A stretch of DNA of 64,000 nt, taken from the NCBI GenBank assembly GCA_947499125.1, contig CANMMP010000003.1, positions 372,001 to 436,000 of the forward strand, read 5' to 3'. Each line of letters starts with the position of its first letter. Positions within the stretch are counted from its first letter, which is position 1. The notes below the pieces were generated by a model. The model was not told where the DNA came from and made no database searches. It saw only the letters and a list, made by a program, of their open reading frames with translations. Positions 1 through 64,000 of this stretch are shown piece after piece. The stretch comes from an uncultured Pontibacter sp. (lineage in GTDB: Bacteria > Bacteroidota > Bacteroidia > Cytophagales > Hymenobacteraceae). A program made the translations under genes and the position numbers.

Positions 1-1
1 A

Positions 2-877
2 TCGTACGCAAAACTGCAGAAGATCTATAATTACAACCAGACTCTGCCTGCTGCTAAGCAAATAATTATAGTTGGTGTAGATAGAATACAGGACACTAAT
101 GTAACCAAGCGCCACTTGGCCGAACTGTTGCATACTGCCAACTATAAACCCGGCTCAGATGCTATAGTTGATTCACTGACGCAGCTTTTAACCGACAGTA
201 CTACCGAGAATGAAGCCCTGCGAAGCTTTGCATCGAAAAACCTGACAACTGATCTCAACTTGTCGCAAACTATAGAAACAGAACTACAGCACATCTTTAC
301 TAACCTGAACTACCAGCACGAAAGTATAGCCCGCGACAGCGTAATGTTCCTGAACCTGAAAAACCAGACCTATATCAACAACTAGCAGAACGAGCAATTT
401 TATGGCATGTGGGGACTGATGCACACGTTACAGAACAAAGTAAACGGTGGTTATACTTCCTTTGCGGCACACTTAAAAAACAACCAATCGCCTTTCAAAA
501 ACAAGGTGACAACTATAAACATTATGGCTACTGATAGCGAAAACATGATTCCGGCGGGGATGATGCCTAAGTCGATCAATAAAGGCTATGCTTATGTGAA
601 CACCACTTGGGTAAACAGCGATGGCCCACTGGCGTTTGTGAATGGTATCAAAGATTTGAAAGCAGTTACAAAGGAAAACTCGATGGCAATTTTTAAACTT
701 GATGCGGAAAACTCCCCTTACAAGTCATCATCCCTGCTTGCCAATACCAGCGTACTGATGCCCGGGCAGAGTGGCGTAAAGCCGGATACCGAAAACTCAA
801 CGATAACAGAAGTTTGCCAATATGTGGTGCTGATCCGTAATTCTAAAGCTGCAACCCCTATAAAAGCCATGTTGTAA
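2..877 (+). pseudogene. Conserved gene interrupted by an in-frame TAG; 5' end outside window
   Basis: Reading from base 2, one frame stays open into the gene start lost at the left edge. It is broken only by TAG at 383-385 and then continues in the same frame to the stop at 875-877. Either side of the stop the protein reads YINN and QNEQFYGMWGLMHTLQN, and the codons between the stop and the next ATG (407) look as coding-like as the rest. This suggests one protein of at least 291 codons carrying a recent nonsense change (CAG or similar to TAG) or a sequencing error. I do not recognise the family. The part after the stop (407-877) could only be made separately by starting at ATG 407. The visible part has no signal peptide or membrane segment. 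Confidence 0.7.
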
Positions 878-964
878 GTATAAGTCTACAACCATGGCGC
901 GAGCATTTTATCCAAATCCTATTCATTAACTTTTCTGGCAATGATATTAAGTTAGGAGAAACTG

Positions 965-1045
965 TCCCCTTGAGGGGACTACAGGGGTGTAAAGCTACGG
1001 AGCAGGTCACTTCAAATGTAAGCACCCCTATAGTCTCCTGAAGGA
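965..1045. repeat. Palindromic intergenic element (CCCCTTGAGGGG family), copy A
   Basis: Left arm 965-990 begins TCCCCTTGAGGGGACTACAG. Right arm 1022-1045 reads GCACCCCTATAGTCTCCTGA and is its imperfect reverse complement (about 4 mismatches in 22). The core between them is about 31 bp. A near-identical architecture occurs at 47466-47572. It lies in the gap between the broken gene and the prolyl oligopeptidase. Confidence 0.7.
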
Positions 1046-1150
1046 TATAGTATGCAATGAGACGGAGGAATTCTAACTATAGCCCTTTTCAGGATATTTA
1101 CTTATCTTAGCTTTTCCCGTATCACAACCTAAAATCAGACGGATAACATT

Positions 1151-3334
1151 ATGAAGAAAACTACTGTTCTACTGCTGGCTGGCGGCCTAACGGCTGTGTC
1201 GGCATGTAAATCAACCCAAACAGAAACTCCAACTGTGAATACTGAAACTACCACAACGGCCCCTGCAACTGCGGAGGCTACTTTAAATTACCCCGATACT
1301 AAAAAAGTTGACCACGTAGACGATTACCATGGCACACAAGTAGCAGATCCCTATCGCTGGCTCGAAACGCATACCGATGAAGTTGACTCATGGATAACAG
1401 CACAGAACGAAGTAACGCAGGAATACCTGGGCGACATCGACTTCCGCGACAATATTAAAGCACGCCTGACAGAGATCTGGAATTACCCGAAGTATGGCGC
1501 TCCGTTTAAAGAAGGCGGAAAATACTATTTCTATAAGAATGATGGCCTGCAGAACCAGAGCGTGCTGTATGTGCAGGAAACACTGGAATCTGAGCCAAAA
1601 GTATTCTTTGACCCGAACAAACTGTCTTCTGACGGAACAGTGGCGCTTTCAGCGTTCAGTTTCTCTAAAGATGGCAAGCATGTGGCAGTGGGTACATCAA
1701 GTGGCGGCTCTGACTGGAACACCTACCAGGTAATGGATGTGGCGACTGGTAAAATGCTGAACGATAAACTAGAGTGGGTGAAGTTCTCTGGCCCGAGCTG
1801 GTACAAAGATGGCTTCTTCTATAGCCGTTACGATGCCCCAACCGAAGGCAACAAGCTGGCCAATAAGAACGAATTCCATAAAGTCTACTACCACAAAATT
1901 GGTACGCCACAGAGCCAGGACAAGCTGGTTTACGAAGACAAAGCTCACGCGCTACGCAATTTCTACGGCCAGACCACTGATGATGAGCGCTTCCTGATCC
2001 TGAATGCATCGGAAGGTGCCAGCGGAGCAAACGCGCTATACTATAAAGACCTTGCTGACCCGAAATCAACTATAAAACCTATAGTTGACAACTTCGAAAG
2101 CGAGTACAATGTAGTGGATAACTTCGGTGACAAGCTGCTGGTGATGACGAACAAAAATGCGCCGCGCTACCGCCTGGTGATGATCGATCCGAAGAAACCG
2201 CAGGAAGCTAACTGGAAAGTTGTAGTTCCGGAGTCAGAGAATGTGATGCAGGGCGTTTCTACGGTAGGTGGCCGCATTATTGCCAGCTACATGAAAGATG
2301 CTACCAGCCAGGTAGTGGTTTACGACCAGAACGGTAAGCAACTGAATACAGTAGAGCTGCCAACGCTAGGTACAGTTAGTGGCTTCGGTGGCGACCAGAA
2401 AGATAAGGAGACATTCTTTACATTCACATCATTCACATACCCACCAACTATTTACCGTTACGATGTACCGAACAACAAAGTAAGCTTGTTCCGCAAAACC
2501 GAGGTGAATGTAGATACTGATGCTTTCGAAACGAAGCAGGTGTTTTATACATCGAAAGATGGTACCAAAGTGCCGATGTTTATCGTGCACAAAAAAGGCC
2601 TGAAACTGGATGGTACAAACCCTACTTACCTGTACGCTTACGGTGGCTTTAACATCTCTATGACGCCAGGCTTTAGCATTGCCAATATGTTATGGTTGGA
2701 GAATGGTGGCGTTTATGCCATGCCTAACCTGCGTGGTGGCGGTGAGTACGGCGAAGACTGGCACAAAGCCGGCATGACGCCAAACAAGCAAAACGTATTC
2801 GACGACTTTATTGCTGCTGCCGAATATCTGATTGACCAGAAGTATACTTCATCAGGTAAGCTGGCTGTAGCTGGTGGCTCTAATGGTGGATTGCTGGTAG
2901 GTGCCTTTATGACACAGCGTCCTGAACTGGCGAAAGTTGCCCTGCCTGCGGTAGGTGTAATGGATATGCTGCGTTTCCATAAGTTTACCATTGGTTGGGC
3001 GTGGGTACCAGAGTATGGCTCTTCAGATGATGCGGCTCAGTTCGAGAACCTGTACAAATTCTCGCCGCTGCACAACATTAAAGAAGGCGTAAAATACCCT
3101 GCTACCTTAGTTAAAACAGCTGACCACGACGACCGCGTAGTACCGGCCCACTCGTTCAAGTTCATTTCTGAGCTGCAGGCAAAAGGCGCTCCGGGTAATC
3201 CATATTTAATTAGAGTAGATGTACGTGCTGGCCATGGCGCCGGTAAGCCAACATCGCTGGTTATCCAGGAGTATGCTGATACTTACTCGTTCATCTATAA
3301 AAATATGGGCGTTAATCCGTATCAGAATAAATAA
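1151..3334 (+). CDS. Prolyl oligopeptidase family serine peptidase (S9A), lipoprotein
   Basis: Serine peptidase cleaving after proline in short peptides. The 727 residues match the family length plus an exported N-terminus. The start MKKTTVLLLAGGLTAVSAC is a lipoprotein signal with the acylated Cys at about residue 19, followed by a Thr-rich linker, so the enzyme is expected to be anchored in the periplasm. The N-terminal propeller domain begins with the family hallmark YHGTQVADPYRWLE. The C-terminal alpha/beta hydrolase has the nucleophile motif GGSNGG (Ser577), DHDDRVVP supplying the Asp, and the catalytic His in RAGHGAGKP (His695). It appears monocistronic, with a strong terminator just downstream. 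Confidence 0.95.
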   Translation: MKKTTVLLLAGGLTAVSACKSTQTETPTVNTETTTTAPATAEATLNYPDTKKVDHVDDYHGTQVADPYRWLETHTDEVDSWITAQNEVTQEYLGDIDFRDNIKARLTEIWNYPKYGAPFKEGGKYYFYKNDGLQNQSVLYVQETLESEPKVFFDPNKLSSDGTVALSAFSFSKDGKHVAVGTSSGGSDWNTYQVMDVATGKMLNDKLEWVKFSGPSWYKDGFFYSRYDAPTEGNKLANKNEFHKVYYHKIGTPQSQDKLVYEDKAHALRNFYGQTTDDERFLILNASEGASGANALYYKDLADPKSTIKPIVDNFESEYNVVDNFGDKLLVMTNKNAPRYRLVMIDPKKPQEANWKVVVPESENVMQGVSTVGGRIIASYMKDATSQVVVYDQNGKQLNTVELPTLGTVSGFGGDQKDKETFFTFTSFTYPPTIYRYDVPNNKVSLFRKTEVNVDTDAFETKQVFYTSKDGTKVPMFIVHKKGLKLDGTNPTYLYAYGGFNISMTPGFSIANMLWLENGGVYAMPNLRGGGEYGEDWHKAGMTPNKQNVFDDFIAAAEYLIDQKYTSSGKLAVAGGSNGGLLVGAFMTQRPELAKVALPAVGVMDMLRFHKFTIGWAWVPEYGSSDDAAQFENLYKFSPLHNIKEGVKYPATLVKTADHDDRVVPAHSFKFISELQAKGAPGNPYLIRVDVRAGHGAGKPTSLVIQEYADTYSFIYKNMGVNPYQNK

Positions 3335-3364
3335 CACAAGTATAGATCTGCCATTTATACTTCA

Positions 3365-3399
3365 GCCGCGCTGCCTGCATAAGGTAGCGCGGCTTTTTT
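3365..3399 (+). terminator. Rho-independent terminator after the prolyl oligopeptidase gene
   Basis: An 11-bp stem (GCCGCGCTGCC / GGTAGCGCGGC, one G-T pair) with a 7-nt loop is followed by six T residues. Confidence 0.9.
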
Positions 3400-3477
3400 A
3401 TGCTGTGTTATGATGACGAAGTATAGAGAATTTCTTATATTTAAAAGTATAAACTCAACAATCAATCTTATTTTATT

Positions 3478-3948
3478 ATGGAAGCAGAACTTTACGCTGA
3501 CACACCTACGCCGCAGGGCCTTAACCTTAACCTCGTATCTGAGGATTTTCTGAGAAATACCGCTAAATGGGGCAAATTCCTGGCTATAGTAGGCTTTGTA
3601 ATGATCGGGCTTATCGTGCTGATGGCCATTTTTGCAGGTACCTTCTTCAGTGCCGTAATGAGCGGAGCCGGAGCTGATGGCTTTGGAGGAGCAGGAGGCG
3701 CATTTCTGAGTTTCTTATACCTGCTGTTTGCCGCGCTATACTTTTTCCCGGTGCTATACTTATACAAGTTCTCGAACAAAATGCAGGTTGCGCTACTCCA
3801 CAGAAACGAAGACTTGGTAACCGAATCATTCAAAAACCTGAAGTCGCTGTTTAAGTTTATGGGCGTGCTTACGCTTATTATGCTTGGCTTTTATGCGCTT
3901 GGGTTGCTGTTCGCAGTTATCGGGGCAGGACTTGGCAGCATGATGTAA
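3478..3948 (+). CDS. DUF5362-like small membrane protein
   Basis: A 156-residue inner-membrane protein of unknown function, resembling the Bacteroidota DUF5362 family (hallmark FLRNTAKWGKFLAIVGF near residue 25). Hydrophobic segments are visible at about 37-60, 78-98 and 125-152, with a Gly/Ala-rich stretch around 62-75 between the first two. The N-terminal 25 residues are soluble. It is flanked by terminators on both sides, so it is probably a single-gene unit. A TATATTTA sequence at 3436-3443 is a possible -7 element. Family membership is from recall of the motif, not from a search. Confidence 0.75.
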   Translation: MEAELYADTPTPQGLNLNLVSEDFLRNTAKWGKFLAIVGFVMIGLIVLMAIFAGTFFSAVMSGAGADGFGGAGGAFLSFLYLLFAALYFFPVLYLYKFSNKMQVALLHRNEDLVTESFKNLKSLFKFMGVLTLIMLGFYALGLLFAVIGAGLGSMM

Positions 3949-3968
3949 ACTATAAATCTTACAGTTCT

Positions 3969-3998
3969 AAAAGCACGTCCGGCAAAGGCGTGCTTTTT
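3969..3998 (+). terminator. Terminator after the DUF5362-like gene
   Basis: AAAAGCACG and CGTGCTTTTTT form a stem closed by an 11-nt loop and end in a T run. Confidence 0.85.
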
Positions 3999-4038
3999 TG
4001 TTTTTGGGCAGCGGTCTTTTCATGCCTACCCGCTGTTC

Positions 4039-4100
4039 CGGATTTGTAATCCGCTTTTCTGCCTATAATAATGGCTCTTGAAGTGCGGATTACAAATCCG
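4039..4100. repeat. REP-like inverted repeat (CGGATTTGTAATCCGC)
   Basis: CGGATTTGTAATCCGC at 4039-4054 is repeated as its exact reverse complement at 4085-4100, a perfect 16-bp pair around a 30-bp spacer. Each arm is itself nearly palindromic (GGATT-TGT-AATCC). There is no T run, so it is more like a dispersed REP/MITE element than a terminator. Confidence 0.75.
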
Positions 4101-4169
4101 AAAGAGCAAAACTCTTTTTGTTTAAGGTGATGCGGTATTACTTAACTTCTGAATTATCTTTAACCTGTT

Positions 4170-4517
4170 ATGACACTCTACCATAATTTATTCTATACAA
4201 TATATTCCTTTGCAAAATCTATTGAAAGAGGGTATTGGCACCAGGATAACTCAAATAGAGCATTTGGTACTGTTACTGCAATATCACTTTTACAATTGGC
4301 GAACCTATTAACCTTAAATCCTGCATTCTTTACAGGAGTTTGGCTTTATGGACCTTTGATTATTCTGTTTGGAATAAATTTCTTCTTTTTCTTTTATAAA
4401 AAGAGATATTTGAAAGTTGTAGAAGAGCAGAAGAGAATATCTAAAGACTATTATAGATATATAAGTATAGCTTATGTATTTATAAGCATAATTGCTCATC
4501 TCTATACTAATCTTTAA
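4170..4517 (+). CDS. Small AT-rich membrane protein of unknown function
   Basis: I do not recognise this 115-residue protein. It has three likely membrane segments: about 30-50 (TVTAISLLQLANLLTL), 57-78 (an aromatic-rich helix with FFFFF) and 97-113. The segment between about 79 and 95 is basic (KKRYLKVVEEQKR). The gene is clearly richer in A+T than its neighbours and sits beside a REP-like repeat, so it may be a recent arrival. A TATCTTTA at about 4154 could be its -7 promoter element. Confidence 0.6.
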   Translation: MTLYHNLFYTIYSFAKSIERGYWHQDNSNRAFGTVTAISLLQLANLLTLNPAFFTGVWLYGPLIILFGINFFFFFYKKRYLKVVEEQKRISKDYYRYISIAYVFISIIAHLYTNL

Positions 4518-4608
4518 ACTGGGCTTTTGCTTACACTCACGGGAAATGAGCGAAGGCGGAAACTACAAATCTTCCGTAACTTAGCAACTATAAACCAACT
4601 CCATAACT

Positions 4609-5355
4609 ATGAAAGCATACCCTGGCAAAACTCAGTTTATAGTTCGCTCCAGTGAGATCGATTACCACGGCAACGCTACTATTCCTGCGCTGGTAAGTTA
4701 TATGCAGGAGGCTGCCTGGGAGAATACCCGAGACTTGGGCATCTCAATGTACGATTTGCTGGAACGTGGGCTTACGTGGGTGTTACAGCGCATGCGTGTA
4801 GAAATGTTCCGGTACCCAACACACGGCGAAACTATAACCGTAGAAACCTGGGCATCGGGGCGGGAGCGTGTTTTCCTGCACCGTGATTTCAGAATTTATA
4901 GTTCAGATAACGAGTTGCTCGGGCAGGCTACGAGTGTATGGCTGGTGATGGATGTGGTGAAACGGCAGATGGTGTCGGTGCCGGACTTTATAACGGAAAT
5001 AGAAGTAGAGCCTAACCAGGATCCGCTGCCTTTTGCCAAAGGTAAACTACCACAACTACAGGAAGTGCAGTGTACACAGCAAATGCCCGTCCGCTGGCAC
5101 GACATCGACCTGAACCGCCACGTTACTAATACCCGCTACCTGCAATGGATCCTGGACACGCTCCCAACTGAAACCCTTGAAAAGCAACTCCGCGAAATAG
5201 ACATCATATATAAAGCTGAAAGTATACTGGGCGATACCGTTGTATCAGAAGCTGGCAAAGGAGAAACAGAAACTATACTTTTGCATAAACTTACCAGCCA
5301 GGAAACTGGCAAAGAACTGGTGCAAGTCAGAACGGTTTGGGAAGTTTTGAATTAG
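4609..5355 (+). CDS. Acyl-ACP thioesterase (FatA/FatB-like)
   Basis: Hydrolyses acyl-ACP to release free fatty acids in the cytoplasm. The 248-residue protein has two hot-dog folds in tandem, as in bacterial members of the acyl-ACP thioesterase family. The first (about 1-130) opens with the substrate-domain hallmark RSSEIDYHGNATIPALVSYM. The second (about 160-245) carries RWHDIDLNRHVTNTRYLQWI at about 162, equivalent to the plant FatB segment that supplies the catalytic Asp/Asn/His residues. The ATG at 4609 fits the family start. It is followed after 109 bp by a GNAT gene, and the gap contains a short hairpin repeat. Confidence 0.92.
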   Translation: MKAYPGKTQFIVRSSEIDYHGNATIPALVSYMQEAAWENTRDLGISMYDLLERGLTWVLQRMRVEMFRYPTHGETITVETWASGRERVFLHRDFRIYSSDNELLGQATSVWLVMDVVKRQMVSVPDFITEIEVEPNQDPLPFAKGKLPQLQEVQCTQQMPVRWHDIDLNRHVTNTRYLQWILDTLPTETLEKQLREIDIIYKAESILGDTVVSEAGKGETETILLHKLTSQETGKELVQVRTVWEVLN

Positions 5356-5375
5356 AAAGTTAAAAGGTTGATTTT

Positions 5376-5399
5376 GTAGAGATGCAATACGTTGCGTTT
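5376..5399. repeat. Short hairpin repeat, GTAGAGAYGCAATAC family, copy 1
   Basis: This reads GTAGAGATGCAATACGTTGC followed by GTTT. It matches copies at 50670-50693 and 58335-58358 with a few substitutions, some of which weaken the stem. Confidence 0.65.
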
Positions 5400-5464
5400 T
5401 TAACATCAGGAGAGCCAACAATTCAACCTTTAACAATCAACAAGCAGCAATTAACAATTACAAA

Positions 5465-5932
5465 ATGAACATTAGAAAAGGAACGATAGATGACCTGCCG
5501 CAGGTATATGCGCTGATAAAAGAACTGGCCGAGTACGAAAATGCTCCTGATGAAGTAACGAATACTTTGGAAGCTATGCAGCGCGATGGCTTCGGCGATA
5601 ACCCGATCTATCATTTTTTTGTAGCCGAAGGTGCCGAAGGCGTTGTGGGTATTGCATTATACTATACAGCTTATTCCACGTGGAAAGGTAAAATGCTGTT
5701 CCTCGAAGACCTGGTGGTAACAGAACGACTTCGCCGTAGCGGCATCGGGCGACAGCTGTTTAATGCCGTAGCCAAAGAAGCGAAGGATACCGGCGTTAAA
5801 CGAATGAAATGGCAGGTGCTGGATTGGAACGAACCGGCCATAGCGTTTTATAAAAAAATAGGTGCCGGACTCGACGACGAATGGATCAACTGTAATTTAA
5901 CGGAAGCTCAGCTCCAAAACTATAGTTCCTAA
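5465..5932 (+). CDS. GNAT family N-acetyltransferase (diamine/thialysine type)
   Basis: Acetyl-CoA-dependent N-acetyltransferase of 155 residues. Beta-strand 1 starts MNIRKGTIDDLPQVYALIKE. The core FLEDLVVTERLRRSGIGRQL (about 79-98) holds the acetyl-CoA pyrophosphate loop RRSGIG. The closing motif WQVLDWNEPAIAFYKKIGA is characteristic of the spermidine/spermine and thialysine acetyltransferase branch. The exact amine substrate cannot be told from sequence. It converges on the DUF4286 gene, with a shared two-way terminator between. Confidence 0.88.
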   Translation: MNIRKGTIDDLPQVYALIKELAEYENAPDEVTNTLEAMQRDGFGDNPIYHFFVAEGAEGVVGIALYYTAYSTWKGKMLFLEDLVVTERLRRSGIGRQLFNAVAKEAKDTGVKRMKWQVLDWNEPAIAFYKKIGAGLDDEWINCNLTEAQLQNYSS

Positions 5933-5950
5933 ACGGGCATTAAACTATAG

Positions 5951-5992
5951 ACTATAAAGCCTTCGGTAATTGCGTACCGAAGGCTTTATAGT
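5951..5992. terminator. Bidirectional terminator with perfect 18-bp arms
   Basis: ACTATAAAGCCTTCGGTA (5951-5968) and its exact reverse complement (5975-5992) enclose a 6-nt loop between convergent genes. Each arm ends in the window's abundant ACTATA/TATAGT hexamer. Confidence 0.9.
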
Positions 5993-6003
5993 TATGAGCT
6001 GGG

Positions 6004-6336
6004 CTATACATATTTATCGCGGGTAATATTAGTGCCTATTACTTCCAGCATCGTCCGGAAGGAGGCATAACGGCCGGCGTAGCGCTCGTTTACTTTTTGC
6101 TGCAGGGCCGGCGAATGGTCGCGCTGGTATTCCAGCAGGTCTTCTACATTGCGGCAGGTATATTGCACCGCATAGGTAGTTCCGCCGGTGTCTTCATCAG
6201 CCATCACACGGCATATCTGGTTCGTTAGAAAATAGCCGGTATCCATCACTTCCGGAATATGCACGTCTTTCATCCACTGCAGCCATTCATCGGCCACAGT
6301 ATTATCTATACTTACAGTTACGTTATATAAAATCAT
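6004..6336 (-). CDS. DUF4286 family protein
   Basis: A 110-residue soluble protein of the DUF4286 family, common in Bacteroidota and of unknown biochemical role. It starts MILYNVTVSIDNTVADEWLQ and contains WMKDVHIPEVMDTGYF and QYTCRNVEDLLEYQRDHSPA, which together give the ferredoxin-like dimeric alpha/beta-barrel look of the family. It is a single gene facing the GNAT gene and sharing its terminator. The family call is from recall. Confidence 0.82.
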   Translation of the reverse strand: MILYNVTVSIDNTVADEWLQWMKDVHIPEVMDTGYFLTNQICRVMADEDTGGTTYAVQYTCRNVEDLLEYQRDHSPALQQKVNERYAGRYASFRTMLEVIGTNITRDKYV

Positions 6337-6493
6337 ACCTCAAAATTACAAAATCGGGAGGGCATTACTGCGCTACTCTTCTTAAATAATAAGCTAGGCC
6401 AGGTTTTGTTTTATAGTTACGTAAAATCTCATGCTTAAAGCATCACTTATCTAAATCTGTGTCGTATAAATTATATTTAAACTTTGTATAGTT

Positions 6494-6991
6494 ATGGTTA
6501 AGTTATTTGTAATGTGTGTTTTAAGTATAGGTGTATACTTAAGCGCCGGACAGCCACAGAAAGCTTTTGCTGTGGCAAATGTTATAGTTGTTGCCGATGT
6601 GCATCCTGCAGAAGCAAAGTATGATAAGATCATGAACAGGTATGCCGATGGCCTTATAAAAGCTTTCAGCGAGAAAGATGACAATAAAACCATCCTGATA
6701 TTGCAGGAATTGAACGATGAGATGGTAGCGGAGATAGTAAAGATAGAGCCAGAACTGAAGCAATGGATAAATGGCATGTCAGAAGAAGAACTAGAAGCTG
6801 TTAAGAACCGGATCGTAAATAAGCCTTACATGAAAGCTATTTTTGGCTTTATGTTTAACCCTGAAATAAGCAAACGCATCGAGAGCAACCCAAAGCTAAA
6901 AGAAGCGCTTGAAGATGGCGATAAGCGTATGAAGGAGCTCAGCTTTGGAGATGATAATGAGGAAGTCAGTGATGAAGAAGACTATCGTTAA
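6494..6991 (+). CDS. Exported protein of unknown function
   Basis: A 165-residue protein I do not recognise. The N-terminus MVKLFVMCVLSIGVYLSAGQ is a signal peptide-like segment. The rest is helical and charged (YDKIMNRYADGLIKAFSEKD, MSEEELEAVKNRIVNKPYMK), ending in a very acidic tail (DDNEEVSDEEDYR). There are no cysteines in the mature part that would suggest metal or disulphide chemistry. It ends 8 bp before the end of the convergent gene at 7000-7521. Confidence 0.65.
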   Translation: MVKLFVMCVLSIGVYLSAGQPQKAFAVANVIVVADVHPAEAKYDKIMNRYADGLIKAFSEKDDNKTILILQELNDEMVAEIVKIEPELKQWINGMSEEELEAVKNRIVNKPYMKAIFGFMFNPEISKRIESNPKLKEALEDGDKRMKELSFGDDNEEVSDEEDYR

Positions 6992-6999
6992 ACTATAAT

Positions 7000-7521
7000 T
7001 TACTTACAGATCCAGTTGCCGGCAGTCTCGGTTTGGTAAACCGGCTCGGGCAGGTTGCGCTGGTAAGCCACCGTTATAGTTTCGCCGGATACAGGCTGCA
7101 ACTGCATCTGGCCATCCTGAAGTTGCAGGTATAAATTCCCTTTTTTATCGGAGGCTACTTTTAGGGCACCACTTGTGTTTCGCAGTTTATAGTAACTATA
7201 GGTGTTCAAGCCGGCAGCTGTCAGATCCTGCAGGGCAAAGTGTGGTCTTTCGGAGCCATGGGCAGGCAACGACACTACTTTGCCGCCAATCCAAAGGTTC
7301 TCGCCTAGGCATTCGGTGGTCTCAACAATAAGATCGAAGTAAGTTACCTGGGCAGGAGTATCAAGAGCAGCTAATGTTACAGGTGGCGATGGTTTTGGCT
7401 GGTGTAGTTGTGGCTGGGGCATAGGTTCAGTGTGCTTTTCCGGTTGAGAACTATAAAGTACTGCAGCAAGCAAAAGCAACGAGGCAACATCCGAAATTCT
7501 GGATAGTATAGGTACTTTCAT
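7000..7521 (-). CDS. Membrane-anchored or exported hypothetical protein
   Basis: A 173-residue protein of unknown family. A hydrophobic N-terminal segment (DVASLLLLAAVLYSS, about 11-25) is followed by a Pro/Gln-rich linker (PMPQPQLHQPKPSPP) and a compact beta-rich domain from about residue 55, with Cys64 (TTECLGENLWIGG) and a C-terminal Cys (WICK) that could pair. The layout suggests an inner-membrane anchor with a periplasmic domain. The convergent neighbour ends 8 bp away. Confidence 0.6.
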   Translation of the reverse strand: MKVPILSRISDVASLLLLAAVLYSSQPEKHTEPMPQPQLHQPKPSPPVTLAALDTPAQVTYFDLIVETTECLGENLWIGGKVVSLPAHGSERPHFALQDLTAAGLNTYSYYKLRNTSGALKVASDKKGNLYLQLQDGQMQLQPVSGETITVAYQRNLPEPVYQTETAGNWICK

Positions 7522-7650
7522 AACCCGATAACAGCTTTAAACAGGTATATAAATTTATACTGTACTTTCCCTGATTTAGTTTATTGGCAGGCGGCACTGG
7601 CATTTTATACTTTTTAATGTAGTTTAGATGCCTGAACAATTTTAGTATCC

Positions 7651-8277
7651 ATGTCCAACTTTAGCCGGAAGCTCAATTTAAAAGCACCTTATAGTTTACT
7701 GTTACTGAATGCGCCCGCTCAACTGGTGCCTTTGTTTGAGGAAGAAGGTGTTACAGTTATTGTGCAGCAAACTACCACTGAGCAACATACTTTTGATGCC
7801 GTGCAGCTGTTTGTGTCTTCTAAAGAGGAACTGGATGCCCTGGCGCCACAAGCTGCCGGTGCTTTAAAAATAGGTGGCATCTTTTGGGTGGCTTATCCCA
7901 AAAAATCATCAGGTATAAAATCGGACTTAACCCGCGACCATGGCTGGCAAACTATAAAAGAGATGGGCTACGAAGGTGTGCGGCAAGTGGCTTTAGATGA
8001 TACCTGGTCATCGCTCAGGTTTAAGCATGTGTCGGAGCGAACACAGCCATCTAAAATGGGCGTAGATTACCCGGGCATCGACAGGAAGACCAAAACTGTA
8101 ACCCTGCCACCGGACCTGGAGAAGGCTTTAATGGAAAATAACCTGCTGGCGCAATTCGAGGCCCAGGCGTTTACCAACCGGAAAGAGCTTGTAATTGCCG
8201 TGCTGGATGCCAAACGGCCTGAAACCCGCGAGAAACGCATCAACAAAACGATAGAACTGCTGCAGGCTAAAAAGTAA
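7651..8277 (+). CDS. DUF3052-like domain fused to YdeI/OmpD-associated (OmdA) domain
   Basis: A 208-residue cytoplasmic protein with two parts. Residues about 1-130 resemble DUF3052 (GGIFWVAYPKKSSGIKSDLT, RDHGWQTIKEMGYEGVRQVA, WSSLRF). Residues about 145-208 match the OmdA/YdeI bacteriocin-protection type domain (TVTLPPDLEKALMENNLLAQ, TNRKELVIAVLDAKRPETRE). Neither domain has a known reaction. YdeI proteins were linked to resistance to some bacteriocins and peptides, which is established knowledge for the family and not shown here. The gene is monocistronic with a good terminator. Confidence 0.78.
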   Translation: MSNFSRKLNLKAPYSLLLLNAPAQLVPLFEEEGVTVIVQQTTTEQHTFDAVQLFVSSKEELDALAPQAAGALKIGGIFWVAYPKKSSGIKSDLTRDHGWQTIKEMGYEGVRQVALDDTWSSLRFKHVSERTQPSKMGVDYPGIDRKTKTVTLPPDLEKALMENNLLAQFEAQAFTNRKELVIAVLDAKRPETREKRINKTIELLQAKK

Positions 8278-8301
8278 CAGGTACTATACTTCTTAAAACA
8301 C

Positions 8302-8329
8302 AAAAGGCGCTCCGTAAAGAGCGCCTTTT
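8302..8329. terminator. Bidirectional terminator
   Basis: AAAAGGCGCTC and GAGCGCCTTTT are perfect 11-bp arms around CGTAAA, between convergent genes. Confidence 0.88.
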
Positions 8330-8353
8330 GTAGTTTATAGGTTTAGCCTGAGC

Positions 8354-8917
8354 TTATTGCTGTATGAGCACGTCAAATACAACTTCCACATCTGTTTCGC
8401 CTTTAGTAGCATCGCCAGGAGCAGCTGCTTTGCTGTCTTTCTGGTGTTTTACAACTACTTTAAGCGTGCCAGAGCTGGCTGCACCTGTTGTAAATGTAGT
8501 TTCCAGGCCAAGTGGGCGGCTCTGAGAGTCAGTGTCAGTGGTTGCTACTGTCAGGTTAAGGTTGCTGCTTGGGGTATAAAATATCTGGTGGTCGTTAGCT
8601 TCTGCTTTAACTTCGTTGTGCACCTGAATTGCAGGCGTCTGGTTTTCGTTGAAAAGTGTAAGCGTAGCGTTGTACGTGGTATTCTCTTTTAAAACCAGCG
8701 TTTCTTTTTCAGGGTTATTGCCTCCCGCGCCATCCAGGTCTTTATAAGTTGCAGCTGCCTGCAGTCCTTTTTCAGTGTCCATTGTCAGGGTCACAGTCGT
8801 GATCAACTCTTTATCTGATTGTGGAGCTGGGTTATCGTCGTCGCCGCAGCTTGTAGTTGTTGCGATCAGAGAACCCATCATTAAAAAGGCCAGGTATGGT
8901 CTCAAGAACTTCTTCAT
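8354..8917 (-). CDS. Small lipoprotein encoded after a TonB receptor
   Basis: A 187-residue lipoprotein. The signal MKKFLRPYLAFLMMGSLIATTTSC is followed by an acidic GDDDN stretch, which would suit surface or outer-membrane sorting in Bacteroidota. The body is beta-rich with many Thr/Asn residues (ETLVLKENTTYNATLTLFNE, LKVVVKHQK) and resembles the small lipoproteins often found with TonB-dependent receptors. It starts 63 bp downstream of the receptor on the same strand, so co-transcription is likely and a role as accessory or ligand-capturing partner is inferred. No enzymatic motif is visible. Confidence 0.75.
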   Translation of the reverse strand: MKKFLRPYLAFLMMGSLIATTTSCGDDDNPAPQSDKELITTVTLTMDTEKGLQAAATYKDLDGAGGNNPEKETLVLKENTTYNATLTLFNENQTPAIQVHNEVKAEANDHQIFYTPSSNLNLTVATTDTDSQSRPLGLETTFTTGAASSGTLKVVVKHQKDSKAAAPGDATKGETDVEVVFDVLIQQ

Positions 8918-8980
8918 AAGTAATAGTTTATAGTAAGTTGGTGTACAAATACGGTTTTAAGATATTAAGATACTTAATAT

Positions 8981-11368
8981 TTAAGAATCTGTTTTAAAAT
9001 ATAGCGGTAAGTTAACACGAATCAGTAACATTCTGGCAGTTTCGGCTGCAAAAAAACGTAATCTGTTCTGATAATCGCGGTATTCGGTATTTAAAAGATT
9101 ATTTCCGGAGATGCTAAGTATAACCGGCTGCCTGCCAAAGTATACAGTTGTGCCAGCCTCGGCCTGAAACAAAAAATAACCATCCGGCGCGGCCAGCAAT
9201 GGATCGGTTTGTTCGTCGGAGCGGTTCTGCTTTGCTACCAGCATGCCCCCAATCCCTACAAACGAATCTTTGAAGTTGTGGCGGCCCAGGTCGCCCAGCT
9301 CGTAATTAAGGTCGGTGTTGATGCGGTGAGGCGGTATACCCGGCAGGTACTGATCCTCTTCGGTATTATAAGCCTGAACTATACTTGCTTTGGTATCCAG
9401 TTCCAGCCTGTCGGTTAAAGCATAACTTAAGTTAAGGTCGGCGCCATAAAAGTGTGCATCAGCTTGCTTGTAGTAGTACGATAAGTAAGAGCCGCTCACC
9501 GTATAAACCGGCTCCTCGTCGGGTTGCAGGTAAATATAGTTGCTAATGGTGTTATAAAACAGGTTCAGGCTACCGTTCAGGCGCGGGTTACTGTGGTAGT
9601 TTATAGTTGTGTTGGCGTTTACAGCATGCTCCGAAACCATAGTTGGGTCTCCTTTTTCGTAAGATGCCGTGCCATGGTGAATACCATCTGCAAAAAGCTC
9701 GTTTGCGTGCGGAGCCCGCGATGCATAGCTGATATTAGCGCCAAACGTAAAGTGGTACCCGGCATCGAGCAAAGCCCCCGCACTCCCTGACAGGTTATGG
9801 AAAGTATAGCCTGGTGTCTCCACGTTATCATTCTCATCCAGCACTTTTACATTCAGCGTTTTATAGTCGTAACGCAGGCCGGCTTCGAGTTGCATGTTAC
9901 CTGTTCGCCACTTCTCTTCAGCAAAAGCACCTGCCGTAAAATTGCGGTAAAAAGGTATAAACATGCGCCCCTTATAGGTATTGTCCTGCCACAAGGTGGT
10001 TGCTCCTGCGCTACCGCTAAGCCCGCTTGGTAGTTCGTGCTCCCAAACCAGCTCGGTTGTATGTGTCAGCAGGTCCAGGTGTAGTTCGGGGGTGTCGCCT
10101 TCGCTGTGTTTGTCAAATTCCTGGCGCAGGTTCTGCTGGTAGGCATAAGTAAAGTATAGCTTGCCCAGGTCGCCGGTAGTATAATAGTTTTTAAGCTTGA
10201 ACAAATGGTGGCTGATGTCCTGGTAAGGGCGGCCTATGGTATAACTAAAGTTGGCGGTAAATTCCGGGGTGGGGCGCCCGATGGCATTCTTAAGGTCGGT
10301 GATGTTGTTGATATGTGCCGCCGAAAGTATAGCCACCTTATTATGGAACAAACTATAATATGCTTCCGAACCGAATTTAGGTTTACTGTATGCCAGCGTT
10401 GCCGTTATACCTTGTTCCTCAAAGCCGGTATTTTGCAGGTTATAGTCTGGAGTATGCGAGTCGCCGGCTTTTTTAGCAGAGCCATGCAGGCGCCAGCTTA
10501 TAGATTGTGTTCTTAACTTGCCTTGTAGCAAAGCGCTTACGGCGCCCATTCTGCCATTGGTATTTCCGATCAGGCCAACATTGCCGCTCATTCCTGCCGA
10601 GTCGGGCATTGGGCTTGGGTTTACAAGTATAGTTCCAGCAATAGCATCAGAACCATAGCGCACGCCGGCAGCACCTTTTACAACTTTCATTTCGGTAGCG
10701 GCCAGGGCATCTATCTCGGGTGCATGCTCATCGCCCCACTGCTGCGACTCGTGGCGCACGCCATTGTTAAGTATAAGCACACGGCTGCCATACATGCCAT
10801 GTATAACTGGTTTCGAAATATTAGGTCCGGTCTGCAACGAGCTTACGCCAGGCAATTCTTTTAATGTTTCGCCTAGCGACAAACCGCGTGTCTGCTCCAG
10901 GTCGCGGCCCGACAGCAGTTCGGTAGCCTGCGATTCGGTGAGCAGGCGCGTACTCACCACCTCTACTGAGCGCAGCATGGCCGCATCGGAGTGCAGTTGC
11001 AAGTCTTTTACTGATGATGTGGTTATTCTGAAACTATAATTCTCGGTGGTATAGCCAATAAAGCTCACTTTTAAAGTATAGTTGCCCTGGCAAACATGAT
11101 GGAAGTGATAGTTGCCATACGCATCGGCAATGGCTGCGCGGTCGAGTTGCGGAATATATATAGTGGCACCAGGCAGTGGCGTGCGGTTATCATGGTCAAG
11201 CACCTTGCCCGAAATGGTAAGGCCGCAATCCTGCAAGGCATCGATATCAGTTACCTGGGGCAGCATTTGTTGCGCAACTGCAGGCAGCGCTAAAAGCAAC
11301 AAAGGCAACAAAAGTATTTTCTGCAGTAATCTATTTGTAAGCACAGTAATCTGGTAAAAAAGGAACAA
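8981..11368 (-). CDS. TonB-dependent outer membrane receptor with carboxypeptidase-like N-domain
   Basis: Energy-coupled outer-membrane importer. Residues about 45-130 form a carboxypeptidase-D regulatory-like domain (GKVLDHDNRTPLPGATIYIP). The plug follows (SLGETLKELPGVSSLQTGPN, then KPVIHGMYGSRVLILNNGVR, ESQQWGDEHAPEIDALAATE), then a barrel of about 550 residues ending in an aromatic-rich strand. The plug wording resembles receptors grouped near ZnuD and other metal importers. With the His-rich gene upstream and the lipoprotein downstream, metal uptake is the best guess, but the substrate is not proven. The 795-codon frame opens at a TTG; a GTG eight codons later gives a cleaner signal peptide, so the start is uncertain. 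Confidence 0.88.
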   Translation of the reverse strand: MFLFYQITVLTNRLLQKILLLPLLLLALPAVAQQMLPQVTDIDALQDCGLTISGKVLDHDNRTPLPGATIYIPQLDRAAIADAYGNYHFHHVCQGNYTLKVSFIGYTTENYSFRITTSSVKDLQLHSDAAMLRSVEVVSTRLLTESQATELLSGRDLEQTRGLSLGETLKELPGVSSLQTGPNISKPVIHGMYGSRVLILNNGVRHESQQWGDEHAPEIDALAATEMKVVKGAAGVRYGSDAIAGTILVNPSPMPDSAGMSGNVGLIGNTNGRMGAVSALLQGKLRTQSISWRLHGSAKKAGDSHTPDYNLQNTGFEEQGITATLAYSKPKFGSEAYYSLFHNKVAILSAAHINNITDLKNAIGRPTPEFTANFSYTIGRPYQDISHHLFKLKNYYTTGDLGKLYFTYAYQQNLRQEFDKHSEGDTPELHLDLLTHTTELVWEHELPSGLSGSAGATTLWQDNTYKGRMFIPFYRNFTAGAFAEEKWRTGNMQLEAGLRYDYKTLNVKVLDENDNVETPGYTFHNLSGSAGALLDAGYHFTFGANISYASRAPHANELFADGIHHGTASYEKGDPTMVSEHAVNANTTINYHSNPRLNGSLNLFYNTISNYIYLQPDEEPVYTVSGSYLSYYYKQADAHFYGADLNLSYALTDRLELDTKASIVQAYNTEEDQYLPGIPPHRINTDLNYELGDLGRHNFKDSFVGIGGMLVAKQNRSDEQTDPLLAAPDGYFLFQAEAGTTVYFGRQPVILSISGNNLLNTEYRDYQNRLRFFAAETARMLLIRVNLPLYFKTDS

Positions 11369-11493
11369 CAGCTAGAAGCAACCATAAAGAGCTGCTAAAC
11401 AGCGCTGCACATTAACGGCAAAGCTACTAATTTTAATAGCAATTGCGGCTAAGTGGCAAAGCACTGATCATAAAAATAAGAGGGTACTTCTGA

Positions 11494-11817
11494 TCAGGCT
11501 GCTGGTGGGCCCCGGAGCAGGAGCAGTGTGTTGTTGTAAGGCAAAAGCCTGCTGAAGCCGGAACAGGTATAACCTGTAAAGTGCGGCTGTAGACCCAGCT
11601 CAATTATGGTCAGGCTGCCCTGGTAAGGGGTGTTAAAAATATCTTCTACGGGGCAATGGTTATGCTCCTGGCTAATGCTGGTGTCGTCGGGGTGCTGCGA
11701 TGTGTTGTGCGTGCTGTGCTGGTGACTGTGCAACTCAAGCAAAAGGGCATCCGGAACCATAGCCCTGCAGAAAAGCAGCAGCATAAAAAGGGCGATATAG
11801 TTCAGGTTTAGGTGCAC
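11494..11817 (-). CDS. Small His-rich exported or membrane protein, possible metal binder
   Basis: A 107-residue product (GTG start) that I cannot assign to a named family. A hydrophobic N-terminal helix (YIALFMLLLFCRAMVPDALL) precedes a His/Asp-rich stretch, HSHQHSTHNTSQHPDD then EHNHCPVEDIFNTPY, containing about seven histidines and one Cys within 40 residues. That composition fits a metal-binding periplasmic segment. It lies 125 bp upstream of the TonB receptor on the same strand. Small His-rich proteins of this shape occur near metal transport loci in Bacteroidota, which supports but does not prove a metal role. Confidence 0.62.
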   Translation of the reverse strand: MHLNLNYIALFMLLLFCRAMVPDALLLELHSHQHSTHNTSQHPDDTSISQEHNHCPVEDIFNTPYQGSLTIIELGLQPHFTGYTCSGFSRLLPYNNTLLLLRGPPAA

Positions 11818-12052
11818 GTTACAGCAAGTATAGCATTAAGTATACAGAATTAATAGCTAAGACAGTTTCAGTTGCAAAAAGTTTAATGTGCCAAAAATAA
11901 CATTTCCGCACCTGTTTCGGATGCTTTGTAAACACTATCGCTGACAACCTGACAGGAACACCCCGCTGTAGCACTAATGGAACAGGATTTGAAAGCACCA
12001 GCCAGGTAACACTGAATCTATAACGAAACTATATATAACCTAAAGTATAAAC

Positions 12053-13879
12053 ATGGAAGAAAGAGGTAGTATCTCGATACACACCGAGAACATTTTCCCG
12101 ATCATCAAGAAGTTTTTATACTCTGATCACGAGATTTTCCTTCGCGAACTGGTAAGCAATGCCGTTGACGCTACACAAAAAATGAAGCGACTTGCCTCTA
12201 TCGGTGAGTATAAAGGCGACCTGGGCGAACTGAAAGTAACTGTTGCTGTCGATAAAGATGCCAAAACCATCACTATTTCGGATAACGGTATCGGTATGAC
12301 AGCCGAAGAGATCAAGAAGTACATTAACCAGATCGCATTTTCTGGCGCATCGGAGTTTGTGGAGCGTTACAAAGAGTCTGGTGGCGACAAGAACCAGATC
12401 ATCGGTCAGTTTGGTTTAGGTTTCTACTCTGCTTTTATGGTAGCCGATAATGTGGAGATCGTTACAAAATCTTACAAAGACGAAACAGAGGCAGCCCGCT
12501 GGACCTGCGATGGCAGCACTGAATTCGCTATTACGGATGCCAAAAGAGAAACAAGAGGTACAGATATTATACTTCATGTAGCCCAGGATTCGGAAGAGTT
12601 TTTAGAGCCAGCCCGCATTAAAACTATACTTGATAAGTATTGCAAGTTCCTGCCTGTAGCAGTTGAGTTTGAAGGTGAAGTTATAAACAATCCGAACCCG
12701 ATCTGGACAAAGCAGCCATCTGAACTGACTGACGAAGACTATAAGAACTTCTATAAGGAATTATACCCGTTCTCGGAAGCACCGCTTTTCTGGATCCACC
12801 TGAATGTAGACTATCCGTTTAACCTGACGGGTATTTTATACTTCCCTAAGATCAAGAACGACTTTGAGCTGCAACGCAACAAGATACAACTATACTCGCG
12901 CCAGGTGTTTATTACCGACGAGGTAAAAGACGTAGTGCCTGAATTCCTGATGTTGCTGCACGGTGTAATCGACTCGCCGGATATTCCGCTTAACGTAAGC
13001 CGCTCGTTCCTTCAGGCCGACTCCAGCGTGAAGAAGATCAACACTTACATCACGAAAAAAGTAGCCGACAAACTGTCTGAGATATTTAAGAAAGACCGTG
13101 AAACGTTTGAGAAGAACTGGGACGATATTAACGTATTCGTGAAGTATGGTATGCTGAGCGACGACAAGTTCTACGAAAAAGCGAAGGACTTTGTGTTGCT
13201 GCAGAATACCGAAGGCAAGTACCATACTTTAGAAGAGTATAAAGCGCTTACACAGGCAAACCAGACAAACAAAAGCGAGCAGCTGGTAATGCTGTATACT
13301 ACTGATGCCGATAAACAGCATGCTTTTGTAGAAGCTGCCCAAAGCCGTGGCTACGATGTGCTGAAGCTGGACTCGATGATCGATAGCCACTTTATAGGTA
13401 TGCTGGAGCAAAAGCTGGAGAAAACCACCCTCAAGCGCGTTGACTCAGAAACTATAGATAAACTGGTAGAGAAAGACGAGACAAAAGAAAGCGTACTGAA
13501 TGACCAGGAAAAAGACAGCCTGAAAGAGATCTACGAAAAAGCCATTGATAACAAGAATATGATGGTGGAAATAGCGCCAATGTCGCCGGACGATGCGCCG
13601 GTTATAATTACGCTACCGGAATTTATGCGCCGTATGAAAGATATGAGCAAGACCGGTGGTGGCGGTATGATGTTTATGGGCGATATGCCGGATACGTATA
13701 ACGTAACTATAAATGCCAACCATAGTCTGAACCAGCGTGTGCTAAATGCAAAAGATGATAACAAGGCACGCATTGCCCGTCAGGCATTCGATCTGGCGCT
13801 GTTATCGCAGAACATGCTTTCGGGTGCGGCGCTTACCAGCTTTGTAAAGCGCAGCTTCGAGCTGATAGATAAAGAATAG
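12053..13879 (+). CDS. htpG: Molecular chaperone HtpG (Hsp90)
   Basis: ATP-dependent cytosolic chaperone of 608 residues, the usual length in Bacteroidota. The N-terminal GHKL ATPase domain shows FLRELVSNAVDATQKMKRLA (the ATP-binding Glu/Asn helix), ISDNGIGMTAEEI and GQFGLGFYSAFMVAD. The middle domain carries the conserved LNVSRSFLQAD, with the catalytic-loop Arg in SRSFLQ. The C-terminal dimerisation domain includes the Met-rich GGGGMMFMGDMP stretch. It is a single-gene unit with a terminator 33 bp downstream. No CIRCE-type operator was seen upstream. Confidence 0.97.
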   Translation: MEERGSISIHTENIFPIIKKFLYSDHEIFLRELVSNAVDATQKMKRLASIGEYKGDLGELKVTVAVDKDAKTITISDNGIGMTAEEIKKYINQIAFSGASEFVERYKESGGDKNQIIGQFGLGFYSAFMVADNVEIVTKSYKDETEAARWTCDGSTEFAITDAKRETRGTDIILHVAQDSEEFLEPARIKTILDKYCKFLPVAVEFEGEVINNPNPIWTKQPSELTDEDYKNFYKELYPFSEAPLFWIHLNVDYPFNLTGILYFPKIKNDFELQRNKIQLYSRQVFITDEVKDVVPEFLMLLHGVIDSPDIPLNVSRSFLQADSSVKKINTYITKKVADKLSEIFKKDRETFEKNWDDINVFVKYGMLSDDKFYEKAKDFVLLQNTEGKYHTLEEYKALTQANQTNKSEQLVMLYTTDADKQHAFVEAAQSRGYDVLKLDSMIDSHFIGMLEQKLEKTTLKRVDSETIDKLVEKDETKESVLNDQEKDSLKEIYEKAIDNKNMMVEIAPMSPDDAPVIITLPEFMRRMKDMSKTGGGGMMFMGDMPDTYNVTINANHSLNQRVLNAKDDNKARIARQAFDLALLSQNMLSGAALTSFVKRSFELIDKE

Positions 13880-13911
13880 TGAACGATTAGTAATATACCC
13901 AACAGTTTAAG

Positions 13912-13938
13912 GGCGGTGCCACATGGTGTCGCCTTTTT
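13912..13938 (+). terminator. Terminator after htpG
   Basis: GGCGGTGCC and GGTGTCGCC pair as RNA using G-U pairs around an ACAT loop, followed by TTTTT. Confidence 0.75.
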
Positions 13939-14101
13939 ACGTTTAATGAAACTTAGCAGCCGAAGCTATAGTTATAGGGCAAGTTGGCAGGTATATGATT
14001 TATCCGCATATTTACGTTACACTTTAAAGAAATCTGTCTTAACCACAGAACAGGGGATAACTCTTAAATCCCTGAGGCAGGCAACAACATTCAGAAAATT
14101 G

Positions 14102-15010
14102 ATGATAAAGTACGCATCGCATATAGGTTATACTTTGGTTATCGGGTTTTTGCTGGCCCTGGCTGGCTGCGGCGAGCCCAAATGGAACAGTGACTATAAC
14201 CTGAACCAGGCGATGCAGAAAAGTGCTGAGAACACAGACTCTACAGCCGTAGCATCAGTTGATACCACCCAGGCCGACTTCAGTAACTTGCTGGCGAAGG
14301 ACGAAGTGGAGAAAAAAGAAAAGAAGAAGAAAAAGAAGCGCAGCCGTTATTTTTTAGGGCTCAAAGTTAAAAAAGCCTTTACCCGCACCGGCCGCGACGA
14401 GCGCGAAACACTGGAACTGTTCAGTTACCTACCCGAACATACCGACCCGGACCCATATGCCCAGGAAAAGTATGTGTATGATGTAAGACGCAAAAAAGTA
14501 GGCAAAGTACGTGGCGTAGTTGACCCCGAAAGGTATAAATTACTGCATGGCCACTATAAAAAGACCTATGGCGAAGAGGTAATTGAGGAAGGCTATTTTT
14601 ATGTTGGTACCAAGCACCTGCGCTGGGAAAAGTATAACCGCAACGGTATACTTACAGATAAGGCGCATTACGACAAAGGTTTCCTGCGAGATGCTGTAAT
14701 TACCTACTACAACGGCGATAAAAGCAAGATAAAAGAAGTTATACCTTATGCATACGGTGAAGTGCAGGGCACGTATTATCGCTTTTATGAGAATGGTCAG
14801 GTAGAATGGACCGGCCAATACGAAAAAGGCCGCAAAGTTGGCACCTGGATAAAGCACTACGATTTCCGTAACCGCCGTCAGTTCGAATACCAGTACCCGG
14901 AGTCAGCTTACGAGCCTAAGGCCGAGCCTGTGTTAGTAAAAGAGTATAACCGCCACGGCACCCTCATCTACGAGAAAGATAAACTGGATAACCGTTCGGC
15001 GCAGCGTTAA
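14102..15010 (+). CDS. Lipoprotein with MORN-variant (YwqK-type) repeats
   Basis: A 302-residue lipoprotein. The start chosen is ATG 14102, because it gives the signal MIKYASHIGYTLVIGFLLALAGC with a clean lipobox. The same frame is open further upstream, but that part overlaps the htpG terminator and has no exported character. A Lys-rich linker (about 75-83) leads to repeats such as YYNGDKSKIKEVIPYAYGEV and RFYENGQVEWTGQYEKGRKV, typical of the MORN-variant repeats found in YwqK-like proteins. The function is unknown and envelope location is expected. It converges on yraN with overlapping stop codons. Confidence 0.8.
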   Translation: MIKYASHIGYTLVIGFLLALAGCGEPKWNSDYNLNQAMQKSAENTDSTAVASVDTTQADFSNLLAKDEVEKKEKKKKKKRSRYFLGLKVKKAFTRTGRDERETLELFSYLPEHTDPDPYAQEKYVYDVRRKKVGKVRGVVDPERYKLLHGHYKKTYGEEVIEEGYFYVGTKHLRWEKYNRNGILTDKAHYDKGFLRDAVITYYNGDKSKIKEVIPYAYGEVQGTYYRFYENGQVEWTGQYEKGRKVGTWIKHYDFRNRRQFEYQYPESAYEPKAEPVLVKEYNRHGTLIYEKDKLDNRSAQR

Positions 15011-15369
15011 TAAAACGCATCTTCGATGTGGTGTATAACCGGCGGCGATGTCAGGGTAACAGAAATAATATCGAACCGGATATCGTGTTCCCAGCCAAGC
15101 GCAAGTATAAATTCCTCAGCAGCATTTACCAATAACTTCTCTTTTCGGGCATTTACGGCTTCTTCGGGATAGCCAAAAATATCAGTGGCGCGTGTTTTAA
15201 CCTCAATAAAAACCAGCAATTCCTCTTTTTGGGCAATTATGTCTATTTCGGCCCGTTTATATCGGTAGTTTTTTTGGAGTATAGTATAGCCCTGTTGTTG
15301 CAGGTGGTGCTGTGCCATACTTTCACCCAATTGCCCCGTACGGATGTGGTTGTTTATTGGTGTTGCCAT
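15007..15369 (-). CDS. YraN/UPF0102 family endonuclease-like protein
   Basis: A 120-residue protein with the Holliday-junction-resolvase-like PD-(D/E)XK fold of the UPF0102 family. It shows GQLGESMAQHHLQQQGYTIL, then RYKRAEIDIIAQKEELLVFI and EVKTRA, giving the E-x-D ... E-V-K active-site set. The family is linked to DNA processing, but its substrate is not established. Its stop codon overlaps the stop of the convergent MORN-repeat gene by 3 bp. Confidence 0.9.
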   Translation of the reverse strand: MATPINNHIRTGQLGESMAQHHLQQQGYTILQKNYRYKRAEIDIIAQKEELLVFIEVKTRATDIFGYPEEAVNARKEKLLVNAAEEFILALGWEHDIRFDIISVTLTSPPVIHHIEDAFY

Positions 15370-15515
15370 CTAAAACATGTAATTTTACAACAGGTAACGT
15401 ATTGCCCAACTATAAACACAACTATAAAGTTGCGTCCGGCCCTTTTGCAGTAAGTTAGCCTGTTGTGCTATTTGTAAAACCTGCCGGGTTGGTAAACTAT
15501 AAACTATAAATTGCT

Positions 15516-16250
15516 GTGCTACAGAATAAAGAAATACAGTTTCAGCACCTGGGGCTGATAGACTATAAAGAAGCCTGGGATTACCAGGGTAAGCTTTTTA
15601 CTGAAATTCTGGAGCTTAAAGCTTATAACCGAACTGCACCCGAGGGCGAACAAAAAACAACGCCAAATTATCTGCTGTTCTGTTCGCATCCGCATGTGTA
15701 TACATTAGGCAAAAGTGGCTACGAAGATAACCTGCTTATAAACGAAGAAGGCCTGAAAGCAAAAGGAGCCACCTTTTATAAAATAAATCGTGGCGGCGAC
15801 ATTACGTATCATGGCCCTGGGCAAATTGTAGGCTATCCTATCCTCGACCTTGATCACTTTTTTACAGACATACACAAGTACCTGCGCTTTTTAGAAGAGG
15901 CCGTTATACTTACGTTGCAGGATTATGGTATAGCGTCAGGGCGCATTGCAGGCTTAACCGGCGTTTGGCTCGACCACGAAGCGCAGCTTAACCCCCGGAA
16001 AATATGTGCAATGGGCGTGAAGTGCAGCCGTTGGGTTACCATGCATGGTTTTGCCTTCAACATCAATACAAACCTCGATTATTTTAGTAATATTGTACCT
16101 TGTGGCATCAGCGATAAAAAAGTAACCTCGCTGGCTCAGGAGCTTGGTCGTGAAATACCGTTGGCAGAAGTAGAAGAAAAACTGCTGATGCACCTTGCCC
16201 ACCTGTTCGATGCTGCTATAGTTACTGCTACACATGAGAAAAGACATTGA
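15516..16250 (+). CDS. lipB: Lipoyl(octanoyl) transferase LipB
   Basis: Transfers octanoyl from octanoyl-ACP to lipoyl domains, the first step of endogenous lipoate synthesis. The 244-residue protein shows KINRGGDITYHGPGQIVGYP, the Lys motif KICAMGVK, and HGFAFNIN followed by IVPCGI with the catalytic Cys196. The frame has no suitable ATG at its start, so GTG 15516 is used. The last 17 bp overlap the start of the next gene, which suggests translational coupling. Confidence 0.95.
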   Translation: MLQNKEIQFQHLGLIDYKEAWDYQGKLFTEILELKAYNRTAPEGEQKTTPNYLLFCSHPHVYTLGKSGYEDNLLINEEGLKAKGATFYKINRGGDITYHGPGQIVGYPILDLDHFFTDIHKYLRFLEEAVILTLQDYGIASGRIAGLTGVWLDHEAQLNPRKICAMGVKCSRWVTMHGFAFNINTNLDYFSNIVPCGISDKKVTSLAQELGREIPLAEVEEKLLMHLAHLFDAAIVTATHEKRH

Positions 16251-16638
16251 TTTCGGAACGGTAGAGGGGGTTTCGGTAGCGGTTGCCGCTACATCAAACG
16301 AAACAGGAGTAGATGCCTGGAATGTATACCTGATCAACTATAACTCCTTCCCTATCGAAAATGTGCTGATATCCTCGAAAGGGTATGGCATTATAAATGG
16401 CGAAGAAATAAAGACCTCGATGCTGCGCCATATGTTTGAGCGCGTAGAGGCTAAAAGCTTTGTAAAAGTAGAACCCATCGACCCGGCTATTTTTCATATA
16501 AATAACGAGTATTGGGTAAGCTTCTACATCGACAAGCAGATATACGATAAGAAGTTTATTTTCGTGCCTGACTCTATTACACAGGAAAACCTGATAGAGA
16601 TAAATATGCTGAACATGCAGGGCGTGCTGCACACCTAA
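16234..16638 (+). CDS. Conserved hypothetical protein coupled to lipB
   Basis: A 134-residue soluble protein that I recognise only as a type of short conserved protein found in Bacteroidota. The body is beta-rich: WNVYLINYNSFPIENVLISS, KGYGIINGEEIKTSMLRHMF, then EYWVSFYIDKQIYDKKFIFV, suggesting an immunoglobulin-like sandwich. There is no signal peptide and no Cys. The ATG lies inside the end of lipB (17-bp overlap), so its expression is probably tied to lipB. No link to lipoate chemistry is visible in the sequence. Confidence 0.8.
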   Translation: MRKDIDFGTVEGVSVAVAATSNETGVDAWNVYLINYNSFPIENVLISSKGYGIINGEEIKTSMLRHMFERVEAKSFVKVEPIDPAIFHINNEYWVSFYIDKQIYDKKFIFVPDSITQENLIEINMLNMQGVLHT

Positions 16639-16722
16639 ACATATAAAACCTGTTTATCTGTACTGCAATAAACCTGTAAACTGCCTTTCTAGCGCAGAAT
16701 AATTGTTTCACCCGTTACCATT

Positions 16723-17772
16723 ATGGAACAGAAAGTTATACACTTAGTACTGTCTTTTTCGTGGGCTTTCCTGATCGCAATTTTTGCTGTTCCGTCTATT
16801 GTTAGGGTAGCTCACCTCAAAAACATCCTCGATCAGCCCAATTTCCGGACAGTGCACGAAGAACTGACGCCGCGCCTGGGTGGCCTGGCTATGTTTGCCG
16901 GCTTTATGTCAGCCCTCACTATTTTCGCTGATCTGGATAATGGCGTGCAGCAATTACTGGCTGGCTGTGTCATCCTGTTCTTTATAGGTCTTAAAGACGA
17001 TCTGATCGCTATATCGGCCATGAAGAAGTTTGCAGTGCAGGTGCTGGCAACCGGTATAGTTATGTTCATTGCAGATATCCGGGTTACAAGTTTCCAGGGC
17101 ATTTTCGGGATTGGCGAGTTGCAGGTTGGCATCAGTTACGCGTTTACCTTTGTTGTCATTATAGGTATAACCAACTCTATTAACCTGATCGATGGTCTTG
17201 ATGGATTAGCCGGTACCCTCATTATTGTTATCTGCACCACCTTTGGGGTTTACTTTTACCTGTATGGTGGCAGTAACTATGGCAACTACGCTGCTGTAGC
17301 TTTTTGCCTGGTTGGCGGTGTTACGGGTTTCCTGAGGTATAATTTTAAGAGAGCCATCATTTTTATGGGTGATACCGGGTCCCTGCTGTGTGGCTTTATT
17401 ATAGCTGTGCTGGCAATACAGTTCATCGAAATGCGGCAGGTAGAAAGTGCTCCGTCAATTGCATTGGGTATTATGTTCATCCCAATATTTGATACACTTC
17501 GTGTTTTCGCTATCCGTATTATGAAAGGTAACTCTCCTTTTATACCTGATAAAAACCATGTGCATCACCGTTTGCTGGCTATGGGCTTAAGCCAGGTGAG
17601 CACTGTGCTTACACTTGCGCTTATCAACGGGCTTATCATACTGTTTGTAGTCATCTTTGCCGACTTGGGCAATCTGTACCTGATGGTAGCTCTATTCGCC
17701 ATCTCGGTTATCTTCAGTTATGTTTTAGGGGTTTACAGATCCAGAAATTCGCAGCGTGTTTCCAAAGTATAA
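16723..17772 (+). CDS. MraY/WecA/TagO-family glycosyl-1-phosphate transferase
   Basis: Integral membrane enzyme that moves a sugar-1-phosphate (commonly GlcNAc-1-P) from a UDP-sugar to undecaprenyl phosphate, the first step of surface polysaccharide synthesis. The 349-residue protein has about ten membrane segments. Motifs are HEELTPRLGGLAMF, FIGLKDDLIAISAMKKF (the Asp pair), NSINLIDGLDGLAG (catalytic Asp region), FMGDTGSLLCGF and the cytosolic DKNHVHHRLLAMGLS loop with the His-rich motif of WecA-type proteins. The exact sugar is not determined. The next gene starts inside its last 17 bp. Confidence 0.92.
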   Translation: MEQKVIHLVLSFSWAFLIAIFAVPSIVRVAHLKNILDQPNFRTVHEELTPRLGGLAMFAGFMSALTIFADLDNGVQQLLAGCVILFFIGLKDDLIAISAMKKFAVQVLATGIVMFIADIRVTSFQGIFGIGELQVGISYAFTFVVIIGITNSINLIDGLDGLAGTLIIVICTTFGVYFYLYGGSNYGNYAAVAFCLVGGVTGFLRYNFKRAIIFMGDTGSLLCGFIIAVLAIQFIEMRQVESAPSIALGIMFIPIFDTLRVFAIRIMKGNSPFIPDKNHVHHRLLAMGLSQVSTVLTLALINGLIILFVVIFADLGNLYLMVALFAISVIFSYVLGVYRSRNSQRVSKV

Positions 17773-18934
17773 ATTTACCATCTGGCTTATAGTTGTGTGC
17801 CTGGCTTTAGGTGCTGGAGCTTTTCCAACTGCTGCGCAGGTATTGCCGCTCGAGCAGGAAAACACCATCACAGCGAACTGGTTAGTTTACAAGAACAACA
17901 CAAACGAACTGGTGCCCTATGTAGAGGGCGATAACACCGACAAGAATGCAATTCACCAATGGCTGCAGGTATCGCCTGAGAAACCTTTCAGGATATCGTT
18001 TGTAGCACCGGAAGGGCTTAGCTTGTTTTTAAACAACCAGTTGGTTTTTGTAGCCGACTCCACCGCCGAATATAAAGTTGACCTTACACCACTTACACAC
18101 AATATTGAGTCAACTGATGGGAGTTACCTTTTAACTGTTTGGCACCCCGAGCAGAGGCCACTTGTCCGAAGTTTCAGAAACGCCAGGGTGCAGGTGCCTG
18201 TCAGCCGGCAAAGCAGCCAGCCAGAGTCGGGAGTAGTGCCGGTTAAGCGCGAAATTGTGAACCAGAGTGCTTTTATACTTTTTGTTTTGATAATAGGCCT
18301 GCTGTATGGTGCCCTCCGAAGCAGTTATCCGGCTGACTTCCGAAGATTGTTCGAAGCTTCTTCGTTTATGAGGCCGAATGCTACTATGCAAGGTGCGGCA
18401 TTGGTTAAGCCACTAACATCATGGTCAAGTATACTTTTTATGCTTGCCTTTGCCCTTTCGCTGGGTGTTATGATCGCAGCCATGCAAACCGAGGTGCTGC
18501 ACATCAGGTTACTGAATAGTTTTATACCGGCCTCTGCTTCAGGCATTAGTTTTAATGTAGTCTACTATACAGTTCTGGTATTCCTGTTTATCCTGATAAA
18601 ATACCTTTTCCTGCGCATGATGGCGTTTATTTTCAGCCTGGAGCAGGTTGCGGAGCTACAGTATAACGAGTTTTTAAGAACCATACTTTTTCTTGGTATA
18701 TTTCTCCCACTGCTTATATTGCTTTACCTCGCATTAAATGCGCAAATGCCGCAACTGTTGCTAATAGTTTTTAATGTGGCCATTGCCTTAATGCTGATAA
18801 TCACAATTGTGCGGGTATTTGCTACAGTAAATACAAGAGTTCCTGTACTAAATTTGCATTTATTTTCATACCTTTGCGCCACAGAAGTTATTCCGTTGGC
18901 AATTATACTTAAACTGATCGTGTTCAACTTTTAA
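17756..18934 (+). CDS. DUF4271 membrane protein
   Basis: A 392-residue protein that starts at GTG 17756 inside the preceding gene and has a signal peptide (IWLIVVCLALGAGAFPTAAQ). An extracytoplasmic N-terminal domain (about 30-150) is followed by about seven membrane segments from residue 165 on, including the DUF4271 C-terminal region (LFSYLCATEVIPLAIILKLI). The family is of unknown function and is typically found beside hemD in Bacteroidota, as here (60 bp upstream of it). Confidence 0.83.
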   Translation: MFPKYKFTIWLIVVCLALGAGAFPTAAQVLPLEQENTITANWLVYKNNTNELVPYVEGDNTDKNAIHQWLQVSPEKPFRISFVAPEGLSLFLNNQLVFVADSTAEYKVDLTPLTHNIESTDGSYLLTVWHPEQRPLVRSFRNARVQVPVSRQSSQPESGVVPVKREIVNQSAFILFVLIIGLLYGALRSSYPADFRRLFEASSFMRPNATMQGAALVKPLTSWSSILFMLAFALSLGVMIAAMQTEVLHIRLLNSFIPASASGISFNVVYYTVLVFLFILIKYLFLRMMAFIFSLEQVAELQYNEFLRTILFLGIFLPLLILLYLALNAQMPQLLLIVFNVAIALMLIITIVRVFATVNTRVPVLNLHLFSYLCATEVIPLAIILKLIVFNF

Positions 18935-18994
18935 AAACACAATTGGCAGGTATAAAAGCCGTAGCAGAGGGTGTTAATTAAAAAAACCGCATAT

Positions 18995-19789
18995 ATGGTT
19001 GAAAGCAAAGCAAAAGGAAGCGCAAATCCTGAGAGACACAAAGTGCCGATCAAAAGTATACTGGTAACGCAGCCGCAGCCTACAACAGATAATTCACCTT
19101 ATGTAACTATAGCCGATAAATACGGCATTAAAGTAGACTTCCGGGCATTTATTGAGGTACAGCCTGTGCCCTATAAAGAGTTCCGGAAAGATAAGGTAGA
19201 CATACTGGCGCATACCGCTATCATATTTACAAGCCGCAATGCCGTAGATCACTTCTTCAGGATATGCCAGGAAAATAAGATAGAGATGCCTGCTGATATG
19301 AAGTACTTCTGTATTTCGGACCAGACCGCATATTACCTGCAGAAATATATCGTGTTGCGTAAGCGCAAGCTATTTGTTGGCGAAAAAACAGCGAAAGACC
19401 TGTTCGAGGTGATCAAGAAGCATAAGAACGAGAAATTCCTGTTCCCTTGCTCTAACATCCGTAAAGACGATATTCCTGCCTTTATGGCGGCAAACAAGAT
19501 CAAGTTCACAGAGGCGATCATTTACAAGACCGTTCCTGCTGACCTTTCGGACCTGGATGATGTGACTTACGACTGCCTTGCCTTCTTTAGCCCGTCTGGT
19601 ATTACATCGTTGTTACTTAACTTCCCGGACTTTAAGCAGAACAACACCCGCATCGCCGCTTTTGGCCCTACAACAGCTAAAGCAGTACGCGATGCAGGCC
19701 TAGAGCTTGATATAGAAGCCCCTATGCCAAATGCCCCGTCTATGACCGGAGCGATAGAAGTTTATATACAGAATCAGAAACAGAAGTAA
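18995..19789 (+). CDS. hemD: Uroporphyrinogen-III synthase
   Basis: Cyclises hydroxymethylbilane to uroporphyrinogen III in tetrapyrrole synthesis. The 264-residue protein from ATG 18995 has the two-lobed HemD layout: SILVTQPQPT and IIFTSRNAVDHFFRI in the first lobe, and FFSPSGITSLLLNF followed by AAFGPTTAKAVRDAGLELDI in the second. The same frame is open to a GTG at 18971, but the ATG gives the better fit. Other hem genes are not adjacent. It probably shares a transcript with DUF4271. Confidence 0.9.
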   Translation: MVESKAKGSANPERHKVPIKSILVTQPQPTTDNSPYVTIADKYGIKVDFRAFIEVQPVPYKEFRKDKVDILAHTAIIFTSRNAVDHFFRICQENKIEMPADMKYFCISDQTAYYLQKYIVLRKRKLFVGEKTAKDLFEVIKKHKNEKFLFPCSNIRKDDIPAFMAANKIKFTEAIIYKTVPADLSDLDDVTYDCLAFFSPSGITSLLLNFPDFKQNNTRIAAFGPTTAKAVRDAGLELDIEAPMPNAPSMTGAIEVYIQNQKQK

Positions 19790-19833
19790 AAAAGCGCATT
19801 TAGCGCAACTTTTATCTCTGAAATCCATACTAT

Positions 19834-19884
19834 CTAAAACGCAAAGATGAGAGAGTACTTAACTGTCTTGTTTTTGCGTTTTAG
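19834..19884. repeat. Perfect 12-bp inverted repeat between hemD and porP
   Basis: CTAAAACGCAAA (19834-19845) and TTTGCGTTTTAG (19873-19884) are exact reverse complements around a 27-nt loop. A weaker GCGC hairpin lies just before at about 19790-19812. It could act as a terminator or a REP-like element. Confidence 0.6.
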
Positions 19885-19963
19885 TGTTTAAGTAGTATAT
19901 TTAAATCACTATACTTGCCCTGAGGCTGTTATAGGACCCAATCTCTGCTTCGCTGCAATAACT

Positions 19964-20923
19964 ATGAGAAGAATTTTACCTGTACTATTGCTGATAATGT
20001 TGTGTACTTCTGCCCTGCAGGCGCAGCAGCAACCGCAGTTCACCCATTATAGCTTTAATGGGATGCAGATCAGTCCGGCCTATGCAGGTATAACCAACCG
20101 CCCTGAGATACTATCGATTTACCGCTACCAGTGGTTAGGCTACGATGGAACTTTTGATGGCGGAGGCTCTCCCCAGACGTTGTTGCTGACGGCTCATACA
20201 CCGGTAAGACTCCTGCATGGAGGTGTCGGAATTGTGCTTTTACGCGATCAGTTAGGTAACACAACCTATACAAATGCTGCCTTCTCATACTCTTTTCATC
20301 TGCCTGTAGGCGAAGGAAAACTGGGTATTGGTGTACAGGCAAATATGAACAATATCAAGAAAGGGAGCTACCGCGCCAACGATGATAACGACCCTAGTGT
20401 ACCTTATAACAGCTCGGATACAAAATATGACCTGGGAGCCGGAATTTGGTACGAATCGGGCACTTTTTATGCTGGCGGAGGTGTAACAAATCTGCTAAAA
20501 GCACAGTATCAGTTTGCGAACCTGGAGGGAACAGAAGGTAGTACGGTGCTCAGCGAAAATCATATTTATGCTACAGCTGGTTACCATATCCCTGTTTCAA
20601 GTATATTTATACTTACACCAATGGCACTCCTGAAGCACGATACCGAAACGCTGTCGTTTGACGCAGGAGCAAAAATTACTTACGAAGAAAAATATTGGGC
20701 CGGAGTGAACTACCGCCACGAAGAAGCTGTTGGTGCGCTAGTTGGGCTCGGATTATTTGCAGATAATTCATTAAGAGTAGGATACGCATTTGACTTAACA
20801 ATATTTAATAAAGTTGCCAAGGCCCCTACCTCGCACGAGGTAATGATTTCTTACAGGCTGCCGGAGCCAACATTGCGCTTGCGGCCACCAATGAGAACAC
20901 CAAGGTATAACTTCACAAAATAA
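19964..20923 (+). CDS. PorP/SprF family type IX secretion membrane protein
   Basis: Outer-membrane beta-barrel of the PorP/SprF family, 319 residues, with a signal peptide (LLLIMLCTSALQAQ). The family signature QPQFTHYSFNGMQISPAYAG is right after the signal, followed by alternating beta strands and a conserved end (SLRVGYAFDLTIFNKVAKAP, MISYRLPEP). PorP proteins bridge the secretion machine to adhesins such as SprB and to peptidoglycan-bound partners. It is the first gene of the porP-gldKLMN cluster. The gap to gldK is 232 bp with its own promoter, so it may be a separate transcript. Confidence 0.92.
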   Translation: MRRILPVLLLIMLCTSALQAQQQPQFTHYSFNGMQISPAYAGITNRPEILSIYRYQWLGYDGTFDGGGSPQTLLLTAHTPVRLLHGGVGIVLLRDQLGNTTYTNAAFSYSFHLPVGEGKLGIGVQANMNNIKKGSYRANDDNDPSVPYNSSDTKYDLGAGIWYESGTFYAGGGVTNLLKAQYQFANLEGTEGSTVLSENHIYATAGYHIPVSSIFILTPMALLKHDTETLSFDAGAKITYEEKYWAGVNYRHEEAVGALVGLGLFADNSLRVGYAFDLTIFNKVAKAPTSHEVMISYRLPEPTLRLRPPMRTPRYNFTK

Positions 20924-21060
20924 AAGCAGGCAACATTACTTGTTCCTCTTCGTTAAAAGTGCAATTCTTGAAAAAATACAGAAAAAAATAATGATTTGTC
21001 TGTAAAATAATCCCCAGAATATACCGTTAAAAAATAATAAATGGGTGTAGCCGGTAAATG

Positions 21061-21093
21061 TTTGTTTATTTGGTACAAAACCTTATATATTTG
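21061..21093 (+). promoter_or_regulatory. Bacteroidota-type promoter upstream of gldK
   Basis: TTTG at 21061-21064 and TATATTTG at 21086-21093 match the -33 TTTG and -7 TAnnTTTG elements with 21 bp between them. The ATG lies 62 bp downstream of the -7 element. Confidence 0.65.
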
Positions 21094-21155
21094 CTACTCC
21101 AGTCAAAGTATGTTTAGAATACATTGCTAAAATTTTACCTTTTTTAAGAGTCATC

Positions 21156-22175
21156 ATGAACAAACTATTTAAGCTGTCTTCCTTCGCTTTAGCGGTGTTG
21201 CTGCTTGCAAGTTGTGGGTTGAGAAACAGACCTCAGGGAGACCTGGTGGGTTCAGAAGATCGTCCTGATTTTAATGCACAGCAAATTCCTTATGGTATGG
21301 TTCCTGTACCAGGCGGAACTTTTCATATGGGACAGGCTGACCAGGATATAGCCGCAACAATGGCTAACCTTAACAAGCAAGTAACGATTGGTGCCTTCTA
21401 TATGGATGAAACCGAGATCACCAATAATGAATACCGCCAGTTTATGGATGTGATCATGCAGGACTCGCTGGAAATTCTTGGCGAAGAATGGGTGATGGCT
21501 GAGCTTTATCCGGACACCAGTGTTTGGGTGAAAGACTTTTCGTACCATATGGGCGATCCGTTAATGGAGTATTACTATTCGCACCCTGCTTTCGATGATT
21601 ACCCGGTAGTAGGTGTTGACTATTTTGCTGCAAAATATTTCTCTGAGTGGAGATCCAACTTCAAAAACCAGGCTAACGAGGATAACGGTATGGCGCCAAT
21701 GCCAAGCTTCCGTCTTCCGTCTGAGGCTGAATGGGAGTATGCTTCGCGCGGTGGCCGTGACATGACAGTTTTCCCTTGGGGTGGCCCGTACCTGCGTAAT
21801 GCAAAAGGCTGCTTGCTGGCAAACTTTAAGCCAGGCCGTGGTGACTATTACAGCGATGGCTTCTCTTACACTGCTCCTGTAGCGCAGTACTTCCCGAACG
21901 ATTATGGCCTGTACGACATGGCAGGTAACGTAGCCGAGTGGTGCGAAGATGCTTATGCAGATGCATATGTGCCTATTACCTGGGACTTGAACCCGGTTTA
22001 CAACGACCCGAACGAGCCGCGTAAAGTTATCAGAGGCGGTTCTTGGAAAGATATAGCTTACTTCCTGGAAACAGGTACACGTAACTTCGAATACCAGGAC
22101 TCTTCCCGCTCATTTATAGGTTTCCGTAACGCTATGGTTTACCTGGGCCGTTCATCAGGTAGAGAATTCAGATAA
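21156..22175 (+). CDS. gldK: Type IX secretion/gliding lipoprotein GldK
   Basis: Outer-membrane lipoprotein of the type IX machine, which forms a periplasmic ring with GldN. The signal MNKLFKLSSFALAVLLLASC gives an acylated Cys at 20. The rest is a formylglycine-generating-enzyme-like domain: VPVPGGTFHMGQ, FYMDETEITNNEYRQFM, RLPSEAEWEYASRGG, NVAEWCEDAY and VIRGGSWKDIAYFLETGTRN. GldK keeps this fold without sulfatase-modifying activity being its known job. At 339 residues it is somewhat shorter than some relatives. It leads the gldKLMN run. Confidence 0.95.
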   Translation: MNKLFKLSSFALAVLLLASCGLRNRPQGDLVGSEDRPDFNAQQIPYGMVPVPGGTFHMGQADQDIAATMANLNKQVTIGAFYMDETEITNNEYRQFMDVIMQDSLEILGEEWVMAELYPDTSVWVKDFSYHMGDPLMEYYYSHPAFDDYPVVGVDYFAAKYFSEWRSNFKNQANEDNGMAPMPSFRLPSEAEWEYASRGGRDMTVFPWGGPYLRNAKGCLLANFKPGRGDYYSDGFSYTAPVAQYFPNDYGLYDMAGNVAEWCEDAYADAYVPITWDLNPVYNDPNEPRKVIRGGSWKDIAYFLETGTRNFEYQDSSRSFIGFRNAMVYLGRSSGREFR

Positions 22176-22239
22176 GAAACAACCCTTTATTTTTATAAAA
22201 CCCACAAACACAATCGTTCACATTTAATTAGAAAACAAA

Positions 22240-23040
22240 ATGAGCAACACTAAAGGACGCAGTTTTATATACGACGTGCTGATGCCAAAAGTATATGGCT
22301 TAGGAGCAGCTGTTGTAATCGTTGGAGCCCTTTTCAAAATTCAGCACTGGCCTGGTGCCGACTGGATGCTGATCATTGGTCTTGGTACTGAGGCCGTGAT
22401 CTTTGCAATGAGTGCCTTCCAGCCACAACCACACGATCCGGACTGGGCTAAGGTATACCCACAGCTGGCTGATGATTATGCCGGTGAAGGTTTAATGCCT
22501 GTAGCTGCACAATCTGGCGGTAACGGTCTGACACGCAAACTGGACGACATGCTGCTAGATGCTAACATCACACCTGAAACAATCAACTCATTAGGTCTTG
22601 GCTTGAACAGACTAAGCGAAACTGCTTCTCAGTTAGCGGACGTTAGCCATGCTACTACAGCAACCTCTGAGTACACTGTAAGAATTAAAGAAGCTACTGG
22701 TTCTATCGACAGAATGAACCAGTCTTATGCAGCAACTGCAGAAGCCCTTGCTCAGATGGCAGGCTCTACAGTAGACGCTAAAGAATACCACCAGCAGATT
22801 CAGGGTATGACCAAAAACCTTGGTGCACTAAATGCAGTGTACGAAATGGAACTACAGGATGCGAACAACCACCTGAAGGCCATGAACAAGTTTTATGGTA
22901 ACCTGAGCATGGCTATGGAGAATTTAACTGATGCCAGCAAAGACACCGAGCAGTTTAAGCAGGAAGTTGCTCAGCTAACGCAGAACCTACACTCTCTGAA
23001 CAATGTGTATGGTAACATGCTGACAGCTATGAGAGGTTAG
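22240..23040 (+). CDS. gldL: Type IX secretion motor protein GldL
   Basis: Inner-membrane half of the GldL-GldM motor that uses the proton gradient. The 266-residue protein has two membrane segments near the N-terminus (VYGLGAAVVIVGALF and WMLIIGLGTEAVIFAM), matching the family. The loop FKIQHWPGAD and helix-2 Glu (GTEAVIF) are the conserved elements implicated in proton coupling. The remaining 200 residues form a long helical cytoplasmic domain (LNRLSETASQLADVSHATTA, QLTQNLHSLNNVYGNMLTAM). It starts 64 bp after gldK. Confidence 0.96.
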   Translation: MSNTKGRSFIYDVLMPKVYGLGAAVVIVGALFKIQHWPGADWMLIIGLGTEAVIFAMSAFQPQPHDPDWAKVYPQLADDYAGEGLMPVAAQSGGNGLTRKLDDMLLDANITPETINSLGLGLNRLSETASQLADVSHATTATSEYTVRIKEATGSIDRMNQSYAATAEALAQMAGSTVDAKEYHQQIQGMTKNLGALNAVYEMELQDANNHLKAMNKFYGNLSMAMENLTDASKDTEQFKQEVAQLTQNLHSLNNVYGNMLTAMRG

Positions 23041-23089
23041 TCCTGATTTGATGTATTTGTAAAAATCACAGTTAAAGAAATAGTAAAAT

Positions 23090-24688
23090 ATGGCTGGAGG
23101 AAAAGAGACACCACGGCAGAAGATGATTGGTATGATGTACCTGGTACTGACTGCCCTTCTTGCCCTGCAAGTGAACTCGGCTATCCTGTTAAAATTTCAA
23201 TTCCTGGACGAAAGTTTAACGGAAGTGAATAATAAAACAGTGACGAACAATTCCGATGTTCTGAAAACAATAGACTCAGCGGTTAAAGAACTGGGAAACA
23301 AGGGTTCTGATGCAAATGTCCTGAAAAGTGCTCAGGAAGTGCGTAAGCAAACATCTGACATGGTAAACTACATAAGAGGTTTACGCAAGCAGTTAGTTGA
23401 TGAAACTGGCGGCAGAAATGAAGATGACCCTAACCAGTATGCAAACCCGAGTGCAGAAGATAAGGTAGCTATTATAATGATTGGCGCTGCCAATAAAAAT
23501 AGTGGTAAAGCTTATGAACTGAAGGACAAATTGAACGATTATGCAAAGTTCCTGAAGAAGTTTAACCCTAATATGCCAGATAATATGGCATTGGATGGTA
23601 AAGACGACCCTGTTGCAAGCAGTGACAAAACACAGCGTAACAAAGACTTTGCAGAACTAAACTTCGGTGAGACCCCATTAGTAGCGGCATTAGCTGTACT
23701 TGCTCAGAAAGAAAACGAAGTGCTAAAGTATGAATCTGATGCGCTTCAGAAATTAGCTGAAAAAGTAGGTGCTGAGAAATTTGTGATCGATGCGCTTTAT
23801 GCCATGGCAAGAGCAGAGTCGAAAACAGTAGCTGCCGGTACAAAGTATAAAGCTGACCTGTTCATTGCTGCATCTTCTGACAACATTAAGCCAGAAATGA
23901 GCTTTAATGGTAAGTCATTACAGGTTGTAGATGGCAAAGGCCAGATCGAATTTGTAGCCTCAGCTTCAGATTACGATGCTGACGGAAATGCAAAGAAGAA
24001 ATGGAAAGGTGAAATTACTGTTAAGAAGAACGGTAAAGACACTACTTATGTAGTTGAAGAAGAGTATGTAGTAGCTAAGCCTGTAATGCAGGTACAGTCT
24101 GCTGCAGTTCAGGCGCTATACTTCCAGTGTGCTAACGAGCTAAACATACAGGTACCAGCATTAGGTGCAGTTTATGATCCTTCGTTTTCAGCATCAGGTG
24201 CTCAAACTATAAAAGGTTCTAAAAAAGGTGAGGTAACTGTTATACCTACATCAGGTGAAGTTAAGTTAAATGTGAGCAGTGGCGGTAATGCTATCGGTTC
24301 TGAAACGTTTAAGGTTCGCCCGGTTCCTAAACCTGAAATTGTTGCTTTAGTTAATGGTAAGCCAGCAGATATGAAGCGTGGTGTTCCGGCATCATCTTTC
24401 AGACAAGTAACTCTGGATGCGGTAGCAGATGAAGGCTTTAAACAATTATTACCTAACGAAGCACGTTATAGAGTAACAAAGTGGAAAGCCTTCCTGGTTA
24501 GAAATAACAGACCAGTAGACCAGGCAGAATTTAACGGCCCAACAGCAAACTTAACGAACTTTGCTGCTCAGGCTAAAAAAGGCGACATGGTATTTATAGA
24601 AGTAATAGATGTCAAACGCCTGAACTGGCAAGGTAAACCAGTTGATGCCAAATCTAGTGGCATGAGTTGGAACATACCATTGTTATAA
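23090..24688 (+). CDS. gldM: Type IX secretion motor protein GldM
   Basis: A 532-residue inner-membrane protein with one N-terminal membrane helix (MIGMMYLVLTALLALQVNSA) and a large periplasmic part that spans the envelope and rotates with GldL. The start MAGGKETPRQKMIGMMYLVL is the family hallmark. An N-terminal helical domain (to about 225) is followed by beta-rich periplasmic domains (KYKADLFIAASSDNIKPEMS, VVPTSGEV-type strands) and a C-terminal domain that contacts the GldK/N ring. It begins 49 bp after gldL. Confidence 0.97.
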   Translation: MAGGKETPRQKMIGMMYLVLTALLALQVNSAILLKFQFLDESLTEVNNKTVTNNSDVLKTIDSAVKELGNKGSDANVLKSAQEVRKQTSDMVNYIRGLRKQLVDETGGRNEDDPNQYANPSAEDKVAIIMIGAANKNSGKAYELKDKLNDYAKFLKKFNPNMPDNMALDGKDDPVASSDKTQRNKDFAELNFGETPLVAALAVLAQKENEVLKYESDALQKLAEKVGAEKFVIDALYAMARAESKTVAAGTKYKADLFIAASSDNIKPEMSFNGKSLQVVDGKGQIEFVASASDYDADGNAKKKWKGEITVKKNGKDTTYVVEEEYVVAKPVMQVQSAAVQALYFQCANELNIQVPALGAVYDPSFSASGAQTIKGSKKGEVTVIPTSGEVKLNVSSGGNAIGSETFKVRPVPKPEIVALVNGKPADMKRGVPASSFRQVTLDAVADEGFKQLLPNEARYRVTKWKAFLVRNNRPVDQAEFNGPTANLTNFAAQAKKGDMVFIEVIDVKRLNWQGKPVDAKSSGMSWNIPLL

Positions 24689-24709
24689 CATATTAAGCTT
24701 ATTCAGAAT

Positions 24710-25567
24710 ATGAAATTACTTAAAGCATTCGGTTTAGCAGCAGGCATACTCCTGTCAGGAAGTGCTATGGCACAACAGGTGTCAACAACTGCGTCTGGCA
24801 GTTCTTCTGCGCGACCAATTCCTGAGCACGATGTTTTGTTCAAGAAAACAGTTTGGCGCAAGATTGACCTGCGCGAAAAGCAGAACAAACCAATGTTTTC
24901 TCAGAACCGACAGATCACAAAGATCATAATTGATGCAGTAAAAAGCGGAGAGCTCACAGCATATAAAAATGACTCAGTAAGCTCACCAATTACAACTGAA
25001 GAATTTGTTGGTAACCTGACCCCAGAGATGGTTGCGGAGGAATATTCTCAGGAAGAAATAGATGCTGGCTTAAATAAGCCTAAGGAAGATGACCCTTGGG
25101 GAGATGTAGAAGGGATTGATACCAGTTCTGACGACATCGGACCAGTAAGTAATGAAGTATTCGCGAAAGACTTATACTTGCTTGAGTTAAAAGAGGACGT
25201 TGTATTCGATAAGAAGCGTTCAAGAATGTACCATGATATCCAGACGATATCGCTGATCATGCCATCTACTGTAAACCCAAGAGGTTTTGAAGAAGTAGTT
25301 GCATCGTTCAAGATGAGTGACCTGGTAAGGGTTTTCAAAAGCAACCCCGAAACAGCTATCTGGTATAACGCGAACAACACTGCGCAACACAAAAACCTGG
25401 CAGATGCCTTTGACCTTTGGTTATTCAGCTCGTACATCACTAAAATATCAAACCCAGGTAACGAATCCCTGGCAGATCAGTTTGGTGGTGGACAAAAAGG
25501 TTTGTTAGCAGCTCAGGATGCGGCAGAAGCCCTGATCGAGTATGAGTATAGCCTTTGGAGCTACTAA
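24710..25567 (+). CDS. gldN: Type IX secretion ring protein GldN
   Basis: Periplasmic 285-residue protein that pairs with GldK in the ring. The signal peptide is LLKAFGLAAGILLSGSAMAQ. The family core follows: DVLFKKTVWRKIDLREKQNK, KIIIDAVKSGELTAYKNDSV, then DLYLLELKEDVVFDKKRSRM and IWYNANNTAQHKNLADAFDL. A short acidic insert (KPKEDDPWGDVEGIDTSSDD, about 124-143) is not a conserved feature that I recall. It is the last gene of the cluster and is followed by a strong two-way terminator. Confidence 0.95.
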   Translation: MKLLKAFGLAAGILLSGSAMAQQVSTTASGSSSARPIPEHDVLFKKTVWRKIDLREKQNKPMFSQNRQITKIIIDAVKSGELTAYKNDSVSSPITTEEFVGNLTPEMVAEEYSQEEIDAGLNKPKEDDPWGDVEGIDTSSDDIGPVSNEVFAKDLYLLELKEDVVFDKKRSRMYHDIQTISLIMPSTVNPRGFEEVVASFKMSDLVRVFKSNPETAIWYNANNTAQHKNLADAFDLWLFSSYITKISNPGNESLADQFGGGQKGLLAAQDAAEALIEYEYSLWSY

Positions 25568-25585
25568 GCTTTAAGTATAGAAATT

Positions 25586-25617
25586 AAAAAGGAGACTAAT
25601 TTTAGTCTCCTTTTTTT
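25586..25617. terminator. Bidirectional terminator between gldN and uvrC
   Basis: AAAAAGGAGACTAA and its reverse complement form a long stem with a minimal loop and a T run on each strand. It touches the uvrC stop codon. Confidence 0.9.
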
Positions 25618-27424
25618 ATGCCTCGGGGTGTAAGTAACTATAGAGTATAGCAGCTTTTGCTTTGCCAATTTCGGTAGTGAGTTCTGCCAATGTAAGTTCC
25701 CGTAACTTTTTAACAGATCTATACTTGTTTAATAGCTTTTCGGAGATAGAAGGACCGATACCTTTCACATCAGTAAGCTCTGTTTTAAGTGTGCCTGCAT
25801 CGCGCTTACTTCTATGGAAAGTAATAGCAAAACGGTGTGCCTCATTACGTAGGCGCTGTATAAGCTTAAGTGATTCCGATTTCTTATCAATATAAAGCGG
25901 GAGCTTATCTCCGGGGTAAAAGATCTCTTCGAGTCGTTTGGCAATACCAACTATAGCCACCTTGCCCCAAATATCTAAGTCTTTTAAAGCCTGCACTGCA
26001 AAACTCAACTGCCCTTTACCACCATCTATAATAATGAGTTGCGGTAATGGCTGGTTCTCATCAAGTAAACGTTTATACCTACGTGATACAACTTCATACA
26101 TCGATTCAAAGTCGTTGGGGCCAACTACAGTTTTAATATTATAGTGGCGATAGTCTTTTTTGCTGGGCTTGCCATTTTTAAAACAAACCATAGATGCAAC
26201 CGGGTAATCTCCCTGGAAGTTGGAGTTGTCGAAGCATTCGATCTGGCGGGGAAGTTCAGTCAGGCGAAGATCTTTTTTCATTGTCTCCAGAACTCTTATC
26301 TCGCGTTGATCGGCTAGGCCCCTGTTCTTCTCTTGCCGGCTTTCGCGCTCGCGGCGCAAATACATGGCATTCTTTAGCGAAAGGCTAAGTAACTTCTTCT
26401 TGTCGCCTATTTGGGGGTGAGTTATAGTTACATTATCTAAAGGCAACGAAGTTTCAATGTTAGTAATAACCTCCCGCGATGTACTTTCAAATTCCTGGCG
26501 AAGCTGTATTATAACAGAAGCAAGTATATCGGCATCATCTTCATCCAGCTTTTTATGCACCTCCAATGATTGTGTAAGTATAATGGAGCCATTCATTACT
26601 TTAAGGTAGTTCAGGAAAGCACACTGCTCATTTGATGTAATCGTGAAGACATCGATGTTAGTGAGTGTATTACTCACCACAGTTGACTTTACCTGGAAAT
26701 CTTCCAGCATATCCAGTTTCTGCTTATACTGATGTGCTAACTCAAATTGAAAGTCGGCGGCGGCGGCAGCCATGTGCTCTTTAAAGTAATTCTTAGCAAT
26801 GGACAGGTTGCCTGAAAGTATACTTCTGATCTGGGCAATGTGCTGGTTATAGGTCGTTTCATCAGTCAGGTTCTCGCAAGGGCCTTTACAATTACCGATA
26901 TGATATTCCAGGCATATTTTAAACTTGCCGGCAGCTATATTTTCAGGAGAAAGGTTATAGGTGCACGTTCGAAGCGGGTAAAGCGTTCTGATGAGATCAA
27001 GTATAATATGCATGGCCGTACCGCTCGGGTAAGGACCAAAGTAACGTGAGCCGTCGTTTATTTTATTGCGGGTGCTTATAACACGCGGAAAGCGCTCGTT
27101 AATAATGCAAATGTATGGGTAGGTTTTACCGTCCTTGAGGAGAATGTTATACTTAGGCTGGTACTGTTTTATCAGATTGTTCTCCAGCAGAAAAGCATCG
27201 GTCTCAGTATCAACTATAGTAAACTCGATGTCTTTGATCTGGGACACGAGCTTGAGTGTTTTCTTGTTATGCTGGGCCGAGCGGTTGAAATAAGAACTAA
27301 CACGCTTTCTTATATCAACCGCTTTGCCAACATAGATTATCCCGTTATCATCAAAAAACTTATAAATGCCGGGTTTATGCGGCAAGTGGGCTATCTTCTC
27401 TTTCAGCTTTTCGTTTGCGGGCAT
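25616..27424 (-). CDS. uvrC: Excinuclease ABC subunit C
   Basis: Makes the dual incisions in nucleotide excision repair. The 602-residue protein has the GIY-YIG nuclease at the N-terminus (GIY at 19-21, YVGKAVDIRKRVSSYF from 31) for the 3' incision. A UVR motif lies at about 205-235. The RNase H-like domain carries ECFDNSNFQGDYPVASMVCF, and LIIIDGGKGQLSFAVQAL marks the 5' incision site. Tandem helix-hairpin-helix motifs lie at the end (LTDVKGIGPSISEKLLNKYR). It starts 11 bp after the PBP gene, so it is probably transcribed with it. Confidence 0.97.
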   Translation of the reverse strand: MPANEKLKEKIAHLPHKPGIYKFFDDNGIIYVGKAVDIRKRVSSYFNRSAQHNKKTLKLVSQIKDIEFTIVDTETDAFLLENNLIKQYQPKYNILLKDGKTYPYICIINERFPRVISTRNKINDGSRYFGPYPSGTAMHIILDLIRTLYPLRTCTYNLSPENIAAGKFKICLEYHIGNCKGPCENLTDETTYNQHIAQIRSILSGNLSIAKNYFKEHMAAAAADFQFELAHQYKQKLDMLEDFQVKSTVVSNTLTNIDVFTITSNEQCAFLNYLKVMNGSIILTQSLEVHKKLDEDDADILASVIIQLRQEFESTSREVITNIETSLPLDNVTITHPQIGDKKKLLSLSLKNAMYLRRERESRQEKNRGLADQREIRVLETMKKDLRLTELPRQIECFDNSNFQGDYPVASMVCFKNGKPSKKDYRHYNIKTVVGPNDFESMYEVVSRRYKRLLDENQPLPQLIIIDGGKGQLSFAVQALKDLDIWGKVAIVGIAKRLEEIFYPGDKLPLYIDKKSESLKLIQRLRNEAHRFAITFHRSKRDAGTLKTELTDVKGIGPSISEKLLNKYRSVKKLRELTLAELTTEIGKAKAAILYSYLHPEA

Positions 27425-27435
27425 TACGTCTCATC

Positions 27436-29754
27436 TTAGATTGCTTCATCCAGGTTAATCTCGGTAGGCAGTTGCAGGAACTCATCCTGCATGGTCGAGT
27501 CCATTGGTATGCCACCGGTATTATACTTTGAACAATCTAATTCTACAGATAAAGGAGTTAAAGGTTTTGGGAAAGGGTCTTTCGAAACATCCAACGATTT
27601 GTCCTTATACACCTTCTGCATAAAATTAGCATAGATAGGCATTGCTAGTTTGTTACCTTGGCCCAGTGCTATAGTCCTGAAGTGAATAGAACGGTCTTCG
27701 CCGCCAACCCAGGTACCTGCTACAAGATTTGGTGTTAAACCCATAAACCAAGCATCAGACTGGTTCTGAGTTGTACCGGTCTTAGCAGCCATCTCATTCT
27801 TCAGGCCTTTACGGTGGCGTAAACCATAGTATGCAGTACCACCAGGCTCAGCTGCAGCTTTCATCATATGAATCATCATATAAGCCGTTTCTTCGCTCAG
27901 GGCTTCAATGGTTTTAGGCGCAAATACTTTTAGCACGTTACCATGCTTATCTTCTATCCTGGTAATATAGTTTGGCTCCACCCATGTTCCGCCGTTCACA
28001 AATGTGCCGTAAGCGCCTACCATGTCAAACAAAGTAACATCGCTGGTACCTAAAGCCAAAGAAGGTGTCGGGTCTAAAGGTGTAGATATGCCCAAACGCT
28101 TCGCAGTTTTAACTAAAGTTTCAGGGCCTAATTTATTTATCAGGAAGGCTGAGATAGAGTTAACTGACTCAGCAAGCGCTTTACGTAGCGTGAACTTTTC
28201 ACCAGAGAATTTATCATCAGCATTGTTCGGGCACCACATATTTCCATCCGGCAACGGAATACATACTTTCGTATCAATTACCTCATAGCATGGGTAATAG
28301 CCGTTTTCGATAGCCGCTGTGTAAAGGAATGGCTTAAACGTAGAACCTGGCTGACGTGCGCCTTGCTTTACGTGGTCGTATTTGAAATGCTTATAGTTTA
28401 TACCTCCAACCCAGGCCTTTATATGACCTGTTTGCGGTTCCATGGCCATAAAGCCGGTCTGCAGGAAGTGTTTATAGTATTTAAGCGAGTCCATTGGGCT
28501 CATCTCAACTTCTTTTTCACCGTTCCATGTGAAAATGGTCATCGGTACTTTTTTGTTGAGGTAGTAATGGATCGAGTCCTGATCGTCGCCGAAGCGCTCT
28601 TTCAGGTTTCTGTAACGCTCCGTGCGCTTAATGGCATTCTCAGCAAAACCTTTTATTTCTTTGTTATCGCGGTCAACCCAGGGGTTACGGCCTTTCCAGT
28701 GCTCAAAAAATAGCTTCTGCTGGTCCTGCATGTGCTCTGCCATAGCTTCCTCGGCATACTGCTGCATCCGGGAATCTATAGTTGTATATATCTTCAGGCC
28801 ATCAGCATACAGGTCGTAGCCATTGTCGCGGCACCATTTCAGTATCTCTTTGCTGGCTTCTGTACGGAAGTATGGAGCCAGACCGATATTCTGGTTCTCA
28901 ACGCGGTACTTAAGTTTGATATCCTGTTCTTTAAGCGTATTAAACTCTTCCTCAGGCAGGAAGCCATACTTCACCATTTGCGCAAGCACCACATTGCGGC
29001 GACGCTTTGAGTTTTCAGGGTTAAGTTTAGGGCTATAGTAAGTTGGCGCTTTCAGTAAGCCAACAAGCACAGCCGATTCTTCCAGTTTAAGGTCTTTAGG
29101 GTCTTTGCTGAAGAACGTTTTAGCTGCCACTTTTATACCGAAAGCGTTTGATCCGAAATCTACCGTGTTCAGGTACATGGTCATGATCTCGCGCTTAGTA
29201 TAGTTGCGCTCCAGCTTCACGGCCATTATCCATTCTTTGGTCTTGAGGATAAGCATACGTAGGCCGGGTACATCATTCAGTAAGCCGTTGTTCAGCTCAT
29301 CGCTACGCGTATCGAACAGGTTTTTGGCTACCTGCTGTGTAAGTGTGCTACCACCACCTTTATGGTTTCCGGTTGCTAAACCAGCAGCCACACGGGCCAT
29401 CGCTTCAGGGTCAATGCCGGAGTGTTCTTCAAACCGGATATCCTCTGTTGCGGTAAGGGCCAGCACCAGGTTTTCAGGAAGGTCTTCGTAATCAACCGGC
29501 GATCTGTTTTCCCGGAAATATTTACCAAGCAGAACATTGTCGGCTGAGTAAAGCTCCGATGCAAGCTCGCTTTTAGGGTTTTCGAGGGTACGCAGGTTGG
29601 GCAGCTCCCCGAAAAGGTTCAGGAAGTTGATGCTTACTGCATAAATGTAAACTATAAACGCAGCAAAGCCGCCTAAGAAAAGCAGCCAAAGCGTAGTTAT
29701 TACTTTAGGCCAAACCGACACCTGCGGTTTTACTGTTTTTTGACGCGTAGTCAT
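27436..29754 (-). CDS. Class A penicillin-binding protein (PBP1A type)
   Basis: Bifunctional peptidoglycan synthase, 772 residues, anchored by one N-terminal membrane helix (about 17-40). The GT51 glycosyltransferase domain shows ATEDIRFEEHSGIDPEAMAR and GGSTLTQQVAKNLFDTR. The transpeptidase has GSTFKPFLY with Ser471 as nucleophile, the SVN motif (ALAESVNSISAF) and KTGTTQNQSDAWFMG. It sits between sprE and uvrC with gaps of 4 and 11 bp, so the three genes look like one operon. Confidence 0.95.
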   Translation of the reverse strand: MTTRQKTVKPQVSVWPKVITTLWLLFLGGFAAFIVYIYAVSINFLNLFGELPNLRTLENPKSELASELYSADNVLLGKYFRENRSPVDYEDLPENLVLALTATEDIRFEEHSGIDPEAMARVAAGLATGNHKGGGSTLTQQVAKNLFDTRSDELNNGLLNDVPGLRMLILKTKEWIMAVKLERNYTKREIMTMYLNTVDFGSNAFGIKVAAKTFFSKDPKDLKLEESAVLVGLLKAPTYYSPKLNPENSKRRRNVVLAQMVKYGFLPEEEFNTLKEQDIKLKYRVENQNIGLAPYFRTEASKEILKWCRDNGYDLYADGLKIYTTIDSRMQQYAEEAMAEHMQDQQKLFFEHWKGRNPWVDRDNKEIKGFAENAIKRTERYRNLKERFGDDQDSIHYYLNKKVPMTIFTWNGEKEVEMSPMDSLKYYKHFLQTGFMAMEPQTGHIKAWVGGINYKHFKYDHVKQGARQPGSTFKPFLYTAAIENGYYPCYEVIDTKVCIPLPDGNMWCPNNADDKFSGEKFTLRKALAESVNSISAFLINKLGPETLVKTAKRLGISTPLDPTPSLALGTSDVTLFDMVGAYGTFVNGGTWVEPNYITRIEDKHGNVLKVFAPKTIEALSEETAYMMIHMMKAAAEPGGTAYYGLRHRKGLKNEMAAKTGTTQNQSDAWFMGLTPNLVAGTWVGGEDRSIHFRTIALGQGNKLAMPIYANFMQKVYKDKSLDVSKDPFPKPLTPLSVELDCSKYNTGGIPMDSTMQDEFLQLPTEINLDEAI

Positions 29755-29758
29755 GTAC

Positions 29759-32563
29759 TTAATAATTGTTATTGAAGAAAGTCAGGTATGCTTCCACATC
29801 TTTCTGCTCCATCAGTTTCTGAAAGTTAGCAGCCGATATTACAAAGGTAGCGAATTCTATGCCTCTTATTCTACCAACCGGCGATTCGGGAGCTTTTTGT
29901 CGAAGATTATAGCTTTTTGCAGTCTCCAGGTCAGAGAAAGTGCCTTCCACAAGTATAGTTTTTCCATCAGCGAAAGGTTCTTCGGTAGCACTTAGCTGCT
30001 CGGCCTTATAAAAACGCTGGTTAAACTGGTTATACTTAGCTGCTATACCTCTGAAAGCCGGATGTTTACCCGGATAAACCAGTACAAAATAATAAGCGCT
30101 GTCTGGCTCAGTTGAGAAGATAGATTGCTCTACCGCAGTAGTATCAGAAGACGCAGTAGCAGGGTTTGGTACCGAAGTAGTGTCTGTAGGAGCAGTGGCC
30201 GGTGCAGCAGTTGCATTTGTTTTTGTGTCCGCTGTCTGCTCAGCTGCCTTATCAGTAGCCGATGTTGTAGCAGCAAGCGCTGCGTTTACTTTTTCTTCAG
30301 GCGTTAAAGAGCTGGCCTGGGCTTTTGGTTTTGGCTCAGGAGTATTGGGTGCAGTTTTGTGTAGCTGGTTGTTCTGTTCCAGGGCAGCGTAGGTTTCCAG
30401 TAGTTTTTGAGCCTTCGCCTGCAACGGGCTGTTGGGGTAACTCTTCTGGAAGCGTTCCAGTTGTGTCTTTAATGCGGCCGGCTCTTTGGTACGCGCAACT
30501 ATAAGCACTTCCAGGTAAGCAGTTTTATCCAGAATGTCGCTAAGCGGGTACTGGCTGATGAGTTGGTCTACAATTTTCTGTGCCTGCTTATAGTCTGCTT
30601 CTTCATATAAAGTATAAGCCGAGTCGTACAGGGAACGCGCTTTCAGGTTTTCGGCAGCGTTTTTGGCCATAAAGTCCGAATCGTCTATTAACTGGGCAAA
30701 TGTAGAGTTCGGGAATTGCGCTTTTATCTTACTATAATAAACCTGCTTTTGCGCTTCGTTACCGGTTTTGCCATGCAGCAAGTATAACGCATAGTATGTT
30801 TCAGCAGCATGCTCAGTGTTCGGGAAGCGCTGAATTAATTGTTCATAGGTCTCGGTAGCCTTAGCCGGGTTGTTCAGGTTCTGATCGTAAATTTTGGCTA
30901 ATGCAAAAAGAGCATCCTCCACCAGCTTTTCAGAGCGCTGCATGTCGGCGGTAGTAGCCGGTATATCTTTCAGGTAAGTTTGTACCTGTGCTTCCAGTCT
31001 TTGCTCGATGCTTATAGTTGAGTCGGTTTGGGCTTGTTGTTGAGGCTGTTGCGCCACCTGTTCCTGCGGTGTGCTTTCGCCACGGTTCCGGATACGCCAG
31101 AAGTCCTGCAACGGCCTGTCGCCCCAACGCCTGATAAACTCAGAACGGGCCGTAGCTATGGCAGCCGGGTTATCGAAATACCAGATACCGGATGAAGTAG
31201 TAGTTGGCGCAAATGCTACCGTCTGATCAGAATTTATAGTTGTCCGGTTCCGTTCTGTTTCCTGTTGGCGGGCCTCCTGCTGTGCAAGTAATTGCTGTCT
31301 TTCGTCTTCCTGCCTCTGTACCAATTGCGTCAGGAAATCCAACCGTTCACTCTCGCTCATACGGGCAATGCGTTGCAGGCTATCCTGTAATTGAATGGTG
31401 TTATACTGGTTAGCAAACGAGGTAAGTACATCGCGGCGTTCGGCAACAGCTTCGTATTCGGGGGCAGTTTTTGGGTATACTTGTACGGCGCTGTCGTAAT
31501 AGGCTTGTGCCATGTTATACTTGCCCAGGTGGTCGAAGTATATTTTACCGGCCAGCAGGTAACTATAAGCTTTCTGGTTTGGCAGCGAGCCACGCTCTTT
31601 CAGCGACCGCTGTATATATTCAAGAGCTTGGGTGAAATTCTCTTTGCGGAGCTCAAACTGTGCCATCTCGTAGAGTATCTTGTCTTTATACTCTACGTTC
31701 TTTTCATCTTTGAGCATGCGCTCATAAAATCCTGCTATACGTTCCTGATCCTGCGAATCACTCAGCTCCGAGACCTGGCCAATGTATAGCCTGCTGAAAA
31801 AGCCAAGGTCGTAAGGCGGGTTACGCTTTAATATCCTGTTATAGTGTTTATAGGCTTCTTTATCCTGGTTTGTAGCCTGGTATAGTTGCGCCAGCGCAAA
31901 TCTCACCCTCGATTCATCATCTTTTTCTTCGAAGTTAGGAATAGACAAGGCCAGGTTTTCGATTACGGCTGCCGTGTCGCCTTGCGCGCGGTGGTACTGT
32001 GCCCTGGTAAGGTATAACTCGCGGGCATTATCCCGGTTCAGGCGTTCGCGGCGCAATAACTCCGATACCTGGTTGGCATTGTCCAATTCGTCCATCTGCA
32101 AGTATGAACGCATTAGCCATACCAGTGCTTCGTGGCGGGCATCTTTATCTTTGCCTATGGTATTAGCATATTTAAAAGTGCGGGCAGCATCAGCAAAATC
32201 GAGCTGGTAATACCGGGCACGGCCAATCAGGATATAACTATCATCTATCCACTTGCTGTTTTTGTGATATTGTATCGGGAACGACGCCTTTTTTACTACA
32301 TCTTCCAGGTCAGCGGCGGCGGCTTTGGCTGTGTTAGAATCTAAAGGTGGATAAATAGGGATGACCTGGTTATAGTCGTACTGCGTTTGTGCCTGCAGCG
32401 CATCTTCAATGGCTCTTAGCTTTTCGTTAGCCAGGAAATAGCCATTATAGCGTGCGGTAGTATTATGGTAAGTCGTGCTCAGCGGGTTGTTGCGCTCCAC
32501 AGAGCAGGCGCCAAACAGCAGTGCAAACAGCAGTAAGTACAGGTATGTCGATCTTTGCTTCAA
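29759..32563 (-). CDS. Type IX secretion lipoprotein SprE/PorW (TPR protein)
   Basis: A 934-residue lipoprotein needed for type IX secretion and gliding. The signal MKQRSTYLYLLLFALLFGAC and the following RNNPLSTTYHNTTARYNGYF match SprE/PorW. Tetratricopeptide-like helices run through most of the protein (YILIGRARYYQLDFADAART, TYEQLIQRFPNTEHAAETYY). A low-complexity Ala/Thr/Pro stretch lies at about 770-835, and a final domain begins near DSAYYFVLVYPGK. The start is TTG 32563, as an in-frame stop lies three codons upstream and no ATG is suitable. It links functionally with the gldKLMN cluster 4 kb away on the other strand. Confidence 0.88.
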   Translation of the reverse strand: MKQRSTYLYLLLFALLFGACSVERNNPLSTTYHNTTARYNGYFLANEKLRAIEDALQAQTQYDYNQVIPIYPPLDSNTAKAAAADLEDVVKKASFPIQYHKNSKWIDDSYILIGRARYYQLDFADAARTFKYANTIGKDKDARHEALVWLMRSYLQMDELDNANQVSELLRRERLNRDNARELYLTRAQYHRAQGDTAAVIENLALSIPNFEEKDDESRVRFALAQLYQATNQDKEAYKHYNRILKRNPPYDLGFFSRLYIGQVSELSDSQDQERIAGFYERMLKDEKNVEYKDKILYEMAQFELRKENFTQALEYIQRSLKERGSLPNQKAYSYLLAGKIYFDHLGKYNMAQAYYDSAVQVYPKTAPEYEAVAERRDVLTSFANQYNTIQLQDSLQRIARMSESERLDFLTQLVQRQEDERQQLLAQQEARQQETERNRTTINSDQTVAFAPTTTSSGIWYFDNPAAIATARSEFIRRWGDRPLQDFWRIRNRGESTPQEQVAQQPQQQAQTDSTISIEQRLEAQVQTYLKDIPATTADMQRSEKLVEDALFALAKIYDQNLNNPAKATETYEQLIQRFPNTEHAAETYYALYLLHGKTGNEAQKQVYYSKIKAQFPNSTFAQLIDDSDFMAKNAAENLKARSLYDSAYTLYEEADYKQAQKIVDQLISQYPLSDILDKTAYLEVLIVARTKEPAALKTQLERFQKSYPNSPLQAKAQKLLETYAALEQNNQLHKTAPNTPEPKPKAQASSLTPEEKVNAALAATTSATDKAAEQTADTKTNATAAPATAPTDTTSVPNPATASSDTTAVEQSIFSTEPDSAYYFVLVYPGKHPAFRGIAAKYNQFNQRFYKAEQLSATEEPFADGKTILVEGTFSDLETAKSYNLRQKAPESPVGRIRGIEFATFVISAANFQKLMEQKDVEAYLTFFNNNY

Positions 32564-32879
32564 GTCTGGTTAAGATGCAGAAAAAATAAGGCGAAAGTAT
32601 AAAACTGTAACGATGCGATTATATGCCAAAGTATAACAGCAACTATAACTACAGCGCTTACGCACCCAGTAGTAAGTGGTTTACTTATAGCGCATACTAC
32701 AAAAATACATTATTATATGATATAAGCAGCAGAGATAATCCGCACATCTACAACTATAGGGCTTTATAATTGGTTTCGGGGTGAGATGTAAAGTATAAAG
32801 TGGGCAGGCGGATGCGGTAATTTGTCATTTACAAAGGTTTACAATTAAAAAAGGCGTAGTTTTGTGCAAAATTTAAATA
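32564..32879. other. Divergent intergenic region, sprE / ATP synthase operon
   Basis: A 316-bp gap between divergent operons. It is AT-rich and has several ACTATA/AGTATA hexamers (for example 32641-32650 and 32750-32760). The only functional signal I can point to is the -7 element at its right end. No RNA gene or reading frame of note was seen. Confidence 0.6.
32857..32864 (+). promoter_or_regulatory. Probable -7 element of the ATP synthase operon
   Basis: TAGTTTTG fits TAnnTTTG and lies 15 bp before the first start codon. A matching TTTG at the right distance upstream was not found, so the -33 element is unassigned. Confidence 0.45.
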
Positions 32880-33107
32880 ATGTCTCCAACTCCAGAAGAA
32901 AAAGATAACGAAGGTGGCGCAAAGCCATACCTGAAGTATTCCGGACTTGCATTCCAGATGATCGGGGTGATGGTGCTGGCGGCCTGGGGTGGTATGGCGC
33001 TCGACGAGCATTTCGGAACTAAAAACCCCTGGTTTACGATTGGGTTGCTGGTGGCTGCAGTTGTAGCCTCCATGATGTTGGTTATAATTTCGTTAAACAA
33101 AAAATAA
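32880..33107 (+). CDS. AtpZ/AtpI-like ATP synthase accessory protein
   Basis: A 75-residue protein with two membrane helices (about 24-42 and 53-72) that matches the AtpZ/AtpI type placed first in bacterial ATP synthase operons. It has the family loop MALDEHFGTKNPWFTIGLLV between the helices. Such proteins aid assembly of the c-ring or Mg2+/Ca2+ transport for the enzyme. That is family knowledge and is not visible here. It is followed after 6 bp by the next gene. Confidence 0.82.
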   Translation: MSPTPEEKDNEGGAKPYLKYSGLAFQMIGVMVLAAWGGMALDEHFGTKNPWFTIGLLVAAVVASMMLVIISLNKK

Positions 33108-33113
33108 GTACCC

Positions 33114-33503
33114 GTGGATTTTTTTAAGAAACTTGCTCTGTACTCGCTGGTGGTCGGCCTGCTGCTTGGCGCGTTGCAATTTTATACCGGGAACCAGTTG
33201 GTGCACACACATGCCTGGTGGTTGTTTGGTTTCATGGTTCTGGTAACTGCGCTTACCTATTATGTATCACGGCTGGGAGTAAGTTACGATACCGATAACT
33301 TTCAACTATACTATTTCGGGGCTATGGGCTTCCGGATGATATTAAGTATTACACTGATCTTTATTTACGTGTTCATGTTCTCTGAGAACGAGTTACAGTT
33401 CGTGTTTAACTTTTTCGTGCTATATTTTCTATTTACCGGGTTTGAAATTTACAGTTTGTTGGCTAACTTCGCACCGCAATTGAAAAAGCGAAACGAAGAA
33501 TAA
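33114..33503 (+). CDS. Four-helix membrane protein in the AtpI position
   Basis: A 129-residue protein starting at GTG 33114, with four predicted membrane helices (about 7-25, 33-50, 68-88, 95-115). Its position between the AtpZ-like gene and atpB is where AtpI lies in other operons. Its sequence (ALQFYTGNQLVHTHAWWLFG) is of the short AtpI-like type seen in Bacteroidota. A role as ATP synthase assembly factor is inferred from position. Confidence 0.7.
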   Translation: MDFFKKLALYSLVVGLLLGALQFYTGNQLVHTHAWWLFGFMVLVTALTYYVSRLGVSYDTDNFQLYYFGAMGFRMILSITLIFIYVFMFSENELQFVFNFFVLYFLFTGFEIYSLLANFAPQLKKRNEE

Positions 33504-33541
33504 AGTACCACTTTACACACGTTGCTTCTAACTATCTCTTA

Positions 33542-34585
33542 ATGAAGAAGTTATTTATTTTACTGTTTTCCTTCTTAACGATCACGGCAAATGCCGCATC
33601 TTCGGAAGGTGGGGAATTCAAGCCCGGCGATATGATCACGCATCACATCGCAGATGATTACAGCTGGCATTTTGCAGATGGAGCAGTGCTTTATCTACCA
33701 GTTATTCTGATCGATAATGGTCAGTTTGTTTCTTTCTCCTCTAGTAACTTCTACAACGAGAACCATGAGCTTGTGCCTTACAGAGGTTACAAAATGGAGC
33801 ATGGTCATATCTATAAAGCAAACGAAGCCGGCGAGCCTATCGCAGATTACTCCGGTCTTTATGACTTTTCTATCACAAAGAACGTTGCCTCTATGTTTGT
33901 AAGTGTGGCGCTGCTGTTCTTTGTGTTCTTCTCTATAGCAGGCAGCTACAAGAAAAATGCAGGCAAAGCCCCACGCGGTATGCAGTCTTTCTTCGAGCCG
34001 ATCATCATTTTTATCCGTGATGAGATCGCTAAGGCGAACATCGGTCCAAAGTATGAGCGCTATATGCCATACCTGCTTACAATATTCTTCTTTATCTGGT
34101 TTAACAACCTGCTTGGCTTAATGCCGGGTGGCGCTAACTTAACCGGTAATATTGCGGTAACGCTTGTGCTGGCTACCATGACACTTTTAATTACAGTGTT
34201 TAGCGGTAATAAAAGCTACTGGGGTCACATCTTCAACACGCCTGGTGTTCCGTGGTGGTTAAAGTGGGGTATTCCAATTATGCCTGTAGTTGAGTTGATC
34301 GGTATATTTACAAAGCCTTTCTCTCTTATGGTTCGTCTTTTTGCGAACATTACGGCAGGTCACATTATCATTCTTTCCCTGTTCAGCTTGATCTTTATAT
34401 TCCAGAGTGTAGCCGTTGGCCCGCTTAGCGTGGCGTTTGCTACTTTCATGAACTTCCTGGAATTATTCGTGGCGCTGCTACAGGCTTATATCTTTACGCT
34501 GCTTTCTGCGATGTACTTCGGTGGAGCAGTTGAAGAGCACGACCACGTGAGCGACTTAGGTCACGGTGAAGGTGCGCATCATTAA
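33542..34585 (+). CDS. atpB: ATP synthase Fo subunit a
   Basis: Forms the proton half-channels beside the c-ring. At 347 residues it is longer than the Escherichia coli protein because of an exported N-terminal extension (signal MKKLFILLFSFLTITANA, then about 100 residues outside the membrane), which is usual in Bacteroidota. The key helix LMVRLFANITAGHIIIL carries the essential Arg265. The C-terminus is His-rich (EEHDHVSDLGHGEGAHH). Confidence 0.97.
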   Translation: MKKLFILLFSFLTITANAASSEGGEFKPGDMITHHIADDYSWHFADGAVLYLPVILIDNGQFVSFSSSNFYNENHELVPYRGYKMEHGHIYKANEAGEPIADYSGLYDFSITKNVASMFVSVALLFFVFFSIAGSYKKNAGKAPRGMQSFFEPIIIFIRDEIAKANIGPKYERYMPYLLTIFFFIWFNNLLGLMPGGANLTGNIAVTLVLATMTLLITVFSGNKSYWGHIFNTPGVPWWLKWGIPIMPVVELIGIFTKPFSLMVRLFANITAGHIIILSLFSLIFIFQSVAVGPLSVAFATFMNFLELFVALLQAYIFTLLSAMYFGGAVEEHDHVSDLGHGEGAHH

Positions 34586-34604
34586 TCTTGAATTCTTTTT
34601 TTAA

Positions 34605-34880
<276 letters not shown>

Positions 34881-34901
34881 TTAAAGCTTTTGTTGATCTC
34901 A

Positions 34902-34924
34902 CGTCCGGACGAATGGTCCGGACG
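34902..34924 (+). promoter_or_regulatory. Intercistronic hairpin between atpE and atpF
   Basis: CGTCCGGAC and GTCCGGACG are perfect 9-bp arms with a GAATG loop; flanking CTCA and TGAG extend the stem past a bulge. No T run follows, so it looks like an mRNA-stabilising or processing hairpin that could favour atpE. Confidence 0.65.
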
Positions 34925-35011
34925 ATGAGGTCTAAAGTAGTAATATAGTTAAAGGCCATAGTTGCAAAAGCGAGTGGCAAACAAAAAACTAAATAGTCAA
35001 CTTTCATAAAA

Positions 35012-35506
35012 ATGGATTTAGTAACCCCAAATTTTGGTCTGATCTTCTGGCAGCTAGTAACGTTCCTGATCGTTCTTTTCCTGCTTACTAAGTTTGCCTG
35101 GAAGCCAATCATGAACGCCCTGCGCGAGCGTGAAGCTTCTATCGAGAATGCCCTGAGCGCTGCTGAAAAAGCAAAGCTTGAAATGCAGGGATTAAAAGCC
35201 GAAAACGAGAAGTTATTGGCTGAAGCCCGTATGGAGCGCGACAAGATATTGAAAGAGGCATCTGAAGCTGGCAACACGCTTGTAGAAAATGCCAGAAACA
35301 AAGCGAACGAAGAAGGCTCGCGCATGATCGCACAGGCCCGTGAAGCTATCGAAAACGAAAAGCTTGCCGCTATTACTGAGGTTAAGAATATGGCAGCTGC
35401 ACTTTCGGTGGACATTGCAGAGCGCATACTACGCAAAGAGCTGAGCGACAAACAAGCACAGCAAGAACTGGCGCAGGATTACCTTCGTGAAGTAACGCTT
35501 AACTAA
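35012..35506 (+). CDS. atpF: ATP synthase Fo subunit b
   Basis: Peripheral stalk subunit of 164 residues. One membrane helix at the N-terminus (LIFWQLVTFLIVLFLLTKFA) is followed by the long charged coiled coil (SAAEKAKLEMQGLKAENEKL) and the delta-binding end (LSVDIAERILRKELSDKQAQ). It is preceded by an unusually long 131-bp gap after atpE that holds a hairpin. Confidence 0.96.
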   Translation: MDLVTPNFGLIFWQLVTFLIVLFLLTKFAWKPIMNALREREASIENALSAAEKAKLEMQGLKAENEKLLAEARMERDKILKEASEAGNTLVENARNKANEEGSRMIAQAREAIENEKLAAITEVKNMAAALSVDIAERILRKELSDKQAQQELAQDYLREVTLN

Positions 35507-35561
35507 AAATAAAACTGATGGCTTTGCCAAAGCGCATGAGCCATACTTTATACAAAGCACT

Positions 35562-36119
35562 ATGTCAGAATTAAGAGTTGCTTCCAGGTACGCAAAGTCG
35601 CTGATAGAGCTGGCTGCTGAAAAGGGCGTGCTGGAACAGGTGCATAACGATATGAAACTGTTCTCAAGCGTAGTTTCAGAGAACAGAGATTTTCAGATGC
35701 TTCTACGCAACCCGATCGCTAAGTCAGATAAGAAACTGGCTATTTTAAACGGGATATTTAGCGGAAAAGTAGAAGAGTTGACCTTGATGTTTTTCAACAT
35801 TGTGGCGCGCAAGAACCGTGAGTCGTTACTGGAGTTTGTAGCTACGGAGTTTGAAACGCAATACAACTTAATGAAGGGTATACAGCGTGCACAGGTAGTC
35901 TCTGCTGTGCCTTTAACTCCTGAATTACGTCAGCAATTAGGTGAAAAACTGGCTAACGAGACCGGTAAAACTATACAGTTAGAAGAAATGATCGATCCGA
36001 GCCTTATTGGCGGCTTTGTGCTGACAGTAGGGGACAAACAGATCGATAGCTCAGTGAAGCACAGCCTTCGCAAGCTTAAAAATAATTTTAAAGACAATTC
36101 CTATATTAATAAACTATAA
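35562..36119 (+). CDS. atpH: ATP synthase F1 subunit delta
   Basis: A 185-residue subunit that joins the peripheral stalk to the top of F1. Motifs are [20 protein letters not shown] at the N-terminus and the C-terminal [20 protein letters not shown] plus [14 protein letters not shown]. Two bases separate its stop from atpA. Confidence 0.96.
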
Positions 36120-36121
36120 TC

Positions 36122-37702
36122 ATGGCAGAAGTAAGACCTGACGAAGTATCAGCCATACTAAGAGAGCAGCTTTCCGGCTTCCGTTCTGAGGCAGAACTGG
36201 AAGAGGTAGGTACAGTACTGCAAGTGGGTGACGGTGTCGCTCGTATCTATGGCCTTTCCAGAGCACAATCTGGTGAGCTTTTAGAGTTTGAGAACGGACT
36301 TCAGGCGCTTGTTCTGAACCTGGAAGAAGACAACGTAGGTGCCGTAATGCTTGGCGACTACAGCGAAATTAAAGAAGGCGCTACTGTAAAAAGAACGAAC
36401 CGTATTGCCTCTGTTAAAGTAGGTGACGGTATTATCGGTCGTGTAGTGAACACACTGGGCCAGCCAATCGATGGTCGTGGTCCGATTGCTGGAGACTTAT
36501 ATGAAATGCCACTGGAGCGTAAAGCACCAGGTGTAATTTTCCGTCAGCCGGTAAACGAGCCAATGCAGACTGGTATCAAAGCGATCGACTCAATGATTCC
36601 GATCGGCCGTGGTCAGCGTGAGCTTATCATCGGTGACCGCCAGACTGGTAAATCAGCTGTGGCGATCGATACGATCCTGAACCAGCGCGAGTTCTACGAT
36701 AAAGGACAGCCTGTATTCTGTATCTATGTTGCAGTTGGTCAGAAAGCATCTACAGTAGCTCAGGTTGTAAAAGCCCTTACTGAAGGTGGTGCAATGGATT
36801 ACACTGTGGTAGTAGCAGCTTCTGCTTCTGACCCGGCTCCAATGCAGTTCTTTGCTCCGTTTACAGGTGCTGCTATCGGTGAGTTCTTCCGCGATACTGG
36901 CCGTCCTGCACTGGTTGTTTATGATGACCTTTCTAAGCAGGCTGTTGCTTACCGCGAAGTATCTCTACTTCTTCGTCGTCCTCCAGGGCGTGAAGCATAT
37001 CCAGGTGACGTATTCTATCTGCACTCACGTTTATTAGAGCGTGCGGCTAAAGTTAACGCATCGGATGATATCGCAAGAGAAATGAACGACTTACCAGAGT
37101 CTATCCGTCATATGGTGAAAGGTGGTGGTTCTTTAACTGCACTTCCGATCATCGAGACGCAGGCTGGTGACGTTTCTGCCTATATCCCAACAAACGTGAT
37201 TTCTATCACGGATGGTCAGATCTTCCTTGAGACGAACCTTTTCAACTCAGGTATCCGTCCTGCGATCAACGTAGGTATTTCGGTATCGCGTGTGGGTGGT
37301 AACGCTCAGATCAAAGCGATGAAGAAAGTATCTGGTACGCTGAAGCTTGACCAGGCGCAGTTCCGTGAACTGGAAGCGTTTGCTAAATTTGGTTCTGACC
37401 TGGATGCTGCTACCAAGCTTACAATTGAGCGTGGTCGTCGTAACTTGGAGATCCTGAAGCAGCCACAGTTCTCTCCGGTTCCGGTTGAAGAGCAGGTAGC
37501 TATTATTTATGCAGCTACAAATGGTCTGCTGGATGATGTTCCGGTTTCAGAAGTTAGAACTTTTGAGAAAGAGTATCTTTTAGCAATGCGTTCTCAGCAC
37601 CAGGGTACATTAAATGCCTTACTGGCAGGTAAACTGGATGACGAGACAACTGGTGTAATGCGCCAGGTAGCAAAAGAGCTTTCTGCAAAATACAAGAAGT
37701 AA
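36122..37702 (+). CDS. atpA: ATP synthase F1 subunit alpha
   Basis: A 526-residue non-catalytic nucleotide-binding subunit. The Walker A motif is [30 protein letters not shown] holds the conserved Arg that reaches the catalytic site on beta. [20 protein letters not shown] and [20 protein letters not shown] are also typical. The codon usage (GGT, CGT, GTA) suggests high expression. Confidence 0.98.
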
Positions 37703-37776
37703 TATTTAAGTTATGCGTTAGAGGTTAAGCTTGTAAAATAGCTTAGCCTTTAACTTTTGCTCATAACAGCAACTAT

Positions 37777-38667
37777 ATGGCAAGTTTAAAAGAGGTTAGA
37801 AACCGCATCACGTCAGTATCGTCGACACAGCAGATAACGAAAGCCATGAAAATGGTGGCAGCTGCTAAACTAAGACGCGCTCAGGATAATATTTTGCGTA
37901 TGCGCCCGTATGCACAGCGCTTAAGCGGTATCCTGGCAAACCTGTCGTCGCTGACTGAGGGTTCTGTAACAAACCAGTACTCTGAGAAACGTGACGTTAA
38001 CCGTGTGTTGATCATCGCAGTAACATCAGACAGAGGTTTGGCTGGCGCTTTTAACTCTAACATTATTAAAGCAGTAACTACGCTTGCTACAACAAAGTAT
38101 AGCCGCCAGCTAGAGGCAGGTAACGTAAGTTTCCTGACGATTGGCCGTAAAGGTTTTGAAGCACTTACAAAGCGTAACTTTAAAGTTATCGGCGACCATA
38201 CAGGTGTATTCACTAACCTGTCTTTTGATACGGTAAGAGCAGCTGCTGAACGTGCGATGAGCGGTTTTGTAGCCGGTGATTACGATCAGGTTGACTTAGT
38301 TTATAACGAGTTTAAGAACGTTGCTACACAAGTTGTACGTACCGAGCAGTTCCTGCCAATAGAGGAGCAGCCAGTTGAAGACAGCAAAGCAACAAACTTA
38401 GTAGCTGATTATTCTTTTGAGCCATCTAAGGAAGAGATCATTAAGGAGCTTATACCTAAGTCGTTAAAGATACAGGTTTACAAAGCTGTACTTGAGTCGA
38501 ATGCTTCTGAGCACGGTGCCCGAATGACCGCAATGGACAAGGCCACTGAAAACGCTGGCGATCTGTTGAAAGAGTTGAAACTGACTTACAACAGAACCAG
38601 ACAGGCGGCCATCACGAAAGAGATCCTTGAGATCGTGGGTGGTGCCGAGGCCCTTGCTGCAAAATAA
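37777..38667 (+). CDS. atpG: ATP synthase F1 subunit gamma
   Basis: Central rotor shaft, 296 residues. The N-terminal helix SLKEVRNRITSVSSTQQITK and C-terminal helix EHGARMTAMDKATENAGDLL form the coiled-coil axle, and ITSDRGLAGAFN-like strands (AVTSDRGLAGAFNSNIIKAV) form the central fold. It is the last gene of the operon. The genes for beta and epsilon do not follow. Confidence 0.97.
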   Translation: MASLKEVRNRITSVSSTQQITKAMKMVAAAKLRRAQDNILRMRPYAQRLSGILANLSSLTEGSVTNQYSEKRDVNRVLIIAVTSDRGLAGAFNSNIIKAVTTLATTKYSRQLEAGNVSFLTIGRKGFEALTKRNFKVIGDHTGVFTNLSFDTVRAAAERAMSGFVAGDYDQVDLVYNEFKNVATQVVRTEQFLPIEEQPVEDSKATNLVADYSFEPSKEEIIKELIPKSLKIQVYKAVLESNASEHGARMTAMDKATENAGDLLKELKLTYNRTRQAAITKEILEIVGGAEALAAK

Positions 38668-38691
38668 CGAAGAACGAAATACCGATAAAGC

Positions 38692-38724
38692 AGCGCCCAT
38701 CTATCAGGTGGGCGCTCTTATTTT
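38692..38724 (+). terminator. Terminator of the ATP synthase operon
   Basis: AGCGCCCA (38692-38699) and TGGGCGCT (38709-38716) form a perfect 8-bp stem followed by CTTATTTT. Confidence 0.85.
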
Positions 38725-38804
38725 GTAGCTACTGGTCAGTATTAATTTATAGTTAAGAATTGAATTAATACGCTTGATATCAAACTATAAAAATACCAAT
38801 GGTT

Positions 38805-38812
38805 TATCTTTG
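38805..38812 (+). promoter_or_regulatory. Probable -7 element of the PafA-like phosphatase gene
   Basis: TATCTTTG matches TAnnTTTG and lies 22 bp before the start codon. No -33 TTTG at a normal distance was identified. Confidence 0.45.
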
Positions 38813-38834
38813 CGGTAAACTATAACTACACAGC

Positions 38835-40493
38835 ATGAAGGATCTGAGGGTAAATGTTATACTAATGCTTTTCGTGTTTTTAACGGCTTGTGCTGTTAAA
38901 ACAGGAAATGAAAGTAAGACTACAGAAAACCTGTATCCGGAGAGGCCAAAACTTATAGTTGGTATTGTAGTTGACCAAATGCGCTATGACTTCTTGTTCA
39001 GGTATTGGGACAGGTATAGCCAGGATGGTTTTAAAAAACTATTGAATGAAGGCTACAATTTCCAGAATGCTAACTATAGTTATGTACCAACCTATACAGC
39101 TCCAGGCCATGCCAGCATTTATACAGGAACTACACCAGATATAAATGGTATTATAGGTAACAGCTGGTATAGCAGAGAACTTGGCCGAACGATTTATTGT
39201 GTTGAAGATAAATCGGTAAAAAGTGTTGGGGCGGTTACCAGTGCCGGAGAAATGTCGCCGCGCAACCTGCTCTCTACAACTATAACCGATCAACTGAAAC
39301 TCGCCACCAACAAACGGTCAAAAGTGATAGCTGTTGCTTTAAAAGACAGAGGCGCTGTGTTGCCAGGAGGTTTTATGGCAGATGGTGCTTATTGGTATGA
39401 TGGCAAAAGCGGAAATTTTATAAGCAGCACCTTTTACCAAAGTGAACTACCAGGCTGGGTGACAGCTTTTAACGCACAGAAACTACCTGGTAAATACCTG
39501 GATCAGAATTGGGAAACACTTTATCCGATAGATAGCTATAAGAATAGCACTGCTGATAATGTAAGCTACGAAGAAGGCTTGAAGGGAAAAGAAGAGAGTA
39601 TTTTTCCGTATGAACTGGCACAACTGAAAGGCAATGACTGGGATCTGATCAAATACACGCCATTTGGTAACACCATAACCAAGGATTTAGCGTTAACAGC
39701 TCTGAAAGCCGAACAATTAGGGCAACGCGGAGAAACAGATTTTCTTTCGGTCAGCTTTTCGTCTACAGATTACATCGGGCACAATTTCGGACCAAATTCA
39801 GTTGAGGCAGAAGATACCTACCTGCGCCTGGATGCCGACATTGCTGAGATAATAGCAGAGGCTGAAAAAGCGGTAGGCAAAGGCAATGTGCTGTTCTTTT
39901 TAACAGCAGACCATGGCGTAGCTAACATACCTGCTTACATGCTGGAAGAAAGAATAAATGCAGGGGCTATACCTTACAGTATCTTCGGGGACTCTGTAAA
40001 ACAATATATGGCAAAAGCCTACGGACCCGGTAACTGGTTATTGAAAAGTACAAATCAGCAACTATACCTTAACCGTAAGCTGATAGCTGAGAAAAAGATG
40101 GACCTTGCTGAGGTACAACAACAAGTAGCCGAGTACGCTTTAACGTTAGATGGAGTATCCAGAACGATAACAGCAACCGACCTGCAACGTACCAGCTGGA
40201 ACCATGGCGTAATGCAATTAGTTGAGAATGGCTATAACGCTAAACGCTCCGGAGATGTGATACTGCAATTGGAAACAAACTGGCAGGTACACCCGGCAAA
40301 AGGAACTACACACGGCTCATACTCGACATATGATATACATGTGCCGCTGGTATGGTACGGCTGGCAGGTAAAGCCAGGTAAAAGCAGTACAAAAGTAAGT
40401 ATAGCAGATATTGCCCCCACTTTGGCAACCTGGCTGAACATACAGGAACCAAGCGGAAGTACAGGAAAAGCATTACAAGAATATATGAAATAA
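38835..40493 (+). CDS. PafA-type alkaline phosphatase (lipoprotein)
   Basis: Periplasmic phosphate monoesterase of the alkaline phosphatase superfamily, 552 residues. The signal VNVILMLFVFLTAC gives a lipoprotein. Two-zinc site elements are VGIVVDQMRYDF (Asp), the nucleophile Thr88 in YVPTYTAPGHASIYTG, GNSWY, the phosphate-binding ALKDRGAVLPGG (Lys/Arg pair typical of PafA), SSTDYIGHNFGP and FLTADHGV. PafA is known in Bacteroidota as phosphate-irrepressible. Ppa follows after 36 bp, so phosphate release and pyrophosphate hydrolysis may be co-expressed. Confidence 0.9.
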   Translation: MKDLRVNVILMLFVFLTACAVKTGNESKTTENLYPERPKLIVGIVVDQMRYDFLFRYWDRYSQDGFKKLLNEGYNFQNANYSYVPTYTAPGHASIYTGTTPDINGIIGNSWYSRELGRTIYCVEDKSVKSVGAVTSAGEMSPRNLLSTTITDQLKLATNKRSKVIAVALKDRGAVLPGGFMADGAYWYDGKSGNFISSTFYQSELPGWVTAFNAQKLPGKYLDQNWETLYPIDSYKNSTADNVSYEEGLKGKEESIFPYELAQLKGNDWDLIKYTPFGNTITKDLALTALKAEQLGQRGETDFLSVSFSSTDYIGHNFGPNSVEAEDTYLRLDADIAEIIAEAEKAVGKGNVLFFLTADHGVANIPAYMLEERINAGAIPYSIFGDSVKQYMAKAYGPGNWLLKSTNQQLYLNRKLIAEKKMDLAEVQQQVAEYALTLDGVSRTITATDLQRTSWNHGVMQLVENGYNAKRSGDVILQLETNWQVHPAKGTTHGSYSTYDIHVPLVWYGWQVKPGKSSTKVSIADIAPTLATWLNIQEPSGSTGKALQEYMK

Positions 40494-40529
40494 GAGCTCT
40501 CAAATGGAGAGTTAAAGTACATTACATTT

Positions 40530-41096
40530 ATGAACAATTTAGACAAAAACAACCCATGGCATAGCGTAAGCTACGGAGAGGAATCGCCAAGTGTGGTAAC
40601 TGCCATAATCGAAATACCAAAAGGCTCTAAAGCAAAGTACGAACTGGACAAAGACAGCGGTATGCTGAAACTGGATCGCGTACTTTTCTCGTCTATTCAC
40701 TACCCGGCCAACTACGGCTTTATACCTAAAACATACTGCGACGACAAAGACCCACTGGATATCCTGGTGATCTGCTCGGTAGATGTGCAGCCAATGTGCC
40801 TGATTGATGCGAAAGTAATCGGTGTGATGCAGATGATAGATAACAACGAAGAAGATGACAAGATCATAGCTGTTGCGAACAACGACATGTCGGTGCGTCA
40901 CATCAATGATATCTCTGAATTGCCGCCACACACGTTGCTGGAAGTTCGTCGTTTCTTTGAGGACTATAAGAAGCTTGAGATGAAAGAAGTAGTTGTAGAG
41001 CAGTTCCTTGGTCGTGAGCATGCTTACAAGATCATTGAAGACAGCATAAACCTATACAATGCAACGTTTGCAGTAGAGAACGAGAACGCACTGTAG
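40530..41096 (+). CDS. ppa: Inorganic pyrophosphatase (family I)
   Basis: Hydrolyses pyrophosphate to phosphate in the cytosol. The 188-residue protein has the family motifs [38 protein letters not shown] (Mg2+ ligands) and [20 protein letters not shown]. It lies directly after the phosphatase gene. Confidence 0.95.
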
Positions 41097-41116
41097 AATT
41101 TTATTTTCCTGTTTAT

Positions 41117-41151
41117 AGCCTGGCGTGGGATTTTCCTGGGTCAGGCTTTTT
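41117..41151 (+). terminator. Terminator after ppa
   Basis: AGCCTG and CAGGCT close a stem with further internal pairing, followed by TTTTTG. Confidence 0.75.
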
Positions 41152-41207
41152 GTTTATACCTATCCTGGTTTGATAAGCGGCGTATAGTTACGAACTTGCC
41201 ATACCTC

Positions 41208-42092
41208 ATGAAGCAGCAGCAAACAACGTACACAGGCAACTTATTTGGTAAGCCACCCACCTGGCTTACCTACCTGCTTTATAGTAGCGTGTTCATCTCT
41301 TTCTGCGCATTTGCTTTAACCATAGAAACCTATTTGCTGGCTGATATACCGGTTTCGCTGCCGATGGCGGGGTTTATTATGCTGGCAACGCTGTTTACCT
41401 ATAACCTGAGCAGCATACAAAGCGAACTTAGAGGCCGTAAAGCAATAACAGCGCAACATAGTTCGTGGTGGCATCAGCATAAGCGCGGGCTTGCCATAGT
41501 AGGTATAATAAGTATAGCACTGGCTGCTGCTATATACTTTTATTATGACCTGAGGCTAAACTTATGGTTTGTGCTGCACCTGGCCATTATATCTATCGGG
41601 TATACTGTTCCGCTAGTGTTTCGCAAAAAAGCTGAACCGTTGCGCCGGGTACCGTTGCTTAAAGTTTTCCTGATAGCGTATGTGTGGGCTATGGTTACGG
41701 GTTTATTTCCATTGATGGATGCGAAGATTTATGTGCTGGAGCCACAAGCCATTCTGCTTTTCTTTCGCCGTTTCCTGTTTATACTTGCCCTTGCCCTGCT
41801 CTTCGATATCAGGGATTATACGTACGACCGAAATACAAACACCCTGACCATACCCGGGCTTATAGGAATACGAAACACGAAAGCGTTATCGATGGGGCTG
41901 CTGCTGGTTTATAGTTTTATAGTTATGCTGTCGGAGGATGGCAGAACTGAAATGGCGTTATTGCTTGGGTCGTTGGTAGCTGGCTTGGTAGTGTGGTATT
42001 CTTCTGAAATGAAACCGCGTACTTACTTTTTATTATTGGCTGATGGAGCCATGTTAGCTCATGCTTTCCTCGTGTTCCTGACTAATTATTAA
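41208..42092 (+). CDS. UbiA-like prenyltransferase family membrane protein
   Basis: A 294-residue protein with eight to nine membrane segments. The loop FDIRDYTYDRNTNTLTIPGL matches the second Asp-rich motif of UbiA prenyltransferases. The first motif (NDxxD) is not clear: the equivalent region reads TLFTYNLSSIQSELRG, without the acidic pair, so it may not be a classical prenyltransferase. The start is taken as ATG 41208; the frame is open to 41196. The last 4 bp overlap the end of the convergent nnr gene. Confidence 0.72.
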   Translation: MKQQQTTYTGNLFGKPPTWLTYLLYSSVFISFCAFALTIETYLLADIPVSLPMAGFIMLATLFTYNLSSIQSELRGRKAITAQHSSWWHQHKRGLAIVGIISIALAAAIYFYYDLRLNLWFVLHLAIISIGYTVPLVFRKKAEPLRRVPLLKVFLIAYVWAMVTGLFPLMDAKIYVLEPQAILLFFRRFLFILALALLFDIRDYTYDRNTNTLTIPGLIGIRNTKALSMGLLLVYSFIVMLSEDGRTEMALLLGSLVAGLVVWYSSEMKPRTYFLLLADGAMLAHAFLVFLTNY

Positions 42093-43600
42093 ACTGAAGT
42101 AATTGATTTAAAAGCCTGAGGCAGATGATCCACCAAATCAGAAGCGATCATAGAGACCATGCCAGTTTGTGGTAAGGCCAGGACGCCGGCCAGGCCGTGT
42201 ACATAAACGCCAAGTATAGCTGCTTCCTCTAAACTATAGCCCTGTGCTACCAGCGCTGTAATAACCCCGGTAAGTACATCGCCGGTGCCGCCGGTGGCCA
42301 TGCCTGCATTACCGGTAGTGTTAAAGTATAGATTGCCTTCAGGAGTACAGATTACGGTATGCGAACCTTTCAGGCAGATGTAGCAACTATAAACACGGCA
42401 AAATTCCTTCATATCCTGCAGCCGGTCGTAATCGTTTTTTGATTTGCCAACCAGCCGTTCAAACTCTTTAGGGTGTGGGGTAAAGATGACCTTATTTTCA
42501 GGTAGCTGCGCTTTCAGTTTATCGCTGCTGGCAATAATGTTAATGGCATCGGCATCTATCACCAAAGGCAAGTCGCAGGTTGCCAGCAGTTGGCCTATGG
42601 CAGTTTTGGTGATCTTCTCGGTGCCCATGCCGGGGCCTAAGCCAACTACACTGTATTTCTCCATATTTTCAGGTAGCTCCGAGATGTTTTTACGGTTGCT
42701 GTCTGTCAGCGTCATGGCTTCGGGCACGGCGGTTTGTAGTATCGGGTAACCCGACGAAGGTACATGCATAGTTAACAACCCTATACCACTCCGCAAGCAA
42801 GCCCTTGATGCTAGCACGGCAGCGCCCATTTTACCATAACTGCCACACAAAAGCAACGCATGCCCGAATGTCCCTTTATGTGAGAATTTCTGGCGGGGTT
42901 TTACCAGTTTCCGGACATCATCTATAGTTGTGAAATAATGATCGGTGGCTACTTCAGCTATAAATACCGGACTCAAGCCGATGGGAACAACATGCCATTC
43001 GCCTACGAATTGCTCGTGTTGGGGCAGGAAAAAAGCCAGCTTGGGCAGCTCAAAACTTACCGTATAGTTTGCTTTAACTATAGCACCTTCGTCGGGAGTC
43101 TGGTTATCCGTGTAAAGCCCGGAAGGCATATCTATGGCTGTAATACAGGCTCCGCTATTGTTCAGGTAAACTATAACTTCTGCAAATAAACCCGTAACAG
43201 GGCGGTTAAGCCCGGTACCGAAAAGCGCATCTATTACGCAATGATCTTTATGCAGTGGCGGCAGGTCGGAAGATGAGTGTATAAAGTGCGGAACTATAGT
43301 TTCTGGGAGGCGCTGCAGGTTTACGTTGTGGTCGGGAGATGCATTTTCGGGGTCGCCAACTATAAATACTTTTATATGATACTGCTTTTGATGCAGCAGT
43401 CTTGCCACCACCAGCCCGTCGCCGCCATTGTTGCCGGGACCGCAAAAGATATACACATGTTCCTGTGGCGTAAACTTGTTCTCGAACCAACCTGCAAATG
43501 CCCGGGCTGCCCGCTCCATCAGCTCCAGCGAATCTATCTCTTCGTACTGTAAAGTGGCGGCATCGGCCTCGCGTGTCTGGGCAGCAGAAAGTATTTTCAT
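42089..43600 (-). CDS. nnr: Bifunctional NAD(P)H-hydrate repair enzyme
   Basis: Repairs hydrated NAD(P)H. The 503-residue protein fuses an epimerase (about 1-215, YjeF N-domain: MERAARAFAGWFENKF, IFCGPGNNGGDGLVVARLL, DALFGTGLNRPVTG) to an ADP-dependent dehydratase (about 225-500: KGTFGHALLLCGSYGKMGAA, GLGPGMGTEKITK, VIDADAINIIA, FTPHPKEFERL, and GMATGGTGDVLTGVI). ATG 43600 is preferred over a TTG three codons earlier. It is convergent and overlapping with the UbiA-like gene by 4 bp. Confidence 0.96.
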   Translation of the reverse strand: MKILSAAQTREADAATLQYEEIDSLELMERAARAFAGWFENKFTPQEHVYIFCGPGNNGGDGLVVARLLHQKQYHIKVFIVGDPENASPDHNVNLQRLPETIVPHFIHSSSDLPPLHKDHCVIDALFGTGLNRPVTGLFAEVIVYLNNSGACITAIDMPSGLYTDNQTPDEGAIVKANYTVSFELPKLAFFLPQHEQFVGEWHVVPIGLSPVFIAEVATDHYFTTIDDVRKLVKPRQKFSHKGTFGHALLLCGSYGKMGAAVLASRACLRSGIGLLTMHVPSSGYPILQTAVPEAMTLTDSNRKNISELPENMEKYSVVGLGPGMGTEKITKTAIGQLLATCDLPLVIDADAINIIASSDKLKAQLPENKVIFTPHPKEFERLVGKSKNDYDRLQDMKEFCRVYSCYICLKGSHTVICTPEGNLYFNTTGNAGMATGGTGDVLTGVITALVAQGYSLEEAAILGVYVHGLAGVLALPQTGMVSMIASDLVDHLPQAFKSITSV

Positions 43601-43666
43601 GTGGAACAACGGCTTTTAGTGCTGCTTACATATACTATAGTTTTTGGCTCAGGTTGAAGCTATAGT

Positions 43667-46072
43667 TTAAAACGCGAAAGTAGCCGTCATCTTAAACATC
43701 AGGTTGTCCTTACGCTTGGGCAAACTATAAGCGCCATACCGGTAAAAAGCACCCACACCAATCCCTGAAAGGGCAGAGCTTATCACATTATTCAGCATCA
43801 ACCCTGATTCGAAGAAGCCTTTGTTCATGGTCTGCACCTGCGGAACTATAAAGTCAGGGAGAGTTTGTCTTAGATCTCCGTAACCGATATTAGTGACTAA
43901 TACCACATCCGGTTTAAAGAACTTGGTACGCAAAAGGCGTTTACCTAAATCCTGCTGTACAAACAAGGCAGTATATCTGTCAGAGAAGAACTCGTAAGGA
44001 GCCATTGTTTCGAAGCCTTCGCCGGCAAATACTTCATAGTCGTCGGAGTAGCTGCCGTAGCCGTTGTAGAGGTTTACAAAAGGAACAGCACCCTGCACTA
44101 ACCCAGCAGCCAAGGTGGCATTGGTCTTACCAAAAGTGCGATGCTGAAAGCCGGCTTCCAGGCGCAGGTCGTACTTGTTGTAGCTATAGTTTCCATCTAG
44201 TACATTATCCAAACCGCGCGTGTATTGCAGCCACAATACCGGGTACTTGCCGGGCATAGCAGTGGTCTGGTTAAAAAGCTGCATCAGTTGCTCGCCGTAA
44301 GCAAAACGTAACCCTACCGACGCTTCGGTTATACTATAAATTGCCTGTGGCTGATCATCTGACAAGTATAAAGTTGGCCGGCGCTCTTCGTGTTGCAATT
44401 GTGTGTTTAGTTGCAGGTACCGGCCAACACGGCCACTCAGGTTAAGGTGCTTATGGGTAGCGTAATCCAATAACGGTAAAAGTGGCTGACGCAGGTCCGA
44501 TAGCAAGGTTGTCTGGCGGAATGGTAATTTGCGGCCACCGGGTTCCAGCACATCTTCCCAGTAGGCAGCCTGTAGTTTTAAGCTGCTCGGTTTATGCAAG
44601 GTTATAGTTGCATCAGCGCCATATTTCTGTTCTTCATCTTTAAAACCATAGCCCCAGTAACCTCCAATGCTAAACCAGTCCAGTAAACGGTCGTTGGTGT
44701 GGGCGCCAACACCTAAGCGCAGGCCTTCGAAAGCGCTGATATAAAACAGGCGGTTCAGGTCTAAGCTGATGGGGCCGATGGGCAGCTGTTTGGTAAGCAG
44801 GTACTCCATGATCCGGATGGTGCGGTCGAGTTTCTGGGCTTTGCCGGTGCTGTCCATTACGGTGTAGGTGCGCTGCTCAAAACTATCCAGGGTATCAGGG
44901 CGGTATTGTTGCAGCAGGTTTTCGGGTTGCTTGTTAGCGTCAGGGGTTTGCTGCAAGGCAATAATGCTGAAGTCGCTTTTCTGCAGGTTTGGGCTTAGGT
45001 TGATATTGCTGATATAGGTACGGATGCGACCATAAGGCTGGTGGCCTTTCAGTTCGATCTGCGGTATCGTTATTTCTACATCCAGCTCTGTAGGGAACCA
45101 GTGGCCCTGTCCTTTACTGAACTGCTGCTGTAGCTTTATGCCGCGCTTGTCGTCGCTGGCCGATTCGGCAATAATGTTCTGCACCGCCCACCCATCAGCA
45201 TTAATGTATAAAAGTCCTTTCAGTCCGTTAAAATTCTTACCCTTTAGCGGCGCAAACGAGATGATGAACACAGAATCCTGCCCTGTAACGACGGTTTCCT
45301 GAAGTATAAAATCGTACTTACGAATACTGCCGGGGCTCAGCGGACTCAGGTAATTCTTCCCGAAAAAGATGGGCATATCGGCGTAAACCGAGAAGTCGCG
45401 TGCTTCGGCGGCAACTATACCAAAGCTGGGTTGCTGTAACCCCGATACGCGCGTGGCAACTATGGTTTCGTTGGTGCGGTTGGGTTTGAGGTAAGCAAAG
45501 TTGGTAACGCTCTCCATCACAAACAGGTGCTGCTTCTCTAGTATCCTGCCCATTTTATAGTATGCTGAATCTTTGGAATCTATAGTTAGCGTAGTATCGC
45601 TGAAGTTGATGTTGCGCGGATTGGTGGCGGTAAGAATAAATTTGTTGTAAGTGCGGTAAGTATAGGCCTGCAGGTTCTCGGTGCGGTTGCGTTCGCGGTT
45701 TTGCGTTGCCAGTTCTATGATGCGGTGTGCGGGGTTTTGTCCTGCCCGAACTATAACTTCCTGCAGTTGCGCAGCCGATGGTTGCAGATATACATCCACT
45801 TTGCCGGTAGAATCGGGTTGGATAAATTGCGGCGCATAACCTACAAAGCTGAAACGCAGGCTGGTAATGGGCTTGTTATGCCGTAACCGGAATTGTCCTT
45901 CGAGGTTGGTGTTAGTGCCGGTTTCGCCGTTGTTGGCAGCTATGCTTACAAAAGGTAATCTTTCGTTTGTTTCGGCATCGCGCACCGTGCCAGATACTTC
46001 GCGTACCTGCGCTATAGTTGGTATAGTGGCAAAACAAAGTATAAGCAGTAAAAACAGGCGGAGTTGTAACAT
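43667..46072 (-). CDS. DUF5686 outer membrane protein with carboxypeptidase-like domain
   Basis: A large exported protein of about 801 residues (start ATG 46072, signal LRLFLLLILCFATIPTIAQ). A carboxypeptidase-D regulatory-like domain (EVSGTVRDAETNERLPFVSI) is followed by the DUF5686 region: RTYNKFILTATN, a LYINADGWAVQNIIAESASD strand, and a C-terminal beta barrel ending KRKDNLMFKMTATFAF. The family is found in Bacteroidota outer membranes and has no assigned reaction. It is not preceded by a TonB plug, so it is not a TonB receptor. It stands alone between repeats. Confidence 0.87.
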   Translation of the reverse strand: MLQLRLFLLLILCFATIPTIAQVREVSGTVRDAETNERLPFVSIAANNGETGTNTNLEGQFRLRHNKPITSLRFSFVGYAPQFIQPDSTGKVDVYLQPSAAQLQEVIVRAGQNPAHRIIELATQNRERNRTENLQAYTYRTYNKFILTATNPRNINFSDTTLTIDSKDSAYYKMGRILEKQHLFVMESVTNFAYLKPNRTNETIVATRVSGLQQPSFGIVAAEARDFSVYADMPIFFGKNYLSPLSPGSIRKYDFILQETVVTGQDSVFIISFAPLKGKNFNGLKGLLYINADGWAVQNIIAESASDDKRGIKLQQQFSKGQGHWFPTELDVEITIPQIELKGHQPYGRIRTYISNINLSPNLQKSDFSIIALQQTPDANKQPENLLQQYRPDTLDSFEQRTYTVMDSTGKAQKLDRTIRIMEYLLTKQLPIGPISLDLNRLFYISAFEGLRLGVGAHTNDRLLDWFSIGGYWGYGFKDEEQKYGADATITLHKPSSLKLQAAYWEDVLEPGGRKLPFRQTTLLSDLRQPLLPLLDYATHKHLNLSGRVGRYLQLNTQLQHEERRPTLYLSDDQPQAIYSITEASVGLRFAYGEQLMQLFNQTTAMPGKYPVLWLQYTRGLDNVLDGNYSYNKYDLRLEAGFQHRTFGKTNATLAAGLVQGAVPFVNLYNGYGSYSDDYEVFAGEGFETMAPYEFFSDRYTALFVQQDLGKRLLRTKFFKPDVVLVTNIGYGDLRQTLPDFIVPQVQTMNKGFFESGLMLNNVISSALSGIGVGAFYRYGAYSLPKRKDNLMFKMTATFAF

Positions 46073-46164
46073 ACTGTAAAGATAAAGCAAAAGGCGCTTC
46101 TTCCTGCTACGGAAAAAGCGCCTTTGTTTGTTGGTCAGGTATTAATAATCTACTTGGTGTGTTG

Positions 46165-46267
46165 TCATCCCCCTGCCCCCTTCAAAGGGGAACTTTATCT
46201 ACTAACGTAATTCAACTATAGATTTACGCATTGTGAGTGTCCCCCTTTGAAAGGGGATGGGGGATGA
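46165..46267. repeat. Palindromic element, GTCATCCCCCTGCCCCCTTC family, copy 1
   Basis: The left arm begins TCATCCCCCTGCCCCCTTCA (46165-46184) and the right arm ends in GGGGATGGGGGATGA (to 46267), an imperfect inverted repeat. A second copy is at 54411-54590. It lies between two minus-strand genes, where it would sit at the end of the PAP2 transcript. Confidence 0.75.
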
Positions 46268-46284
46268 TTTACTTTTGCAGATAA

Positions 46285-47157
46285 TTAAAACGTAAGTGAC
46301 ATGCCCATGCCGGGTTTGCCGTTTGGCAGCACTGTTGGCGCAATTACCGGGTTGTTCAGACCTTTGTCTTTAAATATCTTGTCGTGGAGCCAATACACGG
46401 TGTTTACTGATAAAATACCCACACCGGCACCAGCCAGTACATCAGCCATCCAGTGTTCGTTGTTCATCACGCGCAACACGCCTGTAGTGCCGGCAATAGC
46501 ATAACTACCCACACTAATCCAGGGGCTTTTATGGCGGAATTCCTTATCAACTATAGTGGCGATAGTAAAAGCATAAGCAGTGTGCCCCGACGGGAATGCG
46601 TGGTTGTCGCCATTAGGCCGGTCTATGTTCGTCCATTTTTTGGCTGGCCACACCAGCGCCGATGTAACTACACCGGAAGCAAGCAATAAACCTGTCTGGC
46701 GACGAATATCGTGGCGGTTTTGTGATGAAAAAGCGTTGAAACCATACATATAAGCCACCGGCAAAAAGAACAGGTAATCGTCTACCTTTGTGCTGAAGTT
46801 TGGCGAGAATTCGTGGCGGGCATCGCGGGCATCATGGCTGCTGAAAAAGCCATTGTCTTGTATGGTATAGATACCGGCCCCGATAAGTGCGGCTGCCGGA
46901 AGCACAGCGCGAGTCAGGAAGCGTTTGTTACTGCCTTCTTTTAACTGCGACTCGGTAAAAGGTTTTTTCTGGCCCGGGTAGATCGTGTCGGCAGGCATGG
47001 CCAGCGCTGAGTCTGGCGAAAATACCTGGACAGAATCTATGGTTATAGTGGCCGGTTGTGACTGTAGCAATTCTGATTGCTGCACTTGTGCCATCACCGG
47101 GGTTGCAAGCACACTCAGCCACGCCAAATGCACCGCTATTAACTTAGTCAGCTTCAA
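46285..47157 (-). CDS. PAP2-family phosphatase
   Basis: A 290-residue exported or membrane-associated acid phosphatase of the PAP2 superfamily, probably acting on lipid or undecaprenyl pyrophosphates. The signal is LIAVHLAWLSVLATPVMAQ. The three phosphatase motifs are visible: KKWTNIDRPNG (K-x6-RP), AFPSGHTAYAF (PSGH) and RVMNNEHWMADVLAGAGVG (SR-x5-H-x3-D variant, with H and D kept). A hydrophobic core lies between motifs. The real substrate cannot be told. Confidence 0.88.
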   Translation of the reverse strand: MKLTKLIAVHLAWLSVLATPVMAQVQQSELLQSQPATITIDSVQVFSPDSALAMPADTIYPGQKKPFTESQLKEGSNKRFLTRAVLPAAALIGAGIYTIQDNGFFSSHDARDARHEFSPNFSTKVDDYLFFLPVAYMYGFNAFSSQNRHDIRRQTGLLLASGVVTSALVWPAKKWTNIDRPNGDNHAFPSGHTAYAFTIATIVDKEFRHKSPWISVGSYAIAGTTGVLRVMNNEHWMADVLAGAGVGILSVNTVYWLHDKIFKDKGLNNPVIAPTVLPNGKPGMGMSLTF

Positions 47158-47310
47158 AGTATTAAGATGTTTTTGTGTGAGTTTATACTTACTAAAACTT
47201 CATTCGTTCTGAAATCGTGCCAGAAGCAATGTAGTTTTTTATAGTTGAGTCCTTAATAAAGAAATACCGCCAGTTTGAGCGGAGCGGTAACAGGTGGTTA
47301 GGTTTGGTTG

Positions 47311-47362
47311 CAGTTTGTAACTGCCTAAACTATAGTTTGAGATTTACGCCAGTTACAAACTG
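47311..47362. repeat. Inverted repeat centred on AAACTATAGTTT
   Basis: CAGTTTGTAACTG (47311-47323) and its exact reverse complement (47350-47362) flank the 12-bp palindrome AAACTATAGTTT (47327-47338). It is a nested structure with no gene. Confidence 0.7.
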
Positions 47363-47465
47363 GCCCCATGCTTAGCCACAAGTTACGCTGTCGCTAAATT
47401 TGCGGCATGAATGAGTAAATTTCTTCTCCTTTTTTGGGTTAGGTTCGTTTCATTCTATAAAACTA

Positions 47466-47572
47466 TCCCCTTGAGAGGATTATAGGGGTGTTAATACAGG
47501 AGTGAAAAGCTCATTACTTTTTTTGCAAAATTTCCGCAGATGTAAACACCCCTCACGCTCCCCTCAAGGGGA
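47466..47572. repeat. Palindromic intergenic element (CCCCTTGAG family), copy B
   Basis: The left arm TCCCCTTGAGAGGATTATAG (47466-47485, continuing GGGTGT) and the right arm ending CCCTCAAGGGGA (47545-47572) form an imperfect inverted repeat with the same layout as copy A at 965-1045. Confidence 0.75.
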
Positions 47573-47612
47573 GAATTTACTTGGATGAAACGATTCTGGA
47601 GTTAAGGTGGAG

Positions 47613-48824
47613 TTATCTATCCACTTCACCCAACACAATATCAACGGAGCCAACTATAGCAATTAAATCAGCCACCATACAGCCACGGCTTATTTCGGGC
47701 AACACAGACAGGTTTACGAAGCTTGGGGCACGGCCATGGCAACGGAAAGGCACGTCGCTTTTGTCGGTAGTTCTAAAGAAATAGCCCAACTCGCCGCGCG
47801 GTGTTTCGCCCCGGAAGTATAACTCCTGTGAGTCAACCATGCGCAACTTTTTAGGGCAGGCTGCCTGCGGGTCAAAATCAGGGGTGCGTTTATAATCGCC
47901 GGTTAATTTGTCCAGGCACTGAAGGATAATTTTAGCAGATTCGCGGCACTCCAGGGCACGAACATAGTTGCGGTCCCAGCAATCGCCGGTAGTGCCAACC
48001 ATTCCTGTGCCGATCGGTACATCAAATTCAAGCTCAGGGTACACACTATAGCCATCTACGCGGCGCAGGTCGTATTTCAGGCCGGAGCCGCGCAGCATCG
48101 GGCCGGAACAGCCATAGTTTATGGCTACATCCAACGGCAACACACCTACATTGGCTGTGCGGTCTATAAAGATCTTGTTCTCTAAAAGTATAGTATCCAG
48201 TTCGTCCAGCTTGGGTAGCAGGTAGTTTATAAACTCGCGGCAGCGTTCTTCAAACCCGATAGGCAGGTCGTAATACAAGCCACCCACCCAAATATAGTTG
48301 TACAGCATGCGCGCCCCCGAAACCCACTCCAGCAAACGCTGAATATGCTCGCGGTCGCGGAGCAGCCACAGGAATGGCGTAAAAGCCCCGATATCGATGG
48401 CGTAAGTACCGATGGCTACAAAGTGCGAGGCCAGGCGGTTAAGCTCGGCTACTAACACACGGATGTACTCTACACGCTTCGGGATCTGGTCGGTAATGCC
48501 CATCAGCTTCTCTACGCCCATGCACCATATATGCTCCGAGTTCATGGCCGCCAGGTAATCCATGCGGTCTACGTACGGTATGGTCTGGTTATAGGCCATG
48601 TGCTCGGCGTGCTTCTCAAAACAGCGGTGCAGGTAGCCAATGTGCGGCGCTACTTCCTGTATCACTTCGCCGTCGGTTATCACTTCAAGGCGCAGAACGC
48701 CGTGCGTGCTCGGGTGCTGCGGCCCCATGTTCACGATCATCTCGCCCGCCTTCAGGCCATCCAAACTAAACTTGTTCGGCTCCGACTGCAGCAGGTATTC
48801 TTTGTAGATAGTTGACTGGCTCAA
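47613..48824 (-). CDS. nuoD: NADH-quinone oxidoreductase subunit D
   Basis: The 49-kDa-type subunit of complex I, 403 residues, forming part of the quinone site. It has [25 protein letters not shown]-like [28 protein letters not shown], and the C-terminal [20 protein letters not shown] plus [11 protein letters not shown]. The start is TTG 48824, as no in-frame ATG is nearby. It is separated from nuoA-C by about 2 kb of other genes and repeats, and no nuoE/F follows. Expression from its own promoter is inferred. Confidence 0.95.
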
Positions 48825-49037
48825 GTGCGAAATGATTAATGATTGCCAAAGTTCGTAAAAATGGGGGAATTATGCAGGGGTTTGTTTTAGGGAGATATTT
48901 AGGAGTTAAATTATATATAACAGAGTTTATATATTATATTCGTGATATAGAGCATTTATAAAGTATTAGTATTGATTTAAAGTTATCAAAACTGACATAG
49001 AGAATCATAAATATAGAAGTTACATAACCTTATAAGG

Positions 49038-49463
49038 ATGAAGAATATATTTTATGTTTTGTTGATTGCAGCTTCTTCATCCTGTGGCGGTTCAGCAACT
49101 GATAAAAGTAAAGAAGTTGGCACACCAAAATCTGATTTGGAAAGAAAATATGAGATTGCTGAAACACTATTACAATTTGATGCAGAAAAAGTAGGATTAT
49201 TAGCAATTATTAAGAAAGTCCCAGAAGAAAAGGCATATTCAGTTTTAAGGGACTATTTAGCTGAAACTGTCACTTCTAGGGAGTTCATAAAAAATAAAGA
49301 AACTAAATATGTTGTAAGGTTAGTAGACTCAATAGCAACTAAGAACAATTTGTCAAGGGAATTAACTGCTTCAATAATCTTTGGCTATCAATACGAACTG
49401 AATAAAAGTGATGAATATTCACTCGAAACGGATGAAGGGTTATATTATCAAGAAGATTTGTAA
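49038..49463 (+). CDS. AT-rich lipoprotein of unknown function
   Basis: A 141-residue lipoprotein. The signal MKNIFYVLLIAASSSC gives an acylated Cys at about 16. The mature part is helical and charged (LERKYEIAETLLQFDAEKVG, LRDYLAETVTSREFIKNKET), ending in an acidic tail. I know no family. The gene and its upstream 200 bp are markedly AT-rich against neighbours, suggesting later arrival, and it lies inside the gap that splits the nuo genes. It lacks the otherwise abundant ACTATA/TATAGT hexamer. Confidence 0.65.
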   Translation: MKNIFYVLLIAASSSCGGSATDKSKEVGTPKSDLERKYEIAETLLQFDAEKVGLLAIIKKVPEEKAYSVLRDYLAETVTSREFIKNKETKYVVRLVDSIATKNNLSRELTASIIFGYQYELNKSDEYSLETDEGLYYQEDL

Positions 49464-49480
49464 CTGAAACTATCAATCCC

Positions 49481-49669
49481 ATGAAACCCCAATACCTGCT
49501 TATACTTGGCTTGCTGCTGATCGCTGATATTTTTGCTTATACCGAAGTGGTGGCGCTTATCCGAAAGCCTTCTGATACGTCGGTTATAGTTGGCTTTTTG
49601 CTGCTGGCCGTGCTTATAGTTGTTAATATTATAGTTATACGTTTTACTCTTTCCCGTTTCAGATCTTAG
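49481..49669 (+). CDS. Two-helix small membrane protein
   Basis: A 62-residue protein with two membrane helices (about 4-27 and 35-57, the latter VIVGFLLLAVLIVVNIIVI) and basic ends, matching no family I know. It ends 3 bp before the prohibitin-like gene, so the two are probably translated from one message, and it may be a partner of that SPFH protein. This partner role is inferred from spacing only. Confidence 0.7.
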   Translation: MKPQYLLILGLLLIADIFAYTEVVALIRKPSDTSVIVGFLLLAVLIVVNIIVIRFTLSRFRS

Positions 49670-49672
49670 TCC

Positions 49673-50473
49673 ATGAACAACACCCGTCAAATCCTTACCT
49701 GGAGTATCACTTTTATACTCATACTTGTTTTCTCGATCACGGCCATGCAGTCGTGCACGCGCATTGATGCCGGCCACGAAGGCATACTGGTTAAACTATA
49801 CGGCACCGACAAAGGCGTGCAGGACGTGAGCTTGGTAACAGGGCGTGTATGGTATAATCCGTTTACCGAAGAAGTGTTCCAGTTCCCGACCTTTGTACAG
49901 ACCGTAGACTATAACGCCTTTACCGTAAACGCAAAAGATGGCTCCGTTTTCACTGTAGATCCAACTATATCATTCAGGGTGATAAGCGGTGAGAGTCCGC
50001 GCATTTTTGCCAAATACCGTAAAGACATCGAGCAGATCACAACCACCACGCTCTACAACTATACCCGCGATGCGTTCCGTATTCAGTTCAACCAATATTC
50101 TACCGACAGCATCATATCTAACCGCCAGAGCTTTGAAGACAAAGTGCAGATAGCCTTGGATAATGCCCTGCGTAAAGAAGGTTTCGAGTTGGAGCAAATG
50201 ACCAGCGGTTTGCAGTACCCCGAAGTAATTGTGCAGGCCGTAAACCTGAAAAACAAAGCCGTGCAACAGGCCATGCAGGTAGAGAATGAGTTAAAAGTAG
50301 CCGAGGCCCAGGCCCGTAAAAAGATTGTAGAAGCTGAAGCAGAAGCCAAGGCCAACGAACTACGTCAGCGCACCCTTACGCCATTACTCATTCAGCAGCA
50401 GTTCATCGAGAAATGGAATGGCAGCACCCCACTATATGGTAGTTCACCTACATTTTTCAAGAACGTGCAGTAG
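49673..50473 (+). CDS. Prohibitin-like SPFH-domain protein
   Basis: A 266-residue membrane-anchored SPFH protein. An N-terminal helix (ITFILILVFSITAMQ) is followed by a Cys, then the SPFH domain (about 30-200): AGHEGILVKLYGTDKGVQDV, TVDPTISFRVISGESPRIFA and YNYTRDAFRIQFNQYSTDSI. The end is a Lys/Glu/Ala coiled coil (KVAEAQARKKIVEAEAEAKA) typical of prohibitins that assemble into rings around membrane proteases. No FtsH gene is adjacent. The Cys after MQS is not a standard lipobox. Confidence 0.87.
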   Translation: MNNTRQILTWSITFILILVFSITAMQSCTRIDAGHEGILVKLYGTDKGVQDVSLVTGRVWYNPFTEEVFQFPTFVQTVDYNAFTVNAKDGSVFTVDPTISFRVISGESPRIFAKYRKDIEQITTTTLYNYTRDAFRIQFNQYSTDSIISNRQSFEDKVQIALDNALRKEGFELEQMTSGLQYPEVIVQAVNLKNKAVQQAMQVENELKVAEAQARKKIVEAEAEAKANELRQRTLTPLLIQQQFIEKWNGSTPLYGSSPTFFKNVQ

Positions 50474-50495
50474 CGTATAGTTGTTGAGATTTGAT

Positions 50496-50524
50496 AAAGG
50501 CTATCAGAAATGGTAGCCTTTTTT
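50496..50524 (+). terminator. Terminator after the prohibitin-like gene
   Basis: AAAGGCTA and TAGCCTTTTTT form the stem, with a 10-nt loop and a T run. Confidence 0.8.
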
Positions 50525-50634
50525 GTTTTATAGTTGCCATTTTACCTCCCCCTAACCCCCTCCTAAAAACAGGAGGGGGAACTTTGCCCACTGTTATAAT
50601 TGGATTTATAGTTCTATAGAGAGTGGCATCAAGC

Positions 50635-50654
50635 GGACAGGTCGCGACCTGTCC
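50635..50654. repeat. Perfect 20-bp palindrome
   Basis: GGACAGGTCGCGACCTGTCC is its own reverse complement. It is inside the composite element and is not close to a start codon. Confidence 0.8.
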
Positions 50655-50669
50655 CTACGAAATGGGATT

Positions 50670-50693
50670 GTAGAGACGCAATACTTTGCGTCT
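50670..50693. repeat. Short hairpin repeat, GTAGAGACGCAATAC family, copy 2
   Basis: AGACGCAATACTTTGCGTCT (50674-50693) has perfect 8-bp arms around TACT. It has relatives at 5376-5399 and 58335-58358. Confidence 0.75.
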
Positions 50694-50820
50694 TGTTTCC
50701 AGTTGCGATAAACTTAACTATAAAATGATTTAAATTCCCCGCCTTAGATAAGGAGGGGTTAGGGGTGGTTGGACCACGCTAGCTATAGAACAATAAAGCT
50801 AATTATAGCATAAGCAGAAA

Positions 50821-50850
50821 CTCCCCTCTTGAGAGGGGCAGGGGTATGTT
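50821..50850. repeat. Solo arm of the CCCCT/AGGGG element family
   Basis: CTCCCCTCTTGAGAGGGGCA followed by GGGGTATGTT resembles one arm of the elements at 965 and 47466, with the internal hairpin CCCCTCTTGAGAGGGG. No second arm was found nearby. Confidence 0.6.
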
Positions 50851-50868
50851 AATTCGCTTACAACAACC

Positions 50869-51465
50869 CTACTCCGGCTTTTCCCGCATATCAGGGAATT
50901 GCTCATGAGGGTGGTTGGTAAGCTTTACAGGCTCACCCCGGAAACCACTGTTTTCGTTATGGTCGTCGTAGGGTACTTTAATGCCGTGGTAGTAATCCTG
51001 TATCTGATAATCTTTGCGGAGCGGGTGGCCTTCCCAGTCGGCGGCGCAAAGGATGCGACGCATATCAGGGTGATTGGTAAAGTAGATGCCAAATAGATCG
51101 AACACTTCGCGCTCTTGCCAGTCGGCGGTGCGCCAGATGTGGCTGACGGTTGGTACAGCAGGTATAGCTTCGCCTTCGGAGTTGCGTGGTACCTGCACTT
51201 TCAGCATCAGGTGATGATCGTAGGGGATAGAATACAGGTTATAAGCAACTTCCATCGTGCCGGCTTCGGGGCCATTATCTATACCTGTGAGGCAGGAAAG
51301 GAAATCGAAGTAAGTTTGTTCGTTGTCGTGCAACTCCAGGCATACATCGGCGAGGCGCTCGGTTTGCAGCACCAGGTAAGATTGCAGGTTATCGGCTTTC
51401 TCGGCAACTATAACCTCAGCGCCAAACTTCGCAACTATAAAATCCTGTAATTCCCTGAAGGTCAT
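50869..51465 (-). CDS. nuoC: NADH-quinone oxidoreductase subunit C
   Basis: The 30-kDa-type subunit of complex I, 198 residues. The family signature is present as HIWRTADWQEREVFDLFGIY followed by FTNHPDMRRILCAADWEGHP LRKDYQIQDY in sequence. The N-terminal alpha/beta part is FLSCLTGIDNGPEAGTMEVA. It is a stand-alone NuoC and not fused to NuoD. The start is ATG 51465. It follows nuoB after 62 bp. Confidence 0.95.
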   Translation of the reverse strand: MTFRELQDFIVAKFGAEVIVAEKADNLQSYLVLQTERLADVCLELHDNEQTYFDFLSCLTGIDNGPEAGTMEVAYNLYSIPYDHHLMLKVQVPRNSEGEAIPAVPTVSHIWRTADWQEREVFDLFGIYFTNHPDMRRILCAADWEGHPLRKDYQIQDYYHGIKVPYDDHNENSGFRGEPVKLTNHPHEQFPDMREKPE

Positions 51466-51487
51466 TTAATTATTAATTAGTAATGAT

Positions 51488-51544
51488 GAATGAATAATGA
51501 GCCAACTTTAGTATTAGTCATTACTCATTAAACATTATTCATTC
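51488..51544. repeat. 12-bp inverted repeat in the nuoB-nuoC junction
   Basis: GAATGAATAATG (51488-51499) and CATTATTCATTC (51533-51544) are exact reverse complements. The second arm lies inside the 3' end of nuoB. A similar TAATGA-rich stretch lies between nuoA and nuoB at 52046-52085. Confidence 0.6.
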
Positions 51545-52043
51545 TTTTCGCCATTATTTCCTGCACAGCCCTTGGTGCGCGTATAGTTTCCTGGCGGATG
51601 ATCTCCTGTAGTTTCAGAAACCCTCCGATTAGGGCTTCGGGACGTGGCGGACAACCAGGTACATACACATCCACCGGTATAATCCGGTCAACTCCTTTTA
51701 CCACATGGTAGCCATGTTCCCAGTACGGGCCGCCACAGTTAGAGCAACTCCCCATCGAAATCACGTAACGCGGCTCCGGCATTTGCTCATATAAGCGGCG
51801 CACGCGATCAGCCATTTTAAACGTAACAGTACCAGCCACAATCATCACATCAGACTGCCTCGGCGAAGCACGGGGTATAATGCCGAAACGGTCCAGATCG
51901 TAACCCGACGCATAAGCTCCCATCATTTCGATAGCACAGCAAGCCAGGCCAAAACCCATCGGGAACAGGGAAGTGAGTCGCGCCCAGTTCAGCAGGTCGT
52001 CCAGCTTGGTAATTACAATGCCGCCTTCTCCAGTTTTATCCAA
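51528..52043 (-). CDS. nuoB: NADH-quinone oxidoreductase subunit B
   Basis: The subunit holding the N2 iron-sulfur cluster, 171 residues. The cluster ligands are visible: [15 protein letters not shown] (the two adjacent Cys), [15 protein letters not shown] and [19 protein letters not shown]. The start is TTG 52043, as no ATG occurs in frame between it and nuoA. It lies 56 bp after nuoA. Confidence 0.96.
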
Positions 52044-52099
52044 GGTAATGAGTAATGATCAGTGAATAATGACTAATTCTTCTTTTGTCCTTTGTCAAA

Positions 52100-52603
52100 C
52101 TATCCTTTGTCAGGAGTTTTGGCCGGGCTATAGTTACGTTCATTTACGCGCTGGTATAGTTCGGCAGGTATTTTAGAGCGGCTTTTAGGTATAACCGGGG
52201 CAGGTTTTATCCAGTCTAAATGGCCTTTTGCCCATGCATAAGCCAAGCCCAGTACCAGTATACCGATAAAAATAAACATCTCGATCAGTGAGAACCAACC
52301 CCACATACCATCAGTCGCTTCTATCAGATCTCTGCGCCCAAACACAGTTGCCCACGGAAACAGGAAGGCTAACTCTACATCAAAAATGATGAAAATAAGC
52401 GCCACTACGTAAAACCTCGGGTTAAACTGCACCCACGAGTTCCCAATAGGTTCTTCTCCCGATTCGTAGGTCGTTAGCTTCTCAGCATTGGGCCTACTCG
52501 GGCGAATGAGCTTTGCTGTAAACAGGCCTATTACTACAAATATGGCACCGCCTACTAAAAAAAGCAGGATCGTTCCAAAATCTGAAGCATAGGTTTCCGC
52601 CAT
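52100..52603 (-). CDS. nuoA: NADH-quinone oxidoreductase subunit A
   Basis: A 167-residue membrane subunit with three helices (about 10-30, 65-90, 105-127). The conserved parts are [20 protein letters not shown] and [24 protein letters not shown] in sequence. The C-terminal 35 residues ([20 protein letters not shown] onward) extend past the usual end. It is the first nuo gene. Its upstream region is filled with repeats, so the promoter could not be placed. Confidence 0.94.
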
Positions 52604-52723
52604 AGTTGCCAGTGTTTACACAAATTTACGATAAAATTAATTACCCCACTTGGGGGAAGGGGTATTTGTCTGAATCAAGATTTACAGGATTAAAGGATTT
52701 GCAGGATTCCACTGATGCTGGCG

Positions 52724-52739
52724 CGAGCATCCACGCTCG
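52724..52739. repeat. Short hairpin CGAGC-ATCCAC-GCTCG
   Basis: Perfect 5-bp arms around a 6-nt loop, embedded in GCGCGAGCATCCACGCTCGT, a sequence style common in dispersed repeats. Confidence 0.5.
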
Positions 52740-52753
52740 TGACTTGGGATGGT

Positions 52754-52773
52754 GTTGAGTCTCCTGACTCAAC
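52754..52773. repeat. Short hairpin GTTGAGTC-TCCT-GACTCAAC
   Basis: Perfect 8-bp arms around a TCCT tetraloop, immediately after the previous hairpin. Confidence 0.65.
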
Positions 52774-52833
52774 TGGCTCGGAGAGACAGGTCTTGTGATG
52801 GCTGCGGCTATAATTCTATAGTTGGCGTAAATC

Positions 52834-52920
52834 AAACCACCCCTACCCCTCCTTGTCTAAGGAGGGGAGCTTCTAATAAGCTCCTTCCCCTGTTTTTAGG
52901 GGAAGGTTGGGAAGGGGTTT
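52834..52920. repeat. Palindromic CCCCT/AGGGG element upstream of the NHLRC2-like gene
   Basis: Left part AAACCACCCCTACCCCTCCT and right part with CCCCTGTTTTTAGGGGAAGG and GGGAAGGGGTTT form an imperfect inverted pair around AAGCT. It resembles the right arm of the composite element at 50544-50770. Confidence 0.65.
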
Positions 52921-52977
52921 AAACCTTTCCAACTATAACCCGGTAACTATAAACCTATCAAACCCAAACTATAAACC

Positions 52978-54393
52978 ATGCTGACAGGCCGCGTAAATGC
53001 CCCGGAAATACAGACAAAACACGGTTGGCTTAACACCGACCGCGATTGGACTATACGCGACCTGCGTGGTAAAATTATGTTGCTGGATTTCTGGACGTTT
53101 GGCTGCATTAACTGCCAGCATATTGTGCCCGACCTGAAGCGTCTGGAAGAAGAATTTGCAGATGTGTTGGTGGTGATTGGCGTGCACTCGGCCAAGTTTG
53201 ATGCGGAGAAGCGGAATGAAACTATAAAACAGGCGATCCGGAAATTTGGGATAACGCACCCGGTGGTAAACGATGCTGATTTTAAACTGTGGGACCAGTA
53301 TGGCATAAAAGCGTGGCCAACTATAGTGCTGATAGACCCTAATGGCAAAGTAATAGGCCAGCATGTCGGCGAAGGTGTGTACGAAAAGGTGCAGCCTTAC
53401 TTGTTGCGCACGAAAGAGGAGTTTAAAGAGACACTGAACTATGATCCGGTACGTTTCCACGTGGAGCAACCTGTTAGTTCGACCTTATATTTTCCTTCTA
53501 AGCTGATTCACGACAAAGAGGGCAACATTTACTTAGCTGACAGCGGGCACAACCGTATTCTTAAACTAAACCAGCATGGGCAGATACTGGAAACTATAGG
53601 CAGCGGCAAGCAGGGCTTTACAGACGGCAACTATAACGAAGCCACTTTTTACGAGCCGCACGGACTGGCACTTTGCAATAACACACTTTATATCGCCGAC
53701 TCCAAAAACAACGCCATCCGCAAAGCCGACCTGGAAACGAAAACTGTAACAACTATAGCTGGTACCGGAGAACTGGAATACTATTTTGACGATGATAAAC
53801 TGGGTGAACCAGTAAACCCCAACAGTCCCTGGGACCTGCTTGTTTTTGATAACCATCTGTACATTGCCAGCGCCGGTAACCACCAGATCCTGCGCATGCA
53901 TCTCGGCACCGAAAAAGTATTACGCTTTGCCGGCAACGGGCGAGAAGCCCTCTATGACAGCTCTCTGTTGGAGGCAGGCTTTAACCAGCCCAGCGGCCTC
54001 ACCCGCCACGACCACATCTTGTATGTAGCAGATGCCGAAGCCAGCGCCATCCGAACTATAAACTTTGATACGGGGCAGGTGCGAACTATAGTCGGCCACG
54101 GTTTATTTGATTTTGGCGACGAAGACGGTAACCTGGAAGATGCCCTGCTGCAACACTGCGTAGGCCTTACCCGGATTGACAGTGACATTTACATAGCCGA
54201 TACCTACAACGGGAAAATAAAAGTGCTCGACACCAGCCGCAAGCGCATACGCACCTTAACCGAAGGCCTGCACGAGCCCAACGACCTTACCTTCCTGAAC
54301 GGCCAGCTATGGGTAACCAGCACCAACAGCCACCAGCTTTTCAAAATAGACCTGAACACCGGCGAGAAGGAAGAGGTGGTAGTTGTAGGTTGA
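52978..54393 (+). CDS. Thioredoxin-like / NHL-repeat protein (NHLRC2 type)
   Basis: A 471-residue protein with a thioredoxin/TlpA-like domain (about 1-150) followed by an NHL-repeat propeller. The redox motif is FWTFGCINCQH (Cys43 and Cys46). The repeats include KDGNIYLADSGHNRILKLNQ-like units (GNIYLADSGHNRILKLNQHG, TLYIADSKNNAIRKADLETK, DIYIADTYNGKIKVLDTSRK). The order matches animal and bacterial NHLRC2. There is no signal peptide, so it is expected in the cytosol. The substrate is not known. Confidence 0.92.
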   Translation: MLTGRVNAPEIQTKHGWLNTDRDWTIRDLRGKIMLLDFWTFGCINCQHIVPDLKRLEEEFADVLVVIGVHSAKFDAEKRNETIKQAIRKFGITHPVVNDADFKLWDQYGIKAWPTIVLIDPNGKVIGQHVGEGVYEKVQPYLLRTKEEFKETLNYDPVRFHVEQPVSSTLYFPSKLIHDKEGNIYLADSGHNRILKLNQHGQILETIGSGKQGFTDGNYNEATFYEPHGLALCNNTLYIADSKNNAIRKADLETKTVTTIAGTGELEYYFDDDKLGEPVNPNSPWDLLVFDNHLYIASAGNHQILRMHLGTEKVLRFAGNGREALYDSSLLEAGFNQPSGLTRHDHILYVADAEASAIRTINFDTGQVRTIVGHGLFDFGDEDGNLEDALLQHCVGLTRIDSDIYIADTYNGKIKVLDTSRKRIRTLTEGLHEPNDLTFLNGQLWVTSTNSHQLFKIDLNTGEKEEVVVVG

Positions 54394-54410
54394 TAATTTC
54401 TTACAACGCT

Positions 54411-54590
54411 GTCATCCCCCTGCCCCCTTCAAAGGGGGACTTCTTTTCTTGTCATCCTGAAAGGATTTTAGTGGTTAATAGTGAAGGCCTACCCTCCCTT
54501 TCACCAAGTTTCTTTACAGAATGACAATTAAGGTTGAGCATGTTCACGTTAGCTGATAAAGCCCCCCTTTGAAGGGGGTAGGGGGATGAC
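54411..54590. repeat. Palindromic element, GTCATCCCCCTGCCCCCTTC family, copy 2
   Basis: GTCATCCCCCTGCCCCCTTC (54411-54430) and GAAGGGGGTAGGGGGATGAC (54571-54590) match as reverse complements at 19 of 20 positions, with about 140 bp between. A smaller GTCATCCTG / AGAATGAC pair is nested within (54450-54527). No transposase gene is inside. Confidence 0.8.
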
Positions 54591-54626
54591 CACACATGGA
54601 GATAACTAACAATCAGCAATTAAAAC

Positions 54627-55181
54627 CTACGCCGCTGCTTTAGCGCTCAGCTCCTGCTTTACTCTCAAAGCCTGCTGCACGTGGCGTTTCTGGTGGGTAA
54701 CCACAAATTCCAACGTTTCGCCGATACGCATTTTCAGCAACTTGAAGAACTCAACTGGAATAGCTTTTTTGTTCAGGTTAGTGTTTTTAGCGGCTTGCAA
54801 AAGTTGTAGTAAGTCCTGCTGATGCTTCAGAAACTCTTCTATAGTTGCCGGGCCTAACGCACTGTTGGCGGGATTCATGTGCTTTACTGTTTTGTGTTTT
54901 TTGCCGTTCTGCGGGCGCACCATGTCCAGCGATTTTTTGCCGAGCCAACTGTAGGTGATGCTTGGTACATAGTTGCCGTCGGAGTTATTGGTGATTGCTT
55001 TGGCAAGGGCGGGGTTATAGTAGCGACTATAGCGGTTCAGGTGCTCCAGGCACTCCAGTATGCTCCAGCTTTCGGGGGCTGATTTATAGTTGAGGGCAGC
55101 GAGATCCAGTGCCGAAAACTCGTTAGTTATAGTTTGCTGCAGATGGTTGGTGGTTTGCGAGAGTTGCTCTAAAGTAGTCAT
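54627..55181 (-). CDS. DinB family protein
   Basis: A 184-residue four-helix-bundle protein of the DinB/YfiT type, in which a metal is held by three His. The positions expected here are ILECLEHLNRYSRYY (His46 or so) and the C-terminal THQKRHVQQALRVK with two His. DinB proteins are thiol- or nucleophile-dependent transferases with many substrates, none of which can be chosen here. It lies 75 bp after the Crp/Fnr gene on the same strand. Confidence 0.85.
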   Translation of the reverse strand: MTTLEQLSQTTNHLQQTITNEFSALDLAALNYKSAPESWSILECLEHLNRYSRYYNPALAKAITNNSDGNYVPSITYSWLGKKSLDMVRPQNGKKHKTVKHMNPANSALGPATIEEFLKHQQDLLQLLQAAKNTNLNKKAIPVEFFKLLKMRIGETLEFVVTHQKRHVQQALRVKQELSAKAAA

Positions 55182-55256
55182 AGCTTTATAGTTTTATATT
55201 GTACACTACAAAGGTACAGCAGGTTATGGGAGCCAATCCTTGACGGGAATCAAGAT

Positions 55257-55811
55257 TTACAGTTTCAGGCGGCTCAGCGTTTCGGGGGACATGCGCAGGT
55301 ACGAGGCAATATACTTTTTAGGAATATGCTGAAACAAGTGCGGACTGCGCTGCATGACGCGCTGCAGGCGCTGCTCGGGCTCGGGCAACAACAAATCTAC
55401 TTCGCGCTCTATTTTGCCAACCAGGGCTTTTTCCAGTTGCTCGTACCAGAAACCTTTAATGTTAGGCCGCTCTTCCATCAGGTGCACCAGGTCGGTTTTG
55501 CTGATGCCCAGCAGCTCGCTCTTTTTAAGCGCCTGTATGTAATACGCCGAGGGTTTGCCATCTACAAATGACGGAAAAGAGATCATGAGCGTGTTCGGGT
55601 AACCAAAGCCTACGCAAATATCTTCGTCGGGGAGCGGGTAGTAAATGCGGAGAGCACCGCTGGTTACAAAGTATAAACCCTGCTCTACCTGCCCCTGCCG
55701 TATCAGGAAATCATAACGGTTCAGCTGCACCTGCTTCTTCCAGAGCGGCTCAAACGCAGCTATATCGTCCGGGGTGAAGTAAGGGATTTGCTGGAGTAGG
55801 GCTCGGAGCAT
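55257..55811 (-). CDS. Crp/Fnr family transcription regulator
   Basis: A 184-residue regulator with a cyclic-nucleotide-binding-like domain (about 20-115: FLIRQGQVEQGLYFVTSGAL, RIYYPLPDEDICVGFG) and a short C-terminal helix-turn-helix (PKKYIASYLRMSPETLSRLK). The short C-terminus is usual for Bacteroidota members, so no truncation is implied. It may respond to a small ligand, not identified. The gene upstream ends 7 bp before its start, so they may share a transcript. Confidence 0.9.
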   Translation of the reverse strand: MLRALLQQIPYFTPDDIAAFEPLWKKQVQLNRYDFLIRQGQVEQGLYFVTSGALRIYYPLPDEDICVGFGYPNTLMISFPSFVDGKPSAYYIQALKKSELLGISKTDLVHLMEERPNIKGFWYEQLEKALVGKIEREVDLLLPEPEQRLQRVMQRSPHLFQHIPKKYIASYLRMSPETLSRLKL

Positions 55812-55818
55812 GGAAGGG

Positions 55819-56817
55819 CTAAACTATAGTATCCTCTGCAAATTCAGAAAACTCTTCTAAAACAGCATCGGTCATGTATTCCAGCCTTTTTTCTTTTGAT
55901 AATTCTTCAACAGCATTATAAGAAATGAAAGTACAGGAGTTAGCTAAAACCAATTTGAATACTGGCCTCGACAGCTCACTCATTACTTTCTCTTTTCTTT
56001 CTATTGGAGCAACAATATGAGCCTTGATGGAAAGGTTTGGCTGCAATGCCATCAAATCAGCCATTCTTAAAATGCCTGAGTAAATTGAAGTTGTATGCTC
56101 TACTTCGAATGCACGAACTATAGTTCGGCCTTTTATCCAAAGCACATCAATGTTCTCAACAGTCTTTAATGTGTCAAGATCATAGTTGAGAGGTAGATCT
56201 TTTAAAATAGAACTAGGCTTGGCTGCCCATACTTCTGCAATTCTACTTCTATCGTTTTTAGGAAGCCAAATCTTATAACCCATACGCTCACCTATCTCGG
56301 CAAGTAGAGCTTGTATCTTTATCGAGTCACGAGTAAGTGGTGGTTCTTCAATTAACTCATCCGTCAGAGTTACTATTGCTTTTGCTTCGTTTTCTGAAAC
56401 TATAGGAGTATCAACTTCAAAAGGTGTAAACTTGTCTATTCTGTTATTTATAAACTCTTGATTTAGGAGATCACAAGCAAGCTGATCTGAAATTGGTTTA
56501 GAACCCTGGATATATTTGATGCTCCACGATTTGCCTCCTGCTTGTGAAAGTAAAGAAATGTCAAAAGGCTGGCAGTATTCTAATTCTTTTACACTTAAAG
56601 TGTGCTTATACCTGTCACTATCTGGCCAAGGCTTTAGGTCAGTAAGTTTGTCCAGCTTGAATCGTGCGCCGCAAAGTGTCTTTTTCCCAACTTTAACAAC
56701 CAGGTAAATTAAATCATTTGGCTGTGGGCCACGATGTGAGAACCCAGCCACTTGTTGTTCAACACAAATATTATAGTTCTCAACAGAGGTGGAACAGTGC
56801 AGGATTCTTGTGCTCAT
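55819..56817 (-). CDS. Putative PUA/EVE-like plus PD-(D/E)XK-like nuclease protein
   Basis: A 332-residue protein of no family I can name with certainty. Residues 1-120 look like a beta-barrel of PUA/EVE type (QPNDLIYLVVKVGKKTLCGA), possibly reading modified bases. Residues 165-300 contain IQALLAEIGERMGYKIWLPK, then NIDVLWIKGRTIVRAFEVEH, whose D...E-x-E layout resembles a PD-(D/E)XK nuclease core, then TTSIYSGILRMADLMALQPN. Both domain calls are inferred by eye. The gene is AT-richer than its neighbours, and its stop is 7 bp before the Crp/Fnr start. A role in restriction or defence is possible but unproven. Confidence 0.55.
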   Translation of the reverse strand: MSTRILHCSTSVENYNICVEQQVAGFSHRGPQPNDLIYLVVKVGKKTLCGARFKLDKLTDLKPWPDSDRYKHTLSVKELEYCQPFDISLLSQAGGKSWSIKYIQGSKPISDQLACDLLNQEFINNRIDKFTPFEVDTPIVSENEAKAIVTLTDELIEEPPLTRDSIKIQALLAEIGERMGYKIWLPKNDRSRIAEVWAAKPSSILKDLPLNYDLDTLKTVENIDVLWIKGRTIVRAFEVEHTTSIYSGILRMADLMALQPNLSIKAHIVAPIERKEKVMSELSRPVFKLVLANSCTFISYNAVEELSKEKRLEYMTDAVLEEFSEFAEDTIV

Positions 56818-56884
56818 TATTGTCGGGTAAAGTGCATCTTAATATAGTATAAAGTTAATCTATAATTATACATCTTCCTAATAC

Positions 56885-57169
56885 TCACCGCCGCTGCTCA
56901 AACTTCTCAAATCCATTCAATTTGTGCAGTTCTTTCACTTCCACTTTATCAACCCGAGCGTGTTCGGGGCCTTTGTGCAGCCAGGTTACCAGTTTTTCTA
57001 ACTTATCGGGGGCGCCTTCGGCTTCCAGGTACACGGTGCCGCCTCGCTCATTCAGTACATAACCGGTCAGGCCCAGTTCTTCAGCTTTCTCCTGGGTGCT
57101 GGCCCTGAAAAATACGCCTTGCACTTTGCCGTGTATCCGGGCTTCGATGTGTTTCTTTTCCTGCTTCAT
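56885..57169 (-). CDS. Acylphosphatase
   Basis: Hydrolyses acyl phosphates, 94 residues, the typical size. The catalytic loop is IHGKVQGVFFRASTQEKA (the Arg holds the phosphate) and the second residue is the Asn in GYVLNERGGTV. The start is ATG 57169. The gene is alone, 115 bp from the divergently placed nuclease-like gene's promoter region. Confidence 0.95.
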   Translation of the reverse strand: MKQEKKHIEARIHGKVQGVFFRASTQEKAEELGLTGYVLNERGGTVYLEAEGAPDKLEKLVTWLHKGPEHARVDKVEVKELHKLNGFEKFEQRR

Positions 57170-57369
57170 CAAACTATAAACTATAAGTAAACCGATTTTC
57201 AGAAGAACGTGCCGGGCAACTATAGGTTAAGGAAAGCTATTTTATAGTTCCAGCGAACGAAAGCCGGGCAAGTGGTTGTTTCAGAGTATAGAATAAGGCA
57301 ATCAGGCAACTATAAAGCTTGCCATAGTTTTGAGTAGCGCAAACTATAGCTGAATCCTGAAAAATGCCT

Positions 57370-57377
57370 TATCTTTA
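57370..57377 (+). promoter_or_regulatory. Possible -7 element upstream of the serine dehydratase gene
   Basis: TATCTTTA is one base off TAnnTTTG and lies 43 bp before the start codon. No clear -33 element was found. Confidence 0.3.
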
Positions 57378-57420
57378 ACGCCCTGCCGTTAAGGTGGCGG
57401 GTATATAAAAAGAAATACGT

Positions 57421-58326
57421 ATGTCATTACTATTCAACGACTTTAAGAGCTGGGGCAAGCATTGCGCTGAAACCGGTGAACCACTATACCAGCCTGTACT
57501 CGAATACGAAATTGAGCAAAAAGGCCGCACCGAAGAATTTATCTGGGAAAACATTGCCAAAGCCTACGAAGTGATGAAGGATGCCGTAAAAACCGGCCTC
57601 ACCGAAAACATGACGTCGCGCTCGGGCATGGTGAACAATGGCGCTAAAAAAGTGGCCAACTCTCCTGTAACGGTATTGTCGCCGGAGTTCCAGATGCTGG
57701 TGTCGCGGGCTTTGGGTGCAAAAGAAGTAAACTCGTGCATGGGCCGCGTGGTGGCTGCTCCAACGGCTGGCGCATCGGGTATTTTGCCGGGTGCGTTTAC
57801 TACGCTACAAGACCTGCATGGCCTGGAAGACAGAAAGATACACGAAGCCCTGTTGGTGGCGGCCGGTATTGCGCTTATTATAGAGCAAAACGCCTCGCTG
57901 GCAGGTGCTGTAGGTGGTTGCCAGGCCGAAACTGGTAGCGCGGCTGCTATGGCGGCCGGCGGTATAGTTTACTGCTTAGGCGGCGATGTGCCGCAGGTAT
58001 TTAATGCGGTGGCTATAACTATACAGTGTATGCTTGGCCTGGTGTGCGATCCTGTTGCCGGCTTAGTAGAAGTGCCATGCATTGTGCGTAACGCCAGTGC
58101 GGCTGCTATTGCGTATTCATCATCGCAGTTGGCCATTGCCGGCGTAGACCCTGTTATACCTGTAGATCAGTGTGTGGCAGCCCTCGGCGAAGTAGGCGAA
58201 AGCATGGAACGCAAGTATAAAGAAACCGCTGAAGGTGGCTTAGCAAACACCCCAAGAGCCCGCGAAATAGAAAGTTTTGTGCTGGTGCAAGATGTAGAGA
58301 TTCTTCCTGACGAAGACCCAGAATAG
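57421..58326 (+). CDS. sdaAA: L-serine dehydratase, iron-sulfur type, alpha subunit
   Basis: Deaminates L-serine to pyruvate and ammonia using a [4Fe-4S] cluster. The 301-residue protein has the alpha-domain features: TSRSGMVNNGAKKVA, RVVAAPTAGASGILPGAFTT, GGCQAETGSAAAMAAGGIVY, and LVCDPVAGLVEVPCIVRNAS with Cys residues that bind the cluster. The beta domain is neither fused nor next door, so the partner (if needed) lies elsewhere. It has its own terminator. Confidence 0.92.
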   Translation: MSLLFNDFKSWGKHCAETGEPLYQPVLEYEIEQKGRTEEFIWENIAKAYEVMKDAVKTGLTENMTSRSGMVNNGAKKVANSPVTVLSPEFQMLVSRALGAKEVNSCMGRVVAAPTAGASGILPGAFTTLQDLHGLEDRKIHEALLVAAGIALIIEQNASLAGAVGGCQAETGSAAAMAAGGIVYCLGGDVPQVFNAVAITIQCMLGLVCDPVAGLVEVPCIVRNASAAAIAYSSSQLAIAGVDPVIPVDQCVAALGEVGESMERKYKETAEGGLANTPRAREIESFVLVQDVEILPDEDPE

Positions 58327-58334
58327 TTAGAAAT

Positions 58335-58358
58335 GTAGAGGCGCAATACTTTGCGTCT
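58335..58358. repeat. Short hairpin repeat, GTAGAGRCGCAATAC family, copy 3
   Basis: AGGCGCAATACTTTGCGTCT (58339-58358) differs from copy 2 by one base in the stem (G-U pair). It is right after the serine dehydratase gene. Confidence 0.75.
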
Positions 58359-58365
58359 GAGTGTT

Positions 58366-58404
58366 AAAAAAGGTAGAAAGCCAGTGTGGTTTTCTACCTT
58401 TTTT
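58366..58404 (+). terminator. Terminator after the serine dehydratase gene
   Basis: AAAAAAGGTAGAAA and its exact reverse complement (58391-58404) form a 14-bp stem with an 11-nt loop and T run. Confidence 0.9.
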
Positions 58405-58472
58405 ATTTTATAGTTCAGGCAACTGTTTTTATAGTTTGGGAATCTTTGTAGTAGGAAACTATAGTTATAGAA

Positions 58473-58622
58473 TGTCATTTCGAATACTCTTGAGACGGGA
58501 GTCGAAGAGAGCCAGCGTAGCTGTGAGGAATCTTATACAGCTTCCGGATAGGGCAAATAAAATCCCTCGGCTTTGATTAGGATGACAAGTAAAATCCTCT
58601 CTTGGGAGGGGCAGGGGTGGGT
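58473..58622. repeat. Dispersed repeat sequence between sdaAA and the next lipoprotein gene
   Basis: The segment starts TGTCATTTCGAATACTCTTG, contains GAGGAATCTTATACAG and ends near GATTAGGATGACA, which resembles dispersed elements bounded by GTCAT/ATGAC. It is followed by CTCTCTTGGGAGGGGCAGGG (58597-58616), an arm of the CCCC family. No gene lies in the 370-bp gap. Confidence 0.55.
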
Positions 58623-58696
58623 TTATACTTTCCCCGAGAAATCAACCGTAACTATAAATTGCTTACAAAACTGCATTAACCGCCAACTATAAACTA

Positions 58697-59422
58697 ATGA
58701 AGAAGTACCTGTTGATCGCGACGCTCGCCAGCGTATTTGTATTTACATCCTGCTCTGTTCCTCAAATGGCGCTGGAATCTAACTTTAAAGAACAGGCCAG
58801 GGAATTACCCATAGAAGGCCGCAAAACGCTTAAGCCGAACGGCGATTTTACTATTGGCAATTACACTGTAGGAAACATAAAACGAGGCTGGGTAAGAAAA
58901 AGCGGCTATTCCATTTTCGGTTATAACGACGAGGAAGCTACTCAGAAATACCAGCTGAGTTTGCAGCACCCGGATGGCAGCCAGTGGTACATATTTGCTG
59001 CCAGCTACCTGGGCATTACCTCGCTGCAGGATGGCAAAGGCTTAACTATAGAATTAGAGCCCAACAAGGAATTTTATGCCAGCGAGTTCACATCGCCGGA
59101 AAGTGGTAACTGGCACCTGGTAACTATAGACCCACGTCATTATTTTAAGCGTAAAGATTTTACAGGCGAACTCTCCAATGGCAGTACCACTTTTAAGGTA
59201 GAGCCGGTTTATAAGTTCGAAGGGAAATCCCTGCCACTGTCTGAGATAGTTGGTTATGAGTTTAAAGACGGCGAAGCTATAGTTGGGGCAGTGCAGGTTA
59301 TAAACAATGGCAAAGTATGGTTAAAGCCTAACTTGCAGGAAGATACGCAAATGGTTTTGGCCAGTGCCATGGCATCGTTGTTGCTATATAACAAACTGGA
59401 AGAGAGCTTTCAGGATAATTGA
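58697..59422 (+). CDS. Lipoprotein of unknown function
   Basis: A 241-residue lipoprotein; the signal MKKYLLIATLASVFVFTSC gives an acylated Cys at 19. The mature protein is beta-rich (TIGNYTVGNIKRGWVRKSGY, LSLQHPDGSQWYIFAASYLG) with no Cys, and ends in a helical tail. I cannot place it in a family. It precedes the DUF4407 gene by 157 bp on the same strand. Confidence 0.7.
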   Translation: MKKYLLIATLASVFVFTSCSVPQMALESNFKEQARELPIEGRKTLKPNGDFTIGNYTVGNIKRGWVRKSGYSIFGYNDEEATQKYQLSLQHPDGSQWYIFAASYLGITSLQDGKGLTIELEPNKEFYASEFTSPESGNWHLVTIDPRHYFKRKDFTGELSNGSTTFKVEPVYKFEGKSLPLSEIVGYEFKDGEAIVGAVQVINNGKVWLKPNLQEDTQMVLASAMASLLLYNKLEESFQDN

Positions 59423-59579
59423 ACTTAACTCCTGAAAACTGCTGTTGCCGTTTTAACGCAGTTTCATCACATTTTGCAGGTGGTTCGTCACATTTTTGAG
59501 AGCCAAAAGTATTAAAATCAGTAAGTTGCGCGTTTATATAGCAGGCTGCCTTAACGTCAGTTTTATCCAGTAGAAATAC

Positions 59580-60755
59580 ATGAAGAAATTTTTTTGGTGG
59601 TGCGCCGGTGCCGACGACACCATTTTAGAGAAATGCTCTAAATCGGAGCACATAAAATATGCCGGTGTAGGCGCCACCGTTCTGTTTACGGGCATATTGG
59701 CCAGCATCTCGGGTGGCTATGCCCTTTACACTGTTTTCGATTCGGTGCCGATGGCTGTGGCTTTTGGTTTGCTGTGGGGTGCCGTAATTTTTAACCTCGA
59801 CCGTTTTATAGTTTCCACTATCCGCAAAGAAGGCCGTTTCTGGAAAGAGCTGCTGATGGTTACGCCACGTATTTTTCTTGCGCTGGTGCTGGCAGTTGTT
59901 ATATCTAAACCGCTGGAGCTAAAAATATTCGATAAGGAAATACAGGCTATACTTAAAGAAAAACAAGCCGAACTGGCTATTCAGCATAAAACCTTGGTAG
60001 GTAAGCAGTTTGCCGAAGTAGATTCTGTGAAAAGTGAGATAGCAGCCATCCGTGCCGAAATAGAAGCAAAAACTCAGGAGCGTAACAAACTATATGAACT
60101 GGTAGCTGCCGAAGCCGACGGAACAGGCGGTACCGGTAAAATTGGTAAAGGCCCTATTTACGAAGAGAAAAAACGCCAGTACGATAAAGTAGACGAAGAA
60201 CTCAAACTGCTGCAGGCCAGTGCTGCCGATCGCATCCTGGTAAAAGAAAAGCGCATTGCCGACCTGATGAAGCAGTACGATACCACTGTGAACGAAGGCC
60301 AGGAAAGCTTTTCGAATTATGATGGCCTGATGGCGCGCATTGATGCCCTGAATAAACTGCCCTGGCTGCCGGTTTTCTTCATTACGTTGCTGTTCATCAT
60401 GCTCGAAACGGCCCCGATATTTACAAAACTGATCACGAACAAAGGGCCTTACGACGATATTCTGAAAGGTGTGGAGCACGAGCGCACTACCCAGGAAATG
60501 CAGCGCGTAGCTGAGCGACAAAAGCAATTTGATACCCGCCACGCCGTAGCCGAAGCCAAATTTGCTGCCCGACAGGAATACGAAATGGAAGCCAAACGCG
60601 AAGAAGAACACCTGAAGTCTGATGCACACTTAGAGACGGTCCGTGAATCGGCAGCTGTTTGGCGAGAGCGCAAACTGGCCGACATAAACCGCAGCCCTAA
60701 CACTGCCGCCGATATACTGAATGATGGCGAAGAGAACGGCTACTATAAGTGGTAA
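59580..60755 (+). CDS. DUF4407 membrane protein
   Basis: A 391-residue protein with membrane segments at about 27-52, 58-78, 95-113 and 262-282. The N-terminus is MKKFFWWCAGADDTILEKCS and the FNLDRFIVSTIRKEG loop is the family hallmark. Between segments 3 and 4 runs a long coiled coil (about 118-235, with IRAEIEAKTQERNKLYELVA), and a charged helical tail follows the last segment. The function of DUF4407 is unknown. Confidence 0.88.
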   Translation: MKKFFWWCAGADDTILEKCSKSEHIKYAGVGATVLFTGILASISGGYALYTVFDSVPMAVAFGLLWGAVIFNLDRFIVSTIRKEGRFWKELLMVTPRIFLALVLAVVISKPLELKIFDKEIQAILKEKQAELAIQHKTLVGKQFAEVDSVKSEIAAIRAEIEAKTQERNKLYELVAAEADGTGGTGKIGKGPIYEEKKRQYDKVDEELKLLQASAADRILVKEKRIADLMKQYDTTVNEGQESFSNYDGLMARIDALNKLPWLPVFFITLLFIMLETAPIFTKLITNKGPYDDILKGVEHERTTQEMQRVAERQKQFDTRHAVAEAKFAARQEYEMEAKREEEHLKSDAHLETVRESAAVWRERKLADINRSPNTAADILNDGEENGYYKW

Positions 60756-60776
60756 AAGTATAGAACTATAAAAAGT

Positions 60777-60813
60777 AAAACGCCTTGCCTGGAGATACCG
60801 GGCAAGGCGTTTT
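60777..60813. terminator. Bidirectional terminator between DUF4407 and kmo
   Basis: AAAACGCCTTGCC and GGCAAGGCGTTTT are perfect 13-bp arms around an 11-nt loop between convergent genes. Confidence 0.92.
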
Positions 60814-60834
60814 AATGTATAGTAAATTATAAAA

Positions 60835-62220
60835 TTATACTTCCTGGGCCTGGTAAGGCTGCAGTTTTGCTTTTTGTACCAGTTGCTTCTCCAGCAGTTC
60901 CTGTACCTCAGGCTTATTATAATCTTCTACAGTTTGTATGTGCTTCATTACTTTCTGCATGATCTTGTCCTGCTTGCGGCCGGTTTCGAGGGCATACGAG
61001 TAAGGCAGATCTGTAAAAGTAACCATGCTGTAAAGCGGTATCCATTTGTCGGGGTACTGCTGGCTTATTTTACTTTCTATTTTTTTACGGAGCAGGAAGC
61101 GGATATCAGCCACCTTATCGCGCATTTCAATAAAATTCATTACAGCCAGGTCGGCTATGGCATCTGCGTTTGGTTTACGGCTTCGTTCAAAAGCTTTAAA
61201 TAACGCTTCCCAGTTACCATCAAAGTTCTCGAGCATACTATCCAGCACCGAAATATCTTCGAAACCGGCATTCATGCCCTGTCCATAAAAAGGTACTACC
61301 GCATGGCTGGCATCGCCTATCAGCAGCGCTTTATCTTCGTACGACCACGGAAAGCATTTTATAGTTACCAGGGTGCCGGTAGGGTTGCAGAAAAACTCCT
61401 GTGTAAGGTCTGGCATAAGTGGTACCGCATCCGCAAAAGCCTCCAGGAAGAAGTTAAGCAACTCCGTATCATTGGTGATAGTAGAGAAAGAGCGCTCGCC
61501 TTCATAAGGAAAGAATAACGTGCAGGTAAAGCTGCCGTCTATATTTGGCAGCGCGATCATCATGTAGTTGCCACGTGGCCAGATGTGTAAAGCATTCTTT
61601 TCGAGTGCCCATTCGCCGCCTGGCAGTGCCGGTATCGTTAGCTCTTTGTAACCATACTCCAGGTAGCTTTGCGAATAGTTAAAACGCTCGGTCTTCTGAA
61701 GCGCGCCCCGCACCATCGAAAAAGCGCCATCAGCCCCGATCATCACTTCAGGTTTTATAACCGTTATAGATTCGTCCTGGGGATTGCGCAGGTATACTTC
61801 GTTTGTTTTTAGGTCAACATCCTGCACTTGCTGGTTAAAGTGGTAAGTAATATCCGGGTTTGGCTCCGACAGGTTCATCAGGGCCACGTTAAGGCCACTC
61901 CGCGATACTGAATAAATGGCTTGTCCCTCTTTGCCATACGGCTGAAACGTAAGCTCGCCATCTTCGCTGTGCATTATGCGCCCATGCATAGGTATGGCTA
62001 CTTTGCGCACATCATCTTCTATGCCAATGCCTCTTAGTGCGGTCCAGCCACGGTCGCTCAAAGCCAGGTTTATCGAACGGCCGCCATCCAGTGTATTAAT
62101 TCGCATGTCGGGTCTGCGCTCGTACACATCTACTTTAAAACCGCGCTTTGCCAGGTACAACGATAGCAACGAGCCTACCAGGCCTGCTCCCATAATGGCG
62201 ATATTCTTTTTAGAGGTCAT
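60835..62220 (-). CDS. kmo: Kynurenine 3-monooxygenase
   Basis: FAD-dependent hydroxylase of tryptophan catabolism, making 3-hydroxykynurenine. The 461-residue protein from ATG 62220 has the FAD-binding IMGAGLVGSLLSLYLAKRGF, YERRPDMR, the family motif DGGRSINLALSDRGWTALRG, and GDASHAVVPFYGQGMNAGFE. An open frame extends 8 codons upstream, but without family similarity that I recognise. The other kynurenine pathway genes are not adjacent, so it may serve NAD synthesis. Confidence 0.95.
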   Translation of the reverse strand: MTSKKNIAIMGAGLVGSLLSLYLAKRGFKVDVYERRPDMRINTLDGGRSINLALSDRGWTALRGIGIEDDVRKVAIPMHGRIMHSEDGELTFQPYGKEGQAIYSVSRSGLNVALMNLSEPNPDITYHFNQQVQDVDLKTNEVYLRNPQDESITVIKPEVMIGADGAFSMVRGALQKTERFNYSQSYLEYGYKELTIPALPGGEWALEKNALHIWPRGNYMMIALPNIDGSFTCTLFFPYEGERSFSTITNDTELLNFFLEAFADAVPLMPDLTQEFFCNPTGTLVTIKCFPWSYEDKALLIGDASHAVVPFYGQGMNAGFEDISVLDSMLENFDGNWEALFKAFERSRKPNADAIADLAVMNFIEMRDKVADIRFLLRKKIESKISQQYPDKWIPLYSMVTFTDLPYSYALETGRKQDKIMQKVMKHIQTVEDYNKPEVQELLEKQLVQKAKLQPYQAQEV

Positions 62221-62308
62221 GATGTTCAGATGTTGGGCTGTCATACAGTGGTTGTAAAGTAACAGTTTCCTGCCATTTTTTACAACGATAAATATATTAC
62301 GCGGCTAC

Positions 62309-62905
62309 TTAGCTTAAAATGTTACGAAAAGTAAGGTTTATGCGGCTACCGGTAACCCGCGTTGTTTTGGGTACGGCGTGGTGCCAGTTGTGTTGGGTAG
62401 GCCCTTGCATAAGTAGCAGGCTGCCGTGCCGGATGGTTAAATAAACGTTTTTGAGGGCTTTGTTATATCTGTGCCTGAAACCGAATTTGCGCTCCGCTCC
62501 GAAGCTGACAGATGCAATAGCCGGTTCGGGTCCAAGTTCTGGTTCGTCGTCGGAGTGCCAGCCCATGCTGTGTTGGCCATTCTGGTAAAGGTTCAGCAAC
62601 ACGCTGTTGTAAGTATGGCCTGTGGCCTGTTCTACCTCCGCTTTGATATCTGAAAGTACCGGCAGCCATGGTTGGGGTTTGTTTTGAAGTCCCGAGTAAG
62701 TATAAGCTTTGTCGCCGTACCAGGCAGTAAGGCGGGGCATAAGGAGCTCCTTGCCAAACATACTGATATGTTCCTGTTTCCAGGTTATCTCTTGCTGCAG
62801 TTGGTTAAAGTACAGGTCGCTCTGTTCAGGCGAAAAAAACTGCGGTGCATACCTTACATCTGCATCAGGAAGTGGTATCCTCTCGAAGGGATGGTTTGTC
62901 AACAT
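62309..62905 (-). CDS. AlkB-like 2-oxoglutarate/Fe(II) dioxygenase
   Basis: A 198-residue dioxygenase of the AlkB family, which removes alkyl groups from nucleic acid bases. Iron ligands are the His/Asp of MGWHSDDEPELG and the later His in NWHHAVPKT. The Arg-containing SRINLTFR at the end binds 2-oxoglutarate. LLNLYQNGQHSMGWHSDDEP is the typical core. ATG 62905 or 62911 both work. The start overlaps the end of the antiporter gene by about 41-47 bp in another frame. Confidence 0.9.
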   Translation of the reverse strand: MLTNHPFERIPLPDADVRYAPQFFSPEQSDLYFNQLQQEITWKQEHISMFGKELLMPRLTAWYGDKAYTYSGLQNKPQPWLPVLSDIKAEVEQATGHTYNSVLLNLYQNGQHSMGWHSDDEPELGPEPAIASVSFGAERKFGFRHRYNKALKNVYLTIRHGSLLLMQGPTQHNWHHAVPKTTRVTGSRINLTFRNILS

Positions 62906-64000
62906 CTTCATCTCTGTAGTAGGGTGGTTCTTTTGTCTTCTTTTTGGTCCAGTCGAGGTAGCTCATGGCGTGGGTGGCAGTTACCCCGTGCAAAACGATC
63001 GAAACCAGAACTATAAACCCAACAATAGACCAGAGTTCGTTTGCTGCGATCAGGTTAACTTTATTTAGGGCAAAAGATAAATAAAAGAAAGAACCGATAC
63101 CCCGGATGCCAAAGAAACTAATAGCCAGCTTTTCGTGCAGCGATACTTTTACCCCGATCATGCCGATCATGGCCGTAACCGGACGTACAATAAACAGGAA
63201 GGCCAGGCCTACAAGAGCACTTTCCCAGGTCAGGTAGTTCAGGAGACCGGTAACTAAGCTCCCGCCAAAAACTATAAGCAGTGTCACCATTACTATCTGT
63301 TCTACCTGTGTAACGAAGTCGTGCATTTCGGTATGGTACTTATCATCCTCCTCGAAGCTACTCATAGTTAAAGCCGTTACAAACACAGCCAGGAAGCCAT
63401 ACCCGTGTGCCATTTCGGTTAAGCCATACGAAACCAGCGTAGCCGAAAGCGCCAGGAAGCCATCGTTTGGTTTTGGGAAATTCCTGAACCTGCGGGGGAG
63501 ATTAAATATAAGTTGACCTAGGCCCCATCCAACTACATAGCCTATGCCTAAGCCGGCCACGATCCGGTATATAAGGTCCCGGTACACCCATTCGATTAAC
63601 CAATTGCTCTCGGTGCCGGCAGCTACTGCAATTACAACAGCCAGCCACGTAAACGGAAAGGCCATGCCATCGTTTAAACCAGCTTCGGCAGTCAGCGAGA
63701 ACCGTACATCGTCTTCTTCTGTGTCGTCGGGGGGGCCTACCTGTACCTGTTCGGCCAGTACCGGATCGGTGGGGGCAAGTACAGCACCTAATAAAATAGC
63801 CGCTGCCGGTACCAGGCCCAATATTCCCCAGCCCATTAGTGCCAGTCCTGCAATGCAAAGCAGCATCGTTATACTTATCAGCCGAAGCGGTATCTGCCAG
63901 TTCTTCCAGTTAAAATGCCGCCTTATCTTCAGGCCGGTGCCCATCAGCGAGATAATCACCACAAGTTCGGTGAGGTGAACTACGTAATCTTCCTGCCACA
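62865..64000 (-). CDS. CPA1-type Na+/H+ antiporter, 5' part beyond window
   Basis: Partial gene: the frame runs off the right edge, where it reads WQEDYVVHLTELVVIISLMG, and ends at 62865. About 378 codons are visible. Many membrane helices and the CPA1 signatures GAVLAPTDPVLAEQVQVGPP and TAEAGLNDGMAFPFTWLAVV are present (the Asp/Asn pair binds the ion). The soluble end is short (YRDEDVDKPSLREDTTS). The gene downstream overlaps its end. The whole protein is likely longer at the N-terminus. Confidence 0.9.
   Translation of the reverse strand, partial: WQEDYVVHLTELVVIISLMGTGLKIRRHFNWKNWQIPLRLISITMLLCIAGLALMGWGILGLVPAAAILLGAVLAPTDPVLAEQVQVGPPDDTEEDDVRFSLTAEAGLNDGMAFPFTWLAVVIAVAAGTESNWLIEWVYRDLIYRIVAGLGIGYVVGWGLGQLIFNLPRRFRNFPKPNDGFLALSATLVSYGLTEMAHGYGFLAVFVTALTMSSFEEDDKYHTEMHDFVTQVEQIVMVTLLIVFGGSLVTGLLNYLTWESALVGLAFLFIVRPVTAMIGMIGVKVSLHEKLAISFFGIRGIGSFFYLSFALNKVNLIAANELWSIVGFIVLVSIVLHGVTATHAMSYLDWTKKKTKEPPYYRDEDVDKPSLREDTTS

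Follow-up and report, generated by a model that had tools for sequence, protein, structure and literature searches.

Single-chain fusions of an EVE domain to a PD-(D/E)XK nuclease have been predicted to be type IV restriction enzymes (Bell, Wolf and Koonin 2020, PMC7641849), and VcaM4I is described as an EVE-HNH modification-dependent endonuclease with the pocket residues P24, W82 and Y130 (PMC7897488). A YTH-type reader of modified DNA is reported in the YTH-McrB protein of Thermococcus gammatolerans (PMC12707154, PMC7897488). Such sensor nucleases attract interest, since base modifications give phages cover and the readers are useful tools. Exchange of defence genes between fixed core genes is described for the enterobacterial immigration control region yjiA-yjiN (PMC12707154), for Streptococcus suis site 39 between rpiA and trmE (PMC5398294) and for Pseudomonas aeruginosa cDHS1, whose content is given as 1-224 kb with a median of 26 kb (PMC10250203).

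Here we describe a gene of an uncultured Pontibacter sp. that lies in a stretch of 64,000 nucleotides (the window), and whose product we take, at a probability near 0.7, to be a putative modification-dependent (type IV-like) nuclease, formed of a single chain and serving in defence. The gene is one of 11 kinds of occupant of a mostly one-gene slot that Pontibacter lineages have repeatedly replaced. The features of the locus are as follows.

55819 to 56817, minus strand: gene of the two-domain protein, a proposed modification-dependent nuclease (332 aa, ATG start)
56425 to 56817, minus strand: predicted sensor domain, residues 1-131, with a YTH/EVE/ASCH-like PUA-superfamily fold (AF2, Foldseek, VIA-align, column counts)
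56338 to 56412, minus strand: low-confidence linker, residues 136-160 (pLDDT under 50)
55822 to 56349, minus strand: nuclease-like domain, residues 157-332 (AF2 pLDDT 87.6, pTM 0.86)
56095 to 56154, minus strand: putative catalytic core N222-H241 with D224, E238 and E240, D...ExE (column counts)
56843 to 56874, minus strand: leader element of 32 bp preceding the gene, with an imperfect TATAATTATA palindrome (30 of 32 bases match the family consensus)
55257 to 55811, minus strand: Crp/Fnr-type gene (crp), usual right flank of the slot (Pfam cNMP_binding 1.8e-10; synteny)
56885 to 57172, minus strand: acylphosphatase gene (acyP), fixed left flank (Pfam Acylphosphatase 6.1e-26; 50 of 50 genus genomes)
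55812 to 56884: exchange slot, from the acyP stop codon to the crp start codon (breakpoints in nine of nine pairs, and occupants)

The original prediction had described this ORF as an AT-rich orphan gene ending seven bases before a Crp/Fnr gene. The ORF and the cNMP_binding match confirm the arrangement, with 7 bp between the stop codon and the ATG of the Crp/Fnr-type gene, and the composition agrees as well: the 1-kb bin 56001-57000 has 39.3% G+C, near the minimum of the window, whose 1-kb bins span 38.9-52.1%. The orphan label, by contrast, was wrong. Genome contigs were scanned and yielded 40 related loci, among which 11 other Pontibacter species match over the full length and the rest with one half each, and the full-length gene is present in 13 of 50 genus genomes (its own and 12 others). 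A chance ORF is excluded, because the full-length identity to the 11 other species is 66-80%. Profile searches gave a divided answer: Pfam and NCBIfam returned no family for the protein even at E 10, while the sole PADLOC match, REase_II (E 5.2e-16), falls on the tail at residues 162-325. A sequence search of solved structures gave weak matches alone (best E 0.3), and the full-length AF2 model has a mean pLDDT of 81.9 and a pTM of 0.52.

For the head, structure comparison with VIA-align matched the model to the YTH structure 7njc (Z 12.4, rmsd 2.8, 127 residues), to PH1033 (1wmm; Z 12.1, rmsd 2.5, 118 residues), which we take to be an EVE-type protein, and to the ASCH structure 5gus (Z 11.8, rmsd 2.3, 117 residues). 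The best 50 matches to the model of residues 1-135 lie at Z 10.8-12.4 and rmsd 2.3-3.3 over 115-128 residues and are mostly YTH domains, with ASCH and PH1033 also among them; the best Foldseek E value for the head is 2.3e-3. Structure prediction and fold comparison thus bear out the PUA/EVE-like head proposed earlier as a YTH/EVE/ASCH-type barrel, and by its predicted fold the head belongs with the sensor domains of the PUA superfamily (SRA/EVE/YTH/ASCH). YTH structures top its fold list, yet it has no Pfam match, and its resemblance to PH1033 comes with no match to any Pfam model, that of EVE (PF01878) included. We do not call the head an EVE domain by sequence, because comparing the profiles of both head types yielded a probability of only 5.4% (E 0.0072). 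The residues F26, W64, Y70, W98 and Y102 are unchanged across all 13 aligned heads; some of these aromatics may line a putative base pocket, and F26, W64 and Y70 are candidates for an m6A aromatic cage. Base reading is suggested here by the fold rather than by a ligand, and YTH and EVE folds also read RNA.

The tail model matched the nickase N.BspD6I (Z 8.3, rmsd 3.5, 143 residues) and FokI (Z 7.5) in VIA-align. Below FokI the list is rich in restriction enzymes, BamHI chains at Z 5.7-6.0 among them, with some non-nucleases from Z 7.0 down, and Foldseek gave a best E of 0.054. The previously quoted core, NIDVLWIKGRTIVRAFEVEH, is present with D224, E238 and E240. Across 34 aligned C-domains, 33 of them relatives with 53-83% identity to the window tail, D224, E240 and H241 are invariant and E238 is kept in 33; the lysine at this position in one relative counts against our reading. 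The core is D...ExE and not the canonical D...(D/E)xK, because E240 occupies the lysine position (D224...E238-V-E240). BamHI likewise has a glutamate there. Hence the nuclease-like working reading of the tail appears to stand and the strict PD-(D/E)XK motif does not, and we assign the tail with moderate confidence to a restriction-endonuclease-like fold with conserved putative catalytic residues. The nuclease-like tail with a D...E-x-E core was therefore a sound call, moderately supported by the N.BspD6I match and by the conservation of D224, E238 and E240, and where a missing nuclease core was to count against it, the fold found is restriction-endonuclease-like at a moderate level of match.

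In the proposed mechanism, the YTH/EVE-like barrel would flip out and bind a modified base of foreign DNA, rather than RNA, as part of phage defence. This docking would deliver or free the C-terminal PD-(D/E)XK-type domain, which would cut nearby, with D224, E238 and E240 holding the metal for cleavage. A partner methyltransferase would be unneeded, because the host would be without the sensed mark in the sensed context.

The predicted EVE-PD(D/E)XK class, as its authors outline it, likewise joins a PUA-superfamily reader to a PD-(D/E)XK-type nuclease in a single chain (PMC7641849). The window protein differs from it in a head that has no Pfam match, forms a separate branch, keeps its own invariant residues and finds its best folds among YTH domains, and we regard it as a variant of this class with an unlisted head. 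The class is not wholly of the uncharacterised type proposed earlier, since EVE-PD(D/E)XK fusions had already been predicted as type IV in 2020. VcaM4I also has a modified-base reader head, a linker and a nuclease tail in one chain, but its tail is HNH where that of the window protein is of PD-(D/E)XK type (PMC7897488). A reader head, a linker and a nuclease-like tail, with no near match to the four methyltransferase families searched, are the layout of modification-dependent restriction enzymes like VcaM4I. In YTH-McrB the reader is part of an McrB protein whose nuclease partner is a distinct subunit, whereas the window reader is fused directly to the nuclease-like domain. What the two appear to share is a YTH-type reader of modified DNA within a restriction protein (PMC12707154, PMC7897488).

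The two halves of the protein have separate relatives. The C-terminal half (about 163-330) is 51-74% identical to proteins in Bacteroidota, Bacillota, Spirochaetota, Chloroflexota, Ignavibacteriota and Pseudomonadota, and complete relatives of this half outside the family bear another head type, typically starting MAYYINLFSP. The one tested, L012, matches Pfam EVE at 0.0023 and 18.4 bits, below the 23-bit cut-off, and these EVE-head relatives (among L011-L033) look like members of the EVE-PD(D/E)XK class as outlined (PMC7641849). The N-terminal half (1 to about 140) is 50-57% identical to four Paenibacillus proteins and one Saprospiraceae protein. Head and tail are exchangeable modules, because each half is fused elsewhere to a different partner. 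In the Paenibacillus and Saprospiraceae proteins (L036-L039 and L034, 411-427 aa) the window head type is joined to a different tail, which carries a PDA...NLIEYECYG motif and may represent a second type of nuclease.

The head is rare in the phylum (3 of 395 sampled genomes, its own included, one of the three being a weak match with stops), and within the family it was found in 13 of 200 genomes, identical to the 13 full-length carriers. The combination of this head with this nuclease tail was found only in Pontibacter, in the acyP-crp slot; the phylum sample adds a 442-aa protein with the head. Neither the head alignment nor an EVE-type alignment found a relative when scanned against viral_contigs. 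In the midpoint-rooted C-domain tree, the 13 family members form a single clade (99/96) that is placed among the EVE-head relatives and whose sister group is the two Pontibacter EVE-head proteins (94/92). The head was probably exchanged once, in the Pontibacter lineage, because this tree nests the family clade within the EVE-head set. An in-place head swap within one species was set aside, as the tree agrees better with a fusion of greater age and later replacement of the whole gene. More distant tails, 32-38% identical to the window nuclease domain, occur in 43 of 200 family genomes, 39 of them from genus g5. The seven such proteins examined (L053-L057, L059 and L060, all from Hymenobacteraceae and 415-424 aa long; L053 lies near 8501-8923) have the core FEVEK, with lysine replacing histidine, and a different helical head with KIKGLGPAVASILYFLHP that looks helix-hairpin-helix-like by eye.

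Outside Pontibacter, the setting of relatives of either half is mixed. The 85 proteins flanking them in other organisms match 290 PADLOC families, as reported by family, including type I methyltransferase and specificity subunits, type IIG, AbiEi and AbiEii. Ten neighbours chosen by hand divide evenly: five have a PADLOC match and five have no defence match. The Fibrella relative L011 lies beside a type IIG gene, L012 beside REase_II and a weak mad8 match, and the Dyadobacter relative L017 beside type I methyltransferase and specificity subunits. The expectation that homologues sit in defence islands is thus met in part, with some relatives adjoining restriction-modification genes and half of the named neighbours lacking a defence match.

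The acyP gene is present in all 50 Pontibacter genomes, and we compared the DNA downstream of it in all 50, counting ORFs on the acyP strand of over 150 aa that start within 620 bp. The row L127, a duplicate of L009, was omitted from the data. The slot is occupied by an accessory gene on the acyP strand in 32 genomes, starting 22-109 bp past the last acyP codon, and holds one gene in 31 of these and two in L091. In the other 18 genomes the slot is empty or acyP lies in a rearranged neighbourhood, so that not all are clean empty sites. The crp start was recognised downstream in 22 of the 32, and in 14 of these 22 the occupant's stop lies 4-9 bp before it. The 32 occupied slots hold 11 kinds of occupant, with the window family and the EVE-head kind counted separately although they have the same tail and fall into one BLAST cluster:

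Window family, 13 genomes (PADLOC REase_II)
EVE head with the same tail, 2 genomes (L012 as stand-in for PADLOC)
SRA-HNH, 5 genomes (SAD_SRA 7e-51 and HNH_2 1.4e-11 in the one scanned)
DnaQ-BRCT, 3 genomes
Unk1, 3 genomes (no PADLOC match)
DUF4365, 1 genome (PDC-M02A)
DUF3644, 1 genome (PDC-S19, 9e-97)
SIR2, 1 genome (ThsA 3.3e-19)
DzbB-like protein, 1 genome (1.4e-6)
Unk2, 1 genome (no PADLOC match)
HEPN-like protein, 1 genome (sub-threshold HEPN match; no PADLOC match)

With one representative scanned per kind, 8 of the 11 kinds match PADLOC at E <= 1e-5, which amounts to 27 of the 32 occupied genomes provided that each representative is typical of its kind; L012 stood for both EVE-head slot proteins, the second L091 gene was left out, and the PADLOC models are broad and include candidate-only families. 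As a control, PADLOC matched at most 2 of 50 other window ORFs (50 of the 54 listed were scanned), a figure that is a maximum because the scan reports matches by family. It also matched none of 10 representatives of neighbouring-gap families, which were chosen from clusters, excluding a large NADH-dehydrogenase-like cluster and the single ORFs of one gap, and some of which may be chance ORFs. In 20 of the 32 genomes the occupant is a predicted fusion of a modified-base reader (SRA, EVE or the window head) with a nuclease. Both predicted folds and this slot of swapped defence-type genes lend support to the modification-dependent, restriction-like defence role that the original prediction had suggested. 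The occupants of L099, L100, L110, L113 and L120 (Unk1, Unk2 and the HEPN-like protein) have no PADLOC match, and by location they are candidate new defence genes. The gap between sdaA and acyP is also variable (L002-L004, L008, L024 and others), with an ORF of at least 90 aa in 18 of 49 genomes and one recurrent protein family of 12 ORFs; none of its six family representatives matches PADLOC.

These data also bear on the target. The protein could instead be a sensor-nuclease acting on modified or foreign RNA, such as tRNA or phage mRNA, and leading to dormancy or abortive infection; its best head folds are indeed YTH domains, many of them solved with m6A or RNA, and a SIR2-type protein is found among the slot occupants. 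The SIR2 family is used in abortive defences. But the nearest folds of the tail are mostly DNA restriction enzymes and nickases, the same tail domain adjoins type I and IIG restriction-modification genes, and five slot occupants are SRA-HNH proteins, a known kind of DNA enzyme, so we consider an RNA target improbable.

We then turn to methyltransferases, searched with PF00145, PF02384, PF01555 and PF02086 (E <= 1e-10) in the 13 carriers, some of whose contigs are short. In 11 carriers none of the four families matches on the gene's contig, and in the other two (G049 and G103) none is closer than about 480 kb; no cognate methyltransferase of these families stands beside the gene. This weighs on the possibility of a type II restriction enzyme with a sequence-reading head and a methyltransferase encoded elsewhere, for which the paired methyltransferase of a Type II restriction-modification system was sought near the gene in these four families and not found. 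The name of the matched PADLOC model, REase_II, and the methyltransferase homologues elsewhere in the genome speak for such an enzyme; against it are the lack of any match to the four families closer than about 480 kb on the contig of the gene in 13 of 13 carriers (some contigs being short), a head with the fold of modified-base readers, and the replacement of the gene alone, which together make it slightly less credible again than an RNA target.

Returning to a modification-dependent nuclease, the host methyltransferases do not point to the base that it would sense. C5 enzymes (PF00145) occur in 4 of 13 carriers and 19 of 37 other genomes (Fisher p 0.33), which is no significant deficit, D12 enzymes (PF02086) in 4 of 13 and 9 of 37 (p 0.72), and N6/N4 enzymes (PF01555) in 10 of 13 and 17 of 37 (p 0.10), while PF02384 homologues are found in 47 of 50 genomes. 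Inferring the sensed base in this way was given up, since no family differs significantly. The window genome itself has PF02384 and PF01555 homologues and no PF00145 match (E <= 1e-10). An unselective m6A sensor would probably be harmful to this host, because its genome carries the PF02384 and PF01555 homologues.

To follow the turnover, a species tree of 49 genomes was built from five neighbouring core proteins; L117 was left out for too few columns, seven other rows fill less than half of the columns, and the flanking genes may themselves recombine. On this tree the occupant changes 29 times, against a shuffled mean of 28.4 and with values as low in 146 of 200 shuffles. The window's nearest relative (100/100) carries DnaQ-BRCT in the slot, the sister pair L009/L107 (100/100) holds the window family and SRA-HNH, respectively, and the sister pairs L097/L098 and L091/L095 (100/100 each) also differ in occupant. 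The slot thus combines the marks of a defence hotspot, namely conserved flanks, variable defence content and scatter on the species tree. In all nine pairs with different slot content, flank identity stops 1-9 bp beyond the final codon of acyP. In the four pairs that have crp on both sides without a shared tail (one slot being empty in one of these pairs), identity picks up again no more than 11 bp from the crp ATG.

Leader elements record some of these replacements. The consensus is matched at 23-32 of 32 positions in 11 of 13 family members, with L003 and L004 diverging (19-20), and a repeat search also lists the palindrome TATAATTATA; the leader could be a promoter or operator. In several relatives the near-palindrome is TGTATAATTATACA, and a ATTAACTTTATCCTATA-like stretch is seen too. 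Two genomes keep the leader in the absence of a window-family gene, L121 (now SIR2) at 31 of 32 and L112 (no occupant) at 28 of 32; elsewhere the best score is 21 of 32, both among the 35 remaining slots and in background sequence. We read these leaders as probable scars of a displaced window-family gene. The genomes L008, L024 and L106, with differing slot contents, have in common a stretch ACACGCAGCAAGGGCGGCGG just upstream of crp that resembles what is left of the end of another gene.

Of 10 splits, 5 are common to the gene tree and the species tree (1000 shuffles gave a mean of 0.25 and a maximum of 5), and the gene and species distances correlate at 0.44, a value reached in 3 of 2000 permutations. 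Much of the history of the window gene may therefore be vertical, and an old occupant that is repeatedly replaced fits at least as well as frequent gain, because half of the splits are shared; frequent horizontal gain of the family is for the same reason unproven. A tRNA-borne island is unsupported, with no tRNA within 50000-62000 and no direct repeat at the slot borders, the only one of at least 14 nt in 55200-57300 lying away from them. Exchange most likely proceeds by homologous recombination through the flanking core genes.

A domesticated housekeeping nuclease tied to acyP and crp, for example in the repair of damaged or modified bases, is the least likely alternative: the fixed position beside acyP, the partly vertical inheritance (5 of 10 shared splits) and the 7 bp to crp, which suggest co-transcription, are outweighed by the absence of the full-length gene from 37 of 50 genus genomes, by the other, mostly defence-type genes that sister species hold at the same place, and by the leader scars. 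A housekeeping assignment drawn from the fixed position in 11 Pontibacter genomes was accordingly overturned by the genus-wide slot comparison. Homologues in housekeeping contexts only were to speak against a defence gene; the flanks are indeed housekeeping, yet the slot swaps defence-type genes, and some relatives lie beside restriction-modification genes.

The putative modification-dependent nuclease is seated in a compact form of the known defence hotspot, which differs in its near-single-gene size and sharp borders. The regions yjiA-yjiN, site 39 and cDHS1, as far as the cited accounts describe them, hold multigene systems or islands (PMC12707154, PMC5398294, PMC10250203), whereas the Pontibacter slot nearly always holds one gene and, unlike those three hotspots, is cut near the acyP stop codon and often near the crp start codon. 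In the titles and abstracts of one literature library we found no publication on the acyP-crp slot, and none there that combines Pontibacter, 'defense systems' and 'phage'. More speculatively, and with the odds somewhat against it, acyP-crp might be an allelic-type immune locus, in which at least 11 defence kinds are exchanged, nearly always singly, near the acyP stop and the crp start, and the window gene might carry an unlisted YTH/EVE-branch sensor that reads a phage-DNA modification new to such enzymes. In that case the Unk1, Unk2 and HEPN-like occupants would be new defence genes.

The locus provides a concrete candidate for a nuclease that depends on base modification and whose sensor head is unlisted. 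The slot offers a route to guilt by location, as 5 of its 32 occupied genomes hold proteins with no match in the defence library. Because the exchange is gene-sized, has sharp borders and leaves leader scars, one could measure directly how immune genes turn over between sister species of Pontibacter.
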